Shown here piece by piece: positions 1 through 64,000 of a DNA stretch of 64,000 bases. The notes under the pieces are model-generated. The model saw only the letters and a list, made by a program, of their open reading frames with translations, searched no databases and was not told the DNA's origin. Positions within the stretch are counted from its first letter, which is position 1; each line of letters starts with the position of its first letter. The DNA is from an uncultured Flavobacteriaceae bacterium. Lineage in GTDB: Bacteria > Bacteroidota > Bacteroidia > Flavobacteriales > Flavobacteriaceae. The DNA is taken from NCBI GenBank assembly GCA_938020445.1, contig CALIIC010000023.1:1-64000 (forward strand), written 5' to 3'. The translations under genes and the position numbers were made by a program.

Positions 1-1422
1 ATTATTCCATTCGAATACCAAGCGCGTACCATCAAAATCTTCTTCCCAAACGTGTTCTTTCCCATCGTCCAAAGCAAATACTTCCTTTCCTTTAAGCATC
101 ATCAAATTATTCCACTCTCTATCTATTATCGGCACAAAGGATGTAGAATCATTCAACAAAAACCCGATGTCTTTTAAGTGCTCATAACGCGCGTAAATAA
201 AAGAAGCCTGTCGAAAATCGCCAATATCCCTATAACTATTGGCCAGATTCATATATGACTGAACGTAGTCAGGCCTCATTTTATAAATACGCTTATACAT
301 TTCATGCGCCTCATTGAACTTCTCATGAGATTCATATATATAGGCCAGCGCTTTTAATGCAACGGGGTCTTCTTGAAAAAGCAACGTATTCTCAAGGAGC
401 ACTTTCCTGGCTGCTTCCGGATCTTTAAACTTTTCTAGAATGAAGGTATAGACATCCAACACAAAAGAATAAGAGCCGCCATACAGACTTTTATAATGTT
501 TATAGATCGCTAACGCCTCTTCGGTTCGTTCGCTTTTATAGAGTTGCTTTAAATAATCAGGATCATTCCTCTGCACCCGCTGATTGTCCAATGCGTCATT
601 TTCATAAATATTGTTGGTGACTCTTGCCAAATCGAAGGGGCGACCATCCTGATCTCGTAAACCGAATTTTGCACTTTTCGTGTTAATTACTACCATTCCT
701 CCACCTCCGACAGGACCATACCCGTATATTGCTTGTTGCGGAGGAATGATCGCTACGCGCAATACCGAACTTATATCGAGCCATACAGGGGATTCCTTGT
801 ATATCCTTCCATCCACGTCAAAAGCCAACCGGCTAGTCCCCCTTGAGGCACCAAAACTTTTTCCGTAAAGAGAACGACCATTTATATCATCCCGCACTGT
901 TACACCGGGCAACTGCTTGGCTATGGCATCCAAGATATCCCTGGCAGATTTATTCAAATCTTTTCCATCTGCAAATCGAAGTTCGTAGCCTACCGCTGCC
1001 GGACTTAAATATCCCATATTAGATCGTACAATCGAAGAATCGCTGAAATAGTTTCTTTTAAGATAATCTTGCGTCTTGCGCTTTCTTTTGGTTACGACTA
1101 CCTCCTCAAGTTTGTTTATAGATGATTCCATTCGGATGTTCAATACCCTGGTGACGTCCTCCACGATGATTTCCTCGGTTTTCATCCCAACATGACTAAA
1201 GACAACTATGTCTTTTGGACTTGCTTTTACAGTATATCTTCCCAGGGAATCTGTTTGAACCCCATAGAAGGTTCCCTTGATCGTAACATTTACTTGTGGC
1301 TTTGGCCCATCAACATCGGTTACAATACCCGAAATCTTATGTTCACCAGATTGAGAATGTAAAACAAAACTGAAGGCAAAACTTAAACAAAGAACAAATA
1401 GGTTACGAAAATGGCTGGTCAT
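1..1422 (-). CDS. Barrel-less TonB-plug/TPR secreted protein, copy B (C-terminus beyond window)
   Basis: The reading frame is open from the ATG at 1422 to the left edge, so about 474 residues are visible and the C-terminus is missing. A signal peptide (hydrophobic stretch ending near HSQS) is followed by a carboxypeptidase-regulatory-like beta-sandwich (about residues 25-105), a plug-like segment (about 150-245, with ILDAIAKQLPGVTV, FDVDGRIY and MVVINT), then helical repeats that look like TPRs (about 270-440). The last visible residues (EEDFDGTRLVFEW) match the start of the C-terminal domain of the neighbour at 1472-3226, so the two are paralogues from a tandem duplication. The gene lies 49 bases downstream of that copy, probably in one transcript. 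Seen: domain order and paralogy. Inferred: envelope location. Function unknown. Confidence 0.8.
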   Translation of the reverse strand, partial: MTSHFRNLFVLCLSFAFSFVLHSQSGEHKISGIVTDVDGPKPQVNVTIKGTFYGVQTDSLGRYTVKASPKDIVVFSHVGMKTEEIIVEDVTRVLNIRMESSINKLEEVVVTKRKRKTQDYLKRNYFSDSSIVRSNMGYLSPAAVGYELRFADGKDLNKSARDILDAIAKQLPGVTVRDDINGRSLYGKSFGASRGTSRLAFDVDGRIYKESPVWLDISSVLRVAIIPPQQAIYGYGPVGGGGMVVINTKSAKFGLRDQDGRPFDLARVTNNIYENDALDNQRVQRNDPDYLKQLYKSERTEEALAIYKHYKSLYGGSYSFVLDVYTFILEKFKDPEAARKVLLENTLLFQEDPVALKALAYIYESHEKFNEAHEMYKRIYKMRPDYVQSYMNLANSYRDIGDFRQASFIYARYEHLKDIGFLLNDSTSFVPIIDREWNNLMMLKGKEVFALDDGKEHVWEEDFDGTRLVFEWNN

Positions 1423-1471
1423 TTTATATGCTATCTATGTGATTATTACGTTTAATAGGTCCTAACCTACT

Positions 1472-3226
1472 TTAATTAACAGCCACTTTCCCAGAGCTAC
1501 GCACCCTGAACAATTGTTGGTTTACTCCTTTGAGTCCCAACTTAAAGACTTTAACTTCTTCCCGTTGGGAAACTTGGCCATAGTTATAGTAAATAGTTGC
1601 TTTTAAATAGGTGGGTGTGAGGCTCTTATTCCCGATATAGTTTACATTCACCAACCAGTCACCGCTTAGGGAACCATCGATCAGGTATTCCTTTGTTGCA
1701 TAGCCCTTTAACTTTTCATCCCGAATAGTAGCTTCGTTATCTGCCAAAGTATGTTGCCATTTTTGAAAATTCTTTAAGGGGTTTACTAATTGCAATTCGA
1801 ACTCAGCCTCACTATCGCTCCATTCGAAGACCAAACGGGTACCGTCAAAATCCTCTTCCAATAGATAATTTTTTGGCTTGGTCTCAGGAAGCACATCTTT
1901 CCCCTGTATCGTTATCAAGTTATTAAGTTCACGATCCATAAGCATTGAAAAGGCCTCTTCCGACGGCTTCATAAAACCCTCTTGCACCAAATAGTCGTAT
2001 CTTATAAACATAGCGGCCGCCTTTTTGTAAGCACCAACCTGCCGATAGCTTTCTGCTACATCAAGGTATGATTGTGCATATGTTGGACGTAACAAGAACA
2101 CTTCTTTGTAGAGTGTGTTCGCTTTTTCATAGGCCCCCTGTGCCTCGTAATTGAACGCGAGAGACTTCATTGCGAGTGGGTTCCCATCAAAAACCTTGAA
2201 ATTATCCACAACAATGCTTTCTGCAAAATCGGTTGCATTCCATTTATCAGAAAAAATCGAATAGGCATCTACAAAAAATGCATAACTATTCTTGTACCGA
2301 TCAGCAAAAGACCGGTACGTTTGCTTGGCGGTTTCCAAAGAATTGCTTGCGTAGATTTCTTGATAGTACGTTGGGCGATCCGCCAGTAATGCTTTTTGGG
2401 TGCGTGCATCCCCTTGGTATAGGTTATCACGAAGTCGCATTTTATCTTGTATTTCTCCTGATTTCGCGTACGCATTGCCAACATTGGTATTTATAACGAC
2501 TACCCCTCCAGAAGCAATTGCACCGTATAGGTTTCTTGCCGCTAAACCAGACATTAAAGCAATTCGCTCCATATTCCCTGGGGCCAGCCATATAGGAACG
2601 TCGGTGAAAATTTGGCCATCAACATCAAAAATTGCCGGTTGGTTATTGGAAATGGAACTCACCCCCCTAACGCTTACGCTTCCCCCTTCTAAGCAATCTC
2701 CGATGATACTAACTCCTGGAAACTCGTTTCGCAGCACATCCAAGATACATAAACCTACTGCCTGGATACTAGTTGCCGGTAATACTCTTACCTGGAAGGC
2801 GGCAGTTTCAGGATCAATTATACCATAAGCAGAGCGCACTAAATACGGGTTCGTATTAAAAGCTATTTCCAAATCTTGTTGCGACTTGCGTTTGCTTTTT
2901 GTTACGACAACTTCATCTAACTCAGCGACATCAGGAAACATCCGAAGGTTGATAGTTCTGGTTACGTCTTCGACTAAAATTTCCAAGCTTCGTAATCCTG
3001 TATAGGAATACACCAATACATCCCCTATCGAAGATTTAATTTGATAGGTTCCCGTCTCATCTGTATACGCATTTTGTTCGGTGCCCTTGACGGTTATCAG
3101 TACATTTTTTATTGGATTTTGACCATCGGACACTTTCCCCGTAATGGTTTTTTCCCCTTTCTGGGAAATCGCATGAAAACTTGTTAATAATGCAAAGGAT
3201 AGGAATAACAGTACTGTCTTTTTCAT
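1472..3226 (-). CDS. Barrel-less TonB-plug/TPR secreted protein, copy A
   Basis: 584 residues. Signal peptide 1-21; carboxypeptidase-regulatory-like domain about 24-95 (ITGKVSDGQNPIKNVLITVK); a linker with EVVVTKSKRKS as seen after this domain in SusC-like receptors; plug-like segment about 155-250 (ILDVLRNEFPGVSII, GVVVINT); TPR-like helices about 270-435; and a C-terminal beta domain from about 455 (EEDFDGTRLVFEW, LVNVNYIGNKSLTPTYLK) that resembles DUF2135-type domains. A TonB-dependent receptor would need a further 400 or more residues of barrel, which are absent. No transport function can be claimed; a periplasmic or surface binding or scaffold role is an inference. The gene is the first of a tandem pair, 150 bases downstream of the M24 peptidase gene. 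Confidence 0.85.
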   Translation of the reverse strand: MKKTVLLFLSFALLTSFHAISQKGEKTITGKVSDGQNPIKNVLITVKGTEQNAYTDETGTYQIKSSIGDVLVYSYTGLRSLEILVEDVTRTINLRMFPDVAELDEVVVTKSKRKSQQDLEIAFNTNPYLVRSAYGIIDPETAAFQVRVLPATSIQAVGLCILDVLRNEFPGVSIIGDCLEGGSVSVRGVSSISNNQPAIFDVDGQIFTDVPIWLAPGNMERIALMSGLAARNLYGAIASGGVVVINTNVGNAYAKSGEIQDKMRLRDNLYQGDARTQKALLADRPTYYQEIYASNSLETAKQTYRSFADRYKNSYAFFVDAYSIFSDKWNATDFAESIVVDNFKVFDGNPLAMKSLAFNYEAQGAYEKANTLYKEVFLLRPTYAQSYLDVAESYRQVGAYKKAAAMFIRYDYLVQEGFMKPSEEAFSMLMDRELNNLITIQGKDVLPETKPKNYLLEEDFDGTRLVFEWSDSEAEFELQLVNPLKNFQKWQHTLADNEATIRDEKLKGYATKEYLIDGSLSGDWLVNVNYIGNKSLTPTYLKATIYYNYGQVSQREEVKVFKLGLKGVNQQLFRVRSSGKVAVN

Positions 3227-3376
3227 TTCTTTTTGTTTTTACAAAGAAAAGTAAGATGGATTTGCCTAGGTATACGTTTGGTAAAACCGAAGAAGTACAA
3301 GGCCTATCTCATAGCATTTTCTTTTTTGATTATAGCATTCTTTTTCATTTTTTAAGCCTCAAAAATCATACCACCA

Positions 3377-4723
3377 TTAATTTCCTTGATGCTGTTTGAT
3401 TCGTGGTATTAATAGTAGCTGCGTTTGTCTCCCATTCACATACCGAAAACCATCATCCCCATAAAAGCCTGCCTCTTCGAGCATGATCCGGATATCACGT
3501 TTCCATTCGGGAATCGTAATCGTGGTATTCAATTCAATCGCATATACCGTGTTCTTGTTCAAAGGATACTTCTCCCCATCATCTTTCATTACACCTCCCT
3601 GAGAATCCCACATGCCAATGGTTGTTCCCGCCGAATGCCCGTACAATCCCAATGGATGGGTATAGATAGCTGGACGTAAACCAGCCGCTTTAGCTTGGTT
3701 CAAGGCGGTAGCGAGAATTTCGTTTCCTGTACGACCTTCAATCATGTTGTTCGTTAAAAAATCCTGCACTTTGTTACCTGACTTGAGTCCTTCAATTAGA
3801 AAGTCCGGAGCCTTCGTCTCTTCTGGCCTTAACACATAGGCAAGTTCCTGGCAATCGGTATTTAAACGCAGATAGGTAATCCCAAAATCACAATGCAGCA
3901 AATCTCCTGGAAGAATAACCATATCATCTGGCCTATCTGAAAAAGAATACAAATGCCCCGTTAACTTATCACTACTACGTTGTACGTCTACCGAAGGGTG
4001 AAACCAAGTTTCAAGGCCCATATCGGTTACTTTTTGTCGCATCCACCATTCCACCTCGGTCGTCGTGGTAATGCCGGGAGTAATTACTTTTTCTGAAAAA
4101 GCTTCGGCTATAATATCGTGGGTAATATCTACCAATTGATTGTAAAGAACCATTTCTCTTGGTGTTCTGGTCTCTATCCAGCGTACGGCAAGTTGTTCGG
4201 CCGACACCACTTTTTTCTGAAATAGTTTGGGTAATCGCTGCATGAATTCATCATAATCGGTTTTATCCAAGCCATCAGCAATGTTATGATCTTTTGAGTA
4301 GTTCAGGCCAATTTTTTTAGGGTTTCGTTCTTGGATCAACTGCACCAAACGCTTCCACTGGTCCGGTTCCTTTTCCTTATCCCAAGCGGACGAAATATTG
4401 GCCCCTACATTGTAGCGGGCCACTGCCAATTTTTCAATGGTATTCTTGTCTTTATTTCGATAAAACAACAAAATGGTTCTTCTTCGTGCATTGAGCCATG
4501 TTGAGGGCAGCATGGTTCTTAGTACAGGATCTTCATTATACTCTCTAGAAATCAGCACCCACATATCTATACCTGCGGTATCCATCAATTTCGGCAATAG
4601 GTTGTTAAAGCGATCTGCAAGTATCTCATCTACTACCATCGCACGTTCATTTTCTGGTAATACCTGCTGCGCATGCAAGGTTAAAACGAATAAAAAGGAA
4701 CAGTAAAAAAGGTGTTTTTTCAT
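3377..4723 (-). CDS. Secreted M24-family metallopeptidase (Xaa-Pro aminopeptidase-like)
   Basis: 448 residues with a signal peptide ending near LHAQ, so it acts in the periplasm or outside. The pita-bread fold ligand set is present: Asp in HCDFG (about 280), Asp in LNTDCQ (about 289), His in GHSAG (about 361), Glu in YAIELNT (about 397) and Glu in LEEAGF (about 416), which together bind two metal ions in this family. The N-terminal half resembles the creatinase/prolidase non-catalytic domain. The family removes N-terminal residues preceding proline or splits related bonds; the true substrate is unknown. Monocistronic as far as can be seen, divergent from the lipoprotein at 4813. Confidence 0.88.
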   Translation of the reverse strand: MKKHLFYCSFLFVLTLHAQQVLPENERAMVVDEILADRFNNLLPKLMDTAGIDMWVLISREYNEDPVLRTMLPSTWLNARRRTILLFYRNKDKNTIEKLAVARYNVGANISSAWDKEKEPDQWKRLVQLIQERNPKKIGLNYSKDHNIADGLDKTDYDEFMQRLPKLFQKKVVSAEQLAVRWIETRTPREMVLYNQLVDITHDIIAEAFSEKVITPGITTTTEVEWWMRQKVTDMGLETWFHPSVDVQRSSDKLTGHLYSFSDRPDDMVILPGDLLHCDFGITYLRLNTDCQELAYVLRPEETKAPDFLIEGLKSGNKVQDFLTNNMIEGRTGNEILATALNQAKAAGLRPAIYTHPLGLYGHSAGTTIGMWDSQGGVMKDDGEKYPLNKNTVYAIELNTTITIPEWKRDIRIMLEEAGFYGDDGFRYVNGRQTQLLLIPRIKQHQGN

Positions 4724-4779
4724 TTGGTGGGTTTATCCTATGAAAATACAAAATTTTAAAAGGTGGTGTGGCTAATTTT

Positions 4780-4787
4780 TAAATTTG
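4780..4787 (+). promoter_or_regulatory. Possible -7 box for the 4813 gene
   Basis: TAAATTTG fits the Bacteroidota -7 consensus TAnnTTTG, 25 bases before the ATG at 4813. No TTG is seen at the expected -33 position, so support is partial. Confidence 0.35.
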
Positions 4788-4812
4788 AGAAATACCTGTA
4801 TCTTATGGCTAC

Positions 4813-5565
4813 ATGAGAACAACTACAAACTTTCTCGCTTTGCTCTTTCTGCTACTAGCAATGGTCTTTGGCGGCAATTCATGTTCAAAAGAGACATCAA
4901 GTGAGCAACCTGTTGAAAACAAGGAGCCTATTGCCACTAGTGTTCGCGAAATACTGTTTATAGGAAACAGTCACACGTATTATAATTCAGGGGTTTCATT
5001 TCATTTGACAGAATTTCAAAAGAATGACGACCCCTCTATGGAACCGTTCATCAAAGAGGCAACCTTTTCCGGATACAGTTTACAAGATCATCTTTCCAAT
5101 GCCGGCACACTATCGAAGTTAGAAGAACGTTCTTGGGAAGCCATTGTTTTACAGGAGAATACTTTTGTTGCCGCCAATGATAGTGAAGCGACCATTGCTT
5201 CTATAAAAGCGTTTCAGGAATTGTTAAGCACTACTGGTACGCGAATCTATTTATTTATGACATGGCCTTATAAGGAGGAACCACAGATGTATAATGCCAT
5301 CAAAAGTACATATGAGGACGCCGCGAGGGCTACCAGGGCAAAAATTGTACCTGTCGGCACTGTTTGGCGGGATATACAGGCGGATTCAGAAGCCAATATA
5401 GACCTTTACGATGCAGATGGTGTACATCCCAATGTGTTGGGTACCTATTTGGCAAGTGCACTTTTTTATGCTGAAATTTTTGACAAAAGTCCTTCTAGCA
5501 ATCCATATAATGGAGGCTTGGATGCTGAAACCGCTAATTATCTAAAACTAAAGGCAAATCAATAG
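4813..5565 (+). CDS. SGNH/GDSL-type lipoprotein hydrolase (DUF4886-like)
   Basis: 250 residues. A type II signal peptide with lipobox GGNSC predicts an outer-membrane or periplasmic lipoprotein. Block I of SGNH hydrolases is seen as ILFIGNSHTYY (Ser is the expected nucleophile), and the C-terminal catalytic Asp-His dyad as DGVHPN near residue 210. The I-x-L-F-I-G-N-S-x-T-Y start is typical of the DUF4886 branch. Probably an esterase or a carbohydrate deacetylase; substrate not deducible. It faces menE tail to tail with an 11-base gap. Confidence 0.8.
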   Translation: MRTTTNFLALLFLLLAMVFGGNSCSKETSSEQPVENKEPIATSVREILFIGNSHTYYNSGVSFHLTEFQKNDDPSMEPFIKEATFSGYSLQDHLSNAGTLSKLEERSWEAIVLQENTFVAANDSEATIASIKAFQELLSTTGTRIYLFMTWPYKEEPQMYNAIKSTYEDAARATRAKIVPVGTVWRDIQADSEANIDLYDADGVHPNVLGTYLASALFYAEIFDKSPSSNPYNGGLDAETANYLKLKANQ

Positions 5566-5576
5566 CATCGAAGTTT

Positions 5577-6668
5577 TTAAGTACTTTTTAGTGAACTTAA
5601 AACAGCGGCAACGGTTAAATCGCGCTGCACTTTTCCGTTATTGGTCACTGTAAAGCTTGGAATGCACTTTATTTGTTTTGGCTTTTCAAATTTGGTCAAA
5701 GAAGTCAATTCACTTATTTCTTGTAATACTATTTCTGTATCTATATCTCCTTCCACAAGTAATACGAGTCGTTGTCCCAGGGATTCGTCGGGTACGCCAA
5801 CTACAAAATACCTATTGTTGATGAACGGGGCGATTTTTGCTTCTATTTGCTCAGGGTTTAATTTGATGCCTCCGGAATTAATGATATTATCATATCGCCC
5901 TTTCCACTCAAATGCCTTGCTTGATACTAATTTCACGACATCATTCGTTCGTACTGTGCCGTCAATTATCGCAGGTGCGTCTATCAAGAGACAATCGCGT
6001 TCATCTGTTGAAACTTGAATATCCGGTAGGCAGCGAAACGCCTGTACACCCGATTCATTTCCATTAATTCTACGAACTGCAATATGCGTTATTGTCTCGG
6101 TCATACCATAGGTTTCAAATACCTGCGTGGTATATGTTTCAAGTGTTTTTTGAAGTTTCGACGATACAGCCGCCCCACCTACTATCAAGGTCTTGACCAA
6201 AGGTAGTTCTGTCAAAGAATTCGCCAGTTGTAAGGGAATCATCGCTACAAAATCATAGGGCCGCTTATTTTTTGACAAAGGGCTAGCGTTCGGAGGCACA
6301 CACCATAAATGAAGCCCCAGAACAAGTGCCCTCACAAGCATCATCTTACCCGCAATATAATCCGCCGGTAGACATAAGAGCGTATTGTCGCCAGCATGTA
6401 AGTTAAAAAAAGAGCCCGTAGCAATAGCGGAATTCAACATCTTACTTTTTTCCAATAAGATTGTTTTCGCATTTCCTGTAGAACCTGAAGTGCGTACTTC
6501 AATTGTTTCGCTATTATTCAACCAATCCGTTAAAAAATCCCCTATAACCATTTCATATGGTTCGCCTTCCTTAATGAAACTGTAGGCTACTTCCTTTAGG
6601 TCTTCCAATGTAAACGAATGGCCATTTAATCTAAACTCGTGATGTACTTCTTTAAACGTCGGCTTCAT
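5577..6668 (-). CDS. menE: O-succinylbenzoate--CoA ligase
   Basis: 363 residues, an acyl-adenylate-forming enzyme that activates o-succinylbenzoate to its CoA thioester in menaquinone synthesis. The phosphate-binding loop is RTSGSTGNAK (about 59-68), and the A5 motif is YGMTET followed by THIAVRR; the C-terminal swivel domain ends with NGKVQRDL. It is shorter than proteobacterial MenE (about 450), as usual in Flavobacteriaceae. The ATG at 6668 lies inside the end of the CPBP gene (17-base overlap), so it is translationally coupled as the last gene of menC-CPBP-menE. Confidence 0.92.
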   Translation of the reverse strand: MKPTFKEVHHEFRLNGHSFTLEDLKEVAYSFIKEGEPYEMVIGDFLTDWLNNSETIEVRTSGSTGNAKTILLEKSKMLNSAIATGSFFNLHAGDNTLLCLPADYIAGKMMLVRALVLGLHLWCVPPNASPLSKNKRPYDFVAMIPLQLANSLTELPLVKTLIVGGAAVSSKLQKTLETYTTQVFETYGMTETITHIAVRRINGNESGVQAFRCLPDIQVSTDERDCLLIDAPAIIDGTVRTNDVVKLVSSKAFEWKGRYDNIINSGGIKLNPEQIEAKIAPFINNRYFVVGVPDESLGQRLVLLVEGDIDTEIVLQEISELTSLTKFEKPKQIKCIPSFTVTNNGKVQRDLTVAAVLSSLKST

Positions 6669-7587
6669 CGGTCGTTGCTATTCGAAAAGACTCTTCTGAG
6701 CGTACCTTCCCTGTTAGACGTTCTTTCCAATTCGTCCAGCCGTATTTTTTTGAAAAGAGCAGCAATAAAATAGGATAGATGATCAATACAGGAATTAATA
6801 CGTCCCAACCTAGGACCGGTTCTGAAACATCCCGATAGATCGAATCTGTTTGAAGTGCCGTCCAATCGGCAGTTACAAGCAAAGCGCCAATAAGGTTATT
6901 TGCAGCATGAAAGCCCAGTGCCAGTTCCAAACCTTCATCCATTAAGGTAATAATTCCCAGAAAAAAACCTGTGCCGATATAATATACCATTATGCCATAC
7001 CCAAGTTTTTCAACTTCGGGATTTCCCAAATGCATACTGCCAAACAATATCGAGGTTATTATTAACGGGACCCATCTGTTTTTCACAAGCACCCCGAGAC
7101 CTTGCATCATATGACCACGAAACAAATATTCCTCGAAACTGGTCTGCAGGGGAAGCAATAATACCCCGATGATCAAGAGAATTGTAAAAGGTAGCGGCCT
7201 AAAATTTAACACAAAGTCTTCCGGAGCTACATAAACGGATACTCCGGTTAGTACTACGGTAATACCACCCCAAACAAGAAATGCGAACCAAATGCGCTTC
7301 CAATCGATCTTACTTCTACTGGTCGTTAAGGAGGTTATTGACTGCGAATGCACCAGTTTTGTCCATCCAAGCACAATAAACAAGCCAATTGCCAAGGGCG
7401 CAACAGCAAGCACGAGCACGGTGTTCGCCCCCAAAGATTCAACCAACTGTTGCATCGTATCTTCTACCCCAACAGGAGAAAATAGTATTGCAATATAATT
7501 CAGCACCATAAGGCCTATAAAACCTGTTGGTAGAATAAAATACTTCCACAACTTAAAATCACCTTTGTAAGCTTGTTCTATGTACAT
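6652..7587 (-). CDS. CPBP-family intramembrane glutamic protease
   Basis: 311 residues from the ATG at 7587, which overlaps the menC stop by 10 bases; an upstream ATG at 7614 is possible but lies deeper inside menC. Many membrane segments. The CPBP (Abi) motifs are all present: EEYLFRG (motif 1, catalytic Glu-Glu and Arg), FGSMH (motif 2) and HAANN (motif 3). Members cleave in the membrane or process prenylated or peptide substrates; the substrate here is unknown. Its fixed place between menC and menE suggests co-expression with quinone synthesis but does not prove a role in it. Confidence 0.87.
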   Translation of the reverse strand: MYIEQAYKGDFKLWKYFILPTGFIGLMVLNYIAILFSPVGVEDTMQQLVESLGANTVLVLAVAPLAIGLFIVLGWTKLVHSQSITSLTTSRSKIDWKRIWFAFLVWGGITVVLTGVSVYVAPEDFVLNFRPLPFTILLIIGVLLLPLQTSFEEYLFRGHMMQGLGVLVKNRWVPLIITSILFGSMHLGNPEVEKLGYGIMVYYIGTGFFLGIITLMDEGLELALGFHAANNLIGALLVTADWTALQTDSIYRDVSEPVLGWDVLIPVLIIYPILLLLFSKKYGWTNWKERLTGKVRSEESFRIATTDEADV

Positions 7588-8630
7588 ATTTCTTGAATCA
7601 AATCGGAAGCCCATTCTTTGTTCTTCCTACTATATAACTTACCTGCCTCGACCGAAAGCGGGCTTTCAAAATTATTCGTATACAAACCACCGGTACCCAG
7701 ACCTTGTGGCATCGAATTCCCCAAAGTATAGGTCCATCGCGCAATTGCGTTCAAACCTATATTGCTTTCCAAGGCACTGGTAACCCACCATCCTACTCCC
7801 AATTTGTCAGCAATTCGTATCCATTCCAAACTTCCCTTATAACCTCCGACAAGACTGGGTTTTAGAATAATGAACTGTGGTTGTATCGTTTGTAGCAAGT
7901 TTTCCTTTTCTGTTACACCTGAAACACCGATTAATTCCTCATCCAGGGCTATGGGCAAGGGAGATTCAGCACATAGCGCTTTCATTAACAAAGGGTTTCC
8001 TTGTTTTATAGGTTGTTCTATTGAATGTAACCGAAAGTCTGCCAATACCTGTAACTTTTTGAGTGCTTCTGCGGGTTTAAACGCCCCGTTGGCGTCTACC
8101 CGTAGCGCTATTTCATCAGGGGTGTATTTTTTTCGAATTGAGGCTAAGAGTGCAATTTCGGTATCAAAATCGATCGCCCCGATTTTCATCTTAATACAAT
8201 TGAAACCTGTGGCCAATTTTTCTGTTATCTGATCGTGCATGAACGCTTCTTCCCCCATCCATATCAATCCGTTGATATGGATGGGCTTTTCATTTTTGGA
8301 AAAATCGGAAGGGAAAAAATCGAAAGGATGTACTGCGTTTATCGACAAAAATGCTTGTTCTACCCCAAATTGTATACTAGGAAAATCAATCAATGCGTTC
8401 CAAAGTTCATCTTTCCCTAGGTGAATATGATTGCAGGTCCATTGCAATTTCGATTCGTATTCGGGAACATCATCTACACTTAACCCTTTTAAAAGTCCAC
8501 ATTCGCCAAGCCCGTAACGCCCTTTATCTTCCAATACTAGGAACCAAGTTTCTTTTTGCCTAAGAATTCCTCTCGATGTGCCGCTTGGGCGCTTAAAATC
8601 GAGTATATATTTTTTATAACGTGCCTGCAT
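7578..8630 (-). CDS. menC: o-Succinylbenzoate synthase
   Basis: 350 residues of the enolase superfamily; dehydrates SHCHC to o-succinylbenzoate. Visible active-site parts are the KMKIG lysine motif, the metal ligands in LRVDANG (Asp), SIEQPI (Glu) and ALDEEL (Asp/Glu), and the second lysine in ILKPSLVGG. First gene of the menC-CPBP-menE unit; the start at 8630 is divergent from the SDR gene, leaving 47 bases for both promoters. Confidence 0.93.
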   Translation of the reverse strand: MQARYKKYILDFKRPSGTSRGILRQKETWFLVLEDKGRYGLGECGLLKGLSVDDVPEYESKLQWTCNHIHLGKDELWNALIDFPSIQFGVEQAFLSINAVHPFDFFPSDFSKNEKPIHINGLIWMGEEAFMHDQITEKLATGFNCIKMKIGAIDFDTEIALLASIRKKYTPDEIALRVDANGAFKPAEALKKLQVLADFRLHSIEQPIKQGNPLLMKALCAESPLPIALDEELIGVSGVTEKENLLQTIQPQFIILKPSLVGGYKGSLEWIRIADKLGVGWWVTSALESNIGLNAIARWTYTLGNSMPQGLGTGGLYTNNFESPLSVEAGKLYSRKNKEWASDLIQEICT

Positions 8631-8677
8631 CTGTTCGTTTCAAATTTAACCATATTTTTAGGTATAAAAATGAACTA

Positions 8678-9472
8678 ATGGCATCAATTAAAAACAAAAC
8701 CGTTTGGATTACCGGAGCTTCGTCCGGTATAGGCGCCTCATTGGCTTATGAATTAAGTAAAAAGCACTGCAGACTAATTCTTTCTGCCAGAAACGAGGCC
8801 GCTTTGGAGCGCGTAAAAAGTCAGTGCCAATATCCTGAAAAAATAATAACACTACCACTAGACCTCAATGATTTTCGCAGTATGGCAAAAAAAGTTAGCG
8901 AGGCGATTTCTTTTTTTGGTTCTATAGATATGTTAATTGCAAATGCGGGTATTAGTCAACGCTCGCTTATAATTGATACCGATTTTGAAGTTTTCAAAAA
9001 ACTGATGGATGTAAATTATTTGGGAACGGTAGCGCTGAGCAAGGCGATACTGCCTCACTTCGTGTCGAATGGTAAGGGGCATTTTGCAGTCGTGACCAGT
9101 TTAATGGGTAAGTTTGGATCGCCCTATAGATCTGGTTATTGCGGCGCAAAACATGCGCTGCACGGTTTTTTTGATGTACTGCGTATGGAGCACGAAAAAG
9201 ATGGAATAGCTGTTACGATGATATGCCCAGGCTTTGTACAAACCGATGTTGCAAAAAATGCCTTAACGGCAGATGGCAGTAAACAAGGCAGCCAAGACAG
9301 TGCCACAGAAAATGGCCTTCCTGTAACCATATTTTCCAAGAAAATGATCAACGCTATTGAACAAAAGAAGTTTGAGGCCTACATCGGCAGAAAGGAACTG
9401 ATAGGTATTTACCTAAAGCGATTTTTTCCACGGTTGCTACACAAAACGGTGCTCAAAAGTACGGTGCGGTAA
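8678..9472 (+). CDS. SDR-family NAD(P)-dependent oxidoreductase
   Basis: 264 residues starting MASIKNKTVWITGASSGIG; an earlier in-frame ATG at 8621 sits inside menC and adds 19 unconserved residues, so 8678 is preferred. Classical short-chain dehydrogenase: cofactor loop TGASSGIG, NAG motif (ANAGIS), catalytic Ser (about 140), and YCGAK with the Tyr-x-x-x-Lys pair. The C-terminus LKRFFPRLLHKTVLK is like the membrane-associated DHRS7-type SDRs. Substrate unknown. The only plus-strand gene within the men region, ending 2 bases from the facing kinase gene. Confidence 0.87.
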   Translation: MASIKNKTVWITGASSGIGASLAYELSKKHCRLILSARNEAALERVKSQCQYPEKIITLPLDLNDFRSMAKKVSEAISFFGSIDMLIANAGISQRSLIIDTDFEVFKKLMDVNYLGTVALSKAILPHFVSNGKGHFAVVTSLMGKFGSPYRSGYCGAKHALHGFFDVLRMEHEKDGIAVTMICPGFVQTDVAKNALTADGSKQGSQDSATENGLPVTIFSKKMINAIEQKKFEAYIGRKELIGIYLKRFFPRLLHKTVLKSTVR

Positions 9473-9474
9473 TT

Positions 9475-11439
9475 TTACTTAAAATTGAACCAAAAACGAA
9501 CACCATCAGTTGCATTATCCACATTCAGTTTGGTCTGCAATTGGTTCGCCAAACGGTTCATGAGCCGAATACCCATTGAAGAATTCGTACGTTCTTCGGT
9601 ATCTTCTGGTAAGCCTACCCCATTGTCCGTATACTCAAAAAAGCCTTCCTGCTCTCCTAGTTTGCGAAGGTGGATATATATTTTTCCGTTTTCATCATCT
9701 GTCGGAAAAGCGTACTTAAAAGAATTTGAAACCAGTTCATTTAAAATAAGTCCAAACGGAATTGCCCGGTCAATATCCAATTCTACGCCTTCAGCATCTA
9801 CTGTAATATTGATATTGTGGCCTCCTTTTTTGTAGACCGACTGTACACTATTGATCAAACTTTCGATATACCCTTGCATTTCAATTACCGAAAGGTCTTC
9901 ATTCTGATAGAGCTTTTGGTGAATCAATGCCATTGCCTTTACACGGCTTTTGCCTTCTTCCAAAGCTTCGATAGCCGCTTTACTTCGCGTATTTTTGGTT
10001 TGCAAACTCAATAGACTCGATACCATTTGAAGGTTGTTCTTAACCCTATGGTGAATTTCTTTTAGCAATGAGTCTTTTTCAATTAATGAATTTTCAATGA
10101 TATGCTTTTGCTCTGCGATCAAACGTTGGTTTTTAATACTCTTTAAATAGGCGTATACCAAGCCGGCAAAACCCAAAAGTGTAAAAACCAAAGAAATAAA
10201 GAATAGGTTATTACGCTCATCAAGGGCAATTAAGTCTACTTTTGATTTTTCCAACTCCTGCCTGTTTTGTTGAAGCATCAACAATGCATTGTTTTTATCT
10301 TCGCCAACAATTGTGGCCAGTTGCTGTATTCTTAGTTGAGATTCATTCTTTTTCAAGGAATCTGCTATTCGAATATTCTTCATTAAATACTCACTCGAAT
10401 TTTTATAATCCGCTGTTTTATCGTAAAAAGTTGCGTACAACTGATTTTTCTTTATAATATTCTCTGTCTTAAACGGTTTGAAATCGCTACCTAAATAATC
10501 CGTAGCTTTTTCAAAATCCCCGATCTGTAAATAACATTCCGCAATGGCCAAATTGTTTTCGACCAAATCTGAGGAGAATTTACCGGTATTATATTCTTTT
10601 ATTACCTTAATACTTTCTTCAAGTTTCGGTAGTGCGGCCTCAAACTCATCTAATATCACCAAGGACTTTCCAATATTGCCCTCAATTATTCCACTTAACA
10701 GATGAGCATCATTTGTTTGTTTTTCAGTACGGTTTTTGGTTATTTCATTTAAAAAGAGATTTATAAAAGCTTTTGCCTTATTATACTGGGAAACGGCAGC
10801 AGTGGATTTATCCATTCTAAGAAAATCACCTACATTGTTATAGAAAACTGCTTGACCATAATAATCAGACTCTTCCACTTTCTTTTTTTCCTCTAAAAAG
10901 TAATCATCTCTTGCCTTTATGTAAAAGCCAAGATTTGCATAGATATCATAAAATGAAATATTCTCGGTCAACCCTAGCTCCCTCTTTTCCTTTCTAATAT
11001 CAATTTGCTCTGCATAAAATTGGAGTTTTTCATAACTAACATCCATTAAATTCAATAATATAGACTTCCTTTTCAAATCAAGTTTGTCTTTATACTTACC
11101 TATATCCTTGGCAATAGTTATACTTCTGTGATAATCCCCTAAATCATGATACACATGGGATTGCATAAGCATATAGTCTAAAATCGCAATAGAGTCTTTT
11201 TGTTTTTTAGAATCGTTTAAGTAGATATTTACCTCATCTAACCAGTCATATGCCGAATCCTCGCGATAGCGATTTGGGGTATTGAAGAAAAAATCCAACC
11301 TATTTTCAGATTTCTCTTGTTTTTTAAAAGTCTCAAAGGTATTGTGCCCTGCCGGTCCTGTTTGTTGCCCAACAACAAACCCCACGAAAGCAAGGGTAAA
11401 GCAAAAAGCGCAGAGAAGCGTATTCCGTGAACTATTCAT
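9475..11439 (-). CDS. TPR-containing sensor histidine kinase, HisKA_2 type
   Basis: 654 residues. Signal peptide (ends near VGQQ), a periplasmic region of TPR-like helices (about 60-390), one membrane segment near 410-430 (FFISLVFTLLGFAGLVYAYL), then the HisKA_2 phosphoacceptor region with EIHHRVKNNLQM (His about 465) and a HATPase domain (N box NELVSNSFKYAF, G1 box DNGVGLP). Such kinases usually pair with receiver-type regulators; the LytTR regulator at 12046-12798 lies just upstream on the same strand, 606 bases away, and is the likely partner. Signal unknown. Inserted between menA and menC. Confidence 0.87.
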   Translation of the reverse strand: MNSSRNTLLCAFCFTLAFVGFVVGQQTGPAGHNTFETFKKQEKSENRLDFFFNTPNRYREDSAYDWLDEVNIYLNDSKKQKDSIAILDYMLMQSHVYHDLGDYHRSITIAKDIGKYKDKLDLKRKSILLNLMDVSYEKLQFYAEQIDIRKEKRELGLTENISFYDIYANLGFYIKARDDYFLEEKKKVEESDYYGQAVFYNNVGDFLRMDKSTAAVSQYNKAKAFINLFLNEITKNRTEKQTNDAHLLSGIIEGNIGKSLVILDEFEAALPKLEESIKVIKEYNTGKFSSDLVENNLAIAECYLQIGDFEKATDYLGSDFKPFKTENIIKKNQLYATFYDKTADYKNSSEYLMKNIRIADSLKKNESQLRIQQLATIVGEDKNNALLMLQQNRQELEKSKVDLIALDERNNLFFISLVFTLLGFAGLVYAYLKSIKNQRLIAEQKHIIENSLIEKDSLLKEIHHRVKNNLQMVSSLLSLQTKNTRSKAAIEALEEGKSRVKAMALIHQKLYQNEDLSVIEMQGYIESLINSVQSVYKKGGHNINITVDAEGVELDIDRAIPFGLILNELVSNSFKYAFPTDDENGKIYIHLRKLGEQEGFFEYTDNGVGLPEDTEERTNSSMGIRLMNRLANQLQTKLNVDNATDGVRFWFNFK

Positions 11440-12045
11440 AATGGTTCTAAAGGCCGCTGTATTTTACTTTGGCGTGTATTAGTTTGGTTTTTTACTGAGA
11501 GTGCAAAGGTTTATAAATTTCGATTACCATCCTACTTTAAACAAACAATGTACCCCTGCTTCAAAAATATCGTATTTAAAGCAATTCGTTTTAATATTGT
11601 TGTGTAACGACCTTTTTTTGTGGTCAAGTATTTAAAAATACCAAATGTCTATATTGCACCTATCTCAAGATCACTATTTGCATAAGCCCAAAAAAACAAG
11701 CCAGCGCCACGTTTTCTCTTTCGTTACTTTTAATACATAAAAAACGAATAAATTTGACAAGATTACATTTCAATTATTTAAAAATCAAATGGTTAAAACT
11801 AAAAAGAGTCCTAACGTTTCGGTCAGGACTCTTTTACGAGAACACTATATGAAAATGAAAAATTATTTACACTTTTAGAATGTAATAGCTGTTTCAGTAT
11901 TACAGGACAAACATACATCAGAGGTTCGATTTAAAAAAAACATTGTTGTGAACTGGTCAAAAATTGTGGTGAGCATATAGGTTTTTGAGGGTAGCGCAAA
12001 AAAAAAGCACCCCAATTGGGTGCTTTTTTTACGTTTTTGATTTTG
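11440..12045. other. 606-base intergenic region between kinase and LytTR regulator
   Basis: AT-rich. It contains a hairpin with 11-base arms AAAAGAGTCCT (11802-11812) and AGGACTCTTTT (11825-11835), whose minus-strand copy runs into TTTTTAGTTTT like a terminator. On the plus strand a TAAATTTG box (11749-11756) precedes a 29-codon ORF (11789-11878) that spans the hairpin. The regulator's terminator lies at its right end. No tRNA or recognised RNA family was seen. Confidence 0.5.
11998..12030 (-). terminator. Rho-independent terminator of the LytTR regulator gene
   Basis: Near-perfect palindrome AAAAAAAGCACCC / GGGTGCTTTTTTT around a CAATT loop, 15 bases after the stop of the 12046-12798 gene. 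Its A and T flanks let it work on both strands. Confidence 0.85.
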
Positions 12046-12798
12046 TTACGAGTTCATTGAAGAGATAATAAATTCCTTAAACTCCTTGGAAATAGGAATC
12101 AAGTTATTGTTGATCATGATATCTTTTGAATTGATTGCATCAATATGATCTACATTCACGATGTACGACTTATGGGCTCGGTAAAATTTGTTTTTTGGTA
12201 ATTTTTCAAGATAGTCCTTTAAAGGAGAGCGTACTAAGAACTTTTTATCTACTGTGTTCACCTCTAAATACACATTATCCGCTTTGATAAACTGAATATC
12301 ACCAAACTGAATCCGGTAATAGAGGTGCTGTTTTTTAACGAAGATTGAGTCTTTCAAAACAGAGTTGGAGACGGCGATATCTTCTTCTTGGAGTGTTTCT
12401 CCCCCTGCACTCTTATCAGAGCGAATAAAATTAGAAAGCGCAATTTCGATTGAAGTATACAAATCCTGTTGCTCAAATGGTTTTACCAAATAACCATTTG
12501 GTTTGACCGTTTTGGCATTTTCAACTGTTGCACGATCCGAATTCGAGGTTACAAAAATAAACGGAATATCGTAATGCTCTCGAATATGCTTTCCTAAATC
12601 AATGCCGGTTTTATCTGATGCCAGAATAATATCGATCAACACTAAATCAACTTGCTGGGTTTTTAAAACTTCTTCGGCCTGCTCATAAACAATTACATTG
12701 TCTACAATCTCGTAGCCAATTTCTTCAAGCATCGATTGCATGTCATCAGCGATGATCACATTGTCTTCAACGATTAGTATTTTAATAGCTTGTTCCAA
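12046..12798 (-). CDS. LytTR-family response regulator
   Basis: 250 residues. N-terminal receiver with an intact pocket: acidic pair in LIVEDN, phospho-acceptor Asp in LVLIDI, Ser/Thr in FVTSNS and Lys in YLVKPF. C-terminal LytTR DNA-binding domain from about 150 (QFIKADNVYLEV, FYRAHKSYIVNVDHI). A transcriptional regulator, probably driven by the HisKA_2-type kinase at 9475-11439. It lies 30 bases downstream of menA, so it may be read through from menA, and it is closed by the terminator at 11998-12030. Confidence 0.9.
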   Translation of the reverse strand: MEQAIKILIVEDNVIIADDMQSMLEEIGYEIVDNVIVYEQAEEVLKTQQVDLVLIDIILASDKTGIDLGKHIREHYDIPFIFVTSNSDRATVENAKTVKPNGYLVKPFEQQDLYTSIEIALSNFIRSDKSAGGETLQEEDIAVSNSVLKDSIFVKKQHLYYRIQFGDIQFIKADNVYLEVNTVDKKFLVRSPLKDYLEKLPKNKFYRAHKSYIVNVDHIDAINSKDIMINNNLIPISKEFKEFIISSMNS

Positions 12799-12828
12799 GG
12801 TAGGTAGGGTTTTTGGTGGTTTTCAAAA

Positions 12829-13737
12829 TTACAAAATTTTATAATAACTAATGAACATCAGTACGGCTAACAAAAAAGTACTTAACGCTAACTTCTTTAG
12901 CTCGGGATCGAACAGTGCCGGGGTTTTAGTCCGGTATACTTTGATCATATGAAACGCTATTGGTACAAACGCCAATAATGGTATATATTGTATCAAGGAA
13001 CTTGCTGTAAGCACTATGAATGAAAACATGCAAAAAAAAGCGGCCCCAAGAAGTACATAGTGATATCGTTTTCCATTCGCAAAACCCATTTTTACAACCA
13101 ATGTGTTTTTTTCAGCTTTTCTATCAGATTCAAAATCCCTTAAATTATTTAGGTTCAACACTCCTGCACTTAGGGTACCTATAGCAATTGCGGGCAGAAA
13201 TGCTACGATGGTGATAAATTTCGTAAACAGGAACATTGATCCGACAACTGCAAGCAGACCAAAGAACAGAAAAACAAAAATATCTCCTAAACCTCTATAA
13301 CCGTATGCCGATGATCCCATAGTATACTTTATTGCCGCCCAAATACTTGCTATACCAAGCCCTAAGAACAGTAAGGACAACCCTATATTTTCGGCTCCAA
13401 AAGCCAAGAAAACAACTGCTACAACCAGTAGGACACAAATAAAAATAGAAATAAAGATGCCCCTCTTTAATTCTTTTCGACCAAGAATACCACTCTGCAA
13501 TGCACGTTTTGGTCCTACCCTATCGTCATTATCGGTTCCCTTAACACCATCACCATAATCATTGGCAAAATTGGAGGTAATCTGAAATCCGATAGTCGTT
13601 AACAAAGCAAGAATAAAAATTAGTACATCACTTTTTCCATAAAAATTAGCCAAGGTCGTACCCATCACTATCCCTGAAATTGACAATGGGAGGGTTCGCA
13701 ACCTAGCTGCATTGAGCCAAGCTTTTATCTTAGTCAC
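12829..13737 (-). CDS. menA: 1,4-Dihydroxy-2-naphthoate prenyltransferase
   Basis: 302 residues, UbiA superfamily, about eight to nine membrane segments. Joins the polyprenyl chain to DHNA to give demethylmenaquinone. The first Asp-rich site is NFANDYGDGVKGTDNDDR (about 57-75) and the second is NNLRDFESDRKAEKNT (about 195-210). The start is 1 base from the end of the SPOR gene, so the two are co-transcribed. Confidence 0.93.
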   Translation of the reverse strand: MTKIKAWLNAARLRTLPLSISGIVMGTTLANFYGKSDVLIFILALLTTIGFQITSNFANDYGDGVKGTDNDDRVGPKRALQSGILGRKELKRGIFISIFICVLLVVAVVFLAFGAENIGLSLLFLGLGIASIWAAIKYTMGSSAYGYRGLGDIFVFLFFGLLAVVGSMFLFTKFITIVAFLPAIAIGTLSAGVLNLNNLRDFESDRKAEKNTLVVKMGFANGKRYHYVLLGAAFFCMFSFIVLTASSLIQYIPLLAFVPIAFHMIKVYRTKTPALFDPELKKLALSTFLLAVLMFISYYKIL

Positions 13738-13738
13738 A

Positions 13739-14338
13739 CTAAAATGGATCTTCTATTTGAACTCTTTTACCGTCTTGGTACGAAGCTACAAAGGCATCTC
13801 GGAAACCAAGATCCACCAACTGTTTTCTAAAAAGTTGCGCTTCTTGCAAGGTTTCAAAATTGCCAAGAGAGTACGAGTAGAATGGATTGGTCTTAACAAA
13901 TAAAGTATTTGTTAATGCTTCTGAGGCCAAAGTAACGTTGTTTTCAACAAAGGACTTCACTTGTACCGAGTATATTTTTTCTTTTTCCAAGAACTCTTTT
14001 GCAAGGTAAAATTCCTTCACCAGGCTTAGCTCTTCGTTTTGTACTTTAAGATTGTCGATCCGTGCCTTTACAGCGTCGAGACTATCCAAAGAAACCAATA
14101 AATTATTTTGTTGCTCAAAACTACTTGAACTACTAAGGCCCGCAGTAAAAGAAGTAATGGCCAGTGTTCCAATCAAAAAAATAGCAGTAATTCCTGCAAG
14201 TACGTTTCGTTGTATTTTGCTACGTTTTAGCTCTTTGTTCTTAAATTTTATCTGATCTAGTAGGCGCTCGTTGATTATTTGAGCCTTGTCAATGTCTTTG
14301 TGTAGTTCTAGTAAATCACTTTCTTCTATAAAGGGCAT
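13739..14338 (-). CDS. Membrane-anchored SPOR-domain protein
   Basis: 199 residues. A cytoplasmic N-terminus with a charged helix, one membrane segment about 45-68, a coiled-coil stretch (LDSLDAVKARIDNLKVQNEE) and a C-terminal SPOR-like domain from about 120 (YSVQVKSF ... SYSLGNFETLQEAQLFRKQL). SPOR domains bind denuded peptidoglycan at division sites; the exact role here is inferred. Upstream of menA by 1 base. In related genomes I expect menB near here, but only a 176-base gap (14339-14514) separates it from the next gene. Confidence 0.75.
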   Translation of the reverse strand: MPFIEESDLLELHKDIDKAQIINERLLDQIKFKNKELKRSKIQRNVLAGITAIFLIGTLAITSFTAGLSSSSSFEQQNNLLVSLDSLDAVKARIDNLKVQNEELSLVKEFYLAKEFLEKEKIYSVQVKSFVENNVTLASEALTNTLFVKTNPFYSYSLGNFETLQEAQLFRKQLVDLGFRDAFVASYQDGKRVQIEDPF

Positions 14339-14514
14339 GTGCTATTGAGTTTTAGGGGGACTTGACTCGATAAAGTTAACCAAATCTCATTCAGCGGAAC
14401 AAAATAAATCAACCAATTGTTGCAAAAATAGATTTTTTAGTGGTATACACATAAAAAACCGTTGTTAAAATAGTTTATTTAATTGATATTCATCTTATTA
14501 CCCAAGTCTTTTTT

Positions 14515-15345
14515 TTAAATACGATAAATACCATCTCCCTTTATTTCAATTTTTCGGGCCTTATAGAGGGTTCCAATTCCTTTTTTGAATGTTTTTTTAC
14601 TCATTTCAAGTTCCCTAACAATTTCTTTTGGGTCTGATTTGTCGTGGAGCGGAAGAAAACCGCCATGCGCCACTAAGACCTCATAAATTTTCTCGGCTGT
14701 AGGCTCTAACACCTCTGTACCCAGCGGTTGTAAGGAAACATCTATCTTATTATCGGGTCGAATATGTTTTATGTATCCTTTCATTGTGGCACCCACACCC
14801 ATTTTTTTAAAAATTTCGTTGGAAAAAACCAAGCCTTTGTGAAGGTTGTCAATGATTACCTCCCAACCTAAATCTGTCAAGCGGGTCACCAAAAGGTCTA
14901 CTTCTTGGCCCTCCTTTACGGTAATTTCTTTTGCGTCTAAAAATTTATCAATCTTATTTGAACCCACCAGACGAAAGGAAAGTTCATCCATATAACAATG
15001 CACCACATACCATTGGCCTTCTTTCATCTTATCCCTTTGTTCCCGAAAGGGAACTAATAAGTGCTTTTCCAAACCCCAATCTAAAAAAGCGCCGATCTTG
15101 TTTACTTCTACTACCTTTAAAAATCCAAAAGCATTTCTTTTTACAAAAGGTTTAAGACTTGTAGCAACCGGGCGTTCCTCATGATCTAAATAACAAAAGA
15201 CCGTGAGCTTGTCCCCTATTTCATAGGTAGCGGGCACATATTTATTGGGCAGTAAAATTTCAACACCGGTAGGACTCTGTAAAAATAATCCAACACTAGT
15301 GTTTCTTACTATTTCGAGCGTATTGTAATTTCCCAGTTCTATCAT
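14515..15345 (-). CDS. S1-domain RNA-binding protein, CvfB/YitL-like
   Basis: 276 residues with three S1-like OB folds (about 1-60, 65-135, 145-210) and a winged-helix C-terminus (about 220-276, FLPLHDKSDPKEI, MSKKTFKKGIGTLYKA). This is the CvfB layout; family members bind RNA and affect virulence or stress expression. Conserved beside men genes in Flavobacteriaceae as far as I know. A TACTTTTG box 5 bases before the start suggests a very short or absent 5' leader. Confidence 0.85.
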   Translation of the reverse strand: MIELGNYNTLEIVRNTSVGLFLQSPTGVEILLPNKYVPATYEIGDKLTVFCYLDHEERPVATSLKPFVKRNAFGFLKVVEVNKIGAFLDWGLEKHLLVPFREQRDKMKEGQWYVVHCYMDELSFRLVGSNKIDKFLDAKEITVKEGQEVDLLVTRLTDLGWEVIIDNLHKGLVFSNEIFKKMGVGATMKGYIKHIRPDNKIDVSLQPLGTEVLEPTAEKIYEVLVAHGGFLPLHDKSDPKEIVRELEMSKKTFKKGIGTLYKARKIEIKGDGIYRI

Positions 15346-15349
15346 AGCA

Positions 15350-15357
15350 CAAAAGTA
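15350..15357 (-). promoter_or_regulatory. -7 box immediately before the CvfB-like start codon
   Basis: On the minus strand TACTTTTG fits TAnnTTTG exactly and ends 4 bases before the ATG at 15345. If used, transcription would begin at or next to the start codon. No TTG is visible at -33. Confidence 0.4.
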
Positions 15358-15487
15358 AGTCTTAAATAAAATAGGTATGTCTATTCGGCCAGGTTTTTCA
15401 TATTGAAACAGAAAATAGATCAGGCAAATATTCAGAAACTGTTTGAAAGTAAGTGTTTTAAAGTCTCAGTGTAGTTCGCTTCGATTC

Positions 15488-15519
15488 AAAAAAAAAGCCA
15501 TTCAGTTAAGTGAATGGCT
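15488..15519 (-). terminator. Terminator after the DUF2853 gene
   Basis: Arms AGCCATTCA (15496-15504) and TGAATGGCT (15511-15519) with a 6-base loop; on the minus strand the stem is followed by a run of nine T. It ends the menI-menF-menD-DUF2853 unit. Confidence 0.88.
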
Positions 15520-15541
15520 CTTACGTATTTGGTACTGTAAA

Positions 15542-15886
15542 TTACTTGTTGTAAACAGCAGCTTTCTTGAAATGCTTGCATAACTGATAATAAATAACAG
15601 CTCTGTGCTTATTTCTGTTTGAAGTACCGTATTTTTCAACAACGCTCTTCACGGCGTCCATAAGTTCAGGACCGTCTTTCAATCCCAACTTCTTAACAAG
15701 GTAGTTGTTTTTAACAGTTTCCAATTCCTTCTCATCTGAACCAGATACTTTTGAAGCATCGATGTTGTAGATAGCAGGACCGAGGCCCACAGTAACTTTA
15801 GTCAATAAATCCATGTCGGCCGCTTCTCCAAATTTGTCTTTGATGTCAGCAGCGTACTTTACAATTAAATCATCTCTTTTACTCAT
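15542..15886 (-). CDS. DUF2853 family protein
   Basis: 114 residues, small, soluble, helical, rich in Lys and Asp. Recognised from MSKRDDLIVKYAADIKDKFG and the C-terminal KHRAVIYYQLCKHF. No catalytic motif. It follows menD by 20 bases and is followed by a strong terminator, so it is the last gene of that transcript. The link to menaquinone synthesis is positional only. Confidence 0.85.
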   Translation of the reverse strand: MSKRDDLIVKYAADIKDKFGEAADMDLLTKVTVGLGPAIYNIDASKVSGSDEKELETVKNNYLVKKLGLKDGPELMDAVKSVVEKYGTSNRNKHRAVIYYQLCKHFKKAAVYNK

Positions 15887-15906
15887 AATAGTCAGTGTTC
15901 TATAAG

Positions 15907-17679
15907 TTAACGGTTAATAAAAACCGAAGATATAAAATCGAAGTAATCGAGCAAAATTTTATTATTCAATAATCTTGGCGTATTGATTTCCAACAACTTA
16001 GGGCGTTTACTCTGCTTATAAAAGTGAGCGAAAACGTTTTCGAGACCATTTTCATTGTCTACCGAATTGTATTCTACCCCATACATACGACATAAATGTA
16101 TGGCATCCATGTCGTGTTTTGTTTCAAAAAAGCGCTCAAAATTAGGGCTGTTTTCCTTCCCAGGTAAAATTCTAAAGATACCGCCACCTTGATTATTGAA
16201 TAGGATGATTCGAAAATCGTTTCTCATATAATTATTCCAAAGTGCATTACTGTCATAAAAGAAACTGAGATCTCCCGTAATCAAAACAGTTGGTACTTTG
16301 CTATATAAAGAAGCTCCTATCGCCGTAGACGTGCTCCCATCAATACCACTTGTTCCGCGGTTACAATACACTTTTAGCGAAGCGTCTAAATCAAAAAGTT
16401 GCGCGTACCGTACCGTTGAGCTATTGGCCAATTGCAGTTGATACCCTTTTGGAATGTGTTCGAAGGTTTTATAAAAGGCCTTCATATCTGAAAATGGGAT
16501 ACTTTTACTATATGCTTCCCGCCTGGCCTCATATCCTTTTCGAATGCGGTCCCAACTTGTAAAATAATTACTTTGTAAAGGTTTGGTCCTTACAAGCAAT
16601 CCTTCCAGAAACTGATTCGGAGTGCTTTTAAAATGATGCGATAAACAGAAAAACGTGTCAAACGCCCGAAGAGCATCTACATGCCAATGATGGTCGGGCT
16701 TGAATTCGCGTAAAAAGGCCTTTATTTTTTTGGAAACAATCAAGCCTCCAAAGGTTAGCAACATGTTAGGTCTTAGACGTTCAAACCATTCACCAGCATC
16801 GGTCAGCTTCTCTATGGGAGCGATCAGACTATCAATGCTTGGGAAAAAATTGGGATTATGCAAGTTCGAAGTGGTCTCGGTCAATACAATAACAGATGGA
16901 TCCTGCGCCAGTACGTCTAAAAATTGCTGATTCACGGTGTCGGGATAATTTACGCCCACCAACACCAACTTTTTAGCCGAACTGTTCCAAATAGCTGCAT
17001 GCTCGGCATTGGCTATCGTTAACTTTGCGGCCATCTGACTTTTCGGCTTTTCAATAGGCGCTACGGACGGCACGCTTATCTTATCGTAAAGGGGTTCTTC
17101 AAAGGGAATGTTTACATGGGTAGGTAGCTTGGAATTCACTGCCATTTCAAAAGCATGCTGTAATTCCTTTTCGTTAAAGCTTTGTACTTGGTTTTGAACC
17201 GTATCCGCAGATGCCGTCTGCAGCCATTCGGGAGCATACCGAACGACCCGATCAGTAGCGTGTACCACATCTTGCTTTAGATGGGTTGAATAGCCAATAT
17301 GCCTATGAAAAACATCATCTTGTCGAATGGTCTGGCCATCCCCCACATCAATCTTATATACGGGCCTATCGGCGGAAACAATGATGATAGGAATTTGACT
17401 GTAAAAAGCTTCCGCTACCGCAGCATAATAGTTCAACAAGGCGCTTCCAGAAGTACAGGTAACCACTACGGGTTCCTGTAATTGCTGTGCAATACCCAAC
17501 GCGAAAAAACCTGCACACCGTTCATCAACAATACTATAGCATGAAAAATAAGGATCTTCGGAGAAGCCAATGGTTAAAGGGGCATTGCGGGAGCCAGGGG
17601 AGATTACAATATTCTTGACTCCGTATAATTTACAATACTGCACCAGTGTTTGGGCAGCGGGTATGCTAGAATAATTCAT
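15907..17679 (-). CDS. menD: SEPHCHC synthase (2-succinyl-5-enolpyruvyl-6-hydroxy-3-cyclohexene-1-carboxylate synthase)
   Basis: 590 residues; ThDP-dependent addition of 2-oxoglutarate to isochorismate. Start chosen at MNYSSIPAAQTLVQ (17679); an upstream ATG at 17700 adds seven unlike residues. N-terminal PYR domain with ISPGSRNAPLT and the CTSGSALLNYY loop; C-terminal PP domain with GTSGIDGSTSTAIG and the ThDP/Mg motif GDLSFFYDSNALWNN. Third in the menI-menF-menD-DUF2853 unit, 51 bases after menF. Confidence 0.95.
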   Translation of the reverse strand: MNYSSIPAAQTLVQYCKLYGVKNIVISPGSRNAPLTIGFSEDPYFSCYSIVDERCAGFFALGIAQQLQEPVVVTCTSGSALLNYYAAVAEAFYSQIPIIIVSADRPVYKIDVGDGQTIRQDDVFHRHIGYSTHLKQDVVHATDRVVRYAPEWLQTASADTVQNQVQSFNEKELQHAFEMAVNSKLPTHVNIPFEEPLYDKISVPSVAPIEKPKSQMAAKLTIANAEHAAIWNSSAKKLVLVGVNYPDTVNQQFLDVLAQDPSVIVLTETTSNLHNPNFFPSIDSLIAPIEKLTDAGEWFERLRPNMLLTFGGLIVSKKIKAFLREFKPDHHWHVDALRAFDTFFCLSHHFKSTPNQFLEGLLVRTKPLQSNYFTSWDRIRKGYEARREAYSKSIPFSDMKAFYKTFEHIPKGYQLQLANSSTVRYAQLFDLDASLKVYCNRGTSGIDGSTSTAIGASLYSKVPTVLITGDLSFFYDSNALWNNYMRNDFRIILFNNQGGGIFRILPGKENSPNFERFFETKHDMDAIHLCRMYGVEYNSVDNENGLENVFAHFYKQSKRPKLLEINTPRLLNNKILLDYFDFISSVFINR

Positions 17680-17730
17680 TGCTACAAAAATACAACGCAA
17701 TGGCTTCTTAGCATAAATTTCACTTCAAAA

Positions 17731-18840
17731 CTATGAATTATTCAACACCTGAAGCATCGTCCTACTTTTAGCAACGGTCTCTTCCCATTCTTTAATTGGG
17801 TCAGATGCTTCGGTAATTCCACCTCCAACATATACGAGAGCCTTCGCTCCTTTTAACTGCATACAACGGAGGTTTACATACAATTCAGTTGCAGATTTCA
17901 CAGTCCTATACGCGTTGTTCTCTTGGTTTTTCCGGTTCGTGTTTCTTCTTTGCATTTGTTTAAAATTCAATTCTCCCAAATAGCCTGTATAAAACTCACG
18001 CTCGTAGTCCTCATTGCTCAAAATAAACTCCTTGGCCTGGTTTTTGGGTATCCCACAAACAGCAGGTGTAGGATGCAAGGCAGCAATAATAGGTTGCAAG
18101 CCCGTTTTGATACGCCCTGATAATTTTGTTCTAAGATGCCATAAGTTTCCCGCTCTCACGCTCTCCATTTCTTCAATTTGCAAGCCAATTACCTTCTCAT
18201 TAAGCGCTTTCTTAATAAAATCAGTGACCATTTCCTGTTCTATGAGTTCTTTGTGGCCCCATTGAGGTTCTTGGTTTTCAACAAAAATTCGGGTGCCGGC
18301 CAAGGACATAGTTTTGAACTGCTTGTTTTCGGATTTCCATAAGATTTCGGGAGTGGCGCCTAGCCACGTGCCTACTTTTGGATGATGCCACCAATAACAA
18401 AAAGCATTTGTGTAGGTCTCCAATAACGATTGAAAAAGGTCGGCGGGCGATTTTTCACAAGCAATGGCGAAGCGTCTCGATAGTACCACTTTTCTGAGTC
18501 CGGTTCTTTTCATGACCCCTAACCCTTTTTGAACCAGTTTTACATGGCCTTCTTTCTGGGTATTATCTATCTCGGTTTGTGAACTAAACACCCAGGGTTT
18601 TGCGGCTATTGGTTCGTACGCTATTTCTAATTGCTCATCCGGTTTTAGAAGTATCGATGGTGTTTGACTGTCAAAAGGAGCAAATACAAATCCGGTTTCA
18701 TTGAAATCGGTCAGATGGTTTAACTTCGCATCTTTTTGAAAAACCGCATGTACTTTTGTCCTTTTCGGTTTTCTGTAAATCACAAAAGGCAGTCCGTCAT
18801 TTTTATGTTTTCCTACCTTTTCTAGCAGTTCGGATATCAT
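17731..18840 (-). CDS. menF: Isochorismate synthase
   Basis: 369 residues of the chorismate-utilising family; converts chorismate to isochorismate, the first step of the menaquinone branch. Motifs in order: KVVLSRR (about 117), LAGTR, HPTPAVCG, EREFYTGYLG and the C-terminal YVGGGITEASDPIKEW signature. One base separates it from the thioesterase gene. The menaquinone context favours MenF over EntC or DhbC. Confidence 0.93.
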   Translation of the reverse strand: MISELLEKVGKHKNDGLPFVIYRKPKRTKVHAVFQKDAKLNHLTDFNETGFVFAPFDSQTPSILLKPDEQLEIAYEPIAAKPWVFSSQTEIDNTQKEGHVKLVQKGLGVMKRTGLRKVVLSRRFAIACEKSPADLFQSLLETYTNAFCYWWHHPKVGTWLGATPEILWKSENKQFKTMSLAGTRIFVENQEPQWGHKELIEQEMVTDFIKKALNEKVIGLQIEEMESVRAGNLWHLRTKLSGRIKTGLQPIIAALHPTPAVCGIPKNQAKEFILSNEDYEREFYTGYLGELNFKQMQRRNTNRKNQENNAYRTVKSATELYVNLRCMQLKGAKALVYVGGGITEASDPIKEWEETVAKSRTMLQVLNNS

Positions 18841-18841
18841 A

Positions 18842-19264
18842 TTACTTTTTAGGCAAGGAAATTGTAGTGAGTTTACAGGAAGAAATTAAATTGTCATCTG
18901 CATCCGTGATTTTGATATCCCATAATTGCGTGGTACGACCCTTATGCATAATGGTCGCTTTCGCAAAAATATACCCCTCTCGCACGCTTTTCACATGATT
19001 GGCGGCTATTTCGATACCGCGGACAAAAAAATTCTGTCCGTCCAAAAAAATGTAGGATGCAGTACTGCCAATACTTTCGGCCAATGCCACGGAGGCACCC
19101 CCATGCAACACACCATCTGGTTGGTGGACTCTCGGGTTTACGGGCATTTTACCGATCAGATAGTTTTCACCAACATCTATATATTCAATCTCCAAGGTTT
19201 CCATTAGGGTATTCTTGGTCGCCTCGTTGCATACCTTTAAAATTTTCTCTTTTAGCTCGCTCAT
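18842..19264 (-). CDS. menI: Hotdog thioesterase, probable DHNA-CoA hydrolase
   Basis: 140 residues, hotdog fold of the PaaI/YdiI type. HQPDGVLHGGASVALAE matches the YdiI active-site region, including the catalytic Glu in ALAES. Position at the head of menF-menD supports hydrolysis of 1,4-dihydroxy-2-naphthoyl-CoA, the step between MenB and MenA; a general acyl-CoA thioesterase is the alternative. Divergent from the TetR gene over an 82-base gap. Confidence 0.8.
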   Translation of the reverse strand: MSELKEKILKVCNEATKNTLMETLEIEYIDVGENYLIGKMPVNPRVHQPDGVLHGGASVALAESIGSTASYIFLDGQNFFVRGIEIAANHVKSVREGYIFAKATIMHKGRTTQLWDIKITDADDNLISSCKLTTISLPKK

Positions 19265-19311
19265 CAGGTGTTTTTTGTAAAATTAGCAATAACATCTTCA
19301 AAAAAAGTATT

Positions 19312-19340
19312 TATATTTGATTTTATTTTAACGAACGTTC
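19312..19340 (+). promoter_or_regulatory. Promoter and TetR operator of the hydrolase operon
   Basis: TATATTTG (19312-19319) fits the -7 consensus exactly. The palindrome GAACGTTC (19333-19340) begins 13 bases later, over the expected transcription start and 6 bases before the TetR ATG. This arrangement suits autorepression by the TetR protein at 19347. Confidence 0.6.
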
Positions 19341-19346
19341 AATAAA

Positions 19347-19910
19347 ATGCCCAAGATCAAAACATCAAAAGAAGAAGTACTTCAAAAAGTGGTCGAAACC
19401 ATTCGTAAAAAGGGAATCGCCAACAGTAGCATGAGTGATTTGGCGAAGCAATGTGATATTCAAAAATCACATTTCTACTACTACTTCGATAGTAAAGACA
19501 CTTTAATAAAAGAAGTCTTGGCGATGGTCAATAGCTACATGACCTACAATATGAACAAGGCATTGAATGATGAAAGCCTAAAAACCTCGGAAAAGCTGGA
19601 GCGTATCAATTCCCTCATTAAAAAATTGTTCCTGACCTATGATGGGGGCTGTGTCATGGCGAATACGGCATTGGAATCGGCACATGCCAATCCTAAGTAC
19701 TTTGATGAGATCCGTCTTTTTTTTGAAAAATTCATTCATGGTCTTAAGTGTTTACTATTGGAAAATCATTCAGAACAACGTGCGCAATACTTGGCCGAGC
19801 AAATTGTTCAGGACATCGAGGGAGGAATCTTGCTCATGCGCGTTTATGGAGACCCAAAATACCTCCAGAATGCCATAGACCGAATGTCAAACCAAATTCT
19901 CTCAAAATGA
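19347..19910 (+). CDS. TetR/AcrR-family transcriptional regulator
   Basis: 187 residues. The N-terminal HTH is clear (about 10-55: SMSDLAKQCDIQKSHFYYYF, then SKDTLIKEVL). The C-terminal ligand domain resembles TetR_C of the YfiR/YxaF group (GGCVMANTALESA). Its last codon overlaps the next gene's start (ATGA), so it leads a coupled operon with the hydrolases. The likely ligand is an ester or acyl compound handled by those enzymes, which is inference. Confidence 0.88.
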   Translation: MPKIKTSKEEVLQKVVETIRKKGIANSSMSDLAKQCDIQKSHFYYYFDSKDTLIKEVLAMVNSYMTYNMNKALNDESLKTSEKLERINSLIKKLFLTYDGGCVMANTALESAHANPKYFDEIRLFFEKFIHGLKCLLLENHSEQRAQYLAEQIVQDIEGGILLMRVYGDPKYLQNAIDRMSNQILSK

Positions 19911-20725
19911 AATTCCTATACCGTCTTATTAAAAAACCATTCTTTGGATCCTTTATGGTACAATGGAGAAATCCGTTAACTCCAGAGCAAAAAAAGGAAT
20001 GGCATTCCTTTTCTTTTCATAGTGATTCAAAGGCAAAACTCAGTGGTTTGGTCGCCAAGGCAAAAACAAACGAAGTGAAGGGGGTTATCGTATTGGGGCA
20101 CCCTATGGGAAAGGAAGCGAAGGGGTATTTTCTTAAAAATGGGTATACCGATCTGTTGCGCGACAATGGGTATCATGTGCTCGTATTTGATATCAACGGT
20201 TTTGGGGAAAGTACCGTAGGGAATTTTGACTATTTTGAAGATATACGTGCTGCGGGTTTTGAAGCTCAAAAACGCTATCCCAATTTGCCATTGGGGTATA
20301 TGGGTATTTCCTTAGGAGGGCAATTCGCCACTATCGCCTTTGCCGAAGAACATCCGTTCGAGTTTGCCATTGTAGAGAGCGCCGCCAATACCTTGGAAGA
20401 TTTTTGGGTGCACTATCCCATCGCATTTAGGCTTTTGAAATTGATCTATTTCTTGATGCCACGTTATCGGAAACGAATCCGGATGATCGATAGAATAACG
20501 GAAGCTCATGGATTAAAAAAACTGCTTTTGATTTATCTGGAGGAAGACGAAGTAATCCTAAAAGAGGCCGGACCTAATTTTAAAAGAGCTTCTCCCCTAC
20601 CAACCGACTTGGTCATTTTCAAAAACGCCAAACATGCGCAACTATCAAAATCGGAAAACCGGGAAGCCTATTTTGAGCTTATTCTTGATTACTTTAATAC
20701 CCATTCAAAAATCGCAACTTCATGA
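19907..20725 (+). CDS. Alpha/beta hydrolase
   Basis: 272 residues from the ATG at 19907, which overlaps the TetR stop by 4 bases; a longer in-frame extension to 19748 lies wholly inside the TetR gene and is rejected. Nucleophile elbow GISLGG (Ser about 135), oxyanion region LGHPMG, acid in YLEEDEV and His in KNAKHAQLS. Basic, hydrophobic N-terminus without a signal peptide: cytoplasmic or membrane-associated. Substrate unknown. Overlaps the next gene by 4 bases. Confidence 0.83.
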   Translation: MKFLYRLIKKPFFGSFMVQWRNPLTPEQKKEWHSFSFHSDSKAKLSGLVAKAKTNEVKGVIVLGHPMGKEAKGYFLKNGYTDLLRDNGYHVLVFDINGFGESTVGNFDYFEDIRAAGFEAQKRYPNLPLGYMGISLGGQFATIAFAEEHPFEFAIVESAANTLEDFWVHYPIAFRLLKLIYFLMPRYRKRIRMIDRITEAHGLKKLLLIYLEEDEVILKEAGPNFKRASPLPTDLVIFKNAKHAQLSKSENREAYFELILDYFNTHSKIATS

Positions 20726-21570
20726 AACGCATAACGGTTCATACGGGAGATAACTATCCACTTGCGGTACATCATTTTGAACCTGCGGTGTCTAATGGGA
20801 AGACTGTGGTCATTGCACCCGGCGTAGGCATGCCACAACGCTTTTTTTTCAATTTCGCCGATTGGTTGGCCGCACAAGGTTGTGCTGCCTATACTTTTGA
20901 TTATCGTGGAATCGCCCTTTCAAAACCGGCGGTTTTAAAAGGAATGAAAGCCTCTTATCGTGATTGGACTTTACATGACTTTACCGCTGTCACCAAGTAC
21001 GTGAAAGAAACCCATTCAGAGGATCAATTGCTTTTTATTGGGCATAGTTTTGGTGGGAACAGCCTGGGTATGAGCACTGCCTTTGAATCCTATGAACGGT
21101 TCTTGACCATAGGGGCTCAATTTGGCTATTATCGAAATTTCCCTTTGAAAATGCAAGCCGTAATTTTAGGGGGCTTTGGCATACTGGCACCCGTGCTTAC
21201 GACCACCATGGGTTATTTCCCTTCGAAATGGATCGGATTGGGAGAGCCTTTGCCCAGTCAAGTAATGCTCGATTGGGGGTACTTTCTTCTGAAGAAGAAA
21301 TCAATGGTAGGTCTTGCGATGGAATATGAGAACAACCACTATCACAAATTAACACAGCCCATGCTGATCGTTAGTATAGATGATGATAACTTTGCCCCAA
21401 AGAAAGCGGTCGATATTTTGGCAGAAGAGGTTTTTGTAAACGCTGCAACCAAAAGAATGCACCTTATCCCCTCTGACTACGGCCTCAAAAAAATTGGCCA
21501 CAATGATTTTTTTAGAAAAAGACATCAAGAACAACTTTGGCCAATTGTTGTAGATTGGTTTAACTTATAA
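20722..21570 (+). CDS. Alpha/beta hydrolase (serine aminopeptidase-like)
   Basis: 282 residues. Nucleophile elbow GHSFGG (Ser about 110), VIAPGVGMPQRFF at the oxyanion loop, YDFRG-like FDYRGIALS, acid in SIDDDNFAP and His in KKIGHNDFFR. Resembles the group of 'alpha/beta hydrolase fold' proteins annotated as serine aminopeptidase S33. Second hydrolase of the coupled operon; it starts in the ATGA overlap with 19907-20725. Confidence 0.83.
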   Translation: MKRITVHTGDNYPLAVHHFEPAVSNGKTVVIAPGVGMPQRFFFNFADWLAAQGCAAYTFDYRGIALSKPAVLKGMKASYRDWTLHDFTAVTKYVKETHSEDQLLFIGHSFGGNSLGMSTAFESYERFLTIGAQFGYYRNFPLKMQAVILGGFGILAPVLTTTMGYFPSKWIGLGEPLPSQVMLDWGYFLLKKKSMVGLAMEYENNHYHKLTQPMLIVSIDDDNFAPKKAVDILAEEVFVNAATKRMHLIPSDYGLKKIGHNDFFRKRHQEQLWPIVVDWFNL

Positions 21571-21573
21571 TTT

Positions 21574-22218
21574 ATGGACGACCCTAATATCTATTTAAAA
21601 CCCACTTTTTTTATTGATAGCGACCATCCTGAAATCATTTCGTATGCGCAATCAAAAACGGAAGGATGCACTAGCAATACGGAAAAAGTAATCGCACTCT
21701 TTCGAGCGGTACGGGATGGGTATTTCTACGACCCTTACCACTTAGACCTACGTCCGCAGACATTGAAGGCCAGCAATATGCTATCAAGGCGTTCGGCCTA
21801 TTGCATTGAGAAAGCAGTGTTGCTCTGTGCGGTGTTGCGAGCGCTGCAAATACCGGCACGCTTAAACTTTGGCAATGTGAAAAATCATATCGCTGTAGAA
21901 CGGATCGTTGCGATTCTAAAGACCGACGTATTGGTATTTCATGGATGTACCGAGGTGCTTTTAAATGGCAACTGGATCAAGATAACGCCAGCCTTCAACA
22001 AGTCGCTTTGTGAAAAGCTTGGAGTGCCTGTACTAGATTTCGATGGAATCAATGACGCCGTATTTCAACAGTACGGTAATGAAGGAGACGTTTTCATGGA
22101 GTACCTACACGATTATGGTAGTTTTGATGATATGCCCTACGGCAAGATGCTCAGCAGTTTAAAAGAGCACTACCCCCATATTCCGATTCCTGAAAATCTT
22201 GTTTTAAATTTAGCTTAA
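21574..22218 (+). CDS. Transglutaminase-like (cysteine protease fold) protein
   Basis: 214 residues, no signal peptide. The catalytic Cys is in AYCIEKAVLLCAVLRA (about residue 76) and the His in VFHGCTEVLLNGNWIK (about 122). The Asp that normally follows (vDPT) is replaced by Thr in KITPAFN, a variant also usual in the soluble bacterial subfamily with TPAF. The activity is therefore uncertain: protease, amidase or acyl transfer. Three bases after the preceding hydrolase, so the same operon. Confidence 0.78.
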   Translation: MDDPNIYLKPTFFIDSDHPEIISYAQSKTEGCTSNTEKVIALFRAVRDGYFYDPYHLDLRPQTLKASNMLSRRSAYCIEKAVLLCAVLRALQIPARLNFGNVKNHIAVERIVAILKTDVLVFHGCTEVLLNGNWIKITPAFNKSLCEKLGVPVLDFDGINDAVFQQYGNEGDVFMEYLHDYGSFDDMPYGKMLSSLKEHYPHIPIPENLVLNLA

Positions 22219-22227
22219 AGCCGCCCT

Positions 22228-22872
22228 ATGAAATCAATCGAAAAACAAGTTGACTATTCCACTACCAATACCTATTCTACCTTAAACGAACTAACTAGCA
22301 CCACCAAAAACGTCTGGGTCGTTTTACATGGCATCGGGTATTTGAGTCGTTATTTCCTTAAATATTTTGATGAGCTTCCCCCCGAAGAAAATTACATTAT
22401 TGCGCCTCAGGCTCCCTCGAAATATTATTTAAATGGCGAATATCGTCATGTTGGCGCAAGCTGGCTCACCAAAGAAAATACAATGCCAGAAACTGAAAAT
22501 GTGTATGCCTATTTAGATGCATTACTCGAAGCGGAGCAACTTCCAAAAGACAAGAACCTGTTCGTTTTTGGGTTCTCTCAAGGCGTTTCTATTGCCACGA
22601 GATGGGTGGCAAAGCGACAACTAGCCTGTCAGCAATTGGTTTTGTACGCGGGCGGTATGCCGAAAGAACTCACTCCCCAAGATTTTTCGTTTTTGGAAAA
22701 AAATGAAACAAAGGTTACCGTTATTGTAGGTGACAAGGATGAGTACCTAACGGCAGAACGTTTGCAAACGGTTTCGGAACATATTAAAAAATTGTTTCAC
22801 AACAGGGCCAAGGAATTCATTTTTGATGGCAGGCATGAGGTAAAGAAAGAAATCATCAACCAGTTGGTATAA
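22228..22872 (+). CDS. Carboxylesterase/phospholipase-type alpha/beta hydrolase
   Basis: 214 residues, in the size range of the small YpfH/EstB esterases. Elbow GFSQGVS (Ser about 114), acid in VGDKDEY and His in GRHEVKK. LHGIGYLSRYF replaces the usual HGxGG loop. Last gene of the TetR operon, 9 bases after the transglutaminase-like gene. Downstream arms GAACTTG/CAAGTTC (22893-22920) could form a hairpin but lack a T run. Confidence 0.82.
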   Translation: MKSIEKQVDYSTTNTYSTLNELTSTTKNVWVVLHGIGYLSRYFLKYFDELPPEENYIIAPQAPSKYYLNGEYRHVGASWLTKENTMPETENVYAYLDALLEAEQLPKDKNLFVFGFSQGVSIATRWVAKRQLACQQLVLYAGGMPKELTPQDFSFLEKNETKVTVIVGDKDEYLTAERLQTVSEHIKKLFHNRAKEFIFDGRHEVKKEIINQLV

Positions 22873-22976
22873 CAACCAACAGCGGTACCCTCGAACTTGG
22901 TTTTACCGGCCCACAAGTTCTGTTGACCTTAAACACTTCAACTAACGTAACAAGTTAAAAAAATGAATTAACCCAC

Positions 22977-23903
22977 CTATTCCTTTACCTCATCGAGCAG
23001 CTCGTAATAGGAGATTTTCCGTGTAGTATAGGTATTGTCCGGCTTAATAATCTGTTTTACCCAATTTCCAGAACCTTCTCCATCGAACTGGTGTACGTAT
23101 TCGTTTAATACCGTTTGATCACCCCGAACGGTCTCGGTGGTGGATATAATACCATCTGCATTATAGGTATATGTCACTGTTGCTTCTGGAGCAAACTGCT
23201 TTGTTGTATCATCAAAAAAGAAATCGATTTTAGAAAGAATCTTCCCTTTGGCATCTAGAACTTCTTCCTTTGCCTGGTGCGGAACTCCATTTAAAAATTT
23301 TTTGGTCAATACCACCTGTTGTTTTTCCTTATTTTTCCCTTTTTTAAAAGATGTTCGAATAGATTTCTGCATCTCCCCATTCATCAGATAGTTTACCGTA
23401 TTTTCATTGCGATATGTTTTATAACTTACCAGTGTTTCGTCAATACCGTCATCATTGGTTCTCACGATTTTAATCAATCGTTTATCGGCATCATACAAAT
23501 ACTCATATTGGTCTAGAAATTCTTTCTTGTATGATACGATTTTCTCTGTTACTTTTCGATTTTCAGTAGTATCAATGGTATAAAAGTTTGCAATGCTCGT
23601 CCCCTCATCAAAAACTTTGTCCCGGTAATTTTCAAGTCTCTTTTCTATCAACTCTCCATTCCCATATTTGTAGTAGGTAATGTCATAGTCATTATCGCTG
23701 TAACGCGTTACCGATTTGGTCAACAACCCTTTTTCATTAAAGGTGAAGTCCTCCTTGCCATAATTGGTACTTACCAAACAGTTTTTCACTGCGCCCTTTA
23801 AGTCAAAATCAGCGGTAGAAAAGACCTTAATTTCCTGCGATTGCAAGGAAAGCGGGCCCAATAGTACGACGAACAAAAAAAACGTAGTGTAATTTTTTTC
23901 CAT
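22977..23903 (-). CDS. Secreted hypothetical protein with beta-hairpin repeats
   Basis: 308 residues with a signal peptide ending near LQSQ. The body repeats short strands with tyrosines (TYYKYGNGELIEKR, QYEYLYDADKRLIKI, VTYTYNADGIISTTE), like the YD-repeat or MORN-like antiparallel folds found in many Bacteroidota periplasmic proteins. No catalytic motif; function unknown. Transcribed from the 110-base gap next to dnaK's terminator. Confidence 0.7.
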   Translation of the reverse strand: MEKNYTTFFLFVVLLGPLSLQSQEIKVFSTADFDLKGAVKNCLVSTNYGKEDFTFNEKGLLTKSVTRYSDNDYDITYYKYGNGELIEKRLENYRDKVFDEGTSIANFYTIDTTENRKVTEKIVSYKKEFLDQYEYLYDADKRLIKIVRTNDDGIDETLVSYKTYRNENTVNYLMNGEMQKSIRTSFKKGKNKEKQQVVLTKKFLNGVPHQAKEEVLDAKGKILSKIDFFFDDTTKQFAPEATVTYTYNADGIISTTETVRGDQTVLNEYVHQFDGEGSGNWVKQIIKPDNTYTTRKISYYELLDEVKE

Positions 23904-23957
23904 AATGTAAAGTTACTTGATTTGTAAAAGACAAAACAATATTAGCACCAAATATAA

Positions 23958-23983
23958 AAAGGGGCAGTATGAACTGCCCCTTT
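23958..23983 (-). terminator. Terminator after dnaK
   Basis: Arms AAAGGGGCAGT (23958-23968) and ACTGCCCCTTT (23973-23983) with a 4-base loop; on the minus strand it is followed by further T residues. It sits 30 bases past the dnaK stop. Confidence 0.88.
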
Positions 23984-24013
23984 CTGATATAAAGAAAAGA
24001 TTAATTTATCGAA

Positions 24014-25918
24014 TTACTTTACTTCTTCGAAATCTACATCTTCTACATTGTCACCCTCATTGGCACCTTCCGCAGTGGCAGGCTCTCCTTCTGGAGCCGC
24101 ACCGCCCTGCGCTTCGGCCTGTGCCTTGTACATCTCCTCAGAGGCTTCTTTCCAAGCTTCGTTGATTTTATCCAATGCTGGTGTAATTACGGCCAAGTCT
24201 TTGGTCTCGTAGGCTTTTTTCAATTCTTCCAAAGCCTCTTCGATCGGTTTCTTCTTGTCTTCTGACAGTTTTTCGCCGAACTCTTTCAATTGCTTTTCAG
24301 TTTGAAAAATCATTCCGTCGGCCTCGTTCAGCTTATCAGCTGTTTCCTTTGCCTTCTTATCCGATTCTGCATTCGCCTCGGCCTCAGCTTTCATTTTTGC
24401 AATTTCTTCTTCAGTAAGACCGGAAGAAGCCTCGATACGAATATCCTGCGTCTTATTAGTAGCCTTATCCGTTGCAGAAACTTTGATAATTCCGTTTGCA
24501 TCAATATCGAAGGTTACTTCAATCTGAGGGGTACCTCTTTGTGCAGGTGGAAGACCGTCTAGGTGAAAACGTCCTATGGTCTTGTTATCTGCTGCCATAC
24601 TCCTCTCTCCTTGCAAAACGTGAATTTCAACAGAAGGCTGATTATCGGCCGCGGTAGAGAAAACTTGTGATTTTTTCGTAGGAATGGTCGTATTCGCCTC
24701 AATTAACTTGGTGAATACATTCCCCATTGTTTCGATACCAAGTGACAAAGGTGTTACATCTAAAAGCAACACATCTTTCACATCTCCGGTCAATACACCT
24801 CCTTGGATTGCGGCACCCACTGCAACCACCTCATCAGGATTCACTCCCTTTGAAGGTTTCTTGCCAAAAAACTTTTCTACCGCCTCTTGAACGGCAGGAA
24901 TTCGTGTAGATCCTCCTACCAAAATAATCTCATCGATATCACTTTTTGAAAGTCCGGCAGATTTCAAAGCAGTCTCACATGGCTCAATGGTACGTTTTAC
25001 CAAATCTTCGATCAATTGTTCGAATTTGGCTCGTGTCATAGTACGTACCAAGTGCTTTGGCCCTGTTGCGGTAGCCGTTACATATGGAAGGTTTATCTCG
25101 GTCTGCGCAGAAGAAGACAATTCTATCTTCGCCTTTTCCGCAGCTTCCCGTAAACGTTGCAATGCCATGGCATCATCCCGTAAATCTATATTTTCATCTT
25201 TTTTGAACTCTTCAGCCAACCAGTCGATGATTTTCTGATCCACATCGTCACCACCTAAATGTGTGTCCCCGTCTGTAGATAGTACTTCAAATACACCATC
25301 TCCCAATTCAAGAATCGAAACATCGTGTGTACCGCCACCAAAATCAAAAACAACTATCTTTTGATCGGTGTCTTTTTTATCCATTCCGTATGCCAAAGAA
25401 GCAGCGGTAGGTTCATTAATAATACGTTCAACCGTTAATCCCGCAATCTCTCCGGCCTCTTTCGTCGCCTGTCTTTGCGCATCGTTAAAATAAGCAGGAA
25501 CTGTAATCACTGCTCTTGTAACATCTTGCCCCAAATAATCCTCAGCGGTTTTCTTCATTTTTTGAAGAATCATGGCAGATAGTTCCTGTGGGGTATACAA
25601 GCGTCCGTCAATATCTACTCTTGGCGTATTATTATCGCCTTTTACCACTTTATAAGGAACACGTTTTGCTTCCTTACTCGATTCTGAGTATTTGTTCCCC
25701 ATGAATCGTTTGATTGAATAAATCGTCTTGGTAGGGTTGGTCACCGCCTGTCTCTTGGCAGGATCTCCTACTTTTATTTCGCCTCCTTCAACAAAAGCGA
25801 TAACCGAAGGTGTAGTACGTTTTCCCTCTGCATTTGGAATTACTACCGGTTCGTTGCCTTCCATTACTGAAACGCAAGAATTGGTGGTACCCAAATCGAT
25901 TCCTATAATTTTGCTCAT
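24014..25918 (-). CDS. dnaK: Chaperone DnaK (Hsp70)
   Basis: 634 residues from the ATG at 25918 ([15 protein letters not shown]). A longer frame to 26008 would add 30 hydrophobic residues encoded by the regulatory region and is rejected. ATPase domain with [21 protein letters not shown] and [14 protein letters not shown]; substrate domain about 390-505; helical lid and a C-terminal tail ending in DVDFEEVK, which is near the EEVD-like tails of bacterial DnaK. ATP-driven folding with DnaJ and GrpE, neither of which is encoded here. Probably heat-inducible: see the palindrome at 25995-26007. Confidence 0.97.
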
Positions 25919-25994
25919 TGTATCTGTTTTAAATATTAGTGCCTGTTTAAAGTCGAAAACATAAATGACAAACAATATGCCAAGACATAAAAAC

Positions 25995-26007
25995 TGACAG
26001 GATGTCA
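25995..26007. promoter_or_regulatory. Palindrome upstream of dnaK, putative heat-shock element
   Basis: TGACA-N3-TGTCA, a perfect 5-3-5 inverted repeat, 77 bases before the dnaK ATG. The same element with one change (TGCCA-TTT-TGTCA) lies 73 bases before clpB at 60138-60150. Confidence 0.55.
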
Positions 26008-26145
26008 TTTTTAGGTGTGATTACATCGCCAGCGGTACCTATAATGGCAAGCCTGGTACAAATCAAAATCGTTCTTCCTTATAAAATCCGTATTTTTAAT
26101 TGTCTTGGCAAACAGACCAAGAATTTTCTAACCAATACAAAAAAG

Positions 26146-26517
26146 ATGGGATTAGGTGCATTTTCGGTAAGTCTGAGTGTCAAAGACCTGGCTACTTCCA
26201 AACAATTTTATGAAGACCTTGGTTTCGACGTATTCGCCGGCGCTATGGAGAGTAATTACCTTATTATGAAAAATAACAATGCCTTGATAGGGTTATTTCA
26301 AGGAATGTTCGAGAACAACATCTTGACATTTAATCCCGGTTGGGATGAAAACGCCCGTACTTTAGAGACCTTCGAGGATGTTCGCGCTATTCAAAAGAAG
26401 TTGAAAACCAAAGGGGTGCCTATCATCACCGAGGCAGATGAAAACACTTCGGGACCCGCTAGTTTTGTTATCTCGGATCCAGATGGAAACACGATTCTCA
26501 TAGACCAGCATGTATAG
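26146..26517 (+). CDS. VOC (glyoxalase/bleomycin-resistance fold) protein
   Basis: 123 residues from the ATG at 26146 (MGLGAFSVSLSVKDL). Two beta-alpha-beta-beta-beta modules: first with VKDLATSKQFYEDLGF, second with SFVISDPDGNTILIDQHV. Metal ligands are not certain. Members are small dioxygenases, isomerases or binding proteins; function not deducible. Convergent with the DUF1080 gene, 13 bases apart. Confidence 0.83.
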   Translation: MGLGAFSVSLSVKDLATSKQFYEDLGFDVFAGAMESNYLIMKNNNALIGLFQGMFENNILTFNPGWDENARTLETFEDVRAIQKKLKTKGVPIITEADENTSGPASFVISDPDGNTILIDQHV

Positions 26518-26530
26518 CGTAGCCGTACTG

Positions 26531-27472
26531 CTATTCTGCCGGTGTAATCACTAAGCTTTTGAACTCCACCGGGCCATGGTCCCCTTGAATAAAAATAGGC
26601 CCAGGAGCGGCCTCATTATTGTCTATGGCCCCACCGGTCATCCCAGGGATATTCTGTTCGTTAATAATGGTAACTCCATTCGCGATAATCGTAACCCGTC
26701 TGCCCACTAAGGTAATATCGTAGGTCTGCCATTCTCCTGGTGCCTTGGCCGTCATTTCATTCGGTGTTAAAAAACCATAGATTCCCCCGAACAAAATGCT
26801 CGACGGGTCTAACCCCTTATTGTCAGCAATTTGCACCTCGTATCTTCCGCGTAAATAGAGCCCACTATTACTTCCTTTGGGGTATCTGAATTCTGCCTGC
26901 AATCGAAAATCAGAAAAAGTGGCATCAGAAATTAGGTTGACCCCAGAAGCAGGGCTTGTTAAAATGCCCTCTTTCACAACCCATTGGCTTTCCCCTTCCG
27001 TATGCCATCCATCCGTATTTTCACCATTGAAAAGTGCCATGGGCGTGCCCCAATTTACATTCTCCTTGTATTCCAATTTTGGAGCTCGCACTCCGGTCCA
27101 ATCATAGGTTTTACCATCGGTATATCCCATTTTACCTTTTAAAGTTTCCCCTGTTAAGACACCCTCGAACGTCATATCGTCCGAACCCGGTTCCCATTGC
27201 GGTGGAATAGAAAAACTAAATTTCCCGTCGTTTACTTTGATTTCCGAAATAGGTCTTGCACTGCCAAAGGCATATACAAACCGCCCAATAAAAGTGCTTC
27301 TTCCCGAATGGGAAATCTCTAACCATGATGGCAGTTCCTTGCCCTCCTGTGAAATGGTCAAATTCCACCTTCCTTCTAGTGGGTTCGCTTCCTGAGCAAC
27401 AACGGAAAAGCTAAATAAGCCAATTACTATAAAAAAAAGGGTTCCGAGTTTGGTACGGTTTAAAATCTGCAT
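26531..27472 (-). CDS. Secreted DUF1080 (3-keto-disaccharide hydrolase-like) protein
   Basis: 313 residues, signal peptide ending near VVAQ. An N-terminal lipocalin-like beta domain (about 28-130, LEGRWNLTI, GSDDMTFEGVLTG) precedes a concanavalin-like DUF1080 domain (about 145-310: ALFNGENTDGWH, LQAEFRYPKGSNSGLYLRG, EWQTYDITLVGRRV, GPIFIQGDHGPVEFKSL). Members of this family hydrolyse 3-keto sugars or bind glycans in the periplasm. Single gene; no sugar-utilisation neighbours in view. Confidence 0.87.
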   Translation of the reverse strand: MQILNRTKLGTLFFIVIGLFSFSVVAQEANPLEGRWNLTISQEGKELPSWLEISHSGRSTFIGRFVYAFGSARPISEIKVNDGKFSFSIPPQWEPGSDDMTFEGVLTGETLKGKMGYTDGKTYDWTGVRAPKLEYKENVNWGTPMALFNGENTDGWHTEGESQWVVKEGILTSPASGVNLISDATFSDFRLQAEFRYPKGSNSGLYLRGRYEVQIADNKGLDPSSILFGGIYGFLTPNEMTAKAPGEWQTYDITLVGRRVTIIANGVTIINEQNIPGMTGGAIDNNEAAPGPIFIQGDHGPVEFKSLVITPAE

Positions 27473-27537
27473 ATGGTTCTATTAAAATGAAATTCTATTG
27501 CTATATCGTGTTTTGAAATCTTTCTATAACATCCGCC

Positions 27538-27999
27538 CTACCCTTCATCACAACCTGTTTTACGTCGTGTATCAATAAGGTATACGATTTTCCAGTCCTC
27601 CCCGTGTTTAACGAGTTGAAATGAGTTTACTCCACAATGATGAAATGCGTCGTTGAGTCTAAATTCATAAGGGGTCCAAGCATTTGCCATAGGGCCATCT
27701 ATTTGAATCTCGAACGATTTCAATACTTCCTGAAATTTCGTAGTTTCAGGAATACTCACAATCGATTTGATAAACTTTCCAAAGGCTTCGGTGCGCACCA
27801 TGACCTCTCCTGATGGGTCCTTTCCAATACTTTGTAAAACAATCCCCTCTGACACCACCTGTTTTATCAAAATCGAATCTTGTGAATGAAACCCTTCAAA
27901 AAAGGTCTCGATCGTTTTTTGAACTGCCTTTGTTTCGTCTTGCTGTGCAAATAGGACTGTACCAAAAAACAAACTTACTAATAATGTAAAAAGTCGCAT
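27538..27999 (-). CDS. Secreted NTF2-like (SnoaL/DUF4440-type) protein
   Basis: 153 residues with a signal peptide (ends near LFAQ). The cone-shaped NTF2 fold is suggested by VQKTIETFFEGFHSQDSILI at the start and the closing strands NSFQLVKHGEDWKIVYLIDTR. These domains bind small ligands or act as enzymes; no catalytic residues can be assigned. Lies between the DUF1080 gene and the divergent panB. Confidence 0.78.
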   Translation of the reverse strand: MRLFTLLVSLFFGTVLFAQQDETKAVQKTIETFFEGFHSQDSILIKQVVSEGIVLQSIGKDPSGEVMVRTEAFGKFIKSIVSIPETTKFQEVLKSFEIQIDGPMANAWTPYEFRLNDAFHHCGVNSFQLVKHGEDWKIVYLIDTRRKTGCDEG

Positions 28000-28191
28000 A
28001 CTTGGTGTTTTTCCAAAAATACATTAAAATTTAATACGCCTACGACAGTTTCTATGAGCAGTATTGGTACCGCTCCATTTGTCTTCGGACTTTGACTTTT
28101 AAAAATTAAGATATGGGACGAATCAAGATTTGTTTCACCTTTCCACTCCTTAAACAAATTGCTTACATTTATCCAAACTAAACAATACCGA

Positions 28192-29010
28192 ATGTCAATT
28201 GCAAAAAAAGAGTACAAAAGAGTTACTGTAAAATCGCTGATTGAAATGAAAAAGAATGGAGAAAAAATCTCCATGTTGACAGCGTATGATTACTCGATGG
28301 CCAAAATTGTTGATTCAGCAAATGTTGACGTCATCTTGGTAGGCGACTCTGCCAGTAATGTTATGGCCGGGCACGAAACTACCTTGCCGATTACTTTAGA
28401 TCAAATGATTTACCATGCCACTTCTGTCATCCGGGCAGTCAAAAGGGCCTTGGTAGTGGTCGATATTCCATTTGGAAGTTACCAAAGCGACCCAAAAGAA
28501 GCGTTGCGTTCGGCCATACGAATCATGAAAGAAAGTGGTGCTCACGCCGTGAAGCTAGAAGGTGGGGAAGAAATAAAAGAATCTGTAAAACGAATTTTGA
28601 ATGCGGGGATACCCGTAATGGGGCATTTAGGACTTACCCCTCAATCTATTTATAAATTTGGAACGTATACGGTACGTGCAAAAGAAGAACAAGAGGCTAA
28701 GAAACTACTATCGGATGCAAAACTTCTGGAGAAGATAGGATGCTTTGGAATGGTACTTGAAAAAATACCCGCTTCCCTGACCAAAAAAGTATCGGAAAGT
28801 ATACATATACCGACCATTGGTATCGGTGGTGGCAAACATGCCGACGGACAAGTTTTGGTGATTCATGATCTTCTGGGTATGACCCATGAATTTAATCCTC
28901 GTTTCCTAAGGCGTTATATGAACTTGTATGAAGATATGGGAAATGCTATTGCTTCCTATGTTTCAGATGTTAAAAGCAAGGATTTTCCCAGTGATGATGA
29001 ACAGTATTGA
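28192..29010 (+). CDS. panB: 3-Methyl-2-oxobutanoate hydroxymethyltransferase
   Basis: 272 residues from the ATG at 28192; an ATG at 28159 would add 11 unlike residues. First step of pantothenate (CoA) synthesis, transferring a hydroxymethyl group from methylene-THF to 2-ketoisovalerate. Motifs: [23 protein letters not shown] (Mg ligand Asp), [15 protein letters not shown] and [14 protein letters not shown]. Heads a plus-strand run with lspA and the RluA-type gene. Confidence 0.95.
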
Positions 29011-29039
29011 GCAACACGAATTTTTCCATAAATAAAGTG

Positions 29040-29537
29040 ATGAAAAACAACCTATTGGTAAGCCGCTTGGGCATCCTTTTATTGGTTTTGCTGAACATTG
29101 GATGCGATCAAATTTCAAAAGAGGTCGTGCGGAAAAAAGTGGTGCCGCGGGAATACATCCAGTTAGTTGAGGACCACTTTATTTTAACAAATGTGGAAAA
29201 TACCGGGGCCATGTTGGGTTTTGGAGATGGCTTTCCTCCCATTATAAAGATTTTATTATTGCAATTGCTTCCGGTACTAGTATTGTTTATTTTACTTTTT
29301 AGAATTCTTCAAAAAACAAATTTGAACAAGTGGTTGGTAGTTGCCTTCGCCTTTGTAATCGGAGGCGGTATCGGAAATCTGATCGACCGCATAGCATACG
29401 GTTCGGTTACCGATTTCTTTCAAATTAAATTGGGTGTTTTTCGAACCGGCATTTTTAATATGGCCGACGTTTCCGTAACGACTGGGGTGCTGCTCTTGTT
29501 ATTCCTTTCTTTGAAACATAAAAAACTCGCGTTTTAG
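29040..29537 (+). CDS. lspA: Lipoprotein signal peptidase (SPase II)
   Basis: 165 residues from the ATG at 29040 (a TTG at 29007 is the alternative). Four membrane segments. LspA motifs: CDQISKEVV near the N-terminus, NTGAMLGFG, GNLIDRIAYGSVTDFF (first catalytic Asp) and FNMADVSVTTG (second catalytic Asp). It cleaves diacylglyceryl-prolipoproteins before the lipobox Cys, and many such lipoproteins are encoded in this window. 29 bases after panB, and its stop overlaps the next start. Confidence 0.93.
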   Translation: MKNNLLVSRLGILLLVLLNIGCDQISKEVVRKKVVPREYIQLVEDHFILTNVENTGAMLGFGDGFPPIIKILLLQLLPVLVLFILLFRILQKTNLNKWLVVAFAFVIGGGIGNLIDRIAYGSVTDFFQIKLGVFRTGIFNMADVSVTTGVLLLLFLSLKHKKLAF

Positions 29538-30235
29538 TGACAGCCAAAACTCATTCTACACCTCAAAACCTACAGGTAATTTATGAAGACAACCATATCA
29601 TTGTCATCAATAAGCGACCAGGTGATATCGTACAAGGTGATAAAACGGGCGACACCCCTTTAAACGAGGTTGTCAAGCACTTCCTGAAGAATAAATATAA
29701 CAAGCCCGGAAATGTGTATCTGGGAGTGCCCCATAGGCTTGACAGACCTACTTCGGGCATAGTGGTCTTTGCCAAGACTTCAAAAGTGTTGCCCCGTTTG
29801 AACAAGTTGTTTGCAGAAAAATCTGCAAAAAAAACCTATTGGGCCGTCGTAAAAAATAGTCCCCCGAAAAAACAGGAAGAATTGAGCCATTGGCTAAAAC
29901 GGAACCCCAAACAAAACAAATCATACGCCCATAGAAAGGAAGTCCCTGAAAGTAAACTAGCAATTCTCACCTATAAAGTAGTTAAAAAACTGACCAATTA
30001 CCACTTGCTGGAAATAGACCTAAAAACAGGACGCCATCACCAAATACGAGCCCAACTACACGCTATTGGTTGCGCAATAAAAGGGGATTTAAAGTATGGC
30101 TTTGATCGCAGCAACAAAGATGGTAGTATTCATTTACATGCATACAAACTATCGTTCGTTCATCCTGTAAAAAAAGAGTCCTTGTTCTTAGAAGCACGCC
30201 CTCCCAAAGACCCTATATGGGATGCATGCTACTAA
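29537..30235 (+). CDS. RluA-family RNA pseudouridine synthase
   Basis: 232 residues from a GTG at 29537 that shares one base with the lspA stop; no ATG is available before the conserved region. Catalytic motif HRLDRPTSGIVVFAK (Asp about 76) and the RluA-type GRHHQIRAQL. No S4 domain. It isomerises a uridine in rRNA or tRNA; which one cannot be told from sequence alone. Confidence 0.9.
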   Translation: MTAKTHSTPQNLQVIYEDNHIIVINKRPGDIVQGDKTGDTPLNEVVKHFLKNKYNKPGNVYLGVPHRLDRPTSGIVVFAKTSKVLPRLNKLFAEKSAKKTYWAVVKNSPPKKQEELSHWLKRNPKQNKSYAHRKEVPESKLAILTYKVVKKLTNYHLLEIDLKTGRHHQIRAQLHAIGCAIKGDLKYGFDRSNKDGSIHLHAYKLSFVHPVKKESLFLEARPPKDPIWDACY

Positions 30236-30268
30236 ATTTCATACATTTAACACCCTAAACACTCAAGC

Positions 30269-30826
30269 ATGTTAAAAAGAATAACACTGATCTCAATACT
30301 TGTTTTAGTAACTTCCTGTGGAGGTTATAACTCAATAGACACCTTTTACAACGCACATAAAAACGATGATCAAGTCACCGCGGTACGGGCTCCAAGGTTT
30401 ATGTTAGCGCTCATAAGCAATATTTCTCCCGAAATGAAAGCACTCGTTGGGAATACGAAAGACCTTCGGTATATGCAGTTCCCTAGCACAACCCCGGCGA
30501 GAACGGAGTTTTTGAACAAGCAGATGAACGGTATTACCGGAAACTCCTTTATAGAGGTTTACCGTAAAAACGATGCCTCAAAAAGAAATGTGATTTCAAT
30601 TCGAGAGCGCAAAAATACAGTAAAAGAAATCTTGATATATAACAATGATGCGGTAAAGGGTTCCTTCTTATATTTTAATGGAAATTTCGACCCTGTTAAG
30701 GTTAGGGAAATGGCTCAGAATGATGAGTTTCAGAAATTAGGCAATGGCCTGATCAATCAATTCAATTTACGCACTCCGGCAACCAATCAGCAGAAAAAGA
30801 CCGATGATAATCAAGGAAAACGGTAG
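30269..30826 (+). CDS. DUF4252 lipoprotein
   Basis: 185 residues. Type II signal peptide with lipobox VTSCGG. Recognised as DUF4252 from IDTFYNAHKNDDQVTAVRAP and the helix-strand pattern after it. The family is Bacteroidota-specific and often sits next to ECF sigma genes, but none is present here. Function unknown. Followed by the convergent EamA gene. Confidence 0.8.
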   Translation: MLKRITLISILVLVTSCGGYNSIDTFYNAHKNDDQVTAVRAPRFMLALISNISPEMKALVGNTKDLRYMQFPSTTPARTEFLNKQMNGITGNSFIEVYRKNDASKRNVISIRERKNTVKEILIYNNDAVKGSFLYFNGNFDPVKVREMAQNDEFQKLGNGLINQFNLRTPATNQQKKTDDNQGKR

Positions 30827-30846
30827 TTTTTTTGAAAGTTCGTTTT

Positions 30847-31713
30847 CTAACGATACGATCTGACGCTCTCTATTACGACGGATGTTAGAATCAAAAGGCC
30901 ACCGAATACGGTTGACCATTCAGGTATTTCTGCCAAAAACAAGGCACCAAGTAAAATACCGTATACTGGTTGAATACTACTTATAATACTGATGGTGGTT
31001 ATTGAAAAGTGTTTAAAGGTATTTATGAACATGGTATGCCCCAAGGCCGTGGTAATCAGTGCTACTCCTAGCAACCCCTTCCATTGTCCCGGTATCTCGG
31101 CTAAATCATACATAAAAAAAGCGGGGAGCAAAAGAACGGACACGATAATTAGCTGATATCCCATAAGCACCGAGCCCTGATAGTCGGTTACCTTCGTCTT
31201 CAAAATTAAATTCCGGACGGCATAACAGATTGCCGAAAAAATACCAAAGCCGATGGCTACAAAATAGGAGTTGTTCAAATTGGTTTCGGGAACCAAAAAA
31301 TAAATGCCCACTAGAACCAACAACCCAAGTAGCAGGTGAATCTTTTGGAATTTTGTTTTCAAAAACAAGGGTTCTAGCAGTGCCGTCCATACGGGATAGG
31401 TAAAAAGCGAAAGCATTCCAATTGCAACATTCGACAATTGCAAGGCTTTGAAATAGGTGGTCCAATGCAAGCCCATCAAAAGTCCGGACAAAAGAATAGG
31501 GAGGATATCTCTTTTTTTTAAATGAAAGGAAAGTCCTTTCCATTTACAATAGAGCAACAGAAAAAACAAAGCCAACAATGCCCTAATTTCAATGCCCAAC
31601 GACACGGGTAGCGCTATATACTTCCCAAACGGTCCGGAAGTGCCCAACAGGAGCATCACCAAATTTAGCTCTATAAAATTTCTACCATTAAATCTGGTCG
31701 TGGAAGTCGTCAA
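30847..31713 (-). CDS. EamA/DMT-family transporter
   Basis: 288 residues, ten predicted membrane segments in two EamA repeats (about 10-140 and 150-285); the second starts near FGIFSAICYAVRNLIL. Drug/metabolite transporter superfamily, inner membrane, most likely an exporter of amino acids or other small metabolites. Three bases after the upstream 31717-33261 gene, so co-transcribed with it. Confidence 0.87.
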   Translation of the reverse strand: MTTSTTRFNGRNFIELNLVMLLLGTSGPFGKYIALPVSLGIEIRALLALFFLLLYCKWKGLSFHLKKRDILPILLSGLLMGLHWTTYFKALQLSNVAIGMLSLFTYPVWTALLEPLFLKTKFQKIHLLLGLLVLVGIYFLVPETNLNNSYFVAIGFGIFSAICYAVRNLILKTKVTDYQGSVLMGYQLIIVSVLLLPAFFMYDLAEIPGQWKGLLGVALITTALGHTMFINTFKHFSITTISIISSIQPVYGILLGALFLAEIPEWSTVFGGLLILTSVVIESVRSYR

Positions 31714-31716
31714 TGC

Positions 31717-33261
31717 TTAGCGGGTATGGGACATGGCCTTTTCGCGAATGATTTGCGAAACCGGTTTATTTTCTAAATGGCTTTCGAGCCAAGAAATGAT
31801 ATCCAAGTAGAGGAAAGCACGCTTCTCATACGGATCATTTTCATATTTCTTTAACTGAGTATGTAATTTTTGGAACTCACCTTGCAGTTCATGAGGGTAA
31901 ATATTCCCCAGGTTACGCAAGAACTTGATCATCTCTTTTTGAACATCGTGCAAGTCGTTCATTTTTAATAGAAATTTATAAGTGCTTTTTAATTGCACTT
32001 CGAGGTGGTAATCCATTCCCGCTTCATAGTGCGCGAACAGACTTAAAACCCTTGCAAAGCACATGAGGTCTTCCCTCATTTTCAAATTCTTGTTGTGAAT
32101 GATCTTTTTAAGATAAATGATGCAATTCTTATGATCTCCGTTTCCAAAATAGAGGCAAGCAATTTTGTAGTACAGCACCATCACATGATGCGCATCAATG
32201 CGCCCTTCGTGCTTGTCTATCCCATACTCTACAATCTTCACCAAATACAGCCCTTTATTAAACGTACCCTCTAAAAAATGTAGATTTAGCTTGTTCGCAT
32301 TTATATAAAGGAACGCCAAAGAAGCGATATTATCGTTTTTGGGAAAGCTTTTACTGGCGACCACGGTCTCTAAACGCTCCAAAGTCTTTCGAAATTGAGA
32401 ACTGTACTTTACATAAAATAGCGATTCAAGTAGGTAGTGGTTTCCTTTGAGAAAAAATACCGGGTTTAAGTAAATCTGTTCTTGTTGTTCATAAAAAAGA
32501 TCTACCCACTTACTTGCATATTTATAAGATGACAAAAAGTCTTGCATTAAAAAACTGTACCATAAATGTGCCTTGTACAACCATAATTTCTCTCGAAACC
32601 CCAAATCTTTCAACTGATAGCTCGGAAGGTGGCTATCAAAATATTCTTTTACCCGTTGGTGGTCGGCATCGCTTTGCACATAACCAACCTTTAACATAAT
32701 TCCGTAAAGTTGTAACGATAGGTTAGAGAGTTTACTGGTAGTGACATTCAAAGCGGACAATTCTTTCGCCTGCACTGCCAATTCATCGGCCCTATGCGGA
32801 ATACTGCGGGTGATAAATTGTGTTTCTATGATTTTCTCTAATTCTACAATTTCGTAAGCAATATTTTTCTCTTCATTTTCGATGGCGGTCCCTTTCGCCT
32901 TATCCAATATCTTAAGGCTTTGTTTGTACAGTCCTTTCTGATATAAGATAGTGGCAAAATCTAACTGTTCCCTGATCTGAACACGTATGTTTTGGTTTAC
33001 AGGATTCAATCGGAGACTCACCAAAATTTGCTTATATAGATGTGCCTTTAAATTTGATAATTGGGCTTTTTTAACAATACCACTCTCCAAAATTGCCTTT
33101 TCATTGTATTTTTTTACTTTATCCAATAAATTAAAAAGTGCAAGGAACTTGGCGTCGGTATTTACCCCTAAACGCCCTACATACAGCTTAAACTGCCTCT
33201 TTTCAGACTTCGAAAGAGACTTTACCAGCACGAAAAGGGAATCTTTATGGGAATTTGTCAT
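31717..33261 (-). CDS. Large helical hypothetical protein (TPR-like)
   Basis: 514 residues, no signal peptide or membrane segment, almost entirely helical with repeat-like pairs (LYKQSLKILDKAKG, HKNCIIYLKKIIHN). The N-terminal KSLSKSEKRQFKLYVGRLG looks like a conserved family start that I associate with Bacteroidota, but I cannot name a function. Possibly a cytoplasmic TPR scaffold. Upstream of, and co-transcribed with, the EamA exporter. Confidence 0.72.
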   Translation of the reverse strand: MTNSHKDSLFVLVKSLSKSEKRQFKLYVGRLGVNTDAKFLALFNLLDKVKKYNEKAILESGIVKKAQLSNLKAHLYKQILVSLRLNPVNQNIRVQIREQLDFATILYQKGLYKQSLKILDKAKGTAIENEEKNIAYEIVELEKIIETQFITRSIPHRADELAVQAKELSALNVTTSKLSNLSLQLYGIMLKVGYVQSDADHQRVKEYFDSHLPSYQLKDLGFREKLWLYKAHLWYSFLMQDFLSSYKYASKWVDLFYEQQEQIYLNPVFFLKGNHYLLESLFYVKYSSQFRKTLERLETVVASKSFPKNDNIASLAFLYINANKLNLHFLEGTFNKGLYLVKIVEYGIDKHEGRIDAHHVMVLYYKIACLYFGNGDHKNCIIYLKKIIHNKNLKMREDLMCFARVLSLFAHYEAGMDYHLEVQLKSTYKFLLKMNDLHDVQKEMIKFLRNLGNIYPHELQGEFQKLHTQLKKYENDPYEKRAFLYLDIISWLESHLENKPVSQIIREKAMSHTR

Positions 33262-33359
33262 CGTAATAAAAAGTACTTAAGGAGCTATATTTCAAATAGT
33301 TAAATCACCTAAAAAGTAATTCAACGTTGTAACTATTTTTTTGTAATTTCGATTATTAT

Positions 33360-33416
33360 ATGCCTACGGATTATATTCGTTATGGGTACCTAAAACTACA
33401 CAAATATAATGAGTAA
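33360..33416 (+). CDS. Possible 18-codon leader ORF overlapping the leuA start
   Basis: An ATG at 33360 opens 18 codons whose TAA (33414-33416) overlaps the leuA ATG at 33409. The peptide is polar, with four Tyr and two Leu (both CTA). It could couple translation to leuA or be chance; no attenuator hairpin is visible. Confidence 0.25.
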
Positions 33417-34581
33417 AGATAAGGTAGATATTTTTGACACTACTCTCCGAGATGGGGAACAAGTACCAGGTTGTAAACTTGATACAGCGCAAAAACTAGT
33501 TATTGCCGAAAGACTAAATCATCTGGGGGTAGATATTATCGAAGCTGGTTTTCCTATTTCAAGTCCCGGAGATTTTAAGTCTGTGAACGAAATAGCCAAA
33601 TTGGTAAAAGACGTTACTGTTTGCGGTCTTACCAGGGCCGTAAAAAAAGACATTTCTGTTGCCGCCGAGGCACTTAAACCTGCGAAGCACCCTAGAATTC
33701 ATACAGGTATCGGTACTTCGGATTCCCATATACTGCACAAATTCAATTCTGACAAAGACAAAATAATCGAACGGGCCACCGCGGCGGTCAGTTATGCAAA
33801 AACCTTTGTTGAGGATGTGGAGTTTTTTGCGGAAGATGCAGGGCGTACCGATAATGAATTTCTAGCGAGGGTATGTGAAGCAGTCATTAAGGCCGGTGCC
33901 ACGGTTTTAAATATTCCTGATACGACCGGCTATTGTCTTCCAGAGGAATACGGAGCGAAAATAAAATATCTGAAAGAGAATGTAACGGGAATTCACAAAG
34001 CAACACTTTCCTGCCACTGCCATAACGATTTAGGTTTGGCCACTGCCAATTCAATTGCCGGTGTCTCGAACGGAGCGCGCCAAATTGAATGTACCATCAA
34101 TGGAATTGGTGAACGTGCAGGAAACACCTCCTTGGAAGAGGTTGTCATGATATTAAGACAACACCCTACATTGGGACTTGATACCAACATTAATAGCAAA
34201 CTGTTGTTTGATACTAGTAAAATGGTATCACAAAAAATGGGCATGATCGTACAGCCCAATAAAGCAATTGTAGGAGCCAATGCTTTTGCCCACAGTTCTG
34301 GCATTCATCAAGATGGAGTCATAAAAAATAGGGAAACCTACGAAATTATAGACCCTGCCGAAGTAGGCGTAAATGAATCTTCCATTGTTCTAACTGCTAG
34401 AAGTGGTCGTGCCGCATTGGCCTACCGCGCAAAATTAGTTGGCTACGAGCTCACCAAATTACAACTCGATGAAGTATATCAAGAGTTCTTGAAATTTGCA
34501 GACCAGAAAAAAGAGGTCCTAGATGCCGATATACATGCGATTGTCGAGGGGTCTGATATAACTATTGAAATTGTATCGTAG
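33409..34581 (+). CDS. leuA: 2-Isopropylmalate synthase, short form
   Basis: 390 residues. Condenses acetyl-CoA with 2-ketoisovalerate, the first leucine step. The HMGL-like TIM barrel has [12 protein letters not shown] (metal ligand and catalytic Arg-Asp), [17 protein letters not shown] and NGIGERAGN. The protein stops where the LeuA C-terminal allosteric domain (about 120 residues) would begin, so leucine feedback of the usual type is not expected. Followed immediately, with no spacer, by leuB. Confidence 0.9.
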
Positions 34582-35700
34582 ATGCAACTTAAAATTGCAC
34601 TTTTAGGCGGAGATGGTATTGGCCCGGAGATTGTGGCCGAATCTGTCAAATGCTTACAGGCGGTTGCCGAAACCTTCAATCATACATTCATTTTTTCAAA
34701 AGGAATAATGGGTGCGATAGCAATTGAAAAACACGGTACTCCCCTACCAAAAGAAACCCTAGACCTTTGTGCCAATTCGGATGTCACCCTTTCCGGCACG
34801 ATCGGCACCTTGGAGTACGATAATAACCCAGATGCCAAAATAAGACCGGAACAAGGCTTGTTGCAATTGCGAAAGGAGCTTGGTTTGTTCGCAAATGTGA
34901 GACCTGTAAAGATGTTTCCCGAAATCATAAAACATTCTCCCCTTGGCAAGGATTTGGTGCGTGGCACTGATTTTGAAATTTATAGGGAACTTACAGGAGG
35001 TATTTACTACGGAGAAAAAAAGGTTAGCGAAGACGGCACATCCGCATCCGACCTTTGTTTGTACACGGAAAAGGAAATAAGTAGGATTGCACACCGTGCT
35101 TTTAAGGCGGCAAAAAGAAGACGTAAAAAACTTACTTTGGTAGATAAAGCCAATGTTTTGGAAACGTCCAGACTATGGCGAAGGGTCGTTAAAACTATTA
35201 GTACCAGTTACCCAGACGTAACACTTGAATGTCTTTATATTGACAATGCTGCGGTGCAATTACTCCTTAACCCTACCAGTTTTGATGTGTTATTGACCGA
35301 TAATATGTTCGGGGATATTCTATCTGACCAAGGAAGTGTTATTATAGGGTCTACCGGATTGTTACCATCGGCTTCGATAGGGGAATACCATTGCATGTTC
35401 GAACCAGTACATGGATCATACCCGCAAGCGAAGGGAAAAAATATTGCCAACCCGGTAGCATCTATTTTGAGTACGGCACTCTTGCTTGAGCATTTTGGGC
35501 TCAAAGAAGAATCAAAAGCTGTTATAGCCTCGGTTCGAAAGTCGTTCAAGAAAAAGATATTAACTCCTGATATTTTAGGAAGCAGCAAATACGGCACTGA
35601 TTATGTAGGGGATTTTATTGCCGATCACATCACCGATATTGATGACGATATGAATATGAACGATGAAAACATCGGTCTAGGAAAATCTACTATTATTTGA
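34582..35700 (+). CDS. leuB: 3-Isopropylmalate dehydrogenase
   Basis: 372 residues, NAD-dependent oxidation and decarboxylation of 3-isopropylmalate. Seen: LGGDGIGPEIV, the substrate loop YRELTGGIYYGE, the metal site DNMFGDILSDQ, and EPVHGSYP plus GKNIANPVASI for NAD. Starts at the base after the leuA stop. The isomerase genes leuC and leuD are not in this window. The C-terminal tail (DDDMNMNDENIGLGKS) is slightly longer than in many homologues. Confidence 0.94.
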   Translation: MQLKIALLGGDGIGPEIVAESVKCLQAVAETFNHTFIFSKGIMGAIAIEKHGTPLPKETLDLCANSDVTLSGTIGTLEYDNNPDAKIRPEQGLLQLRKELGLFANVRPVKMFPEIIKHSPLGKDLVRGTDFEIYRELTGGIYYGEKKVSEDGTSASDLCLYTEKEISRIAHRAFKAAKRRRKKLTLVDKANVLETSRLWRRVVKTISTSYPDVTLECLYIDNAAVQLLLNPTSFDVLLTDNMFGDILSDQGSVIIGSTGLLPSASIGEYHCMFEPVHGSYPQAKGKNIANPVASILSTALLLEHFGLKEESKAVIASVRKSFKKKILTPDILGSSKYGTDYVGDFIADHITDIDDDMNMNDENIGLGKSTII

Positions 35701-35705
35701 CATTC

Positions 35706-36929
35706 TTATTCAGCTAAAAGCAACTGGACAAAAGTGTCGAATTCCTTTTTAAAAGCAGTGTGTTTCTCCCCGGTAGCTGGCCCATTAAACCCGGTATGGA
35801 TTTTCCTAACAGCTCCCTTTTTATCAATAAATATGGTCGTGGGGTACGAGAGCACATGATTTAACATGGGTAGTTTTTCTTGTGCCTTTTCCTTATCAGA
35901 TGTTCCATACTGTGCGAGTAATATGGGATAATCCACTCCGATACGATCCCGCATTCGTTGTATACTTTTAAAAGCACCTTCTTTGGTTTTTGCATACTCA
36001 AAAGCCAAGGCGACCACCTCTAAATCCTCCGTAGTATGATGCTTCATATAATCAAGATAAAATTTGGTTTCATCAAGGCAATTAGGACACCAGGTTCCCA
36101 TAATTTGTACTAGTACTACCTTGTTTTTATAGCTGGCATCATCCAAGGATATTTGTGTTCCCTCCGAATTTGGGAACTTAAATGTAAAACGCTCATACCC
36201 TTCCTTTATAAACGTTAGCGAATCTGCACTTACCAATTCAAAATCCTTATTGCGTTTGGCCAAAAAGGGTTCCTTAAAATGGTTTCCGGAATAGAAAGTA
36301 CCTTGCAAGCTGCTATCTGTCATTTTTGCCGCGAACAAAAAGGCATGGGCCCCATCGAATGCCGAAAGCTTCAGGGAATCACCATCTGCAATACCTTCCA
36401 AGTATCTGTAATCGCCCGTTGTGGTTCTAAAAGTTCCGGTCACCAGATTGCCTTTTTGAGAAAAAATGCCCTTGCCCTTGTAATGATCTTCAGTCCCAAT
36501 ACTAAAATCAGTCTCCCACACCCCCGAAATATCTGTATTTGGCGCAGCGGTTTTGTCAAATCTTTCTACTTCATTGTAATATGCCGAAAAGGGAACAATA
36601 CGGTCCAAGCTTTCTTTAATAAATTGCCCATTCATAGTTTCCCCAGTAAAAGTACCTGCCATATATCCTTCAAAAACAGGAGTTCTTATCTTGATACTAT
36701 CCCCTTCTATGGTAATTTCATCCACTAGAATCACCTCCTCGGCATTGTAAATCTCCATGGTATAATCACCCGTATCAGATTTCTCAAACTTAAAATTAAA
36801 TGGTAATACCTGATCATCCATTACCGCTAATTCGGCTCTCCAAATCCCCGTATTTGGTGATTTTGTCTCTTTTGACCCACAAGCTGTCACCAACAATGTG
36901 ACGATAACGGCAACGATTCGATTTTTCAT
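35706..36929 (-). CDS. TlpA-like thioredoxin-domain lipoprotein
   Basis: 407 residues. Lipobox VTACGS. Two-thirds is a beta-rich N-terminal region (about 25-240, repeated GTFTGETMNG-like strands), followed by a thioredoxin fold with active site GTWCPNC (Cys about 278 and 281) and the cis-Pro segment LSYPTTIFID. A periplasmic thiol-disulfide reductase of the TlpA/ResA type; the partner is unknown. Convergent with leuB, 5 bases apart. Confidence 0.87.
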   Translation of the reverse strand: MKNRIVAVIVTLLVTACGSKETKSPNTGIWRAELAVMDDQVLPFNFKFEKSDTGDYTMEIYNAEEVILVDEITIEGDSIKIRTPVFEGYMAGTFTGETMNGQFIKESLDRIVPFSAYYNEVERFDKTAAPNTDISGVWETDFSIGTEDHYKGKGIFSQKGNLVTGTFRTTTGDYRYLEGIADGDSLKLSAFDGAHAFLFAAKMTDSSLQGTFYSGNHFKEPFLAKRNKDFELVSADSLTFIKEGYERFTFKFPNSEGTQISLDDASYKNKVVLVQIMGTWCPNCLDETKFYLDYMKHHTTEDLEVVALAFEYAKTKEGAFKSIQRMRDRIGVDYPILLAQYGTSDKEKAQEKLPMLNHVLSYPTTIFIDKKGAVRKIHTGFNGPATGEKHTAFKKEFDTFVQLLLAE

Positions 36930-37010
36930 TAACTATTATTTGATTCTAAAATCGAAATAACGACTAAAAACTTACAATAAAAAATTAAAAACAAAACAGA
37001 AGTATGGCTG

Positions 37011-37041
37011 TTGAATGTCTACGCGCATTGTTTTATCTTTA
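37011..37041 (+). promoter_or_regulatory. Probable pheT promoter
   Basis: TTG (37011-37013), 20 bases, then TATCTTTA (37034-37041), one mismatch from TAnnTTTG. It ends 19 bases before the pheT ATG. Confidence 0.5.
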
Positions 37042-37060
37042 CGCCCTTTAAAACCGACCG

Positions 37061-39487
37061 ATGAATATTTCATATAACTGGCTAAAACAGTTTCTTAAAA
37101 TAGAATGGGATTCCCAGAAAACAGGCGAACTATTGACCGACATAGGTCTCGAGGTCGAGGGCATCACCCCATTTGAGTCAGTGAAAGGCGGCCTGAAGGG
37201 CGTTGTTGTCGGGCATGTTCTAAGCTGCATAAAGCATCCCAATGCCGACAAATTAAAATTAACAAAAGTCGATATAGGTTTAGACGCTCCCTTGCAAATA
37301 GTCTGCGGGGCACCCAACGTCGCTGCAGGACAAAAGGTTCCCGTCGCCACAATAGGAACAACCCTCTATTCTGCAGAAGGTGAGGCTTGGACCATAAAAA
37401 AAGGTAAAATTAGAGGCGAAGAAAGTCATGGAATGATTTGCGCCGAAGATGAATTGGGCATTGGTGATAGCCATGACGGAATCTTAGTGTTAGACGATAG
37501 TCTTGCAGTGGGCACCCCTTGCTCAGCAGTTTTTGAAATTGAAAATGATGAAGTTTTTGAAATAGGCCTTACTCCTAACCGCGCCGATGCCATGAGCCAT
37601 TTTGGTGTTGCTCGTGATCTGAGAGCCGGACTCATTCAAAGAGAAATTACAAAAGAGCTCATTACACCTTCTATTAGTCAGTTTAATGTTGACAACCGAT
37701 CTCTTAGAATAGAGGTAGAAGTTGAAGAAAGTGCACTTGCCCCTAGGTATTGTGGTGTTACCCTGACCGATTTAATTGTACAACCCTCTCCAGATTGGTT
37801 AAAAAATAGATTGGCCGCTATTGGTATTACTCCAAAAAACAATTTGGTAGATGCTACCAACTATGTCTTACATGAATTGGGGCAGCCACTGCATGCATTT
37901 GATGCAGATCGCATTCATGGCGGTAAAATCATTGTAAAAAAGGCCAAAGCAGGCACTAAATTCATGACCCTCGACGGAGAAGAGCGAGAACTGCACGAGG
38001 ATGACCTTATGATCTGTGATGCCGAAAAGCCAATGTGTATAGCCGGGGTCTTCGGAGGAATTAATACAGGAGTTACAGAAAATACCAAATCGATCTTTTT
38101 GGAAAGTGCCTATTTCAATCCCGTTTCGATCCGAAAAACGGCCAAAAGACATGGCCTGAACACCGATGCTTCCTTTCGCTTTGAAAGAGGTATCGATATT
38201 GAGCAGGTAGAATATGCCCTAAAGAGAGCGGCCTTGCTCATAAAAGAAATAGCCGGCGGGTATATTGCATCGGATATTGTAGATCAATACCCAAAACGAA
38301 AAGACCATCAACAAGTGTTTCTTTCGTTCGAAAAAGTGAATACTTTGATAGGACAGGAAATTCCAAAGGATACGATCAAATCCATTCTAGCATCCTTAGA
38401 AATAAAGGTGAAGAATGTCACCGAGACCGGCTTGGGACTTTCGATACCTTCTTACAGGGTTGATGTTCTGAGAGAGGTAGATGTTATCGAGGAAATTCTT
38501 CGTATTTACGGATATAACAATATTGCCTTCAAAGAAAAACTGACTGCTTCTATTGCACCTATTTCCAAGTTAGAAGATTATAAATTACAGACCGTCATAG
38601 GTAACCAGTTAGCATCCAATGGTTTCTTCGAAATTATGACCAACAGTCTTACTACTCCAAAATACGCCGAGAGTACTGCCGGAATCAATGTAGCGGAGGT
38701 TGTTAAAATGCTAAACCCTTTAAGCTTGGACCTGTCTGTTATGCGGCAGTCAATGCTATTCAATGCGCTAGAAACAGTTTCTTATAATGTAAATCGAAAA
38801 AAACAAAATTTAAAACTGTTCGAATTTGGAAAAACCTATCATCAAAAAGAACAAGGTCGGGAAGAGCACAAGCATTTGGCATTGGTTGTAACCGGAAAAA
38901 GACAGGAAGCAAGCTGGGCCGCTGCCGATACAAAATCTGACTTCTACTATTGCAAAACAGTAGTCGAGAACGTTTTAAGCAGATTGGGTATCACTTCATT
39001 AGATCAAAGGCCCACTGAATCTTCATTGCTTTCTGAGGGTATTGAGCTGGTATCGAATAAAAAAAGGGTTGCCAGCTTGGGAATAGTTGCCAAAGATATT
39101 TTGAAGAAGTTCGATTTGCGTCAAGAAGTACTTTTCGCAGATTTTGATTGGGATACCGTATTGACCATTGCCGGTAAAAAGGAAATCATTTTTCAGGACA
39201 TCCCTAAATACCCAGAGGTAAAGAGAGATTTTGCATTGCTTTTAGACAAGCATATTCAGTTTAAAAAAGTGCATGATCTTGCATTACAGACAGAGCGGAA
39301 GCTACTGAAATCGGTCAACCTTTTTGATGTATATACCGGTAACAAGTTGCCCAAAGGGAAGAAATCGTATGCGGTGAGTTTTACCCTGCTTGATGAAAAA
39401 CGCACACTTACCGACAAACAGATCGATAAGATCATGAGCAAAATTCAAAAGAAATACGAAGAAGAACTGAACGCCGAACTGCGCTAA
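37061..39487 (+). CDS. pheT: Phenylalanine--tRNA ligase beta subunit
   Basis: 808 residues. Domains in order: N-terminal region, EMAP-like tRNA-binding OB fold (about 40-150, VVVGHVLSCIKHPNADKLKL), B3/B4 editing domain (about 210-390), B5 (about 410-480), catalytic-like core (about 490-690) and C-terminal FDX-ACB anticodon domain (about 715-808, YPEVKRDFALLLD). Works as (alpha-beta)2 with PheS, whose gene is elsewhere. Essential housekeeping gene; full usual length. Confidence 0.97.
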   Translation: MNISYNWLKQFLKIEWDSQKTGELLTDIGLEVEGITPFESVKGGLKGVVVGHVLSCIKHPNADKLKLTKVDIGLDAPLQIVCGAPNVAAGQKVPVATIGTTLYSAEGEAWTIKKGKIRGEESHGMICAEDELGIGDSHDGILVLDDSLAVGTPCSAVFEIENDEVFEIGLTPNRADAMSHFGVARDLRAGLIQREITKELITPSISQFNVDNRSLRIEVEVEESALAPRYCGVTLTDLIVQPSPDWLKNRLAAIGITPKNNLVDATNYVLHELGQPLHAFDADRIHGGKIIVKKAKAGTKFMTLDGEERELHEDDLMICDAEKPMCIAGVFGGINTGVTENTKSIFLESAYFNPVSIRKTAKRHGLNTDASFRFERGIDIEQVEYALKRAALLIKEIAGGYIASDIVDQYPKRKDHQQVFLSFEKVNTLIGQEIPKDTIKSILASLEIKVKNVTETGLGLSIPSYRVDVLREVDVIEEILRIYGYNNIAFKEKLTASIAPISKLEDYKLQTVIGNQLASNGFFEIMTNSLTTPKYAESTAGINVAEVVKMLNPLSLDLSVMRQSMLFNALETVSYNVNRKKQNLKLFEFGKTYHQKEQGREEHKHLALVVTGKRQEASWAAADTKSDFYYCKTVVENVLSRLGITSLDQRPTESSLLSEGIELVSNKKRVASLGIVAKDILKKFDLRQEVLFADFDWDTVLTIAGKKEIIFQDIPKYPEVKRDFALLLDKHIQFKKVHDLALQTERKLLKSVNLFDVYTGNKLPKGKKSYAVSFTLLDEKRTLTDKQIDKIMSKIQKKYEEELNAELR

Positions 39488-39495
39488 AAAAGGCC

Positions 39496-40038
39496 TTACA
39501 GTTTTGCGGGCAGAATAACACTATCGATCTCGTGAATAACTCCATTGCGCTGATTTGAATCGGCGGTAGTTATTCTTGCAGTATTGCCGTTGCTATCAGT
39601 AAGCACGATATCTATACCACTCATCGTGGCTGTTAACTCATCTCCCTGCACGGTAGTAAATGTAGCCATCCCGTTGCCACGGCACATCGCCTTTAAAATT
39701 GTAGAAGCGGACAAGTTGCCCGCTACGATGTGATAGGTTAGCAATGAATGCAACTCTTTTTTATTTTCAGGGCGCAATAGTTTGGCAAGGCGCGCTTCCG
39801 ACAGCTTATCAAATGCATTGTCTGATGGTGCAAAAACGGTAAAAGGCCCCTTACTCTTCAAAACCTCCTCTAAATCCGCAGCCTTCACTGCGGCTAATAG
39901 TGTTTGGTGATTTTCAGAATTTTCTGTGTTAGATATAATCGATTTTTCAGGATCCATGTGAACCTGATCAGTTTGGGCAACTACATTTGTGATTGTCAAT
40001 ACAAAAAGAAAGCACACAGCTAATACCGGACATTTCAT
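39496..40038 (-). CDS. Secreted fasciclin-domain protein
   Basis: 180 residues: signal peptide (ends near VVAQ) and one FAS1 domain (about 45-178). FAS1 signatures: TLLAAVKAADL, GPFTVFAPSDNAFDKL (H1 box), LLTYHIVAGNLSAS (H2 box) and GVIHEIDSVILP. FAS1 domains mediate adhesion or bind surface components. Convergent with pheT. Confidence 0.92.
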   Translation of the reverse strand: MKCPVLAVCFLFVLTITNVVAQTDQVHMDPEKSIISNTENSENHQTLLAAVKAADLEEVLKSKGPFTVFAPSDNAFDKLSEARLAKLLRPENKKELHSLLTYHIVAGNLSASTILKAMCRGNGMATFTTVQGDELTATMSGIDIVLTDSNGNTARITTADSNQRNGVIHEIDSVILPAKL

Positions 40039-40210
40039 AGGTTCTAGATTTGGGGTGATAAAATATAAAAAATCGATAAACGGCTAAATTCATCGGCAAT
40101 ATACACTCATATACGGCAAAGCCATGTTAAAGAAACGTGCGCTTCATAGAAATTAACATATTATTAACATTTTAGCAGTTTAGTACTTTAAAGGTAGCAC
40201 CATAATTTCC

Positions 40211-40218
40211 TAACTTTG
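40211..40218 (+). promoter_or_regulatory. -7 box for the 40238 gene
   Basis: TAACTTTG fits TAnnTTTG exactly, 19 bases before the ATG. No TTG at the -33 position. Confidence 0.45.
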
Positions 40219-40237
40219 AGAAGCTAAAGAAAAAGAA

Positions 40238-40957
40238 ATGAGGTTTACCAACACAAACATCGAGGAAAAACTTGAAAGGGAACGTGACAAAAATGGCAAT
40301 GCCGTAGAGATACTAGCAGCTGTCCAAGCAATTCTACGGGACGTATCGCGAAATCAAGACCGTATTCAAAAGCGCATTGAAAATGGTACAACGGTAGTCG
40401 CGAATCAATTCGATTTTGACCTGTTACAAACTGAAAAGATTTACCATATTGATCAAATAAAAAATATTTGCATTGATTATCGCCTGCGTTTTTTAGATTC
40501 AAAATATTTTAAGGGAACCATTCCACAAGAAGCTTTTTCCAAAATCAATGAATTGGAAAAAAACCATAAAATCGAATTAAAAGGTTTTAAGGTGGTGGCG
40601 CCTTCCAAGTTGTTCAAACTTGATGACAAGGATGACCCTTTATTGTTTGCGCCTATTGGGAATAACTATTTTTACTTGATCCACAAATGGGGAAATGATC
40701 TTCATCCTTTAAGAAAGCTACTGGTATGGCCCTTTAAGAACATCATAAACCTGGCCTTGATCGTTCTGATAGTCAGCTATTGCTGCACTGCGTTAATCCC
40801 CTCTGGATTGTTTTCCAAAAACAACGCTAGTAGCGAGTTTTGGATTATCTTTTTCTTTATGTTCAAGAGCCTAGCTGCAGTTGTCATTTTTTATGGTTTT
40901 GCATTGGGAAAGAATTTTAACCCTGCTATTTGGAAAAGCAAGTATTTTAACGCCTAA
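40238..40957 (+). CDS. Hypothetical protein with two C-terminal membrane segments
   Basis: 239 residues. The N-terminal two-thirds is soluble and partly coiled (IEEKLERERDK, KINELEKNHKIEL); two hydrophobic segments follow at about 170-190 (IINLALIVLIVSYCCTALIP) and 205-225 (WIIFFFMFKSLAAVVIFYGF). It appears to be a tail-anchored inner-membrane protein with a large cytoplasmic domain. Family not recognised. Followed by a strong terminator. Confidence 0.72.
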   Translation: MRFTNTNIEEKLERERDKNGNAVEILAAVQAILRDVSRNQDRIQKRIENGTTVVANQFDFDLLQTEKIYHIDQIKNICIDYRLRFLDSKYFKGTIPQEAFSKINELEKNHKIELKGFKVVAPSKLFKLDDKDDPLLFAPIGNNYFYLIHKWGNDLHPLRKLLVWPFKNIINLALIVLIVSYCCTALIPSGLFSKNNASSEFWIIFFFMFKSLAAVVIFYGFALGKNFNPAIWKSKYFNA

Positions 40958-40981
40958 CGACCGTTTTGTTTGTATAAAAAA

Positions 40982-41016
40982 AAGGGACTTGATTTGTAAT
41001 CAAGTCCCTTTTTTTA
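40982..41016. terminator. Bidirectional terminator
   Basis: Arms AAGGGACTTGA (40982-40992) and TCAAGTCCCTT (41000-41010), 7-base loop, then a T run. It serves the 40238 gene and, with the A run on the left, the convergent 41039 gene. Confidence 0.9.
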
Positions 41017-41038
41017 GGTCGTTTTCTTTATTTCCATA

Positions 41039-42169
41039 TTATTTGACCACAATACTATGTGGAATACCATCTACATCTATATTGTCTATAACGGCTGGTT
41101 CCGCACCGGTACGTATGCGAAGTAATCCTCCCTTTTGAGCCCCTTTCTTCTTATAGCCGATAAGCATATAATCATTTTTGATATCAAAATCAACCATCGT
41201 AGTGGTCTCTATCTCGTACTCCAAGTCTCTTTGTGCCTCGGTAAGAAAGTTTTCATAAGCATACAAGATCACCAAATTTTCTCCAAAATCATAAATGGCC
41301 GGAACAATTGGGTAAATACTATTCTCGCCAGGAGTTGTTTCATAGTACATTCTACCAGTATCATCAAAATTATTCGAATTTGCATTCGTAAACTTGGGTT
41401 CAATACCTTCTTGATATTGTACATATTGCAATGAAAGCGTTTGGCTGTTCATTAAGGTGTGCAGCTCGTCATAACTCACGATCAGGTTTTGATCCGTATT
41501 TTTAATGAGTTTATGTGCATTAAAGCCCAAATTCATTTCAATAATCATCGTATCGTTGGACGCGTCCATGACTACTATGAAATTCTCATTGGTTACCGCT
41601 TCATCCAATGTTAAAATAAACAGTCTATTGTTTGTAAAGACAAGATCGCTCGGTTTTTTACTAACTGAAACATCTACAAAGGTATTTTCCGATGCTTTCA
41701 AATCGACTACTCGAATAAAATAGTCATCATTTGCCATCCCATTCTCCACACCGTAGGCTATATACACTTTTTCATTCGAATGTGCGATCGCATAGGCTGT
41801 AAGGTCGCAATCATCCAAGTCATCGAAAAGCACAACAGCGCTGGAGCTGTCATCATTAAAATCATATTTTAAGATTTCTCCAGAACAGCTTCCTTTCTTC
41901 TGATAAAAACTAAAAACAGTTCCATCTTTATAAACCAATTCGGGAGTGCCAATGGTCTCAAATTTACTATCTGCTGGATTGAAAGTGACTAGTTCCGCGT
42001 TGGCATTCAAAAGGGTACTCTTGAATGTTGAACCTGTTTCCAATAATAACGTATAATCGGCATCCGCATCGGGGTTGGTCGTACCGCCGCCATCACCATC
42101 TTCTTCTGATGTACTACACGAAAATAATAGGCATACCAAAAGCAAGCTAAAAAGATTGTAGGTTTTCAT
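41039..42169 (-). CDS. Hypothetical lipoprotein, beta-propeller-like
   Basis: 376 residues. Lipobox LLFSCS followed by an acidic, Gly-rich tether (EEDGDGGG). The rest is regular short beta strands (YKDGTVFSFYQKKGSC, NNRLFILTLDEAV, GRMYYETTPGENS) with the rhythm of a propeller, ending at VDGIPHSIVVK. Resembles DUF4374 or DUF5074-type substrate-associated lipoproteins in pattern only. No catalytic motif; function unknown. Confidence 0.7.
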   Translation of the reverse strand: MKTYNLFSLLLVCLLFSCSTSEEDGDGGGTTNPDADADYTLLLETGSTFKSTLLNANAELVTFNPADSKFETIGTPELVYKDGTVFSFYQKKGSCSGEILKYDFNDDSSSAVVLFDDLDDCDLTAYAIAHSNEKVYIAYGVENGMANDDYFIRVVDLKASENTFVDVSVSKKPSDLVFTNNRLFILTLDEAVTNENFIVVMDASNDTMIIEMNLGFNAHKLIKNTDQNLIVSYDELHTLMNSQTLSLQYVQYQEGIEPKFTNANSNNFDDTGRMYYETTPGENSIYPIVPAIYDFGENLVILYAYENFLTEAQRDLEYEIETTTMVDFDIKNDYMLIGYKKKGAQKGGLLRIRTGAEPAVIDNIDVDGIPHSIVVK

Positions 42170-42194
42170 AATGTAAGAATTTGGGTTCTACAAG

Positions 42195-43823
42195 TCAAAC
42201 CGAAACCGCGTACATTTTCTTTCGCAGCTCCTTAATAGTCTTTTCTGACATATATTCATCGAACGTTAAATGTCTGTCAATATTGCCTTTAGGAGTCAAT
42301 TCTATTACTCTATCCGCCACAGTCTGTGCGAATTCGTGGTCATGGGTTGTAAAGAGAACGGTACCCTTGAAGTTCTTTAAGGAGTTGTTGAAAGCAGTAA
42401 TACTTTCCAGATCCAGGTGGTTGGTCGGCTCATCCAACATCAAAACATTCGCCCTAAGCATCATCATTCTGCTTAGCATGCAACGCACCTTTTCACCACC
42501 GGAAAGCACCGTACATTGCTTCAAGGCCTCTTCCCCGCTAAAAAGCATTTTCCCCAAGAATCCGCGAATGTATACTTCTTCTCGCTCTTCCTCGGTCTTG
42601 GCCCATTGTCGCAGCCAATCGACCAAATTGCTGTTTTGGTTGAAAAAACGTGAATTATCGGCCGGTAGATACGATTGTGAGGTTGTAATTCCCCATTGAA
42701 AATCACCTTTATCGGCCCTTCTATTCCCATTTACGATTTCATAAAAAGCGGTACTCGCACGTGAGTCTTTGGATATGATAGCGACCTTATCACCTTTGGC
42801 CAAATTGATATCTACATTCTGAAAAAGCAAATCCCCATCTTCAGAGGTGGCCGACAAACCATCTACATTCAATATTTGATCCCCGGCTTCCCGTTCACGA
42901 TCAAAAATAATTGCAGGATACCGTCGGCTTGAAGGTTTAATATCTTCCACCTTTAGTTTGGAGAGCATCTTTTTTCTACTGGTCGCCTGTTTACTCTTCG
43001 CAACGTTTGCGCTAAAACGCATGATAAACTCCTGTAGTTCCTTTGCTTTGTCTTCTGCCTTCTTGTTTTGCTGCGCGCGCTGTCTCGCCGCCAACTGGCT
43101 ACTTTCATACCAGAACGTATAGTTCCCGCTGAACAGGTTTATTTTACCAAAGTCAATATCCCCGATATGGGTACAGACGGAATCAAGAAAGTGACGGTCA
43201 TGCGAAACAACGATTACAGTGTTCTCATAATCTCCTAAAAAATGCTCCAACCAGCTGATCGTCTCATAGTCAAGATCGTTGGTAGGCTCATCCATGATAA
43301 GTACATCGGGGTTTCCGAACAATGCTTGCGCCAACAACACCCGTACTTTTAGTTTGGAGTCAACATCGCCCATAGCAGTGTAATGCAACGATTCTGTTAT
43401 TCCCAAATTTGAAAGCAAGGCAGCGGCATCACTATCGGCATTCCAACCGTTCATTTCTTCGAATTCTACCTGCAACTCCCCTATTTTATCCGCATTTTCA
43501 TCCGTATAATCAGCATATAGTGCGTCAATCTCTTTTTTTATTTTAAAGAGGGGCTTATTCCCCATCACAACCGTTTCTAACACCGTTGATTCGTCATAGG
43601 AATTATGATCCTGTTCCAAAATAGACATTCGCTTACCAGGTTCTAGGTGCACATGGCCAGAGGTAGGATCTACCTGACCCGACATGATCTTTAAAAACGT
43701 AGATTTTCCGGCTCCATTGGCTCCGATTATCCCGTAACAATTGCCTTGGGTAAATGCTACATTCACTTCATCAAACAAAACTCTTTTCCCAAACTGAACG
43801 GACAAATTAGAAACCGACAACAT
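42195..43823 (-). CDS. ABC-F ATPase, YbiT-like, with degenerate second Walker A
   Basis: 542 residues from the ATG at 43823; a longer frame to 43877 would run through the promoter. Two ABC domains without membrane segments: the first with GANGAGKSTFLKIMSG and DEPTNDLD (its signature loop is the YbiT-like DSKLKVRVLLAQA), the second with LSGGEKVRCMLSRM and DEPTNHLD. The second Walker A reads ISKDSRASTAFYE (about 343-355) and lacks the Lys, so nucleotide use at that site is doubtful. ABC-F proteins act on the ribosome. Confidence 0.9.
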   Translation of the reverse strand: MLSVSNLSVQFGKRVLFDEVNVAFTQGNCYGIIGANGAGKSTFLKIMSGQVDPTSGHVHLEPGKRMSILEQDHNSYDESTVLETVVMGNKPLFKIKKEIDALYADYTDENADKIGELQVEFEEMNGWNADSDAAALLSNLGITESLHYTAMGDVDSKLKVRVLLAQALFGNPDVLIMDEPTNDLDYETISWLEHFLGDYENTVIVVSHDRHFLDSVCTHIGDIDFGKINLFSGNYTFWYESSQLAARQRAQQNKKAEDKAKELQEFIMRFSANVAKSKQATSRKKMLSKLKVEDIKPSSRRYPAIIFDREREAGDQILNVDGLSATSEDGDLLFQNVDINLAKGDKVAIISKDSRASTAFYEIVNGNRRADKGDFQWGITTSQSYLPADNSRFFNQNSNLVDWLRQWAKTEEEREEVYIRGFLGKMLFSGEEALKQCTVLSGGEKVRCMLSRMMMLRANVLMLDEPTNHLDLESITAFNNSLKNFKGTVLFTTHDHEFAQTVADRVIELTPKGNIDRHLTFDEYMSEKTIKELRKKMYAVSV

Positions 43824-43846
43824 ATCTTCTGCTTTAAAATTTCGTG

Positions 43847-43877
43847 CAAAAATACGCAAATTACTTCCTTTAGCCAA
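43847..43877 (-). promoter_or_regulatory. Promoter of the ABC-F gene
   Basis: On the minus strand TTG (43877-43875), 20 bases, TATTTTTG (43854-43847): a full match to the Bacteroidota consensus. It lies 24 bases upstream of the chosen start and argues against the longer start at 43877. Confidence 0.65.
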
Positions 43878-43998
43878 TAATCTATGCTTCTATCCCTTTT
43901 GTCTAAAAGAGATTTGATCGTTATAACTTTTAACGTGCCATTAACAGCATTGGGTCCTGTGCTTGCTTATTTTTACAATCTATCATAGATCTTCTTGT

Positions 43999-45381
43999 AT
44001 GGATAAGAATTTACTTTATCTGTTTCTTTTTGTTTTGGCAGGTTGTAGTAAAGGAGAAAAAAAATCCCCCAATGTTTTTTTTGCAGGGGAGATCGTTAAC
44101 CCCACTAGCAGTCATATTGTGCTGTATAAGGGTGATAAGGTTATTGATTCTGCCCTTTTAAATGAGCAGAATCGTTTCTCTTTTTCTTTTGACTCATTGC
44201 CACAAGGCCTGTATCATTTTAATCACACGCCAGAATACCAATATGTATATCTCCAAAAAGGAGATAGTATTATGGTGCGCCTAAATACGATAGATTTCGA
44301 TGAATCGTTGGTATTCTCTGGTCGCGGGAGCGCCATTAGTAATTTTCTCTTGGAACTCTTTTTGGCGAGAGAAGATGAAATGCCCTTGATCAACAACTAT
44401 TACAACTTAGAAGCCAGCGAATTTTTGAAAAGGGTAGATTCGCTCAAAAATAGGAAAGTAGCGCTGCTAAATGACCTTCAGGACGAGGGTGAAATCGTGG
44501 GAGACCAACTAAGGGTTGGAAAAGCAAGTATTGATTACACCTATTACACCTTCAAGGAAAAATACCCGTTTCGTCACAAAAAATTAGCCCATAGTGGCAT
44601 AATGGAGAAGCTCCCCGAAGAGTTTTACGGGTATCGTAGCGATCTTGAATTCGGCGATGAGGAGTTAACTTATTTAAGACCTTATTACAATTTCATGTTG
44701 AACCATATTCAGAATTTGGCGTATATGAATTGCAATAAGAAATGCAAGGTAAAGGAGGAAATCGTTCGGAATCAACTGCACTTCAACCAACATAAACTTC
44801 ATCTAATAGATAGCCTAATTACCGCCAAAGAACTAAAAGACAATTTGTATAGATATGTCGCTTTTGACTACTTGTTAAAGGTGCACGATAGTGAAGAGAA
44901 CAATCGGATATTTATTGATGAGTTTCATAAGCTATCAAAGAATAACAAGCATCTTAATGAAATAGACAAGCTGTATAGTGGCATCGCAAGCATTCAGCCG
45001 AACAACGTAATCCCAGATGTATCAGTGACCAGTACGGCCGGGGATACACTTTCGCTTAGAGAAATTGCAAAAGATGGGAAAACGGTTTTCTACTTTTGGG
45101 CGGCAGATGAACGTAGACATTTTGAAAATATCACAAAACGAATTGCGATTCTTACCAAGCAAAAACCTGAGTATAAGTATGTGGGCATCAATATGAGAAC
45201 GAGCGAAATGCTTTGGAAGGGTATGGTAGAAGCAGCCGGTTTAGATAAAGACCTGCAATTTCGATCAACTGATTTTAAGACACTTACCGAGTCACTTATC
45301 ATCTACCCACCCAACAAATGCGTTATCACGGAAGATACTTTGATAGTTGACGCTTTTTCGAATATATATGCATCTTTCTAA
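43999..45381 (+). CDS. Thioredoxin-fold lipoprotein without catalytic cysteines
   Basis: 460 residues from the ATG at 43999, giving a lipobox LAGCSK; the upstream ATG at 43963 spoils the signal peptide. N-terminal DUF4369-like beta domain (about 25-110, VLYKGDKVIDSALLNEQNRF), a helical middle, and a C-terminal TlpA-like thioredoxin fold (about 335-460). Where FWATWCPPC would lie it has FYFWAADERRHFENI (about 363), so both cysteines are gone. It probably binds a partner rather than doing redox chemistry; function inferred only. Confidence 0.78.
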   Translation: MDKNLLYLFLFVLAGCSKGEKKSPNVFFAGEIVNPTSSHIVLYKGDKVIDSALLNEQNRFSFSFDSLPQGLYHFNHTPEYQYVYLQKGDSIMVRLNTIDFDESLVFSGRGSAISNFLLELFLAREDEMPLINNYYNLEASEFLKRVDSLKNRKVALLNDLQDEGEIVGDQLRVGKASIDYTYYTFKEKYPFRHKKLAHSGIMEKLPEEFYGYRSDLEFGDEELTYLRPYYNFMLNHIQNLAYMNCNKKCKVKEEIVRNQLHFNQHKLHLIDSLITAKELKDNLYRYVAFDYLLKVHDSEENNRIFIDEFHKLSKNNKHLNEIDKLYSGIASIQPNNVIPDVSVTSTAGDTLSLREIAKDGKTVFYFWAADERRHFENITKRIAILTKQKPEYKYVGINMRTSEMLWKGMVEAAGLDKDLQFRSTDFKTLTESLIIYPPNKCVITEDTLIVDAFSNIYASF

Positions 45382-45489
45382 GGCATTGTAAAGACCTTAT
45401 TCAAGACAGGACAGCATGTATAAAAGTAATTGAAGACACTTGGCTCCACAATGCGGTTTTCAGGTAAAACGTGTCATATCTAGCACAAA

Positions 45490-45522
45490 AAAAGTACGAA
45501 CTTTCAAGAAATCCGTACTTTT
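45490..45522 (-). terminator. Terminator after the transaldolase gene
   Basis: Arms AAAAGTACG (45490-45498) and CGTACTTTT (45514-45522) with an inner CTTTC/GAAA pairing; the minus-strand copy is followed by T residues. It may also serve the 43999 gene. Confidence 0.75.
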
Positions 45523-45561
45523 CTAAAATACAAACGAATCAGCGGAAAAGCTGAGCCCTAT

Positions 45562-46215
45562 TTAGTTTCCTTTCTTATAGTCTGCCAAAAACTTTGCAAG
45601 ACCAATATCGGTCAACGGGTGTTTCAACAAGCCTTCGATTGCCGATAAAGGACCGGTCATGACATCTGCGCCTAATTTCGCACAGTCAATTACGTGCATG
45701 GTATGGCGTACAGAAGCCGCTAAAATTTGCGTATCAAAGCCGTAGTTATCATAAATCATTCTGATTTCTGCAATCAAGTTGAGCCCATCGGTGGAAATGT
45801 CATCTAACCGTCCAATAAAAGGTGATACGTATGTAGCACCTGCTTTTGCTGCCAACAACGCTTGGCCAGCAGAAAACACCAGCGTACAATTTGTGGCGAT
45901 GCCCTTATCAGAAAAATACTTTAATGCCTTTACACCATCTTTGATCATAGGTACTTTCACTACAATCTGATCATGTAATTCGGCCAATTCTTCCCCTTCC
46001 TTTACCATTGCCTCGAAATCTGTTGAAATAACTTCCGCAGAAACGTCTCCCTCTACGATCGTACAGATGTCTACATAGTGCTTCAAGATATTATTTCTTC
46101 CGGTGATACCCTCTTTGGCCATTAGAGACGGATTGGTAGTTACCCCATCCAATACTCCCAATGCCTGGGCTTCTCTAATTTGATCTAAATTGGCAGTGTC
46201 TATAAAAAATTTCAT
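45562..46215 (-). CDS. tal: Transaldolase (short, TalC/FSA subfamily)
   Basis: 217 residues, single TIM barrel. [28 protein letters not shown], the Schiff-base lysine region [14 protein letters not shown], and [19 protein letters not shown] are characteristic. Pentose phosphate pathway transaldolase in Bacteroidota of this length; fructose-6-phosphate aldolase is the alternative within the subfamily. Single gene closed by the terminator at 45490. Confidence 0.9.
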
Positions 46216-46302
46216 TTGCTCTGGTTTATGAATTGATAAAAATGTACGTTTTCCACGACTATTTAACCGGAATATGTTCGCGGTTTAAAAGCCTCCGCAA
46301 AA

Positions 46303-47112
46303 CTACAATTTATAATGGTTCAATAGCATTTTCTCAAAGAGTTTCTCTGGTAGTATTTTCTTTAAGAATACGGAGAGTTTCTGTGAAAAGGCCCCTACCC
46401 TATAATGCACTTTGGGCGCTCTGGTATTCAATAATCGATAGACCTTCTGTGCCACTTGTATAGGATCCTCCCCATCATCTACACTTTCATTGATCGCTTC
46501 CAATGTACGGCCGTATGTTTTTGCATAGGGCGACGTGCCATTGGCATCAACATGAAATCTGCCTGCCGCGATATTCGTTGCATAGGCCCCAGGCGCTAAG
46601 TTTGTAATATGCACCCCAAAATCTTTGGTTTCCATACGAATGGCTTCGGAAGCAATTTCAAGCGCCCCCTTCGAGGCCGAATATATACCCCTGAAAGGAA
46701 GCCCCATATAACCCGCAATAGAAGTAATATTGATGATAAGGCCTCCACCCTGTTTTCGCATTTGCGGTAACACGGCCTTCATCATATGAAGAGGGCCATG
46801 AAAGTTGATATCAAATGCATTTAAAATACTATCATGAGGTGTTTCTTCCAAAGGGCCTGTGATTCCAACTCCAGCGTTATTAATGAGCACATCAATGCGC
46901 CCTTCAAGCGCTATTAATTGATCAATGGCTCCCGAAATCGTATCGGTCTTCCGAACATCGAGTTCCAATAAAGGAAAAATCTCAAAATCGGGATACTGCG
47001 ATAAATTTCGTGTGGTTCCGTAAACGCGCAGTTGCTTTGATTTTAGATAAATACCAATAGCCTTGCCGATTCCTGAAGACCCTCCTGTTATGAGTACTAC
47101 TTTTTCTTGCAT
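46303..47112 (-). CDS. SDR-family oxidoreductase
   Basis: 269 residues. Cofactor loop TGGSSGIGKAIG, NNAGVG, Ser in NITSIAGYMG and the catalytic pair YSASKGA. The C-terminal half (RTLEAINESVDDGEDPIQVAQK) is like SDRs of the retinol-dehydrogenase-like group. Substrate unknown. It shares no operon with the SDR at 8678. Confidence 0.88.
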   Translation of the reverse strand: MQEKVVLITGGSSGIGKAIGIYLKSKQLRVYGTTRNLSQYPDFEIFPLLELDVRKTDTISGAIDQLIALEGRIDVLINNAGVGITGPLEETPHDSILNAFDINFHGPLHMMKAVLPQMRKQGGGLIINITSIAGYMGLPFRGIYSASKGALEIASEAIRMETKDFGVHITNLAPGAYATNIAAGRFHVDANGTSPYAKTYGRTLEAINESVDDGEDPIQVAQKVYRLLNTRAPKVHYRVGAFSQKLSVFLKKILPEKLFEKMLLNHYKL

Positions 47113-47189
47113 ATGATTGCAAATTAACGAATAAAAAAGAGCAAGGAGAAGCGAAAGGCAAAGGAAGTAGTTCGCTCACTTTCGGGCAT

Positions 47190-47289
47190 AAAAAAAGGCA
47201 AGCTACCTACATCGCACCGCTCAACCATATACCCTTGCTGCGTTCCCACCCTGGGGGATTCTACAGGAGCTGGTCGTGTAGGACTTGCC
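47190..47289 (-). ncRNA. ffs: Signal recognition particle 4.5S RNA (small bacterial type)
   Basis: The minus-strand transcript folds as one long hairpin: ends GGCAAG/CTTGCC pair, and the apical part has GGTGGGAACGCAGCAAGGGT, the usual Bacteroidota version of the SRP54 (Ffh) binding site. About 93 bases plus a T run at 47190-47196 that terminates it. It joins Ffh to target nascent membrane proteins to FtsY. The promoter box lies 6 bases upstream. Confidence 0.93.
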
Positions 47290-47294
47290 AGCTG

Positions 47295-47302
47295 CAAATA
47301 TA
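47295..47302 (-). promoter_or_regulatory. -7 box of the SRP RNA promoter
   Basis: TATATTTG on the minus strand, an exact TAnnTTTG, placed so that transcription would start at the GGCAAG end of the RNA. The remaining gap to 47579 shows no gene or clear structure. Confidence 0.65.
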
Positions 47303-47579
47303 CAATCTTTTAAAACTTTTATTAAAATTTAATTGACGTTATTTCTTGGAGATTCTTTCTATTTGAATCCCAAAACAGTACCGAAAAAAACCGGGATTAT
47401 CTTAAAAAGCTGATTATCAATTATCGATACCGAATCTTCTCTAGGGAATCTATTGAAAAAGACCGCAACATCCCTTATATGGTTTTATATTCTTGAAATT
47501 ATAGACTAACTTGCCCGTTCGATACCCAATATGCTTTGGAAAACGTATCATTATGGGAAATAAAAAATAGTGCGATACC

Positions 47580-48632
47580 ATGAATTTCTTAAAACAAGCA
47601 GCCCTTCTGTTGGTAAGCCTTGCCCTGTTTAATTGCGGGGATATGGACCGAAAAAAGGCCAAACTCTTTGATATAAAAATTGACAGCAAGGTCGTGCAAC
47701 AAGATGCAGAAGTTGCCGTATCTATCAAAAACCCGGAAAGTAAAAGCATTACCAATGTGCGTTATTCAATAGATGGGGAGACGGTTCCTCTTTCCGATGG
47801 TAAAATAAAACTAAGCATCCAAAAGCTGGGCAACAAAACCTTGCAGGCAGAGGTGTCGTATGATGACACTTCTGTACTAGTAACAACCGCTATTCGCGTA
47901 TTGGCTCCAAAGGCCCCGGAAGTATATACCTATGAAATCTTAAACGAATACCCGCATGACAATAGGGCCTATACACAAGGTCTTGAATTTCATGATGGGG
48001 TACTCTATGAGAGTACGGGTAAAAAAGACCGATCATCATTGCGCAAAACCAATTTCGAAACGGGAGAAGTACTGCAACAAGTTGACATGGATGGTACCGT
48101 GTTCGGAGAAGGAATTACCATTTTCAATGAGAAAATATTTATGCTCACTTGGCAAAGCAGAACAGGGTTTATCTACAATTTAAGCGACCTGAGCAAATTG
48201 GATAATTTTCAATATGGTGAAAGTAAAGAGGGATGGGGCCTAACTAATGATGGCCAGCGATTGATCAAGAGCGATGGGACTGAAAAAATTTGGTTTTTAA
48301 ACCCTGAAACTTTGATTGAGGAAGGTTTTATACAAACGGTGACCAATAAATCGGTTTTTAGCAAGGCCAATGAACTGGAATACGTTGATGGTAAAATTTA
48401 TGCGAATGTGTATCAACGTTCGGGAGTAATGATCATAGATGCCATCAGCGGCGCTATTGAAGGAGTCGTAAATTTCGGGGGAATCGATAAAAAAGTGACC
48501 AAACACGAAGGGTGGAGTGCCACGGAGAATGTGCTCAATGGCATAGCTTATCATCCCGAACGAAAAACATTTTTCGTAACCGGGAAGGATTGGGACAAAA
48601 TGTTCGAAGTGAACATTCTTAAAAAACAATAA
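47580..48632 (+). CDS. Glutaminyl-peptide cyclotransferase (plant/bacterial beta-propeller type)
   Basis: 350 residues. Lipobox ALFNCGD predicts a lipoprotein. After a small beta domain (about 30-105) comes the five-bladed propeller: YTQGLEFHDGVLYESTG, VFGEGITIFNEKIFMLTWQ, GWGLTNDGQRLI, ELEYVDGKIYANVYQ and LNGIAYHPERKTFFVTGK. Forms N-terminal pyroglutamate on exported proteins. Its stop shares a base with the next start. Confidence 0.92.
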   Translation: MNFLKQAALLLVSLALFNCGDMDRKKAKLFDIKIDSKVVQQDAEVAVSIKNPESKSITNVRYSIDGETVPLSDGKIKLSIQKLGNKTLQAEVSYDDTSVLVTTAIRVLAPKAPEVYTYEILNEYPHDNRAYTQGLEFHDGVLYESTGKKDRSSLRKTNFETGEVLQQVDMDGTVFGEGITIFNEKIFMLTWQSRTGFIYNLSDLSKLDNFQYGESKEGWGLTNDGQRLIKSDGTEKIWFLNPETLIEEGFIQTVTNKSVFSKANELEYVDGKIYANVYQRSGVMIIDAISGAIEGVVNFGGIDKKVTKHEGWSATENVLNGIAYHPERKTFFVTGKDWDKMFEVNILKKQ

Positions 48633-49027
48633 TGGCCAACTTTGAAAAGCAGCTTGTTGTTGCAGAAGCTGACCTCGATGATCTTGATCATGTCAACAAT
48701 GTTCGTTATGTACAGTGGATTCAGGATATTTCAAAAGAACATTGGCAAGCTTTAGCCTCTGAAGCGCTACAAAAACAAGTAGCTTGGGTGGTAATGCATC
48801 ATGACATCACCTATAAGAGTGCAGCGAAACTAAACGATCTAATTGCTATCAAAACCTATATAGATGGCAGTAGGGGCGCCACCTCGGTTCGGGTCGTGGA
48901 AATATACAATGATAAAACAAAAACACTCTTGGTGCGTTCAATTACCGAGTGGTGTTTATTAAACGCTATTACCTTTAGGCCCATGCGTATTTCGGACGAA
49001 ATTGCTAGAATTTTTCAAAAGGCCTAA
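48632..49027 (+). CDS. Acyl-CoA thioesterase, 4HBT hotdog fold
   Basis: 131 residues; DLDDLDHVNNVRYVQWIQDIS is the 4-hydroxybenzoyl-CoA thioesterase motif with the catalytic Asp followed by HVNN. No signal peptide. Substrate unknown. Coupled by 1-base overlap to the glutaminyl cyclase gene and directly abutting the following lipoprotein gene. Confidence 0.88.
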   Translation: MANFEKQLVVAEADLDDLDHVNNVRYVQWIQDISKEHWQALASEALQKQVAWVVMHHDITYKSAAKLNDLIAIKTYIDGSRGATSVRVVEIYNDKTKTLLVRSITEWCLLNAITFRPMRISDEIARIFQKA

Positions 49028-50614
49028 ATGGTGTTTTACCAAAAAAGAATGCGAAACGTGGGAATAAAAATACCTTCTTATTGCTACATACTATTGGTCT
49101 CAAGCCTTTTAGTGCTCTGGAGTTCCTGTAGAAAAGACTTTGACTTCGAACCTGCATCGGGAAACTTGGCCTTCTCTAAAGACACCGTTTTTCTCGACAC
49201 TATTTTTTCGAATATAGGAAGTAGTACGTATGCTTTAAAAGTATATAATACAACAAGCACTGACATTGCCATTCCCAGCATACGACTGCGCGAGGGCACT
49301 GCCAGTGGGTATAGACTGAATGTAGATGGCGATGCCGGAAAAGAATTTTCGAATGTAGAACTGCTTGCAAAAGACAGCCTTTTTATATTTGTAGAGACCA
49401 CCCTTAATATTTCCGATACCGGAGACGCCTCCTTCCTGTATACCGATGCCATACAGTTTAATAGTGGAGACAACCTACAAGAAGTGCAATTGGTTACCCT
49501 GGTACAGGATGCCGTTTTTATTTTTCCACCGACCAACGCTAGTGGTGAAAAAGAGACCTTGTTATTGGGGTTGGATGCCGATGGTGCCGAGATACGGGTA
49601 GAAGGGATTACGCTCAAAAACGACCAGCTGAATTTCACCAATGAAAAACCGTATGTGATCTATGGCTATGCGGCGGTTCCCGAAAATGCCACGTTGACAA
49701 TGGCTCCGGGAACAAGGGTATATTTTCATGAAAATTCGGGTATTTGGGTGCAAGAAGGCGCGAGCCTATCGGTAAACGGGGCACTTAGCGAAGACCCCCT
49801 AGCCTTGGAAAACGAAATCATATTTGAAGGGGATCGCCTAGAACCTGAGTTTGATGATATCCCCGGACAATGGGGCACCATATGGTTATCAGAAGGTAGT
49901 ACAAACAATCAAGTGAACCACCTTACTATAAAGAATGCTGCCATCGGCATATTGGTCGAGGGCATCTCGGATCCAGCATCCCCTACCCTAACCATTTCCA
50001 ATTCACAAATCTACAACTCCGCTAGCGTGAACCTGTGGGCAAGAACAGCTGCGGTAGAAGGCAGCAACCTTGTTCTCGGGAATGCTGGGGCCATCTCCCT
50101 GTATTGCAATCTTGGCGGCAACTACACGTTTACCCATGCCACCATCGCCAACTACTGGTCAAAAAGTTTCCGCGGTGGGGAGGCGTTGCGCATCGATAAT
50201 GTGGTTGATTTTCAAAATGGTCAAATACTAACCGGTAATCTTACCAAAGCAGATTTCACCAATTCCATCATTGATGGGAATAGCTTTATAGAGCTCGCAT
50301 TGATCAGTAACAATAGCAATGATTTTTCCTTTTCATTTACCAATTGCCTTATTCAATTCAACGATGCAGCCGGAACGCTCGATGACGACCCGCTCTATGA
50401 TTTTGAGAATAGTACTTTTTATAATAATATTTTTATCAATGAAAACACTGATTTTATTGATACTTCTGAAAACGTCTTCCAAATAGGCGAAAGTTCCGCG
50501 GCAAGGTCAAATGCCCAGCAAGCTGCTGCGGAATTGGTGCCAACCGATATTCTAGGAATTGATAGAACCACAGATCCCGCAGTGGGAGCCTACCAATACG
50601 CACCAGACAATTAA
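49028..50614 (+). CDS. Right-handed beta-helix lipoprotein, hypothetical
   Basis: 528 residues from the first ATG; an ATG at 49049 after an A-rich stretch fits a lipoprotein signal (lipobox WSSCRK) equally well. An N-terminal Ig-like region (about 40-170, DIAIPSIRLREGTASGYRL) leads into parallel beta-helix coils (about 190-500: LTMAPGTRVYFHENSGI, NHLTIKNAAIGILVEG, ATIANYWSKSF). The fold is common in carbohydrate lyases and surface proteins, but no catalytic residues can be named. Third in a coupled three-gene unit. Confidence 0.8.
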   Translation: MVFYQKRMRNVGIKIPSYCYILLVSSLLVLWSSCRKDFDFEPASGNLAFSKDTVFLDTIFSNIGSSTYALKVYNTTSTDIAIPSIRLREGTASGYRLNVDGDAGKEFSNVELLAKDSLFIFVETTLNISDTGDASFLYTDAIQFNSGDNLQEVQLVTLVQDAVFIFPPTNASGEKETLLLGLDADGAEIRVEGITLKNDQLNFTNEKPYVIYGYAAVPENATLTMAPGTRVYFHENSGIWVQEGASLSVNGALSEDPLALENEIIFEGDRLEPEFDDIPGQWGTIWLSEGSTNNQVNHLTIKNAAIGILVEGISDPASPTLTISNSQIYNSASVNLWARTAAVEGSNLVLGNAGAISLYCNLGGNYTFTHATIANYWSKSFRGGEALRIDNVVDFQNGQILTGNLTKADFTNSIIDGNSFIELALISNNSNDFSFSFTNCLIQFNDAAGTLDDDPLYDFENSTFYNNIFINENTDFIDTSENVFQIGESSAARSNAQQAAAELVPTDILGIDRTTDPAVGAYQYAPDN

Positions 50615-50784
50615 GTACTACTTCTAAAACTTAAGAAAGGCTTGCTTTGGATGCCACCGCTCTTATCACCAATCATCATTTTTTTAAACTCCAAAACGGA
50701 CCGCTGGTTTTTAGCAAATGTTAAAAATCGTTAAAATGAGAGTATTTTCCTTCAAAACTGCTTGTTTTCAGTGTTTTACCAAAA

Positions 50785-50844
50785 AAAACCATAGTTTTTA
50801 TAAGGTAAATCTATAGTCCAGTCTCGACCACTATCGCTAATTTG
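50785..50844 (+). promoter_or_regulatory. Promoter of the LytTR gene with shared upstream element
   Basis: AAAACC-A-TAGTTTTTATAAGGT (50785-50806) is repeated almost exactly before the 54882 gene. ATAGT occurs twice, 22 bases apart (50791 and 50813), as expected for a dimer on one DNA face. A -7-like TAATTTG follows at 50838 with no -33 TTG, which suits activator dependence. Confidence 0.5.
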
Positions 50845-50866
50845 CGGTATACAAAACTATTCCCCA

Positions 50867-51598
50867 GTGGACTACAAATATCTGATAATCGATTCTGATG
50901 CTACTTCTAAGTTGCAGCTAATGCACTGCTTAGAGGAACATGATGATTTTGATTTTATCGGACTGTCGAAAAACAGCGGGGAAGGGCTCAACGCAATTCT
51001 CAAGTTTACTCCGGACATTGTTTTTATTAATTTAAATGAGCAAGCGCCCGATTATTTTCAAATGATTTCCGAATTGCACCAATACATTCAAGAGTTACCG
51101 ATATTGATAGGTGTCTCAAAAAGCAAAGACCACGCCTACCAAGCCATTAAATGTAATTTCTTTGATTATTGGTTGATGCCCTATAATGAGTTTGACATTC
51201 GCAAGTCGTTGTTGAAACTTAAAAAACAAACACCAAAAGAAGCCGAACCGCAGACCTTATGCTTGCAATCGTATCGAGACTACCATTATGTAGATACCGA
51301 TGATATACTATACCTACAGGCCGATAACAACGCCACCGACTTTGTTATGACCGATGGTTCCCGTATCAACGCCTATAAAACATTGAAGACCTTTGAACAA
51401 CAATTGCCGAACAATTTCGTTAGAGTACATCAGAGTTACATATTGAATACAAAATATGTAGCGCGTATCAACTACGGTAAAGCGATCTGCAGTTTAAAGG
51501 GGCAAAAGCTACAGCTGCCCTTCTCCAAAACATATAAGGAGAATGTAGACGGACTCAAAAAAATATTATCAAAAAACACCATTTCTGCCATGAATTAA
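50867..51598 (+). CDS. LytTR-family regulator with degenerate receiver domain
   Basis: 243 residues from a GTG. The receiver fold is clear, but the phospho-acceptor position is Asn (PDIVFINLNE, N55) and the conserved Lys before Pro is Met (YWLMPY), so it is unlikely to be phosphorylated in the normal way. The C-terminal LytTR domain is intact (about 140-240: ILYLQADNNATDFVMTDGS, FVRVHQSYILN). It is the first gene of a signalling cluster with a small lipoprotein, a histidine kinase and a NarL-type regulator. Confidence 0.88.
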   Translation: MDYKYLIIDSDATSKLQLMHCLEEHDDFDFIGLSKNSGEGLNAILKFTPDIVFINLNEQAPDYFQMISELHQYIQELPILIGVSKSKDHAYQAIKCNFFDYWLMPYNEFDIRKSLLKLKKQTPKEAEPQTLCLQSYRDYHYVDTDDILYLQADNNATDFVMTDGSRINAYKTLKTFEQQLPNNFVRVHQSYILNTKYVARINYGKAICSLKGQKLQLPFSKTYKENVDGLKKILSKNTISAMN

Positions 51599-51637
51599 CA
51601 AAATTCTAACAGAAAATGGTAGAATACTCGCAAAAGC

Positions 51638-51699
51638 ACCTAGTTTACCAGAACATTTTTGAGAGGGTTGTTCCCCCGCGCCCTCTCATACTACTTTAG
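51638..51699 (+). promoter_or_regulatory. Promoter region of the small lipoprotein gene
   Basis: ACCTAGTTT (51638-51646) matches the element before 50867 and 54882. A GC-rich inverted repeat GAGAGGG/CCCTCTC (51661-51687) follows, then TACTTTAG (51692-51699), one mismatch from the -7 consensus, 54 bases from the element (49-50 in the other two). Confidence 0.4.
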
Positions 51700-51740
51700 C
51701 ACTGAAACTAATATGAACCCCCCGACTAAACGGATTAATC

Positions 51741-51902
51741 ATGAAAAAGGTAGTAGCAATTTTAGCAGTAGTAGTAGTAAGTGTAGGATTTTATTCTTGT
51801 GAAAAAGACAACAGCGTCGAAGATACACAGGCGTTGTATGAAACATTGGAGACCTCAGCCTCAGACACTCATGAAGGTGATGGTAGCCGAGGAGGAAACT
51901 AA
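51741..51902 (+). CDS. Small lipoprotein (53 residues)
   Basis: ATG 51741, TAA at 51900. Basic start MKK, a hydrophobic stretch rich in Val, and lipobox GFYSC (Cys 20) predict an SpII-processed lipoprotein with a 34-residue acidic mature part ending in GDGSRGGN. It has its own promoter-like region and a strong terminator (51934), so it is a separate short transcript, likely abundant. It is placed between the LytTR regulator and the histidine kinase. No family recognised; a sensory or signalling partner of the kinase is an inference. Confidence 0.78.
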   Translation: MKKVVAILAVVVVSVGFYSCEKDNSVEDTQALYETLETSASDTHEGDGSRGGN

Positions 51903-51933
51903 ATAATTCCCAAAAATTGCATTCGATAGAAAG

Positions 51934-51964
51934 CCTCAAATCAAATTGATTTGGGGTTTTTTTT
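51934..51964 (+). terminator. Terminator after the small lipoprotein gene
   Basis: Ten-base arms CCTCAAATCA (51934-51943) and TGATTTGGGG (51947-51956) around a 3-base loop, followed by eight T. The kinase ATG is only 16 bases farther, so the kinase depends on read-through or a promoter within the hairpin region. Confidence 0.88.
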
Positions 51965-51979
51965 CTATCTTGTATTTAA

Positions 51980-54082
51980 ATGAATAAAAGAGACCACCAT
52001 ATACTGTCCATAGTTTTCTTAGCTGTCTTCGTAATTACGGTAAGCTTAGTAAAAGGATGCGTCGATCCAGTTTCCCAAACAAGTGAACTATCATTAAACA
52101 ATGGGAAAAATGATAGTATCCAAAAATGGATTAACTCGTCAAGTAACATCAAACTACCCATTGATAAAAGAGTTGCTTTTCTTGACCGATCCTATCAATT
52201 ATCAAAAAAAATAAAAAATGACTCAATAAGAGTTGGATATCTATCCAAACTCTCCTTAGCGGCTGCAAATCTAAAAGATTCTTTAAAATTCCGAAAAATT
52301 AATAAAGAGACAATTGAACTAGCTCAGTTAATTCAGAAAAAAAACGTGGAGGCTGAAGCCAATTGGGATTTAGCCTTTTTTTTTAAACAAAATGCAATTC
52401 AAGATAGTGCTTATTATCACTATGCAAAAGCATATGACATTTATACTGAATTAAAAAATATAAAAAATGCCGGAAGAGTTTTGCTTAATATTGCAAAAGT
52501 ACAAAAGGATGTAAAAGATTTTGTTGGAAGTGAAAGTAACGCAATTAAGGCTACAGAGGTACTTAAGCCCTTGGATGAATATGATTTGCTATATGAATGT
52601 TATAATCACCTAGGTATCGTTTCCATGGGACTTAAGGAATATGATGTCGCAATAAGAAATTATAACAAAGCTTCGGAATATTCCCAGAAGACAAAAAAAA
52701 ATCGCTATTCCTCGATACAAAATAATATTGGAGTCGTATACCAGGAACAAGGTAAACACTACGAGGCTATGGAAATTTTCAAGAAAATTCTTGAAACTAA
52801 AGAACTTTTCGAAACAAACCCCAAATTTTATGCAATAACATTAGACAATTATGCATTTAATAAGTTTAAAACTGGTAACACTAAAAATGTAGAAAAAGAT
52901 TTGCTAAAAGGCCTAAAACTCATGGACAGTTTAAACTATATTTCAGGAGTAGTAGGAAGCTACTATAGTCTTGCAGAGTATTATTTACAAAAAAAAGATT
53001 CTTCAAAATCATTAAGTGCAGCATTAAAATCAAAAGATTATGCCGAAAAAAGCACCAACAATTATCGTCTTTTACAAGTATTAGGATTATTGGTGCGGCT
53101 TGAACCAGAAAAAGCCGTTAACCATACCCAAACTTACATAAAACTAAACGACAGTTTACAACTGGAAGAACGAAAAATCAGAAACAAATTCGCCCGTATT
53201 CGTTTTGAAACCAACGAAACCTTGGAACAAAACAAGCTTTTGGCACGGCAAAAACAGCTCTGGGTGGGAATTGCCGCTACCTTATTATTATTGGCCTTTT
53301 CGGCCTTTATGATCATTGACCAGCGGGTAAAAAACCAGAAAGTGCGCTTTCAACGCGAGCAACAAGAAAGCAACGAGAAAATCTTCACCCTCCTATTGGC
53401 GCAAAAGCAAAAAGTAGAGGAAGGGAAAAAAATTGCCCAAAAACGGATCTCCGAAGAATTACACGATGGGGTGCAGGGACGAATACAGGGAGTACGTATG
53501 CTTTTATTGGGCTTAAACAAGCGTACAACCCCCGAAGCGATTGAGGAAAGAGGGGAAGCCATCAAAGAATTGATGGATATTCAAGAAGAAGTGCGCGTAA
53601 TTTCCCACGAATTAAGTCATGCTGCTTACCAAAAAATACATAACTTTATCCAAAGTATTGAAGAATTACTACTGGGTGTTAAAAATAGTGCCGCCCTGGA
53701 GTATGCCTTCGAGTACGACGACGAGGTAGATTGGGACGGGCTTAGCAGCGATGTGAAGGTCAACTTGTATCGTATGGTACAGGAGAGCCTACAAAATTGT
53801 GTAAAGCATGCAAAGGCAAGCAAAGTATCCCTGAAATTCGCCGTGGAAAATAGAAATAATCTAAAGGTAGCCCTAGTAGATGATGGCAAAGGTTTTGTTG
53901 TCAAAAAAGGCAAAAAAGGCATTGGCCTTCGCAACATCACCTCGCGGATCGAAAAGATCGGCGGTACGTGGGATATTGAAAGTAGCCCAGGTAAAGGCAC
54001 CAAGGTTTATTTCAATATTCCGATTCAGTCGTTAGCGCAACCAGAAACAGCATATCAGGAAACAGCACTGCAAGAAGTATAG
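51980..54082 (+). CDS. TPR sensor histidine kinase, HisKA_3 (NarX/LiaS-like) type
   Basis: 700 residues. N-terminal hydrophobic segment with a possible lipobox-like LVKGC, a periplasmic TPR array (about 60-390: NNIGVVYQEQGKHYEAMEIF, GSYYSLAEYYLQKKDSSKSL), one membrane segment about 428-448, a coiled linker, then HisKA_3 with RISEELHDGVQGRIQG (His about 494) and HATPase (NCVKHAKASKVSL, DDGKGF, GIGLRNI). Partner: the NarL-like regulator 6 bases downstream. The first part is more AT-rich than the kinase half. Confidence 0.9.
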   Translation: MNKRDHHILSIVFLAVFVITVSLVKGCVDPVSQTSELSLNNGKNDSIQKWINSSSNIKLPIDKRVAFLDRSYQLSKKIKNDSIRVGYLSKLSLAAANLKDSLKFRKINKETIELAQLIQKKNVEAEANWDLAFFFKQNAIQDSAYYHYAKAYDIYTELKNIKNAGRVLLNIAKVQKDVKDFVGSESNAIKATEVLKPLDEYDLLYECYNHLGIVSMGLKEYDVAIRNYNKASEYSQKTKKNRYSSIQNNIGVVYQEQGKHYEAMEIFKKILETKELFETNPKFYAITLDNYAFNKFKTGNTKNVEKDLLKGLKLMDSLNYISGVVGSYYSLAEYYLQKKDSSKSLSAALKSKDYAEKSTNNYRLLQVLGLLVRLEPEKAVNHTQTYIKLNDSLQLEERKIRNKFARIRFETNETLEQNKLLARQKQLWVGIAATLLLLAFSAFMIIDQRVKNQKVRFQREQQESNEKIFTLLLAQKQKVEEGKKIAQKRISEELHDGVQGRIQGVRMLLLGLNKRTTPEAIEERGEAIKELMDIQEEVRVISHELSHAAYQKIHNFIQSIEELLLGVKNSAALEYAFEYDDEVDWDGLSSDVKVNLYRMVQESLQNCVKHAKASKVSLKFAVENRNNLKVALVDDGKGFVVKKGKKGIGLRNITSRIEKIGGTWDIESSPGKGTKVYFNIPIQSLAQPETAYQETALQEV

Positions 54083-54088
54083 TTTATA

Positions 54089-54760
54089 ATGGATAAAGTA
54101 ATTACAATTTTAGCGGTAGACGATCATAAAATGACCGCGCTCGGTTATAAATATATTTTAGAGGATGCCGTATTCGAAGATTTTAAAGTACGTGTAGAGA
54201 TTGGCAACGGCTATGACGAAGGGCAAAAAAAAATCGAAGCTTCTGCCAAAGGGATCCGGTATGATATTATACTTTTGGACATTCAATTGTTTCCTGCAGA
54301 AGCAAAAGACCCCCGAACGGGCCAAGACCTCGGAAAGCTCGCCCGCCAAGTTGTTCCCGAGAGCAAAGTGGTATTTATGTCCTCTTTCAGCGATAGTTAT
54401 CGTATCAACAGTATTTGCCAGGCAGTGAACCCCGATGGCTATCTCGTAAAGTCGGAAATCGACGAGCTTTCGTTGATCGATATGGTGAAAACAGTCATCA
54501 CCAAACCACCTTATTACACACATCTTGCTTTGGTCGCTGCGCGAAAGAATATCGCACAGACCTTTAAGGTAGATGAATATGATCAGGCCATTCTCTATGA
54601 ACTTTCCATAGGCACTAGAACTAAGGACATTACATCGGTACTTCCCCTTTCCCAAGCCACGATCGACAATAGGAAACGTGCCCTAAAACTTATCTTTGGA
54701 GTACAAGATAAAAGTGACCTTGCGCTTATCGAAGAAGCGAGAAATCGAGGATTCATATAA
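54089..54760 (+). CDS. NarL/LuxR-type response regulator
   Basis: 223 residues. Intact receiver: acidic pair in LAVDDH, phospho-acceptor Asp in IILLDIQL, Ser in FMSSFS and Lys in YLVKSEI. The receiver has an insertion after the phospho-Asp (PAEAKDPRTGQDL). C-terminal HTH (about 165-223: DQAILYELSIGTRTKDITSV, SQATIDNRKRALK) resembles LuxR-type. Cognate to the kinase at 51980 by adjacency and type. It may drive the shared promoter element nearby, which is inference. Confidence 0.9.
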   Translation: MDKVITILAVDDHKMTALGYKYILEDAVFEDFKVRVEIGNGYDEGQKKIEASAKGIRYDIILLDIQLFPAEAKDPRTGQDLGKLARQVVPESKVVFMSSFSDSYRINSICQAVNPDGYLVKSEIDELSLIDMVKTVITKPPYYTHLALVAARKNIAQTFKVDEYDQAILYELSIGTRTKDITSVLPLSQATIDNRKRALKLIFGVQDKSDLALIEEARNRGFI

Positions 54761-54790
54761 AAAAGCCGTTGAAATGCATTCCTAAAGAGA

Positions 54791-54850
54791 AAAACCTAGT
54801 TTTTATAAGGTTTTTGTATAATGCGCGACCGCTTATTACAGCTATTTTTG
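54791..54850 (+). promoter_or_regulatory. Promoter of the 54882 gene with shared upstream element
   Basis: AAAACCTAGTTT plus TTATAAGGT (54791-54812) matches the element at 50785-50806. CGACC then recurs in both about 15-20 bases downstream, and TATTTTTG (54843-54850), an exact -7 box, lies 49 bases from the start of ACCTAGTTT. No TTG at -33. Confidence 0.5.
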
Positions 54851-54881
54851 TGTACAAGCCAAACAAATTACATGCTGTGAT

Positions 54882-55559
54882 ATGTCACTACACTTAGAAA
54901 ATTTTAAAAACCAACCCCCTATTGCTATCATAAACGATACCGATATAGAGGGTATTTCTTATTTCAAGAAAAGCCTTGAGCGGCTTTTTTTCTCAAAAGT
55001 GGTCATACGTAATAGTGCCACGAACAACGAGATGGTTAAACTGGTCATCGAAGTTTCCTGCAATTTCGATATCGCAGATGCGCTGTCGAACCTAGATCAA
55101 GGCATTTGGGCGCAGTACCGTAAAAATGTAGATGATTCTTTTAACACATCTATCTTTCATAATTTGGTAGATCGCTTAAAAGGGTTGAACAATTTTGATA
55201 TTGATGTGGTAGAATTTTCCATTCTTTTCAATAATTGCAATATCATCATCAATAAGATATATGAACATAGCATTCCTGAACAGCTAGATGCTATTTTGAC
55301 GAAACTATCCCTTCATTATACGCACTTAAGCAAAAGCACAAGGGAAACGCCCTTTGAAATTTTCATCCCAATTTTTGAGGAAGAAAAAATGGCGACAAAT
55401 GAAGAACCACTTGTAGCGAGCCTGCCAGCGGCAAACTATAAGAAAAGAGATTACTTCAAATATTGGGGGCTATACTTCTATTCTGAAGAAGATGCACTCA
55501 TTTATACTTTAAAGGACAAGGCAGTTATCTCGGGCGACCTGCATATGCTTAACGATTAA
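54882..55559 (+). CDS. Hypothetical protein of the signalling cluster
   Basis: 225 residues, soluble, no signal peptide or membrane segment. Mixed alpha/beta; the start NQPPIAIINDTDIEGISYFKK and middle FNNCNIIINKIYEHSIPEQL give no recognised family, and the C-terminal YWGLYFYSEEDALIYTLKDK suggests a compact domain. Its promoter shares an element with the LytTR gene at 50867, so it belongs to the same regulon. Function unknown. Confidence 0.7.
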   Translation: MSLHLENFKNQPPIAIINDTDIEGISYFKKSLERLFFSKVVIRNSATNNEMVKLVIEVSCNFDIADALSNLDQGIWAQYRKNVDDSFNTSIFHNLVDRLKGLNNFDIDVVEFSILFNNCNIIINKIYEHSIPEQLDAILTKLSLHYTHLSKSTRETPFEIFIPIFEEEKMATNEEPLVASLPAANYKKRDYFKYWGLYFYSEEDALIYTLKDKAVISGDLHMLND

Positions 55560-55575
55560 ATAGAAAAAAAGATAC

Positions 55576-55625
55576 GCTCATACTAACATATTCATTGAAT
55601 GAATTATGTAGTATGAGCTTTTTTT
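55576..55625. terminator. Bidirectional terminator between the 54882 gene and glyA
   Basis: Long inverted repeat with outer arms GCTCATACT and AGTATGAGC and inner ATTCATT/GAATGAAT pairing, followed by T on both strands. Confidence 0.85.
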
Positions 55626-56898
55626 ATGAATTGAATAGCAACTTCCCTTGCATTAAGGCGTTTACTTCAGTCTTTACACCTGCAATAACCGCTTCATCTT
55701 CAGCATTCGTTAATACCCGATCTACCAAATCTACAATTGTGGCCATATCGGCTTCCTTTAGTCCCCGTGTTGTTATTGCGGGTGTTCCAAAACGGATACC
55801 GGATGTTACAAAAGGTGACTTATCATCAAAAGGAACCATGTTCTTATTCGCGGTAATATCAGCTTTTACCAGTGCCGCCTCTGCAGCTTTCCCAGAAATG
55901 TCCTTATTGCGCAAATCGATCAGCATCATGTGATTGTCGGTACCGCCAGAAATGATATGATACTCTTTCGCCACGAAAGCCGCAGCCATAGCAGCCGCAT
56001 TTTTCTTCACTTGTAACATATAATGTAAGAAATCATCGGAAAGTGCCTCTCCGAAAGCAATCGCTTTCGCTGCGATAATATGCTCCAAAGGCCCTCCTTG
56101 GTTCCCTGGAAAAACGGCCAGATTCAACAAGGCGGACATTTTGCGAAGATTCCCATTTTTAAGCTTGATACCAAAAGGATTATCAAAATCCTCCCCCATT
56201 AAGATGAGTCCGCCCCTTGGTCCTCTCAAGGTTTTGTGAGTGGTGGTCGTAACAATATGGCAATGTGGTATGGGATCGTTCAAAATTCCTTTCGCAATAA
56301 GACCGGCAGGGTGCGAAATATCGGCAAGCAACAAAGCACCTACACTATCTGCAATCTCGCGGAATCTTTTAAAATCCATATCACGGGAATAGGCCGATGC
56401 CCCCGCGATGATCATTTTTGGTTTTTCACGCGCAGCGATTTCCGCAATGGTATCATAATTCAATACACCTGTCTCCTCCTCTACCCCGTAAAAAACAGGA
56501 TTGTACAAACGTCCCGAAAAGTTCACAGGGGATCCATGTGTAAGATGACCGCCATGCGATAGATCAAACCCTAAAATAGTATCGCCCGGTTGCAAACAAG
56601 CATGGTATACCGAAGCATTCGCTTGAGACCCCGAATGTGGCTGCACATTGGCATAGGCCGCTCCGAATAACTCCTTGGCGCGATCGATGGCAATCTGCTC
56701 TACCTCGTCTACAATCTCACAACCTCCATAATACCTTTTTCCAGGATAGCCTTCGGCATATTTGTTCGTTAAAACAGATCCTGCCGCTTCCATTACTTGC
56801 GGACTCGTAAAGTTTTCAGAAGCAATAAGTTCTATACCATTTGTTTGGCGCTCCTCTTCGGCAGCTATAAGGTCAAAAATCAGATTGTCGCGTTGCAT
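55624..56898 (-). CDS. glyA: Serine hydroxymethyltransferase
   Basis: 424 residues from the ATG at 56898 ([18 protein letters not shown]); the frame extends to 56994 but those 32 residues span the promoter. PLP enzyme converting serine and THF to glycine and methylene-THF. Motifs: [41 protein letters not shown], the PLP-lysine loop [14 protein letters not shown] and FPGNQGGP. Divergent from fahA. Confidence 0.96.
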
Positions 56899-56924
56899 AT
56901 GCACTGTTTGTGTTAAATGAGTGG

Positions 56925-56932
56925 CAAAAATA
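56925..56932 (-). promoter_or_regulatory. -7 box of glyA
   Basis: TATTTTTG on the minus strand, an exact TAnnTTTG, 26 bases before the glyA ATG. It supports the shorter start. Confidence 0.5.
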
Positions 56933-56943
56933 CGAATTGGTAA

Positions 56944-56972
56944 TTGGTAATACTTATAAAATAATATATTTG
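56944..56972 (+). promoter_or_regulatory. Promoter of fahA
   Basis: TTG (56944-56946), 18 bases, TATATTTG (56965-56972): a full match to the Bacteroidota consensus, 37 bases before the fahA ATG. Confidence 0.68.
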
Positions 56973-57009
56973 ATATGAATTTTATCAAACACAAATTAAC
57001 AATTTACCT

Positions 57010-58296
57010 ATGCCTCAAAATACGAACGACCCACTTAAAAAAACGTGGCTGACAGTAGCCGAAAATTCCGATTTTCCGATTCAAAATATCCCATTCGGAG
57101 TTTTTCTGACACGGGACGATATCATAACCATAGGAACTCGAATAGGTGATACGGTCATTGACCTCGGCGCATTGCATCAACTGGGGTATTTTGAAGGCAT
57201 TCCGTTGACCGATGATATCTTTCTACAGGACACCTTAAACGATTTTATTTCCGACGGAAAGAAAACATGGCGTGCGGTTCGTAACCGGATCAGTGAGATT
57301 TTTGATAGCACCAATAGTGCCTTACAATCGCAGGAAGAGCATAGAAAAGTCGTCTTATTCGCCATAGACGAGGTTGAAATGCAACTCCCTGTGCAAATTG
57401 GCGACTATACCGATTTTTATTCTAGTAGGGAACATGCCACCAATGTAGGCACCATGTTTCGCGACCCCGATAAAGCCTTAATGCCGAACTGGCTACATAT
57501 TCCCGTAGGCTATCATGGAAGAAGCTCTACGATCATACCAAGTGGCACCCCCATACGACGACCCTATGGGCAAACGCTTCCCAAAGGAGCCGATTCTCCA
57601 GTTTTTGGTCCTTCGAAACGAGTAGATTTTGAGCTAGAAATGGCATTCATCACCACCGATGCCAACGCACTCGGGGAGCCCGTATCAATTTCAGAGGCGG
57701 AAGAGTACATTTTTGGAATGGTCGTCTTTAACGATTGGAGCGCCCGTGACATCCAAAAATGGGAATATGTTCCCTTAGGGCCATTTTTGGCTAAAAATTT
57801 TGCTTCCAGTATTTCCCCGTGGATTGTTACCATGGACGCACTCGAACCATTTCGTGTTGCCAGTCCGGCGCAAGAGCCTGCACCGCTTCCATACCTTCAA
57901 TTAGATGGCGACCATAGTTTTGATATCCACCTAGAAGTTGCATTGACTCCAGAAAATTCGCCTACCACCATCCTCAGTAAATCAAACTTCAAATACATGT
58001 ATTGGACCATGGCACAACAACTTGCGCACCACACTGTAAATGGTTGTAAAGTGAATAGCGGCGACCTAATGGGCAGCGGAACCATCTCTGGACCCACACC
58101 CGATTCCTACGGGTCTATGCTCGAATTGGCCTGGCAGGGAACTAAACCATTAAAACTTGAAGGAGGGGAAGAAAGAACTTTTATTGAAGACAATGACACG
58201 GTTAGCATGACCGGTTATTGCGAAAAAGACGGGTTGCGTATTGGTTTTGGGGAGGTACGTACTAAATTACTACCCGCGTTTAACCCGAAAGAATAG
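57010..58296 (+). CDS. fahA: Fumarylacetoacetase
   Basis: 428 residues, full length. N-terminal SH3-like domain (about 1-120) and catalytic FAH domain. Seen: DYTDFYSSREHATNVG (metal ligand Asp and catalytic His), GYHGRSSTIIPSGTPIRRP, FELEMAF and FNDWSARDIQKWEYVPLGPF. Splits fumarylacetoacetate to fumarate and acetoacetate, the last step of tyrosine degradation; the other pathway genes are not in view. Confidence 0.95.
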   Translation: MPQNTNDPLKKTWLTVAENSDFPIQNIPFGVFLTRDDIITIGTRIGDTVIDLGALHQLGYFEGIPLTDDIFLQDTLNDFISDGKKTWRAVRNRISEIFDSTNSALQSQEEHRKVVLFAIDEVEMQLPVQIGDYTDFYSSREHATNVGTMFRDPDKALMPNWLHIPVGYHGRSSTIIPSGTPIRRPYGQTLPKGADSPVFGPSKRVDFELEMAFITTDANALGEPVSISEAEEYIFGMVVFNDWSARDIQKWEYVPLGPFLAKNFASSISPWIVTMDALEPFRVASPAQEPAPLPYLQLDGDHSFDIHLEVALTPENSPTTILSKSNFKYMYWTMAQQLAHHTVNGCKVNSGDLMGSGTISGPTPDSYGSMLELAWQGTKPLKLEGGEERTFIEDNDTVSMTGYCEKDGLRIGFGEVRTKLLPAFNPKE

Positions 58297-58412
58297 TGTA
58301 AATAGGGTTTTTTGACGGTATAATACGATACTTAATCGTTTTACGTTGTATACAAACATCATTTTGGCACGGCTGTTGAAATTGGGTGTTACTAATTGTA
58401 AAAACAATCGTC

Positions 58413-59600
58413 ATGAAAAAACTACTACTTACAGGAATAAGCGCTTTGTTCTTACTAGCGTGCGGAGGTGTCAAAAAGACGCAGGAAGCATTGAATACGG
58501 GGAATTATGGAAGTGCTATCAATAAATCGCTTTCCAACCTTGCCGATAATAAGACCAAGAAAGGGCATCAACCCTATATCTTGTTATTGGAGGAGGCGTA
58601 CCAAAAAAATACGGAACGTGCGTTACAGCAGATCGCTTTCTTGGAAAAAGAAGAAAACCCAGCAAATTATGAAGCGATTTATACTACCTACAATAGCTTA
58701 CATACCATTCAAGAGCGTATTAAACCATTGCTACCCCTATACATCACAGCGGAAAGTCGTGAAGCAAGGTTTTCATTCAAAAATTACCAAAATCAGTTGC
58801 TCGATGCAAAAGACCAGTTTTCGGAATACTTGTACGACAACGCCTCTGATTTGATGGAAAATGCCAATAACAAAGGTGATTTTAGGAAAGCCTATGATGA
58901 TTTCACATATTTAGATGAACTGAATCCGGGTTTTGAGGATACCAGAAACAAAATAGAAGAAGCATACTCAAAAGGCTTGGATTATGTAAAAGTGGGTATG
59001 GTAAACCAAACACAACAGATTATTCCAGGGCGTTTGCAAGAAGAGTTATTAAATTTTAATACGTATGGTTTAAACGAACACTGGACACGGTATCACACCA
59101 ACCCTTTACCAAATATTAACTATGACTATACCATGCAAGTTGCTTTTCGTGAAATCAATATTTCGCCAGAACAGGTAAATGAGAAACAAATCATTAAAGA
59201 AAAGCAGATAAAAGATGGGTATCGTTATGCCACCGACCAAAATGGCAATGTGGTAAAAGATAGCCTTGGCAACAAAATTAAAATAGATAAGTTTAAAACG
59301 GTTCGTTGTGATTTTTATCAGTTCACACAGTTTAAAACCGCACAAGTGGCAGGTTTGGTAAGCTTTACAGATCTTAAAACCAAGCAGGAAATCAACTCAT
59401 ACCCACTTGCAAGCGAGTTCGTATTTGAACATATCTATGCAAATTACGATGGTGACAAGCGTGCATTGGACAACGACTTGGTAGCCTTGCTAAGATTGGC
59501 AGCCGTGCCTTTTCCAAGTAATGAACAAATGGTCTATGACGCGGGAGAAGATTTAAAGGCCCGTTTAAAGGGCATCATCACCCGACAACGATTTAATTAA
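58413..59600 (+). CDS. Hypothetical lipoprotein with helical repeats
   Basis: 395 residues from the ATG at 58413, which gives a clean type II signal (MKKLLLTGISALFLLACGG). The first half is helical and repeat-like (ALNTGNYGSAINKSLSNLAD, NNKGDFRKAYDDFTYLDELN), then a beta-rich part (about 220-330) and a helical end. No catalytic motif. Resembles Bacteroidota outer-membrane-linked TPR lipoproteins in layout. Followed by a strong terminator. Confidence 0.72.
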   Translation: MKKLLLTGISALFLLACGGVKKTQEALNTGNYGSAINKSLSNLADNKTKKGHQPYILLLEEAYQKNTERALQQIAFLEKEENPANYEAIYTTYNSLHTIQERIKPLLPLYITAESREARFSFKNYQNQLLDAKDQFSEYLYDNASDLMENANNKGDFRKAYDDFTYLDELNPGFEDTRNKIEEAYSKGLDYVKVGMVNQTQQIIPGRLQEELLNFNTYGLNEHWTRYHTNPLPNINYDYTMQVAFREINISPEQVNEKQIIKEKQIKDGYRYATDQNGNVVKDSLGNKIKIDKFKTVRCDFYQFTQFKTAQVAGLVSFTDLKTKQEINSYPLASEFVFEHIYANYDGDKRALDNDLVALLRLAAVPFPSNEQMVYDAGEDLKARLKGIITRQRFN

Positions 59601-59624
59601 AAAAGGAGCCTCTGGGCTCCTTTT
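59601..59624. terminator. Bidirectional terminator between the 58413 gene and ytxJ
   Basis: Arms AAAAGGAGCC (59601-59610) and GGCTCCTTTT (59615-59624), 4-base loop; A and T flanks suit both strands. Confidence 0.88.
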
Positions 59625-59626
59625 CC

Positions 59627-60022
59627 CTATACGTATTTTTGCAAGTCTATTTCAGCAATACTCCCGTGGGACGCATGTGTGACAACCTCCCTGTTTCGTA
59701 TAACCAATAGCTGCGGCGATTGGTGCATCACCTGAAAATGGTATCCCACTTCATTCGAAACCTCCCTATAAGCATGTAAGTCGAGGTAATACAGGTCTGC
59801 TTGGTTTTCGTTTAGGTCATAACTACTATTAAACATATTCATCACCATACGGCTTATACCGCAGCTGGTAGAGTGCTTAAAAATAACTTGGGTCTTCGCG
59901 CTTGAATTTTGTTCTATTCCCTTTAATTGATCCAAAGAAGTGAGTGGTATCCATGGAACCACTTTTTTCTCTCTTTTCTCTTCCTGGTTACTTCCTCCAA
60001 ACAAATTTCCAAATACTCCCAT
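59627..60022 (-). CDS. ytxJ: YtxJ, bacillithiol-system monothiol bacilliredoxin-like
   Basis: 131 residues, thioredoxin-like fold. FKHSTSCGISRMVMN is the YtxJ active site with one Cys; the cis-Pro region is QSPQLLVIRN. The family is linked to bacillithiol, acting on mixed disulfides. This implies that the organism makes bacillithiol, although no bsh gene is in the window. Single gene, divergent from clpB. Confidence 0.87.
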   Translation of the reverse strand: MGVFGNLFGGSNQEEKREKKVVPWIPLTSLDQLKGIEQNSSAKTQVIFKHSTSCGISRMVMNMFNSSYDLNENQADLYYLDLHAYREVSNEVGYHFQVMHQSPQLLVIRNREVVTHASHGSIAEIDLQKYV

Positions 60023-60137
60023 CGTTCTTCTATTCTATTATAATATCCTTACCCGTTATATGACTACTTTCTAGTAGGTCGTAGAACTCAATAATACTTA
60101 CAAACTGTCGAAATGTCTTGATAATTGGGGGTTTAGA

Positions 60138-60188
60138 TGCCATTTTGTCAATGTTAGTGCATTGGTAAGGTTGTTGATTTCTACCAAT
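60138..60188 (+). promoter_or_regulatory. clpB upstream region: heat-shock-like palindrome and inverted repeat
   Basis: TGCCA-TTT-TGTCA (60138-60150) matches the dnaK element at 25995-26007, at nearly the same distance (73 versus 77 bases) from the start codon. A second inverted repeat ATTGGTA (60161-60167) / TACCAAT (60182-60188) follows. Confidence 0.5.
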
Positions 60189-60222
60189 CAAAAATAGACA
60201 ATAACAGTAAAAAATATAGATT

Positions 60223-62823
60223 ATGACCAATCATAATTACACAATAAAATCACAGGAAGCGTTGCAGTTATCCCAACAAATTGCCCAAGGCATGGGACAT
60301 CAGCAAATAGAGAACGAGCATTTGTTCAAAGCCATTTTGGAAGTAGATGAAAATGTAGTTCCCTTTATTCTAAAAAAATTGAACGTAAGCGTATCGATGT
60401 TATCCCAGATTTTGGACAAAGAACTTGAGCGCTTTCCAAAAGTTTCGGGCGGTGATTTGCAATTTTCAAACGCAAGTGGCAGGAGCGTAAATTCTGCGAA
60501 TATACTTGCTAAAGATATGGGTGACGAGTTTGTCTCTATCGAGCATTTGTTGCTGGCTATTTTTAAATCGAAAAGCAAGATTGCCCAAATATTAAAAGAT
60601 CAAGGAGTTACAGAAAAAGACCTTAAAACAGCAATTGAAGAATTGAGAAAAGGAGGCAAAGTAACATCACAGAGTGCAGAAGAAACCTATAACTCTTTGG
60701 AGAAATATGCAAAAAACTTAAATGAGCTGGCCGATAACGGCAAACTAGACCCTGTAATCGGAAGAGATGAGGAAATTCGTCGAATTCTTCAAATCTTATC
60801 TCGAAGAACCAAGAACAACCCCATGTTGGTGGGAGAACCAGGAGTTGGGAAAACGGCTATTGCCGAAGGCCTGGCGCATCGCATAGTGCAGGGGGATATT
60901 CCGGAAAACTTAAAAGACAAAAGTATTTATTCACTTGATATGGGCGCACTGATCGCAGGGGCCAAATATAAAGGGGAGTTTGAAGAACGTTTAAAAGCGG
61001 TCATAAAAGAAGTGGTTTCTTCTGATGGCAACATTGTATTGTTCATTGATGAAATTCATACATTGGTAGGAGCCGGTGGCGGACAAGGCGCCATGGATGC
61101 GGCCAATATTTTAAAACCCGCTCTGGCAAGGGGCGAACTACGAGCTATCGGAGCTACCACCTTGGACGAATACCAAAAGTATTTTGAAAAAGACAAGGCA
61201 TTGGAACGAAGATTTCAAAAAGTAATCGTTGATGAACCCGATACTGAAAGTGCTATTTCCATTCTAAGGGGAATCAAGGAAAAATACGAGGCCCATCATA
61301 AAGTGCGAATTAAAGATGAAGCGGTAATTGCTGCAGTAGAGCTCTCTCAGCGCTATATTACAAATCGTTTTTTACCCGATAAGGCAATCGACCTAATGGA
61401 CGAAGCGGCTTCTAAACTTCGAATGGAAATCAACTCGAAACCCGAGGAGTTGGACGCATTGGATCGTAAGATAATGCAATTGGAAATTGAAATTGAAGCT
61501 ATTAAACGGGAAGAAGATCATGCCAAATTGAAAATACTCAATGTAGATCTGGCGAACATTAAAGAAGAACGGAACCAGATTTTTGCACAGTGGGAAAGTG
61601 AGAAGAATGTGGTAGATGCAATTCAAAAGACCAAACACGATATCGAAAACTATAAGTTGGAAGCAGAACGTGCAGAACGGGAGGGTGATTATGGTAAGGT
61701 TGCGGAACTTCGGTATGGAAAGACCAAGGAGGCTCAGGAAAAGTTAGAAACCCTTCAAATTGAACTGGAAGCACAGCAAAAAAATGGCGTGTTAATCAAG
61801 GAAGAAGTAACCAATGAGGACATTGCGGAAGTAGTGGCCAAATGGACAGGAATTCCTATTACCAAGATGTTGCAAAGCGAACGGGAGAAATTATTGCAAC
61901 TCGAGACGGTCTTACATAAAAGAGTGGTAGGACAGGAAGAGGCCATTGAAGCGGTTTCCGATGCTATTCGAAGAAGCCGGGCCGGACTTCAAGATGCGCG
62001 ACGACCTATCGGATCCTTTTTGTTTCTAGGTACTACCGGGGTGGGAAAAACGGAACTTGCAAAAACCTTGGCCAGTTACCTGTTCGATGACGAGAATGCC
62101 CTTACCCGTATCGACATGAGCGAATACCCAGAAAGCCATTCCGTTAGCAGATTGGTAGGAGCACCTCCGGGGTACGTTGGTTATGATGAAGGCGGACAAT
62201 TGACCGAAGCCGTGCGACGTAGACCCTACTCGGTCATTCTGTTGGATGAAATTGAAAAAGCGCATCCCGATACTTTTAATGTACTGTTGCAAGTGTTGGA
62301 TGAGGGGAGATTGACCGACAACAAAGGGCGGGTCGCCGATTTTAAGAATGCAATCATCATAATGACCAGTAATATGGGCAGTCATATTATTCAGGAGAAA
62401 TTCGAGGACAGCAAAGATGTGCATAGTGCTACGGAGACTGCAAAGGTAGAAGTATTGGGTTTACTCCGAAAATCAATACGGCCAGAATTTTTAAACAGAA
62501 TAGATGATATCATTATGTTTACGCCTTTGAACAAAGCGGCAATCGCGCAAATTGTTTCGCTACAGCTAACAATGCTGAAGAAGTTACTTAGCAAACAGCA
62601 CATTACCATAGATGCAACCGAAGAAGCTGTTCAATATCTTGCGAAAAAGGGATATGACCCTCAATACGGCGCAAGACCGATCAAAAGAATTATCCAAAAG
62701 GAAGTATTGAATAGGCTGTCAAAGGAATTGCTAAAAGGAACCATAACAACAGATAGTCTTTTACTAATAGATTCGTTTGACGATACCCTTGTATTTAGAA
62801 ATGAAAACGAGCTGGTAAAGTAA
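60223..62823 (+). CDS. clpB: ATP-dependent disaggregase ClpB
   Basis: 866 residues. Clp N-domain (about 1-145), AAA1 with GEPGVGKT (about 204) and [12 protein letters not shown], the long coiled middle domain (about 400-525) that marks ClpB, AAA2 with [14 protein letters not shown] (about 604) and [11 protein letters not shown], and the C-terminal D2-small domain. Hexameric disaggregase that works with DnaK. No ClpP-binding IGF loop was seen. Preceded by the palindrome shared with dnaK and closed by a terminator. Confidence 0.97.
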
Positions 62824-62854
62824 CAAGCTGACATAAAACAGTGTACAAGTTATA

Positions 62855-62887
62855 AAAAAGAGCGGTAGAAATAATCGCTCTTTTTTT
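62855..62887 (+). terminator. Terminator after clpB
   Basis: Arms AAAAAGAGCG (62855-62864) and CGCTCTTTTT (62876-62885), 11-base loop, followed by further T. Confidence 0.88.
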
Positions 62888-62895
62888 GCATGTGC

Positions 62896-62915
62896 TATAT
62901 ACCATACAGTATATA
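62896..62915. promoter_or_regulatory. Operator of the TetR gene at 62948
   Basis: Perfect inverted repeat TATATAC-N6-GTATATA, 32 bases before the TetR ATG. TATCTTCG (62932-62939) is a near match to the -7 box, so the operator sits where the -33 contacts would be, as in an autorepressed gene. Confidence 0.6.
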
Positions 62916-62947
62916 ATTTTTCTATCTTCGTAGGAAAATGCGCCTAT

Positions 62948-63541
62948 ATGTCTACCAAAGCAGAAAGAACCACCGCCTTTATTATAGAAACCGTTGCACC
63001 TGTATTTAATAAACATGGCTATGTTGGCACCAGTATGAGCGATCTTACTCAGGCAACATCTTTAACCAAAGGGGCACTTTATGGAAATTTCGAAAACAAA
63101 GAAGCGTTGGCATTGGCTGCCTTTGAATACAATAGCAATCGTCTCTTAACGGCTATTGAGGAGCAATTATCGGGTACTGGTACTGCCTTAGACCGCATTT
63201 TTCGTCTTACCGATTTTTATCGGAATTATGGTGAGTTCACAGACGCAATGGGAGGCTGCCCCGTATTGAATGTGGGAGTAGACGCAAACCACAATAACAA
63301 AATGTTGAGTGCCGCAAGTAAAGAGACCATTAAAACTATTGAAGGTAAAATAGCATTGGTACTAGAAAACGGAGTAAACAATAGAGAACTTCGTTTACCG
63401 GTTACTCCATTACAGTTTGCCAAGCAACTGTATACGATGCTGCAAGGTGCCGTAGCAATGTCTACAATGACAGAAGACCGAAAGTACCTCCTAAATACAG
63501 TTGCTTACTTAGAACAATTGGTAAAGAAAGAACTAAAGTAG
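62948..63541 (+). CDS. TetR/AcrR-family transcriptional regulator
   Basis: 197 residues. The N-terminal HTH is clear (about 8-55: VFNKHGYVGTSMSDLTQ, TKGALYGNFENKEAL). C-terminal domain with GGCPVLNVGVDANHNN is of the TetR_C_33/YxaF-like group often controlling efflux or oxidoreductase genes. Its target is probably outside the window; it likely also represses itself through the palindrome at 62896. Confidence 0.88.
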   Translation: MSTKAERTTAFIIETVAPVFNKHGYVGTSMSDLTQATSLTKGALYGNFENKEALALAAFEYNSNRLLTAIEEQLSGTGTALDRIFRLTDFYRNYGEFTDAMGGCPVLNVGVDANHNNKMLSAASKETIKTIEGKIALVLENGVNNRELRLPVTPLQFAKQLYTMLQGAVAMSTMTEDRKYLLNTVAYLEQLVKKELK

Positions 63542-63579
63542 TTAGTTCGAAAAGACACTATCCCAAGGATGCGATAGTA

Positions 63580-64000
63580 CTACTCCCCTACCACCCTAAA
63601 AATCCATGTTTTATCAGGGTATCGCCCTCCGAACTTACTGTCCCTAGCTTTCCGGGCCTCGCTCATGGTATTATAGCGTTTTAAATAAACGTAGTTATAC
63701 TTGTTTAGATTCCTTAAGAACGATTTCGGGTCTAGTCCCTTACGTTGAAGATCCTTCATAAAAGCATCATAGTATTTCTTCGTACCAAAAACGTTTGCAA
63801 TTAGGTAGAAACCTGGTTGCAACCCATCTTCGGTCGCTACTTCCTCATACTTTTCATTTGCGGCGACGGTTACCTTTTCATTTTCCACAACTTCAGGCGC
63901 TATCTTTTCAGTTAAAGCCTTTGCTCTATCCAATGAATCCCTTCTGCGTTTGAGCGATGCCAGTTTCTCCCGTTCTTTCGACCTATTGATCGAATCGATT
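63580..64000 (-). CDS. Partial protein with C-terminal SPOR-like domain (N-terminus beyond window)
   Basis: The frame stays open to the right edge, so at least 139 residues belong to a longer protein. A charged coiled stretch (KEREKLASLKRRRDSLDRA) leads into a SPOR-like domain (about the last 80 residues: GFYLIANVFGTKKYYDAFMK, YNYVYLKRYNTMSEARKARD). In Flavobacteriaceae such tails occur on large envelope proteins, including some near type IX secretion or gliding genes; which one cannot be told here. A TTG at 63933 is an internal codon, not the start. Confidence 0.72.
   Translation of the reverse strand, partial: IDSINRSKEREKLASLKRRRDSLDRAKALTEKIAPEVVENEKVTVAANEKYEEVATEDGLQPGFYLIANVFGTKKYYDAFMKDLQRKGLDPKSFLRNLNKYNYVYLKRYNTMSEARKARDSKFGGRYPDKTWIFRVVGE

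Follow-up and report, generated by a model that had tools for sequence, protein, structure and literature searches.

The DNA between positions 50,785 and 55,559 of the window (the whole analysed stretch of 64,000 nucleotides, from an uncultured Flavobacteriaceae bacterium) can be read, with reasonable probability, as a peptide-signal circuit with agr-like logic, in which a putative peptide precursor and its receptor are encoded side by side. An earlier note on this DNA had proposed a local signaling circuit here, and the comparison of related loci supports that proposal. The features of the cluster are as follows:

50785–50809, + strand: candidate operator 1, an inverted repeat around ACC-N13-GGT (core 50788–50806), before lytTR
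50838–50844, + strand: −7-like box TAATTTG of lytTR, 32 bp past the GG of operator 1
50867–51598, + strand: lytTR regulator gene (receiver without the phosphate-accepting Asp, LytTR DNA-binding domain)
51602–51657, + strand: three direct repeats, spaced 21 bp and starting at 51602, 51623, and 51644, ahead of the precursor gene (candidate LytTR sites)
51692–51699, + strand: −7-like box TACTTTAG of the precursor gene
51741–51902, + strand: gene for the putative lipoprotein-type precursor (53 aa, variable C-terminal peptide)
51928–51962, + strand: terminator-like hairpin between the precursor and kinase genes
51980–54082, + strand: TPR histidine kinase gene (variable sensor at residues ∼30–420, hydrophobic segment ∼426–448, kinase core 476–690)
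54089–54760, + strand: NarL-type response regulator gene (receiver site intact)
54791–54814, + strand: candidate operator 2, an inverted repeat around ACC-N12-GGT (core 54794–54811), before the 54882 gene
54843–54850, + strand: −7-like box TATTTTTG of the 54882 gene, 32 bp past the GG of operator 2
54882–55559, + strand: the 54882 gene (225-aa protein without a family match), whose promoter is the only other one with the inverted repeat

The gene order is lytTR (50867), the 53-aa lipoprotein (51741), the TPR histidine kinase (51980), the NarL-type regulator (54089), and the 225-aa protein (54882), flanked by a thioesterase/528-aa pair on one side and glyA on the other. The earlier note proposed looking for this order in relatives, and comparison shows that it is widely kept: the run from lytTR through the lipoprotein, kinase, NarL-type, and 54882 genes to glyA is present in 11 of the 12 loci from genomes matching the 54882 protein (the twelfth ends at a contig end), and lytTR, kinase, and NarL-type genes occur together in 70 of 80 loci, these being the best 80 of 166 named related loci. 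Most of the ten loci without the full trio end at a contig end; another, L158, holds a NarL-type paralogue, and no other cluster gene was found at that locus. The genome G005, from the same isolate as L158, has three NarL-type matches, of which L158 shows one. Across the family sample, the NarL-type protein is matched (E up to 1e-50) in 32 of 199 genomes. The thioesterase gene and the gene for the 528-aa protein, which has no family match (window 48632–50614), precede the cluster in most related loci. Eight terminator-like hairpins occur in the region; shuffled sequences have 4.7 on average.

The small lipoprotein, a predicted secreted product, is the putative precursor of a hypervariable and often repeated C-terminal peptide, a property missed by the earlier note. 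By our own rule (as opposed to a signal-peptide program), a short precursor-like ORF with a basic start and then a hydrophobic run is found in the window and at all 69 loci examined, and the tail is hypervariable among these 70 sequences. Tandem C-terminal units, up to ten, were recognized by eye in about 20 of the 70, including a 28-aa unit with DGDKIPKDRRDPPP in seven copies (L115) and about ten 14-aa units (L150); such units are near-identical inside one precursor and different between species. A lipoprotein-type Cys occurs in many precursors and is missing in many of those from Maribacter and Arenibacter. The model of the PG1828 family lipoprotein (NF050142) scored 26.3 bits on the precursor, below its cut-off of 50 and over residues 1–32 only, and assignment to NVEALA was rejected, with no such Pfam match among five precursors and no paper found. 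Among the scanned cluster proteins we identified no AgrB-like processing protease, exporter, or modifying enzyme.

These properties also bear on a cell-internal reading, which we consider unlikely, in which the lipoprotein would be an accessory subunit on the TPR sensor in the same envelope, reporting envelope state or its own lipid sorting, with nothing passing between cells. The Cys of many precursors and the absence of an identified exporter in the cluster fit such a ligand, which would likewise give the co-variation of peptide and sensor described below. However, the many Maribacter and Arenibacter precursors without the Cys count against it, and both the tandem near-identical units and the exchange of types between close genomes fit selection on cell-to-cell signaling more easily.

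The kinase has HATPase_c (42.2 bits, cut-off 26.4) and HisKA_3 (24.2 bits, cut-off 24) domains above the Pfam cut-offs, and its TPR sensor, flanked by two hydrophobic segments, is probably periplasmic. RapF is one of many TPR proteins matched by the sensor profile (E 1.6e-7 for RapF), and this match alone says little about peptides. Between the window and loci L087 and L088, the LytTR and NarL-type proteins are 96–99% identical and the kinase core 91–94%, while the sensor is 49–59% identical. Synonymous divergence of the sensor reaches 1.72 (L117/L120), 1.19 (L146/L142), and 1.33 (L141/L153), compared with 0.12–0.44 for the thioesterase, lytTR, narL, and 54882 genes of the same three pairs; for the kinase core it is 0.62 in L117/L120 and 0.15 in L146/L142. 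In the pair L109/L116 the sensor is not unusually rich in synonymous change. The sensor alignment (A7) comprised 40 of 72 sensors. The diverged block begins inside the precursor and reaches almost to the kinase's membrane segment, with lytTR conserved before it and the kinase core after it. A second kinase gene lies behind the first at L120:3688-7961, L141:3653-7979, and L153:4984-7928, with an altered H-box in the second copy of L120 and both copies of L153 split or shortened, which looks like receptor duplication and decay.

The types of peptide and sensor appear to match, a conclusion that is well supported by the Arenibacter sequences. Across 12 Arenibacter genomes, sensor identity drops with peptide-unit distance (r −0.58, 0 of 20,000 permutations), also after removal of the kinase, NarL-type, and 54882 components (partial r −0.61, 0 of 20,000). 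The identities of the kinase, NarL-type, and 54882 proteins in these genomes do not track this distance (6341, 4296, and 12688 of 20,000 permutations, respectively). The units of L137 and L139 derive from precursors truncated at the contig start; in L135 and L142, whose units differ, the first type was used. Comparison of close relatives shows peptide and sensor changing type together: L142 and L146 are 99% identical in kinase, 99.5% in NarL-type regulator, and 97% in 54882 protein, yet their peptides differ and their sensors are 71% identical, while L138 and L142 have a peptide in common and sensors 83% identical. The sensor tree joins L131 with L146 and L138 with L142, and the core tree joins L142 with L146; for clades named after the permutation result was seen, the sensor tree test rejects L142 + L146 (p 8.6e-38) and the core tree tests reject L138 + L142 (p 2.6e-9) and L131 + L146 (p 0.006). 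A cruder test over 65 sequences (of 67 rows) was weak, with a partial r of 0.10 and 48 of 2000 permutations as high.

Because peptide and sensor are adjacent and exchanged as a block, linkage alone could make their types match, and the observed correspondence may be overstated since tail and sensor are physically linked. On a hitch-hiking account, which we regard as very improbable, a stretch prone to recombination, from lytTR to the kinase core, carries unrelated variable parts, and peptide and sensor match only through linkage. That account would explain why tail and sensor adjoin and diverge as one block, and a control offers it a parallel: three TPR kinase pairs from two genomes of the genus, a few loosely and roughly matched pairs whose pairing failed to join L235 with L237, have sensor/kinase identities of 81/90, 69/80, and 23/66%, and the last (L245/L253) is also diverged in the sensor. 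That pair is perhaps a second variable receptor, or no true pair. The limits of the block argue against hitch-hiking, since it runs from the precursor tail almost to the sensor's end, between a conserved lytTR and a conserved kinase core, as do repeat units that are near-identical within a precursor and different between species.

Competition could also generate such diversity. Were the product a bacteriocin-like peptide, the kinase would be a monitor and the 54882 protein an immunity or response factor; hypervariable tails, block exchange, and a conserved 54882 protein under the same operator as lytTR would all be in keeping with peptide antagonism. We think this improbable, given that the 54882 protein does not follow peptide type in Arenibacter (the 12688 of 20,000 above), unlike a cognate immunity protein, and that the cluster genes include no identified exporter or modifying enzyme.

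The regulatory sequences suggest how such signaling may be wired. The earlier note had placed one element, ACC(A)TAGTTT, before lytTR, the lipoprotein gene, and the 54882 gene, and had read it as an activator site at about −45 to −65. At lytTR and the 54882 gene the element is conserved in orthologous promoters and an activator-like site lies at about −45 to −60; the lipoprotein promoter lacks this element. The extended match reported for the first and third genes, TAGTTTTTATAAGGT, is exact at 50792 and 54797, with no third copy in the window at zero or one mismatch, no further exact copy in the organism's own genome, and four copies there at one mismatch. Each copy is followed, 32 bp after its end, by a −7-like box (TAATTTG at 50838 and TATTTTTG at 54843), in agreement with the 49–50 bases given previously from ACC to the box. 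The CGACC described after the element is present, but among relatives only the nearest have it.

In Maribacter, Zobellia, Arenibacter, and Pelagihabitans the element takes the form of an inverted repeat, AAAACC-N13-GGTTTT (N12 before the 54882 gene of the window), and comparison shows both operators and their spacing to be conserved. The distance from GG to the −7 box is 31–32 bp in all 78 sequences at the 54882 gene and in 62 of 67 picked sites at lytTR, with one more at 33. This spacing scan left 3 of 70 lytTR regions without a site (L090, L094, and L132); for L138 and L156 the script chose another place, the aligned regions having the usual site there, and L162 and L164 are without a −7 box by its rule. 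A fixed rule for the inverted repeat, written after sites had been seen, identifies one upstream of lytTR in 46 of 70 sequences (mean 0.18 per shuffled set), and for the 54882 gene the count is 72 of 78 (mean 0.10); the lytTR copy of the window fails this rule because its arms are imperfect. Control upstream regions gave no match for the thioesterase (0/63), 528-aa (0/62), glyA (0/77), and fah (0/51) genes, and matches upstream of the kinase in 4 of 78 and of narL in 2 of 80. Five of these six (L129, L149, L152, L160, and L095) are at genes cut by a contig end, from which we infer that the slices are not true upstream regions; the sixth, L098, stays unexplained by contig ends.

Pairing across the inverted repeat is kept at 77% of cells, and changes on both sides affect 27 cells, compared with 16.6 for shuffles, none of 500 of which scored as high; the alignment of these sites (A4) holds 64 of 103 eligible sites and the two window rows. 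With 150 of 3703 candidates scored, the inverted-repeat model finds just operators 1 and 2 in the organism's own genome at E up to 1. An RNA hairpin or terminator was considered and rejected: many lytTR copies are without a T tail, many arms are mismatched, and the distance to the −7 box is constrained; we therefore favor a site acting in DNA. An Rfam search of 50600–55700 returned no family at its gathering score. The inverted repeats at the two promoters therefore stand as the predicted site of a local regulator. Apparent co-change of CCCC..GGGG sites with the NarL-type helix in two genomes followed only clades over 80 loci and was set aside as weak. The genome G003 has six more weak matches to the inverted-repeat model (L187, L191, L193, L194, L195, and L196; E 0.004 to 0.45), two of them overlapping on opposite strands, and there may be a wider regulon there.

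The precursor promoter is organized differently, and the claim that three transcription units lie under one element does not hold: two carry the inverted repeat, and the lipoprotein gene has 21-bp direct repeats. A shared inverted repeat was rejected at lipoprotein promoters, where the fixed rule matched 0 of 55 (shuffled mean 0.02). The ACCTAGTTT word at 51638, 54 bases from the −7 box (51692), is common to just one of 11 other sequences compared (L045), and words like it (up to one mismatch) are not enriched in the window (14 vs. 17.7 in shuffles); it overlaps the third of the three direct repeats, a different element. Direct-repeat autocorrelation in the lipoprotein promoters (60 non-redundant of 70 regions, minus a few over-long ones) peaks at 21 bp (z 26.8), and AATACTCACAGAA-like repeats recur at 21-bp steps, in most sequences at a fixed distance ahead of the −7 box. 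A sequence model of these repeats (alignment A5, 43 sites and the window) has one strong place in the organism's own genome, the precursor promoter (E 2.6e-11, the next at 0.02); 8 of 10 genomes of the genus have a place at E below 1e-7, with weaker scores at the precursor promoters of G009 (E 0.03) and G007 (E 0.1).

NarL/LuxR proteins bind inverted repeats, and the sites of LytTR proteins are direct repeats spaced by about two helical turns; on symmetry, the NarL-type regulator would pair with the inverted repeat and LytTR with the 21-bp direct repeats. The LytTR domain scores 67.8 bits (Pfam cut-off 22.6), and the receiver of the LytTR protein has lost the Asp in 66 and the Lys in 64 of 68 proteins, while the receiver of the NarL-type protein keeps both its phosphate-accepting Asp and its Lys in all 80. 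The latter protein falls below the cut-offs for GerE (13.7 bits vs. 23.5 in Pfam) and for MctR, its best NCBIfam model (48.3 vs. 300), and is thus named only "NarL-type." LytTR proteins form a large family here: at E up to 0.001, the organism's own genome (G000) yields 31 that match this one, and a genus mate up to 36.

The 54882 protein, the apparent output of the circuit, is matched in 13 of 60 genomes, including all 10 of the genus; the homologue set comprised 73 rows, with L133 and near-duplicates left out. Two structural models had pLDDT values of 66.4 and 80.6, Foldseek gave no match at E up to 0.001, and the best Z in the structural comparison was 5.2, so that no structural match is confident. 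In Zobellia uliginosa, the homologue is split over two frames (L056:3699-4350) or short, at 145 aa (L133 near 9057).

With a degraded LytTR receiver and an intact NarL-type receiver, the simplest circuit runs from the kinase to the NarL-type regulator, from there to lytTR and the 54882 gene, and from LytTR to the precursor. The small lipoprotein would yield a short acidic C-terminal peptide, single or tandem by species, which would be freed in or outside the envelope, travel between cells, and bind the TPR domain of the neighboring kinase. The kinase, we infer, would then phosphorylate the NarL-type regulator, which would switch on lytTR and the 54882 gene by binding the inverted repeat that lies 32 bp ahead of the −7 box. 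LytTR, with a receiver in nearly all relatives unable to take phosphate, would act by amount, bind the 21-bp direct repeats, and switch on the precursor; the hairpin between the precursor and kinase genes may hold precursor level above that of the receptor. The positive loop around a tiny lipoprotein suggested earlier remains plausible, without its single shared element: given an inverted repeat at two promoters and direct repeats at the third, the loop is probably two-step. A peptide of ∼14 residues may not freely cross the outer membrane, which counts against the circuit.

Several known systems resemble parts of this arrangement. In the agr and Com systems of Gram-positive bacteria, a peptide precursor is likewise encoded beside a receptor kinase, a LytTR regulator is part of the loop, and a hypervariable block of peptide and sensor has conserved flanks, with types differing between close relatives. 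The present cluster differs in belonging to Bacteroidota, in having a TPR rather than a multi-helix membrane sensor, in having a LytTR pseudo-receiver behind a NarL-type regulator, and in that no AgrB-like protein was identified in it. The yeast alpha-factor precursor also carries tandem near-identical units behind a secretion signal; here, the system is bacterial and the peptide another. RRNPP systems of Firmicutes (Rap and NprR) combine a TPR domain with a nearby propeptide, but their receptors are intracellular (PMC10075063), whereas here the TPR domain belongs to a membrane kinase with kinase domains and two hydrophobic segments. FimS/FimR of Porphyromonas gingivalis pairs a periplasmic TPR sensor kinase with a response regulator, and the available portions of its descriptions mention no peptide precursor (PMC11053733; PMC5706477); the FimS model (NF053520) scores 29.8 bits on the kinase here, against a curated cut-off of 600. 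One of these sources calls the FimS signal unknown and possibly a polypeptide (PMC11053733). No account of the present cluster was recognized in the literature covered, which consisted of titles and abstract openings, with subscription papers mostly outside it.

Peptide signaling with pherotypes is a theme of Gram-positive bacteria, and numerous TPR kinases in Bacteroidota have no known signal. A wider proposal, which we hold tentatively as quite possible though short of probable, is that Gram-negative Bacteroidota use intercellular peptide pheromones, made from repeated precursors of the alpha-factor kind, perceived by periplasmic TPR receptor kinases, and divided into pherotypes that are exchanged; many TPR kinases of the phylum, perhaps including FimS, would by extension sense peptides. 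The existence of natural type-swapped strains (Arenibacter L142 and L146) makes the question directly testable in cultured marine isolates. If true, such a peptide circuit would be unusual for Gram-negative bacteria such as these marine flavobacteria, and, with a candidate ligand adjoining its receptor in this cluster, it may show what a large class of sensors detects.
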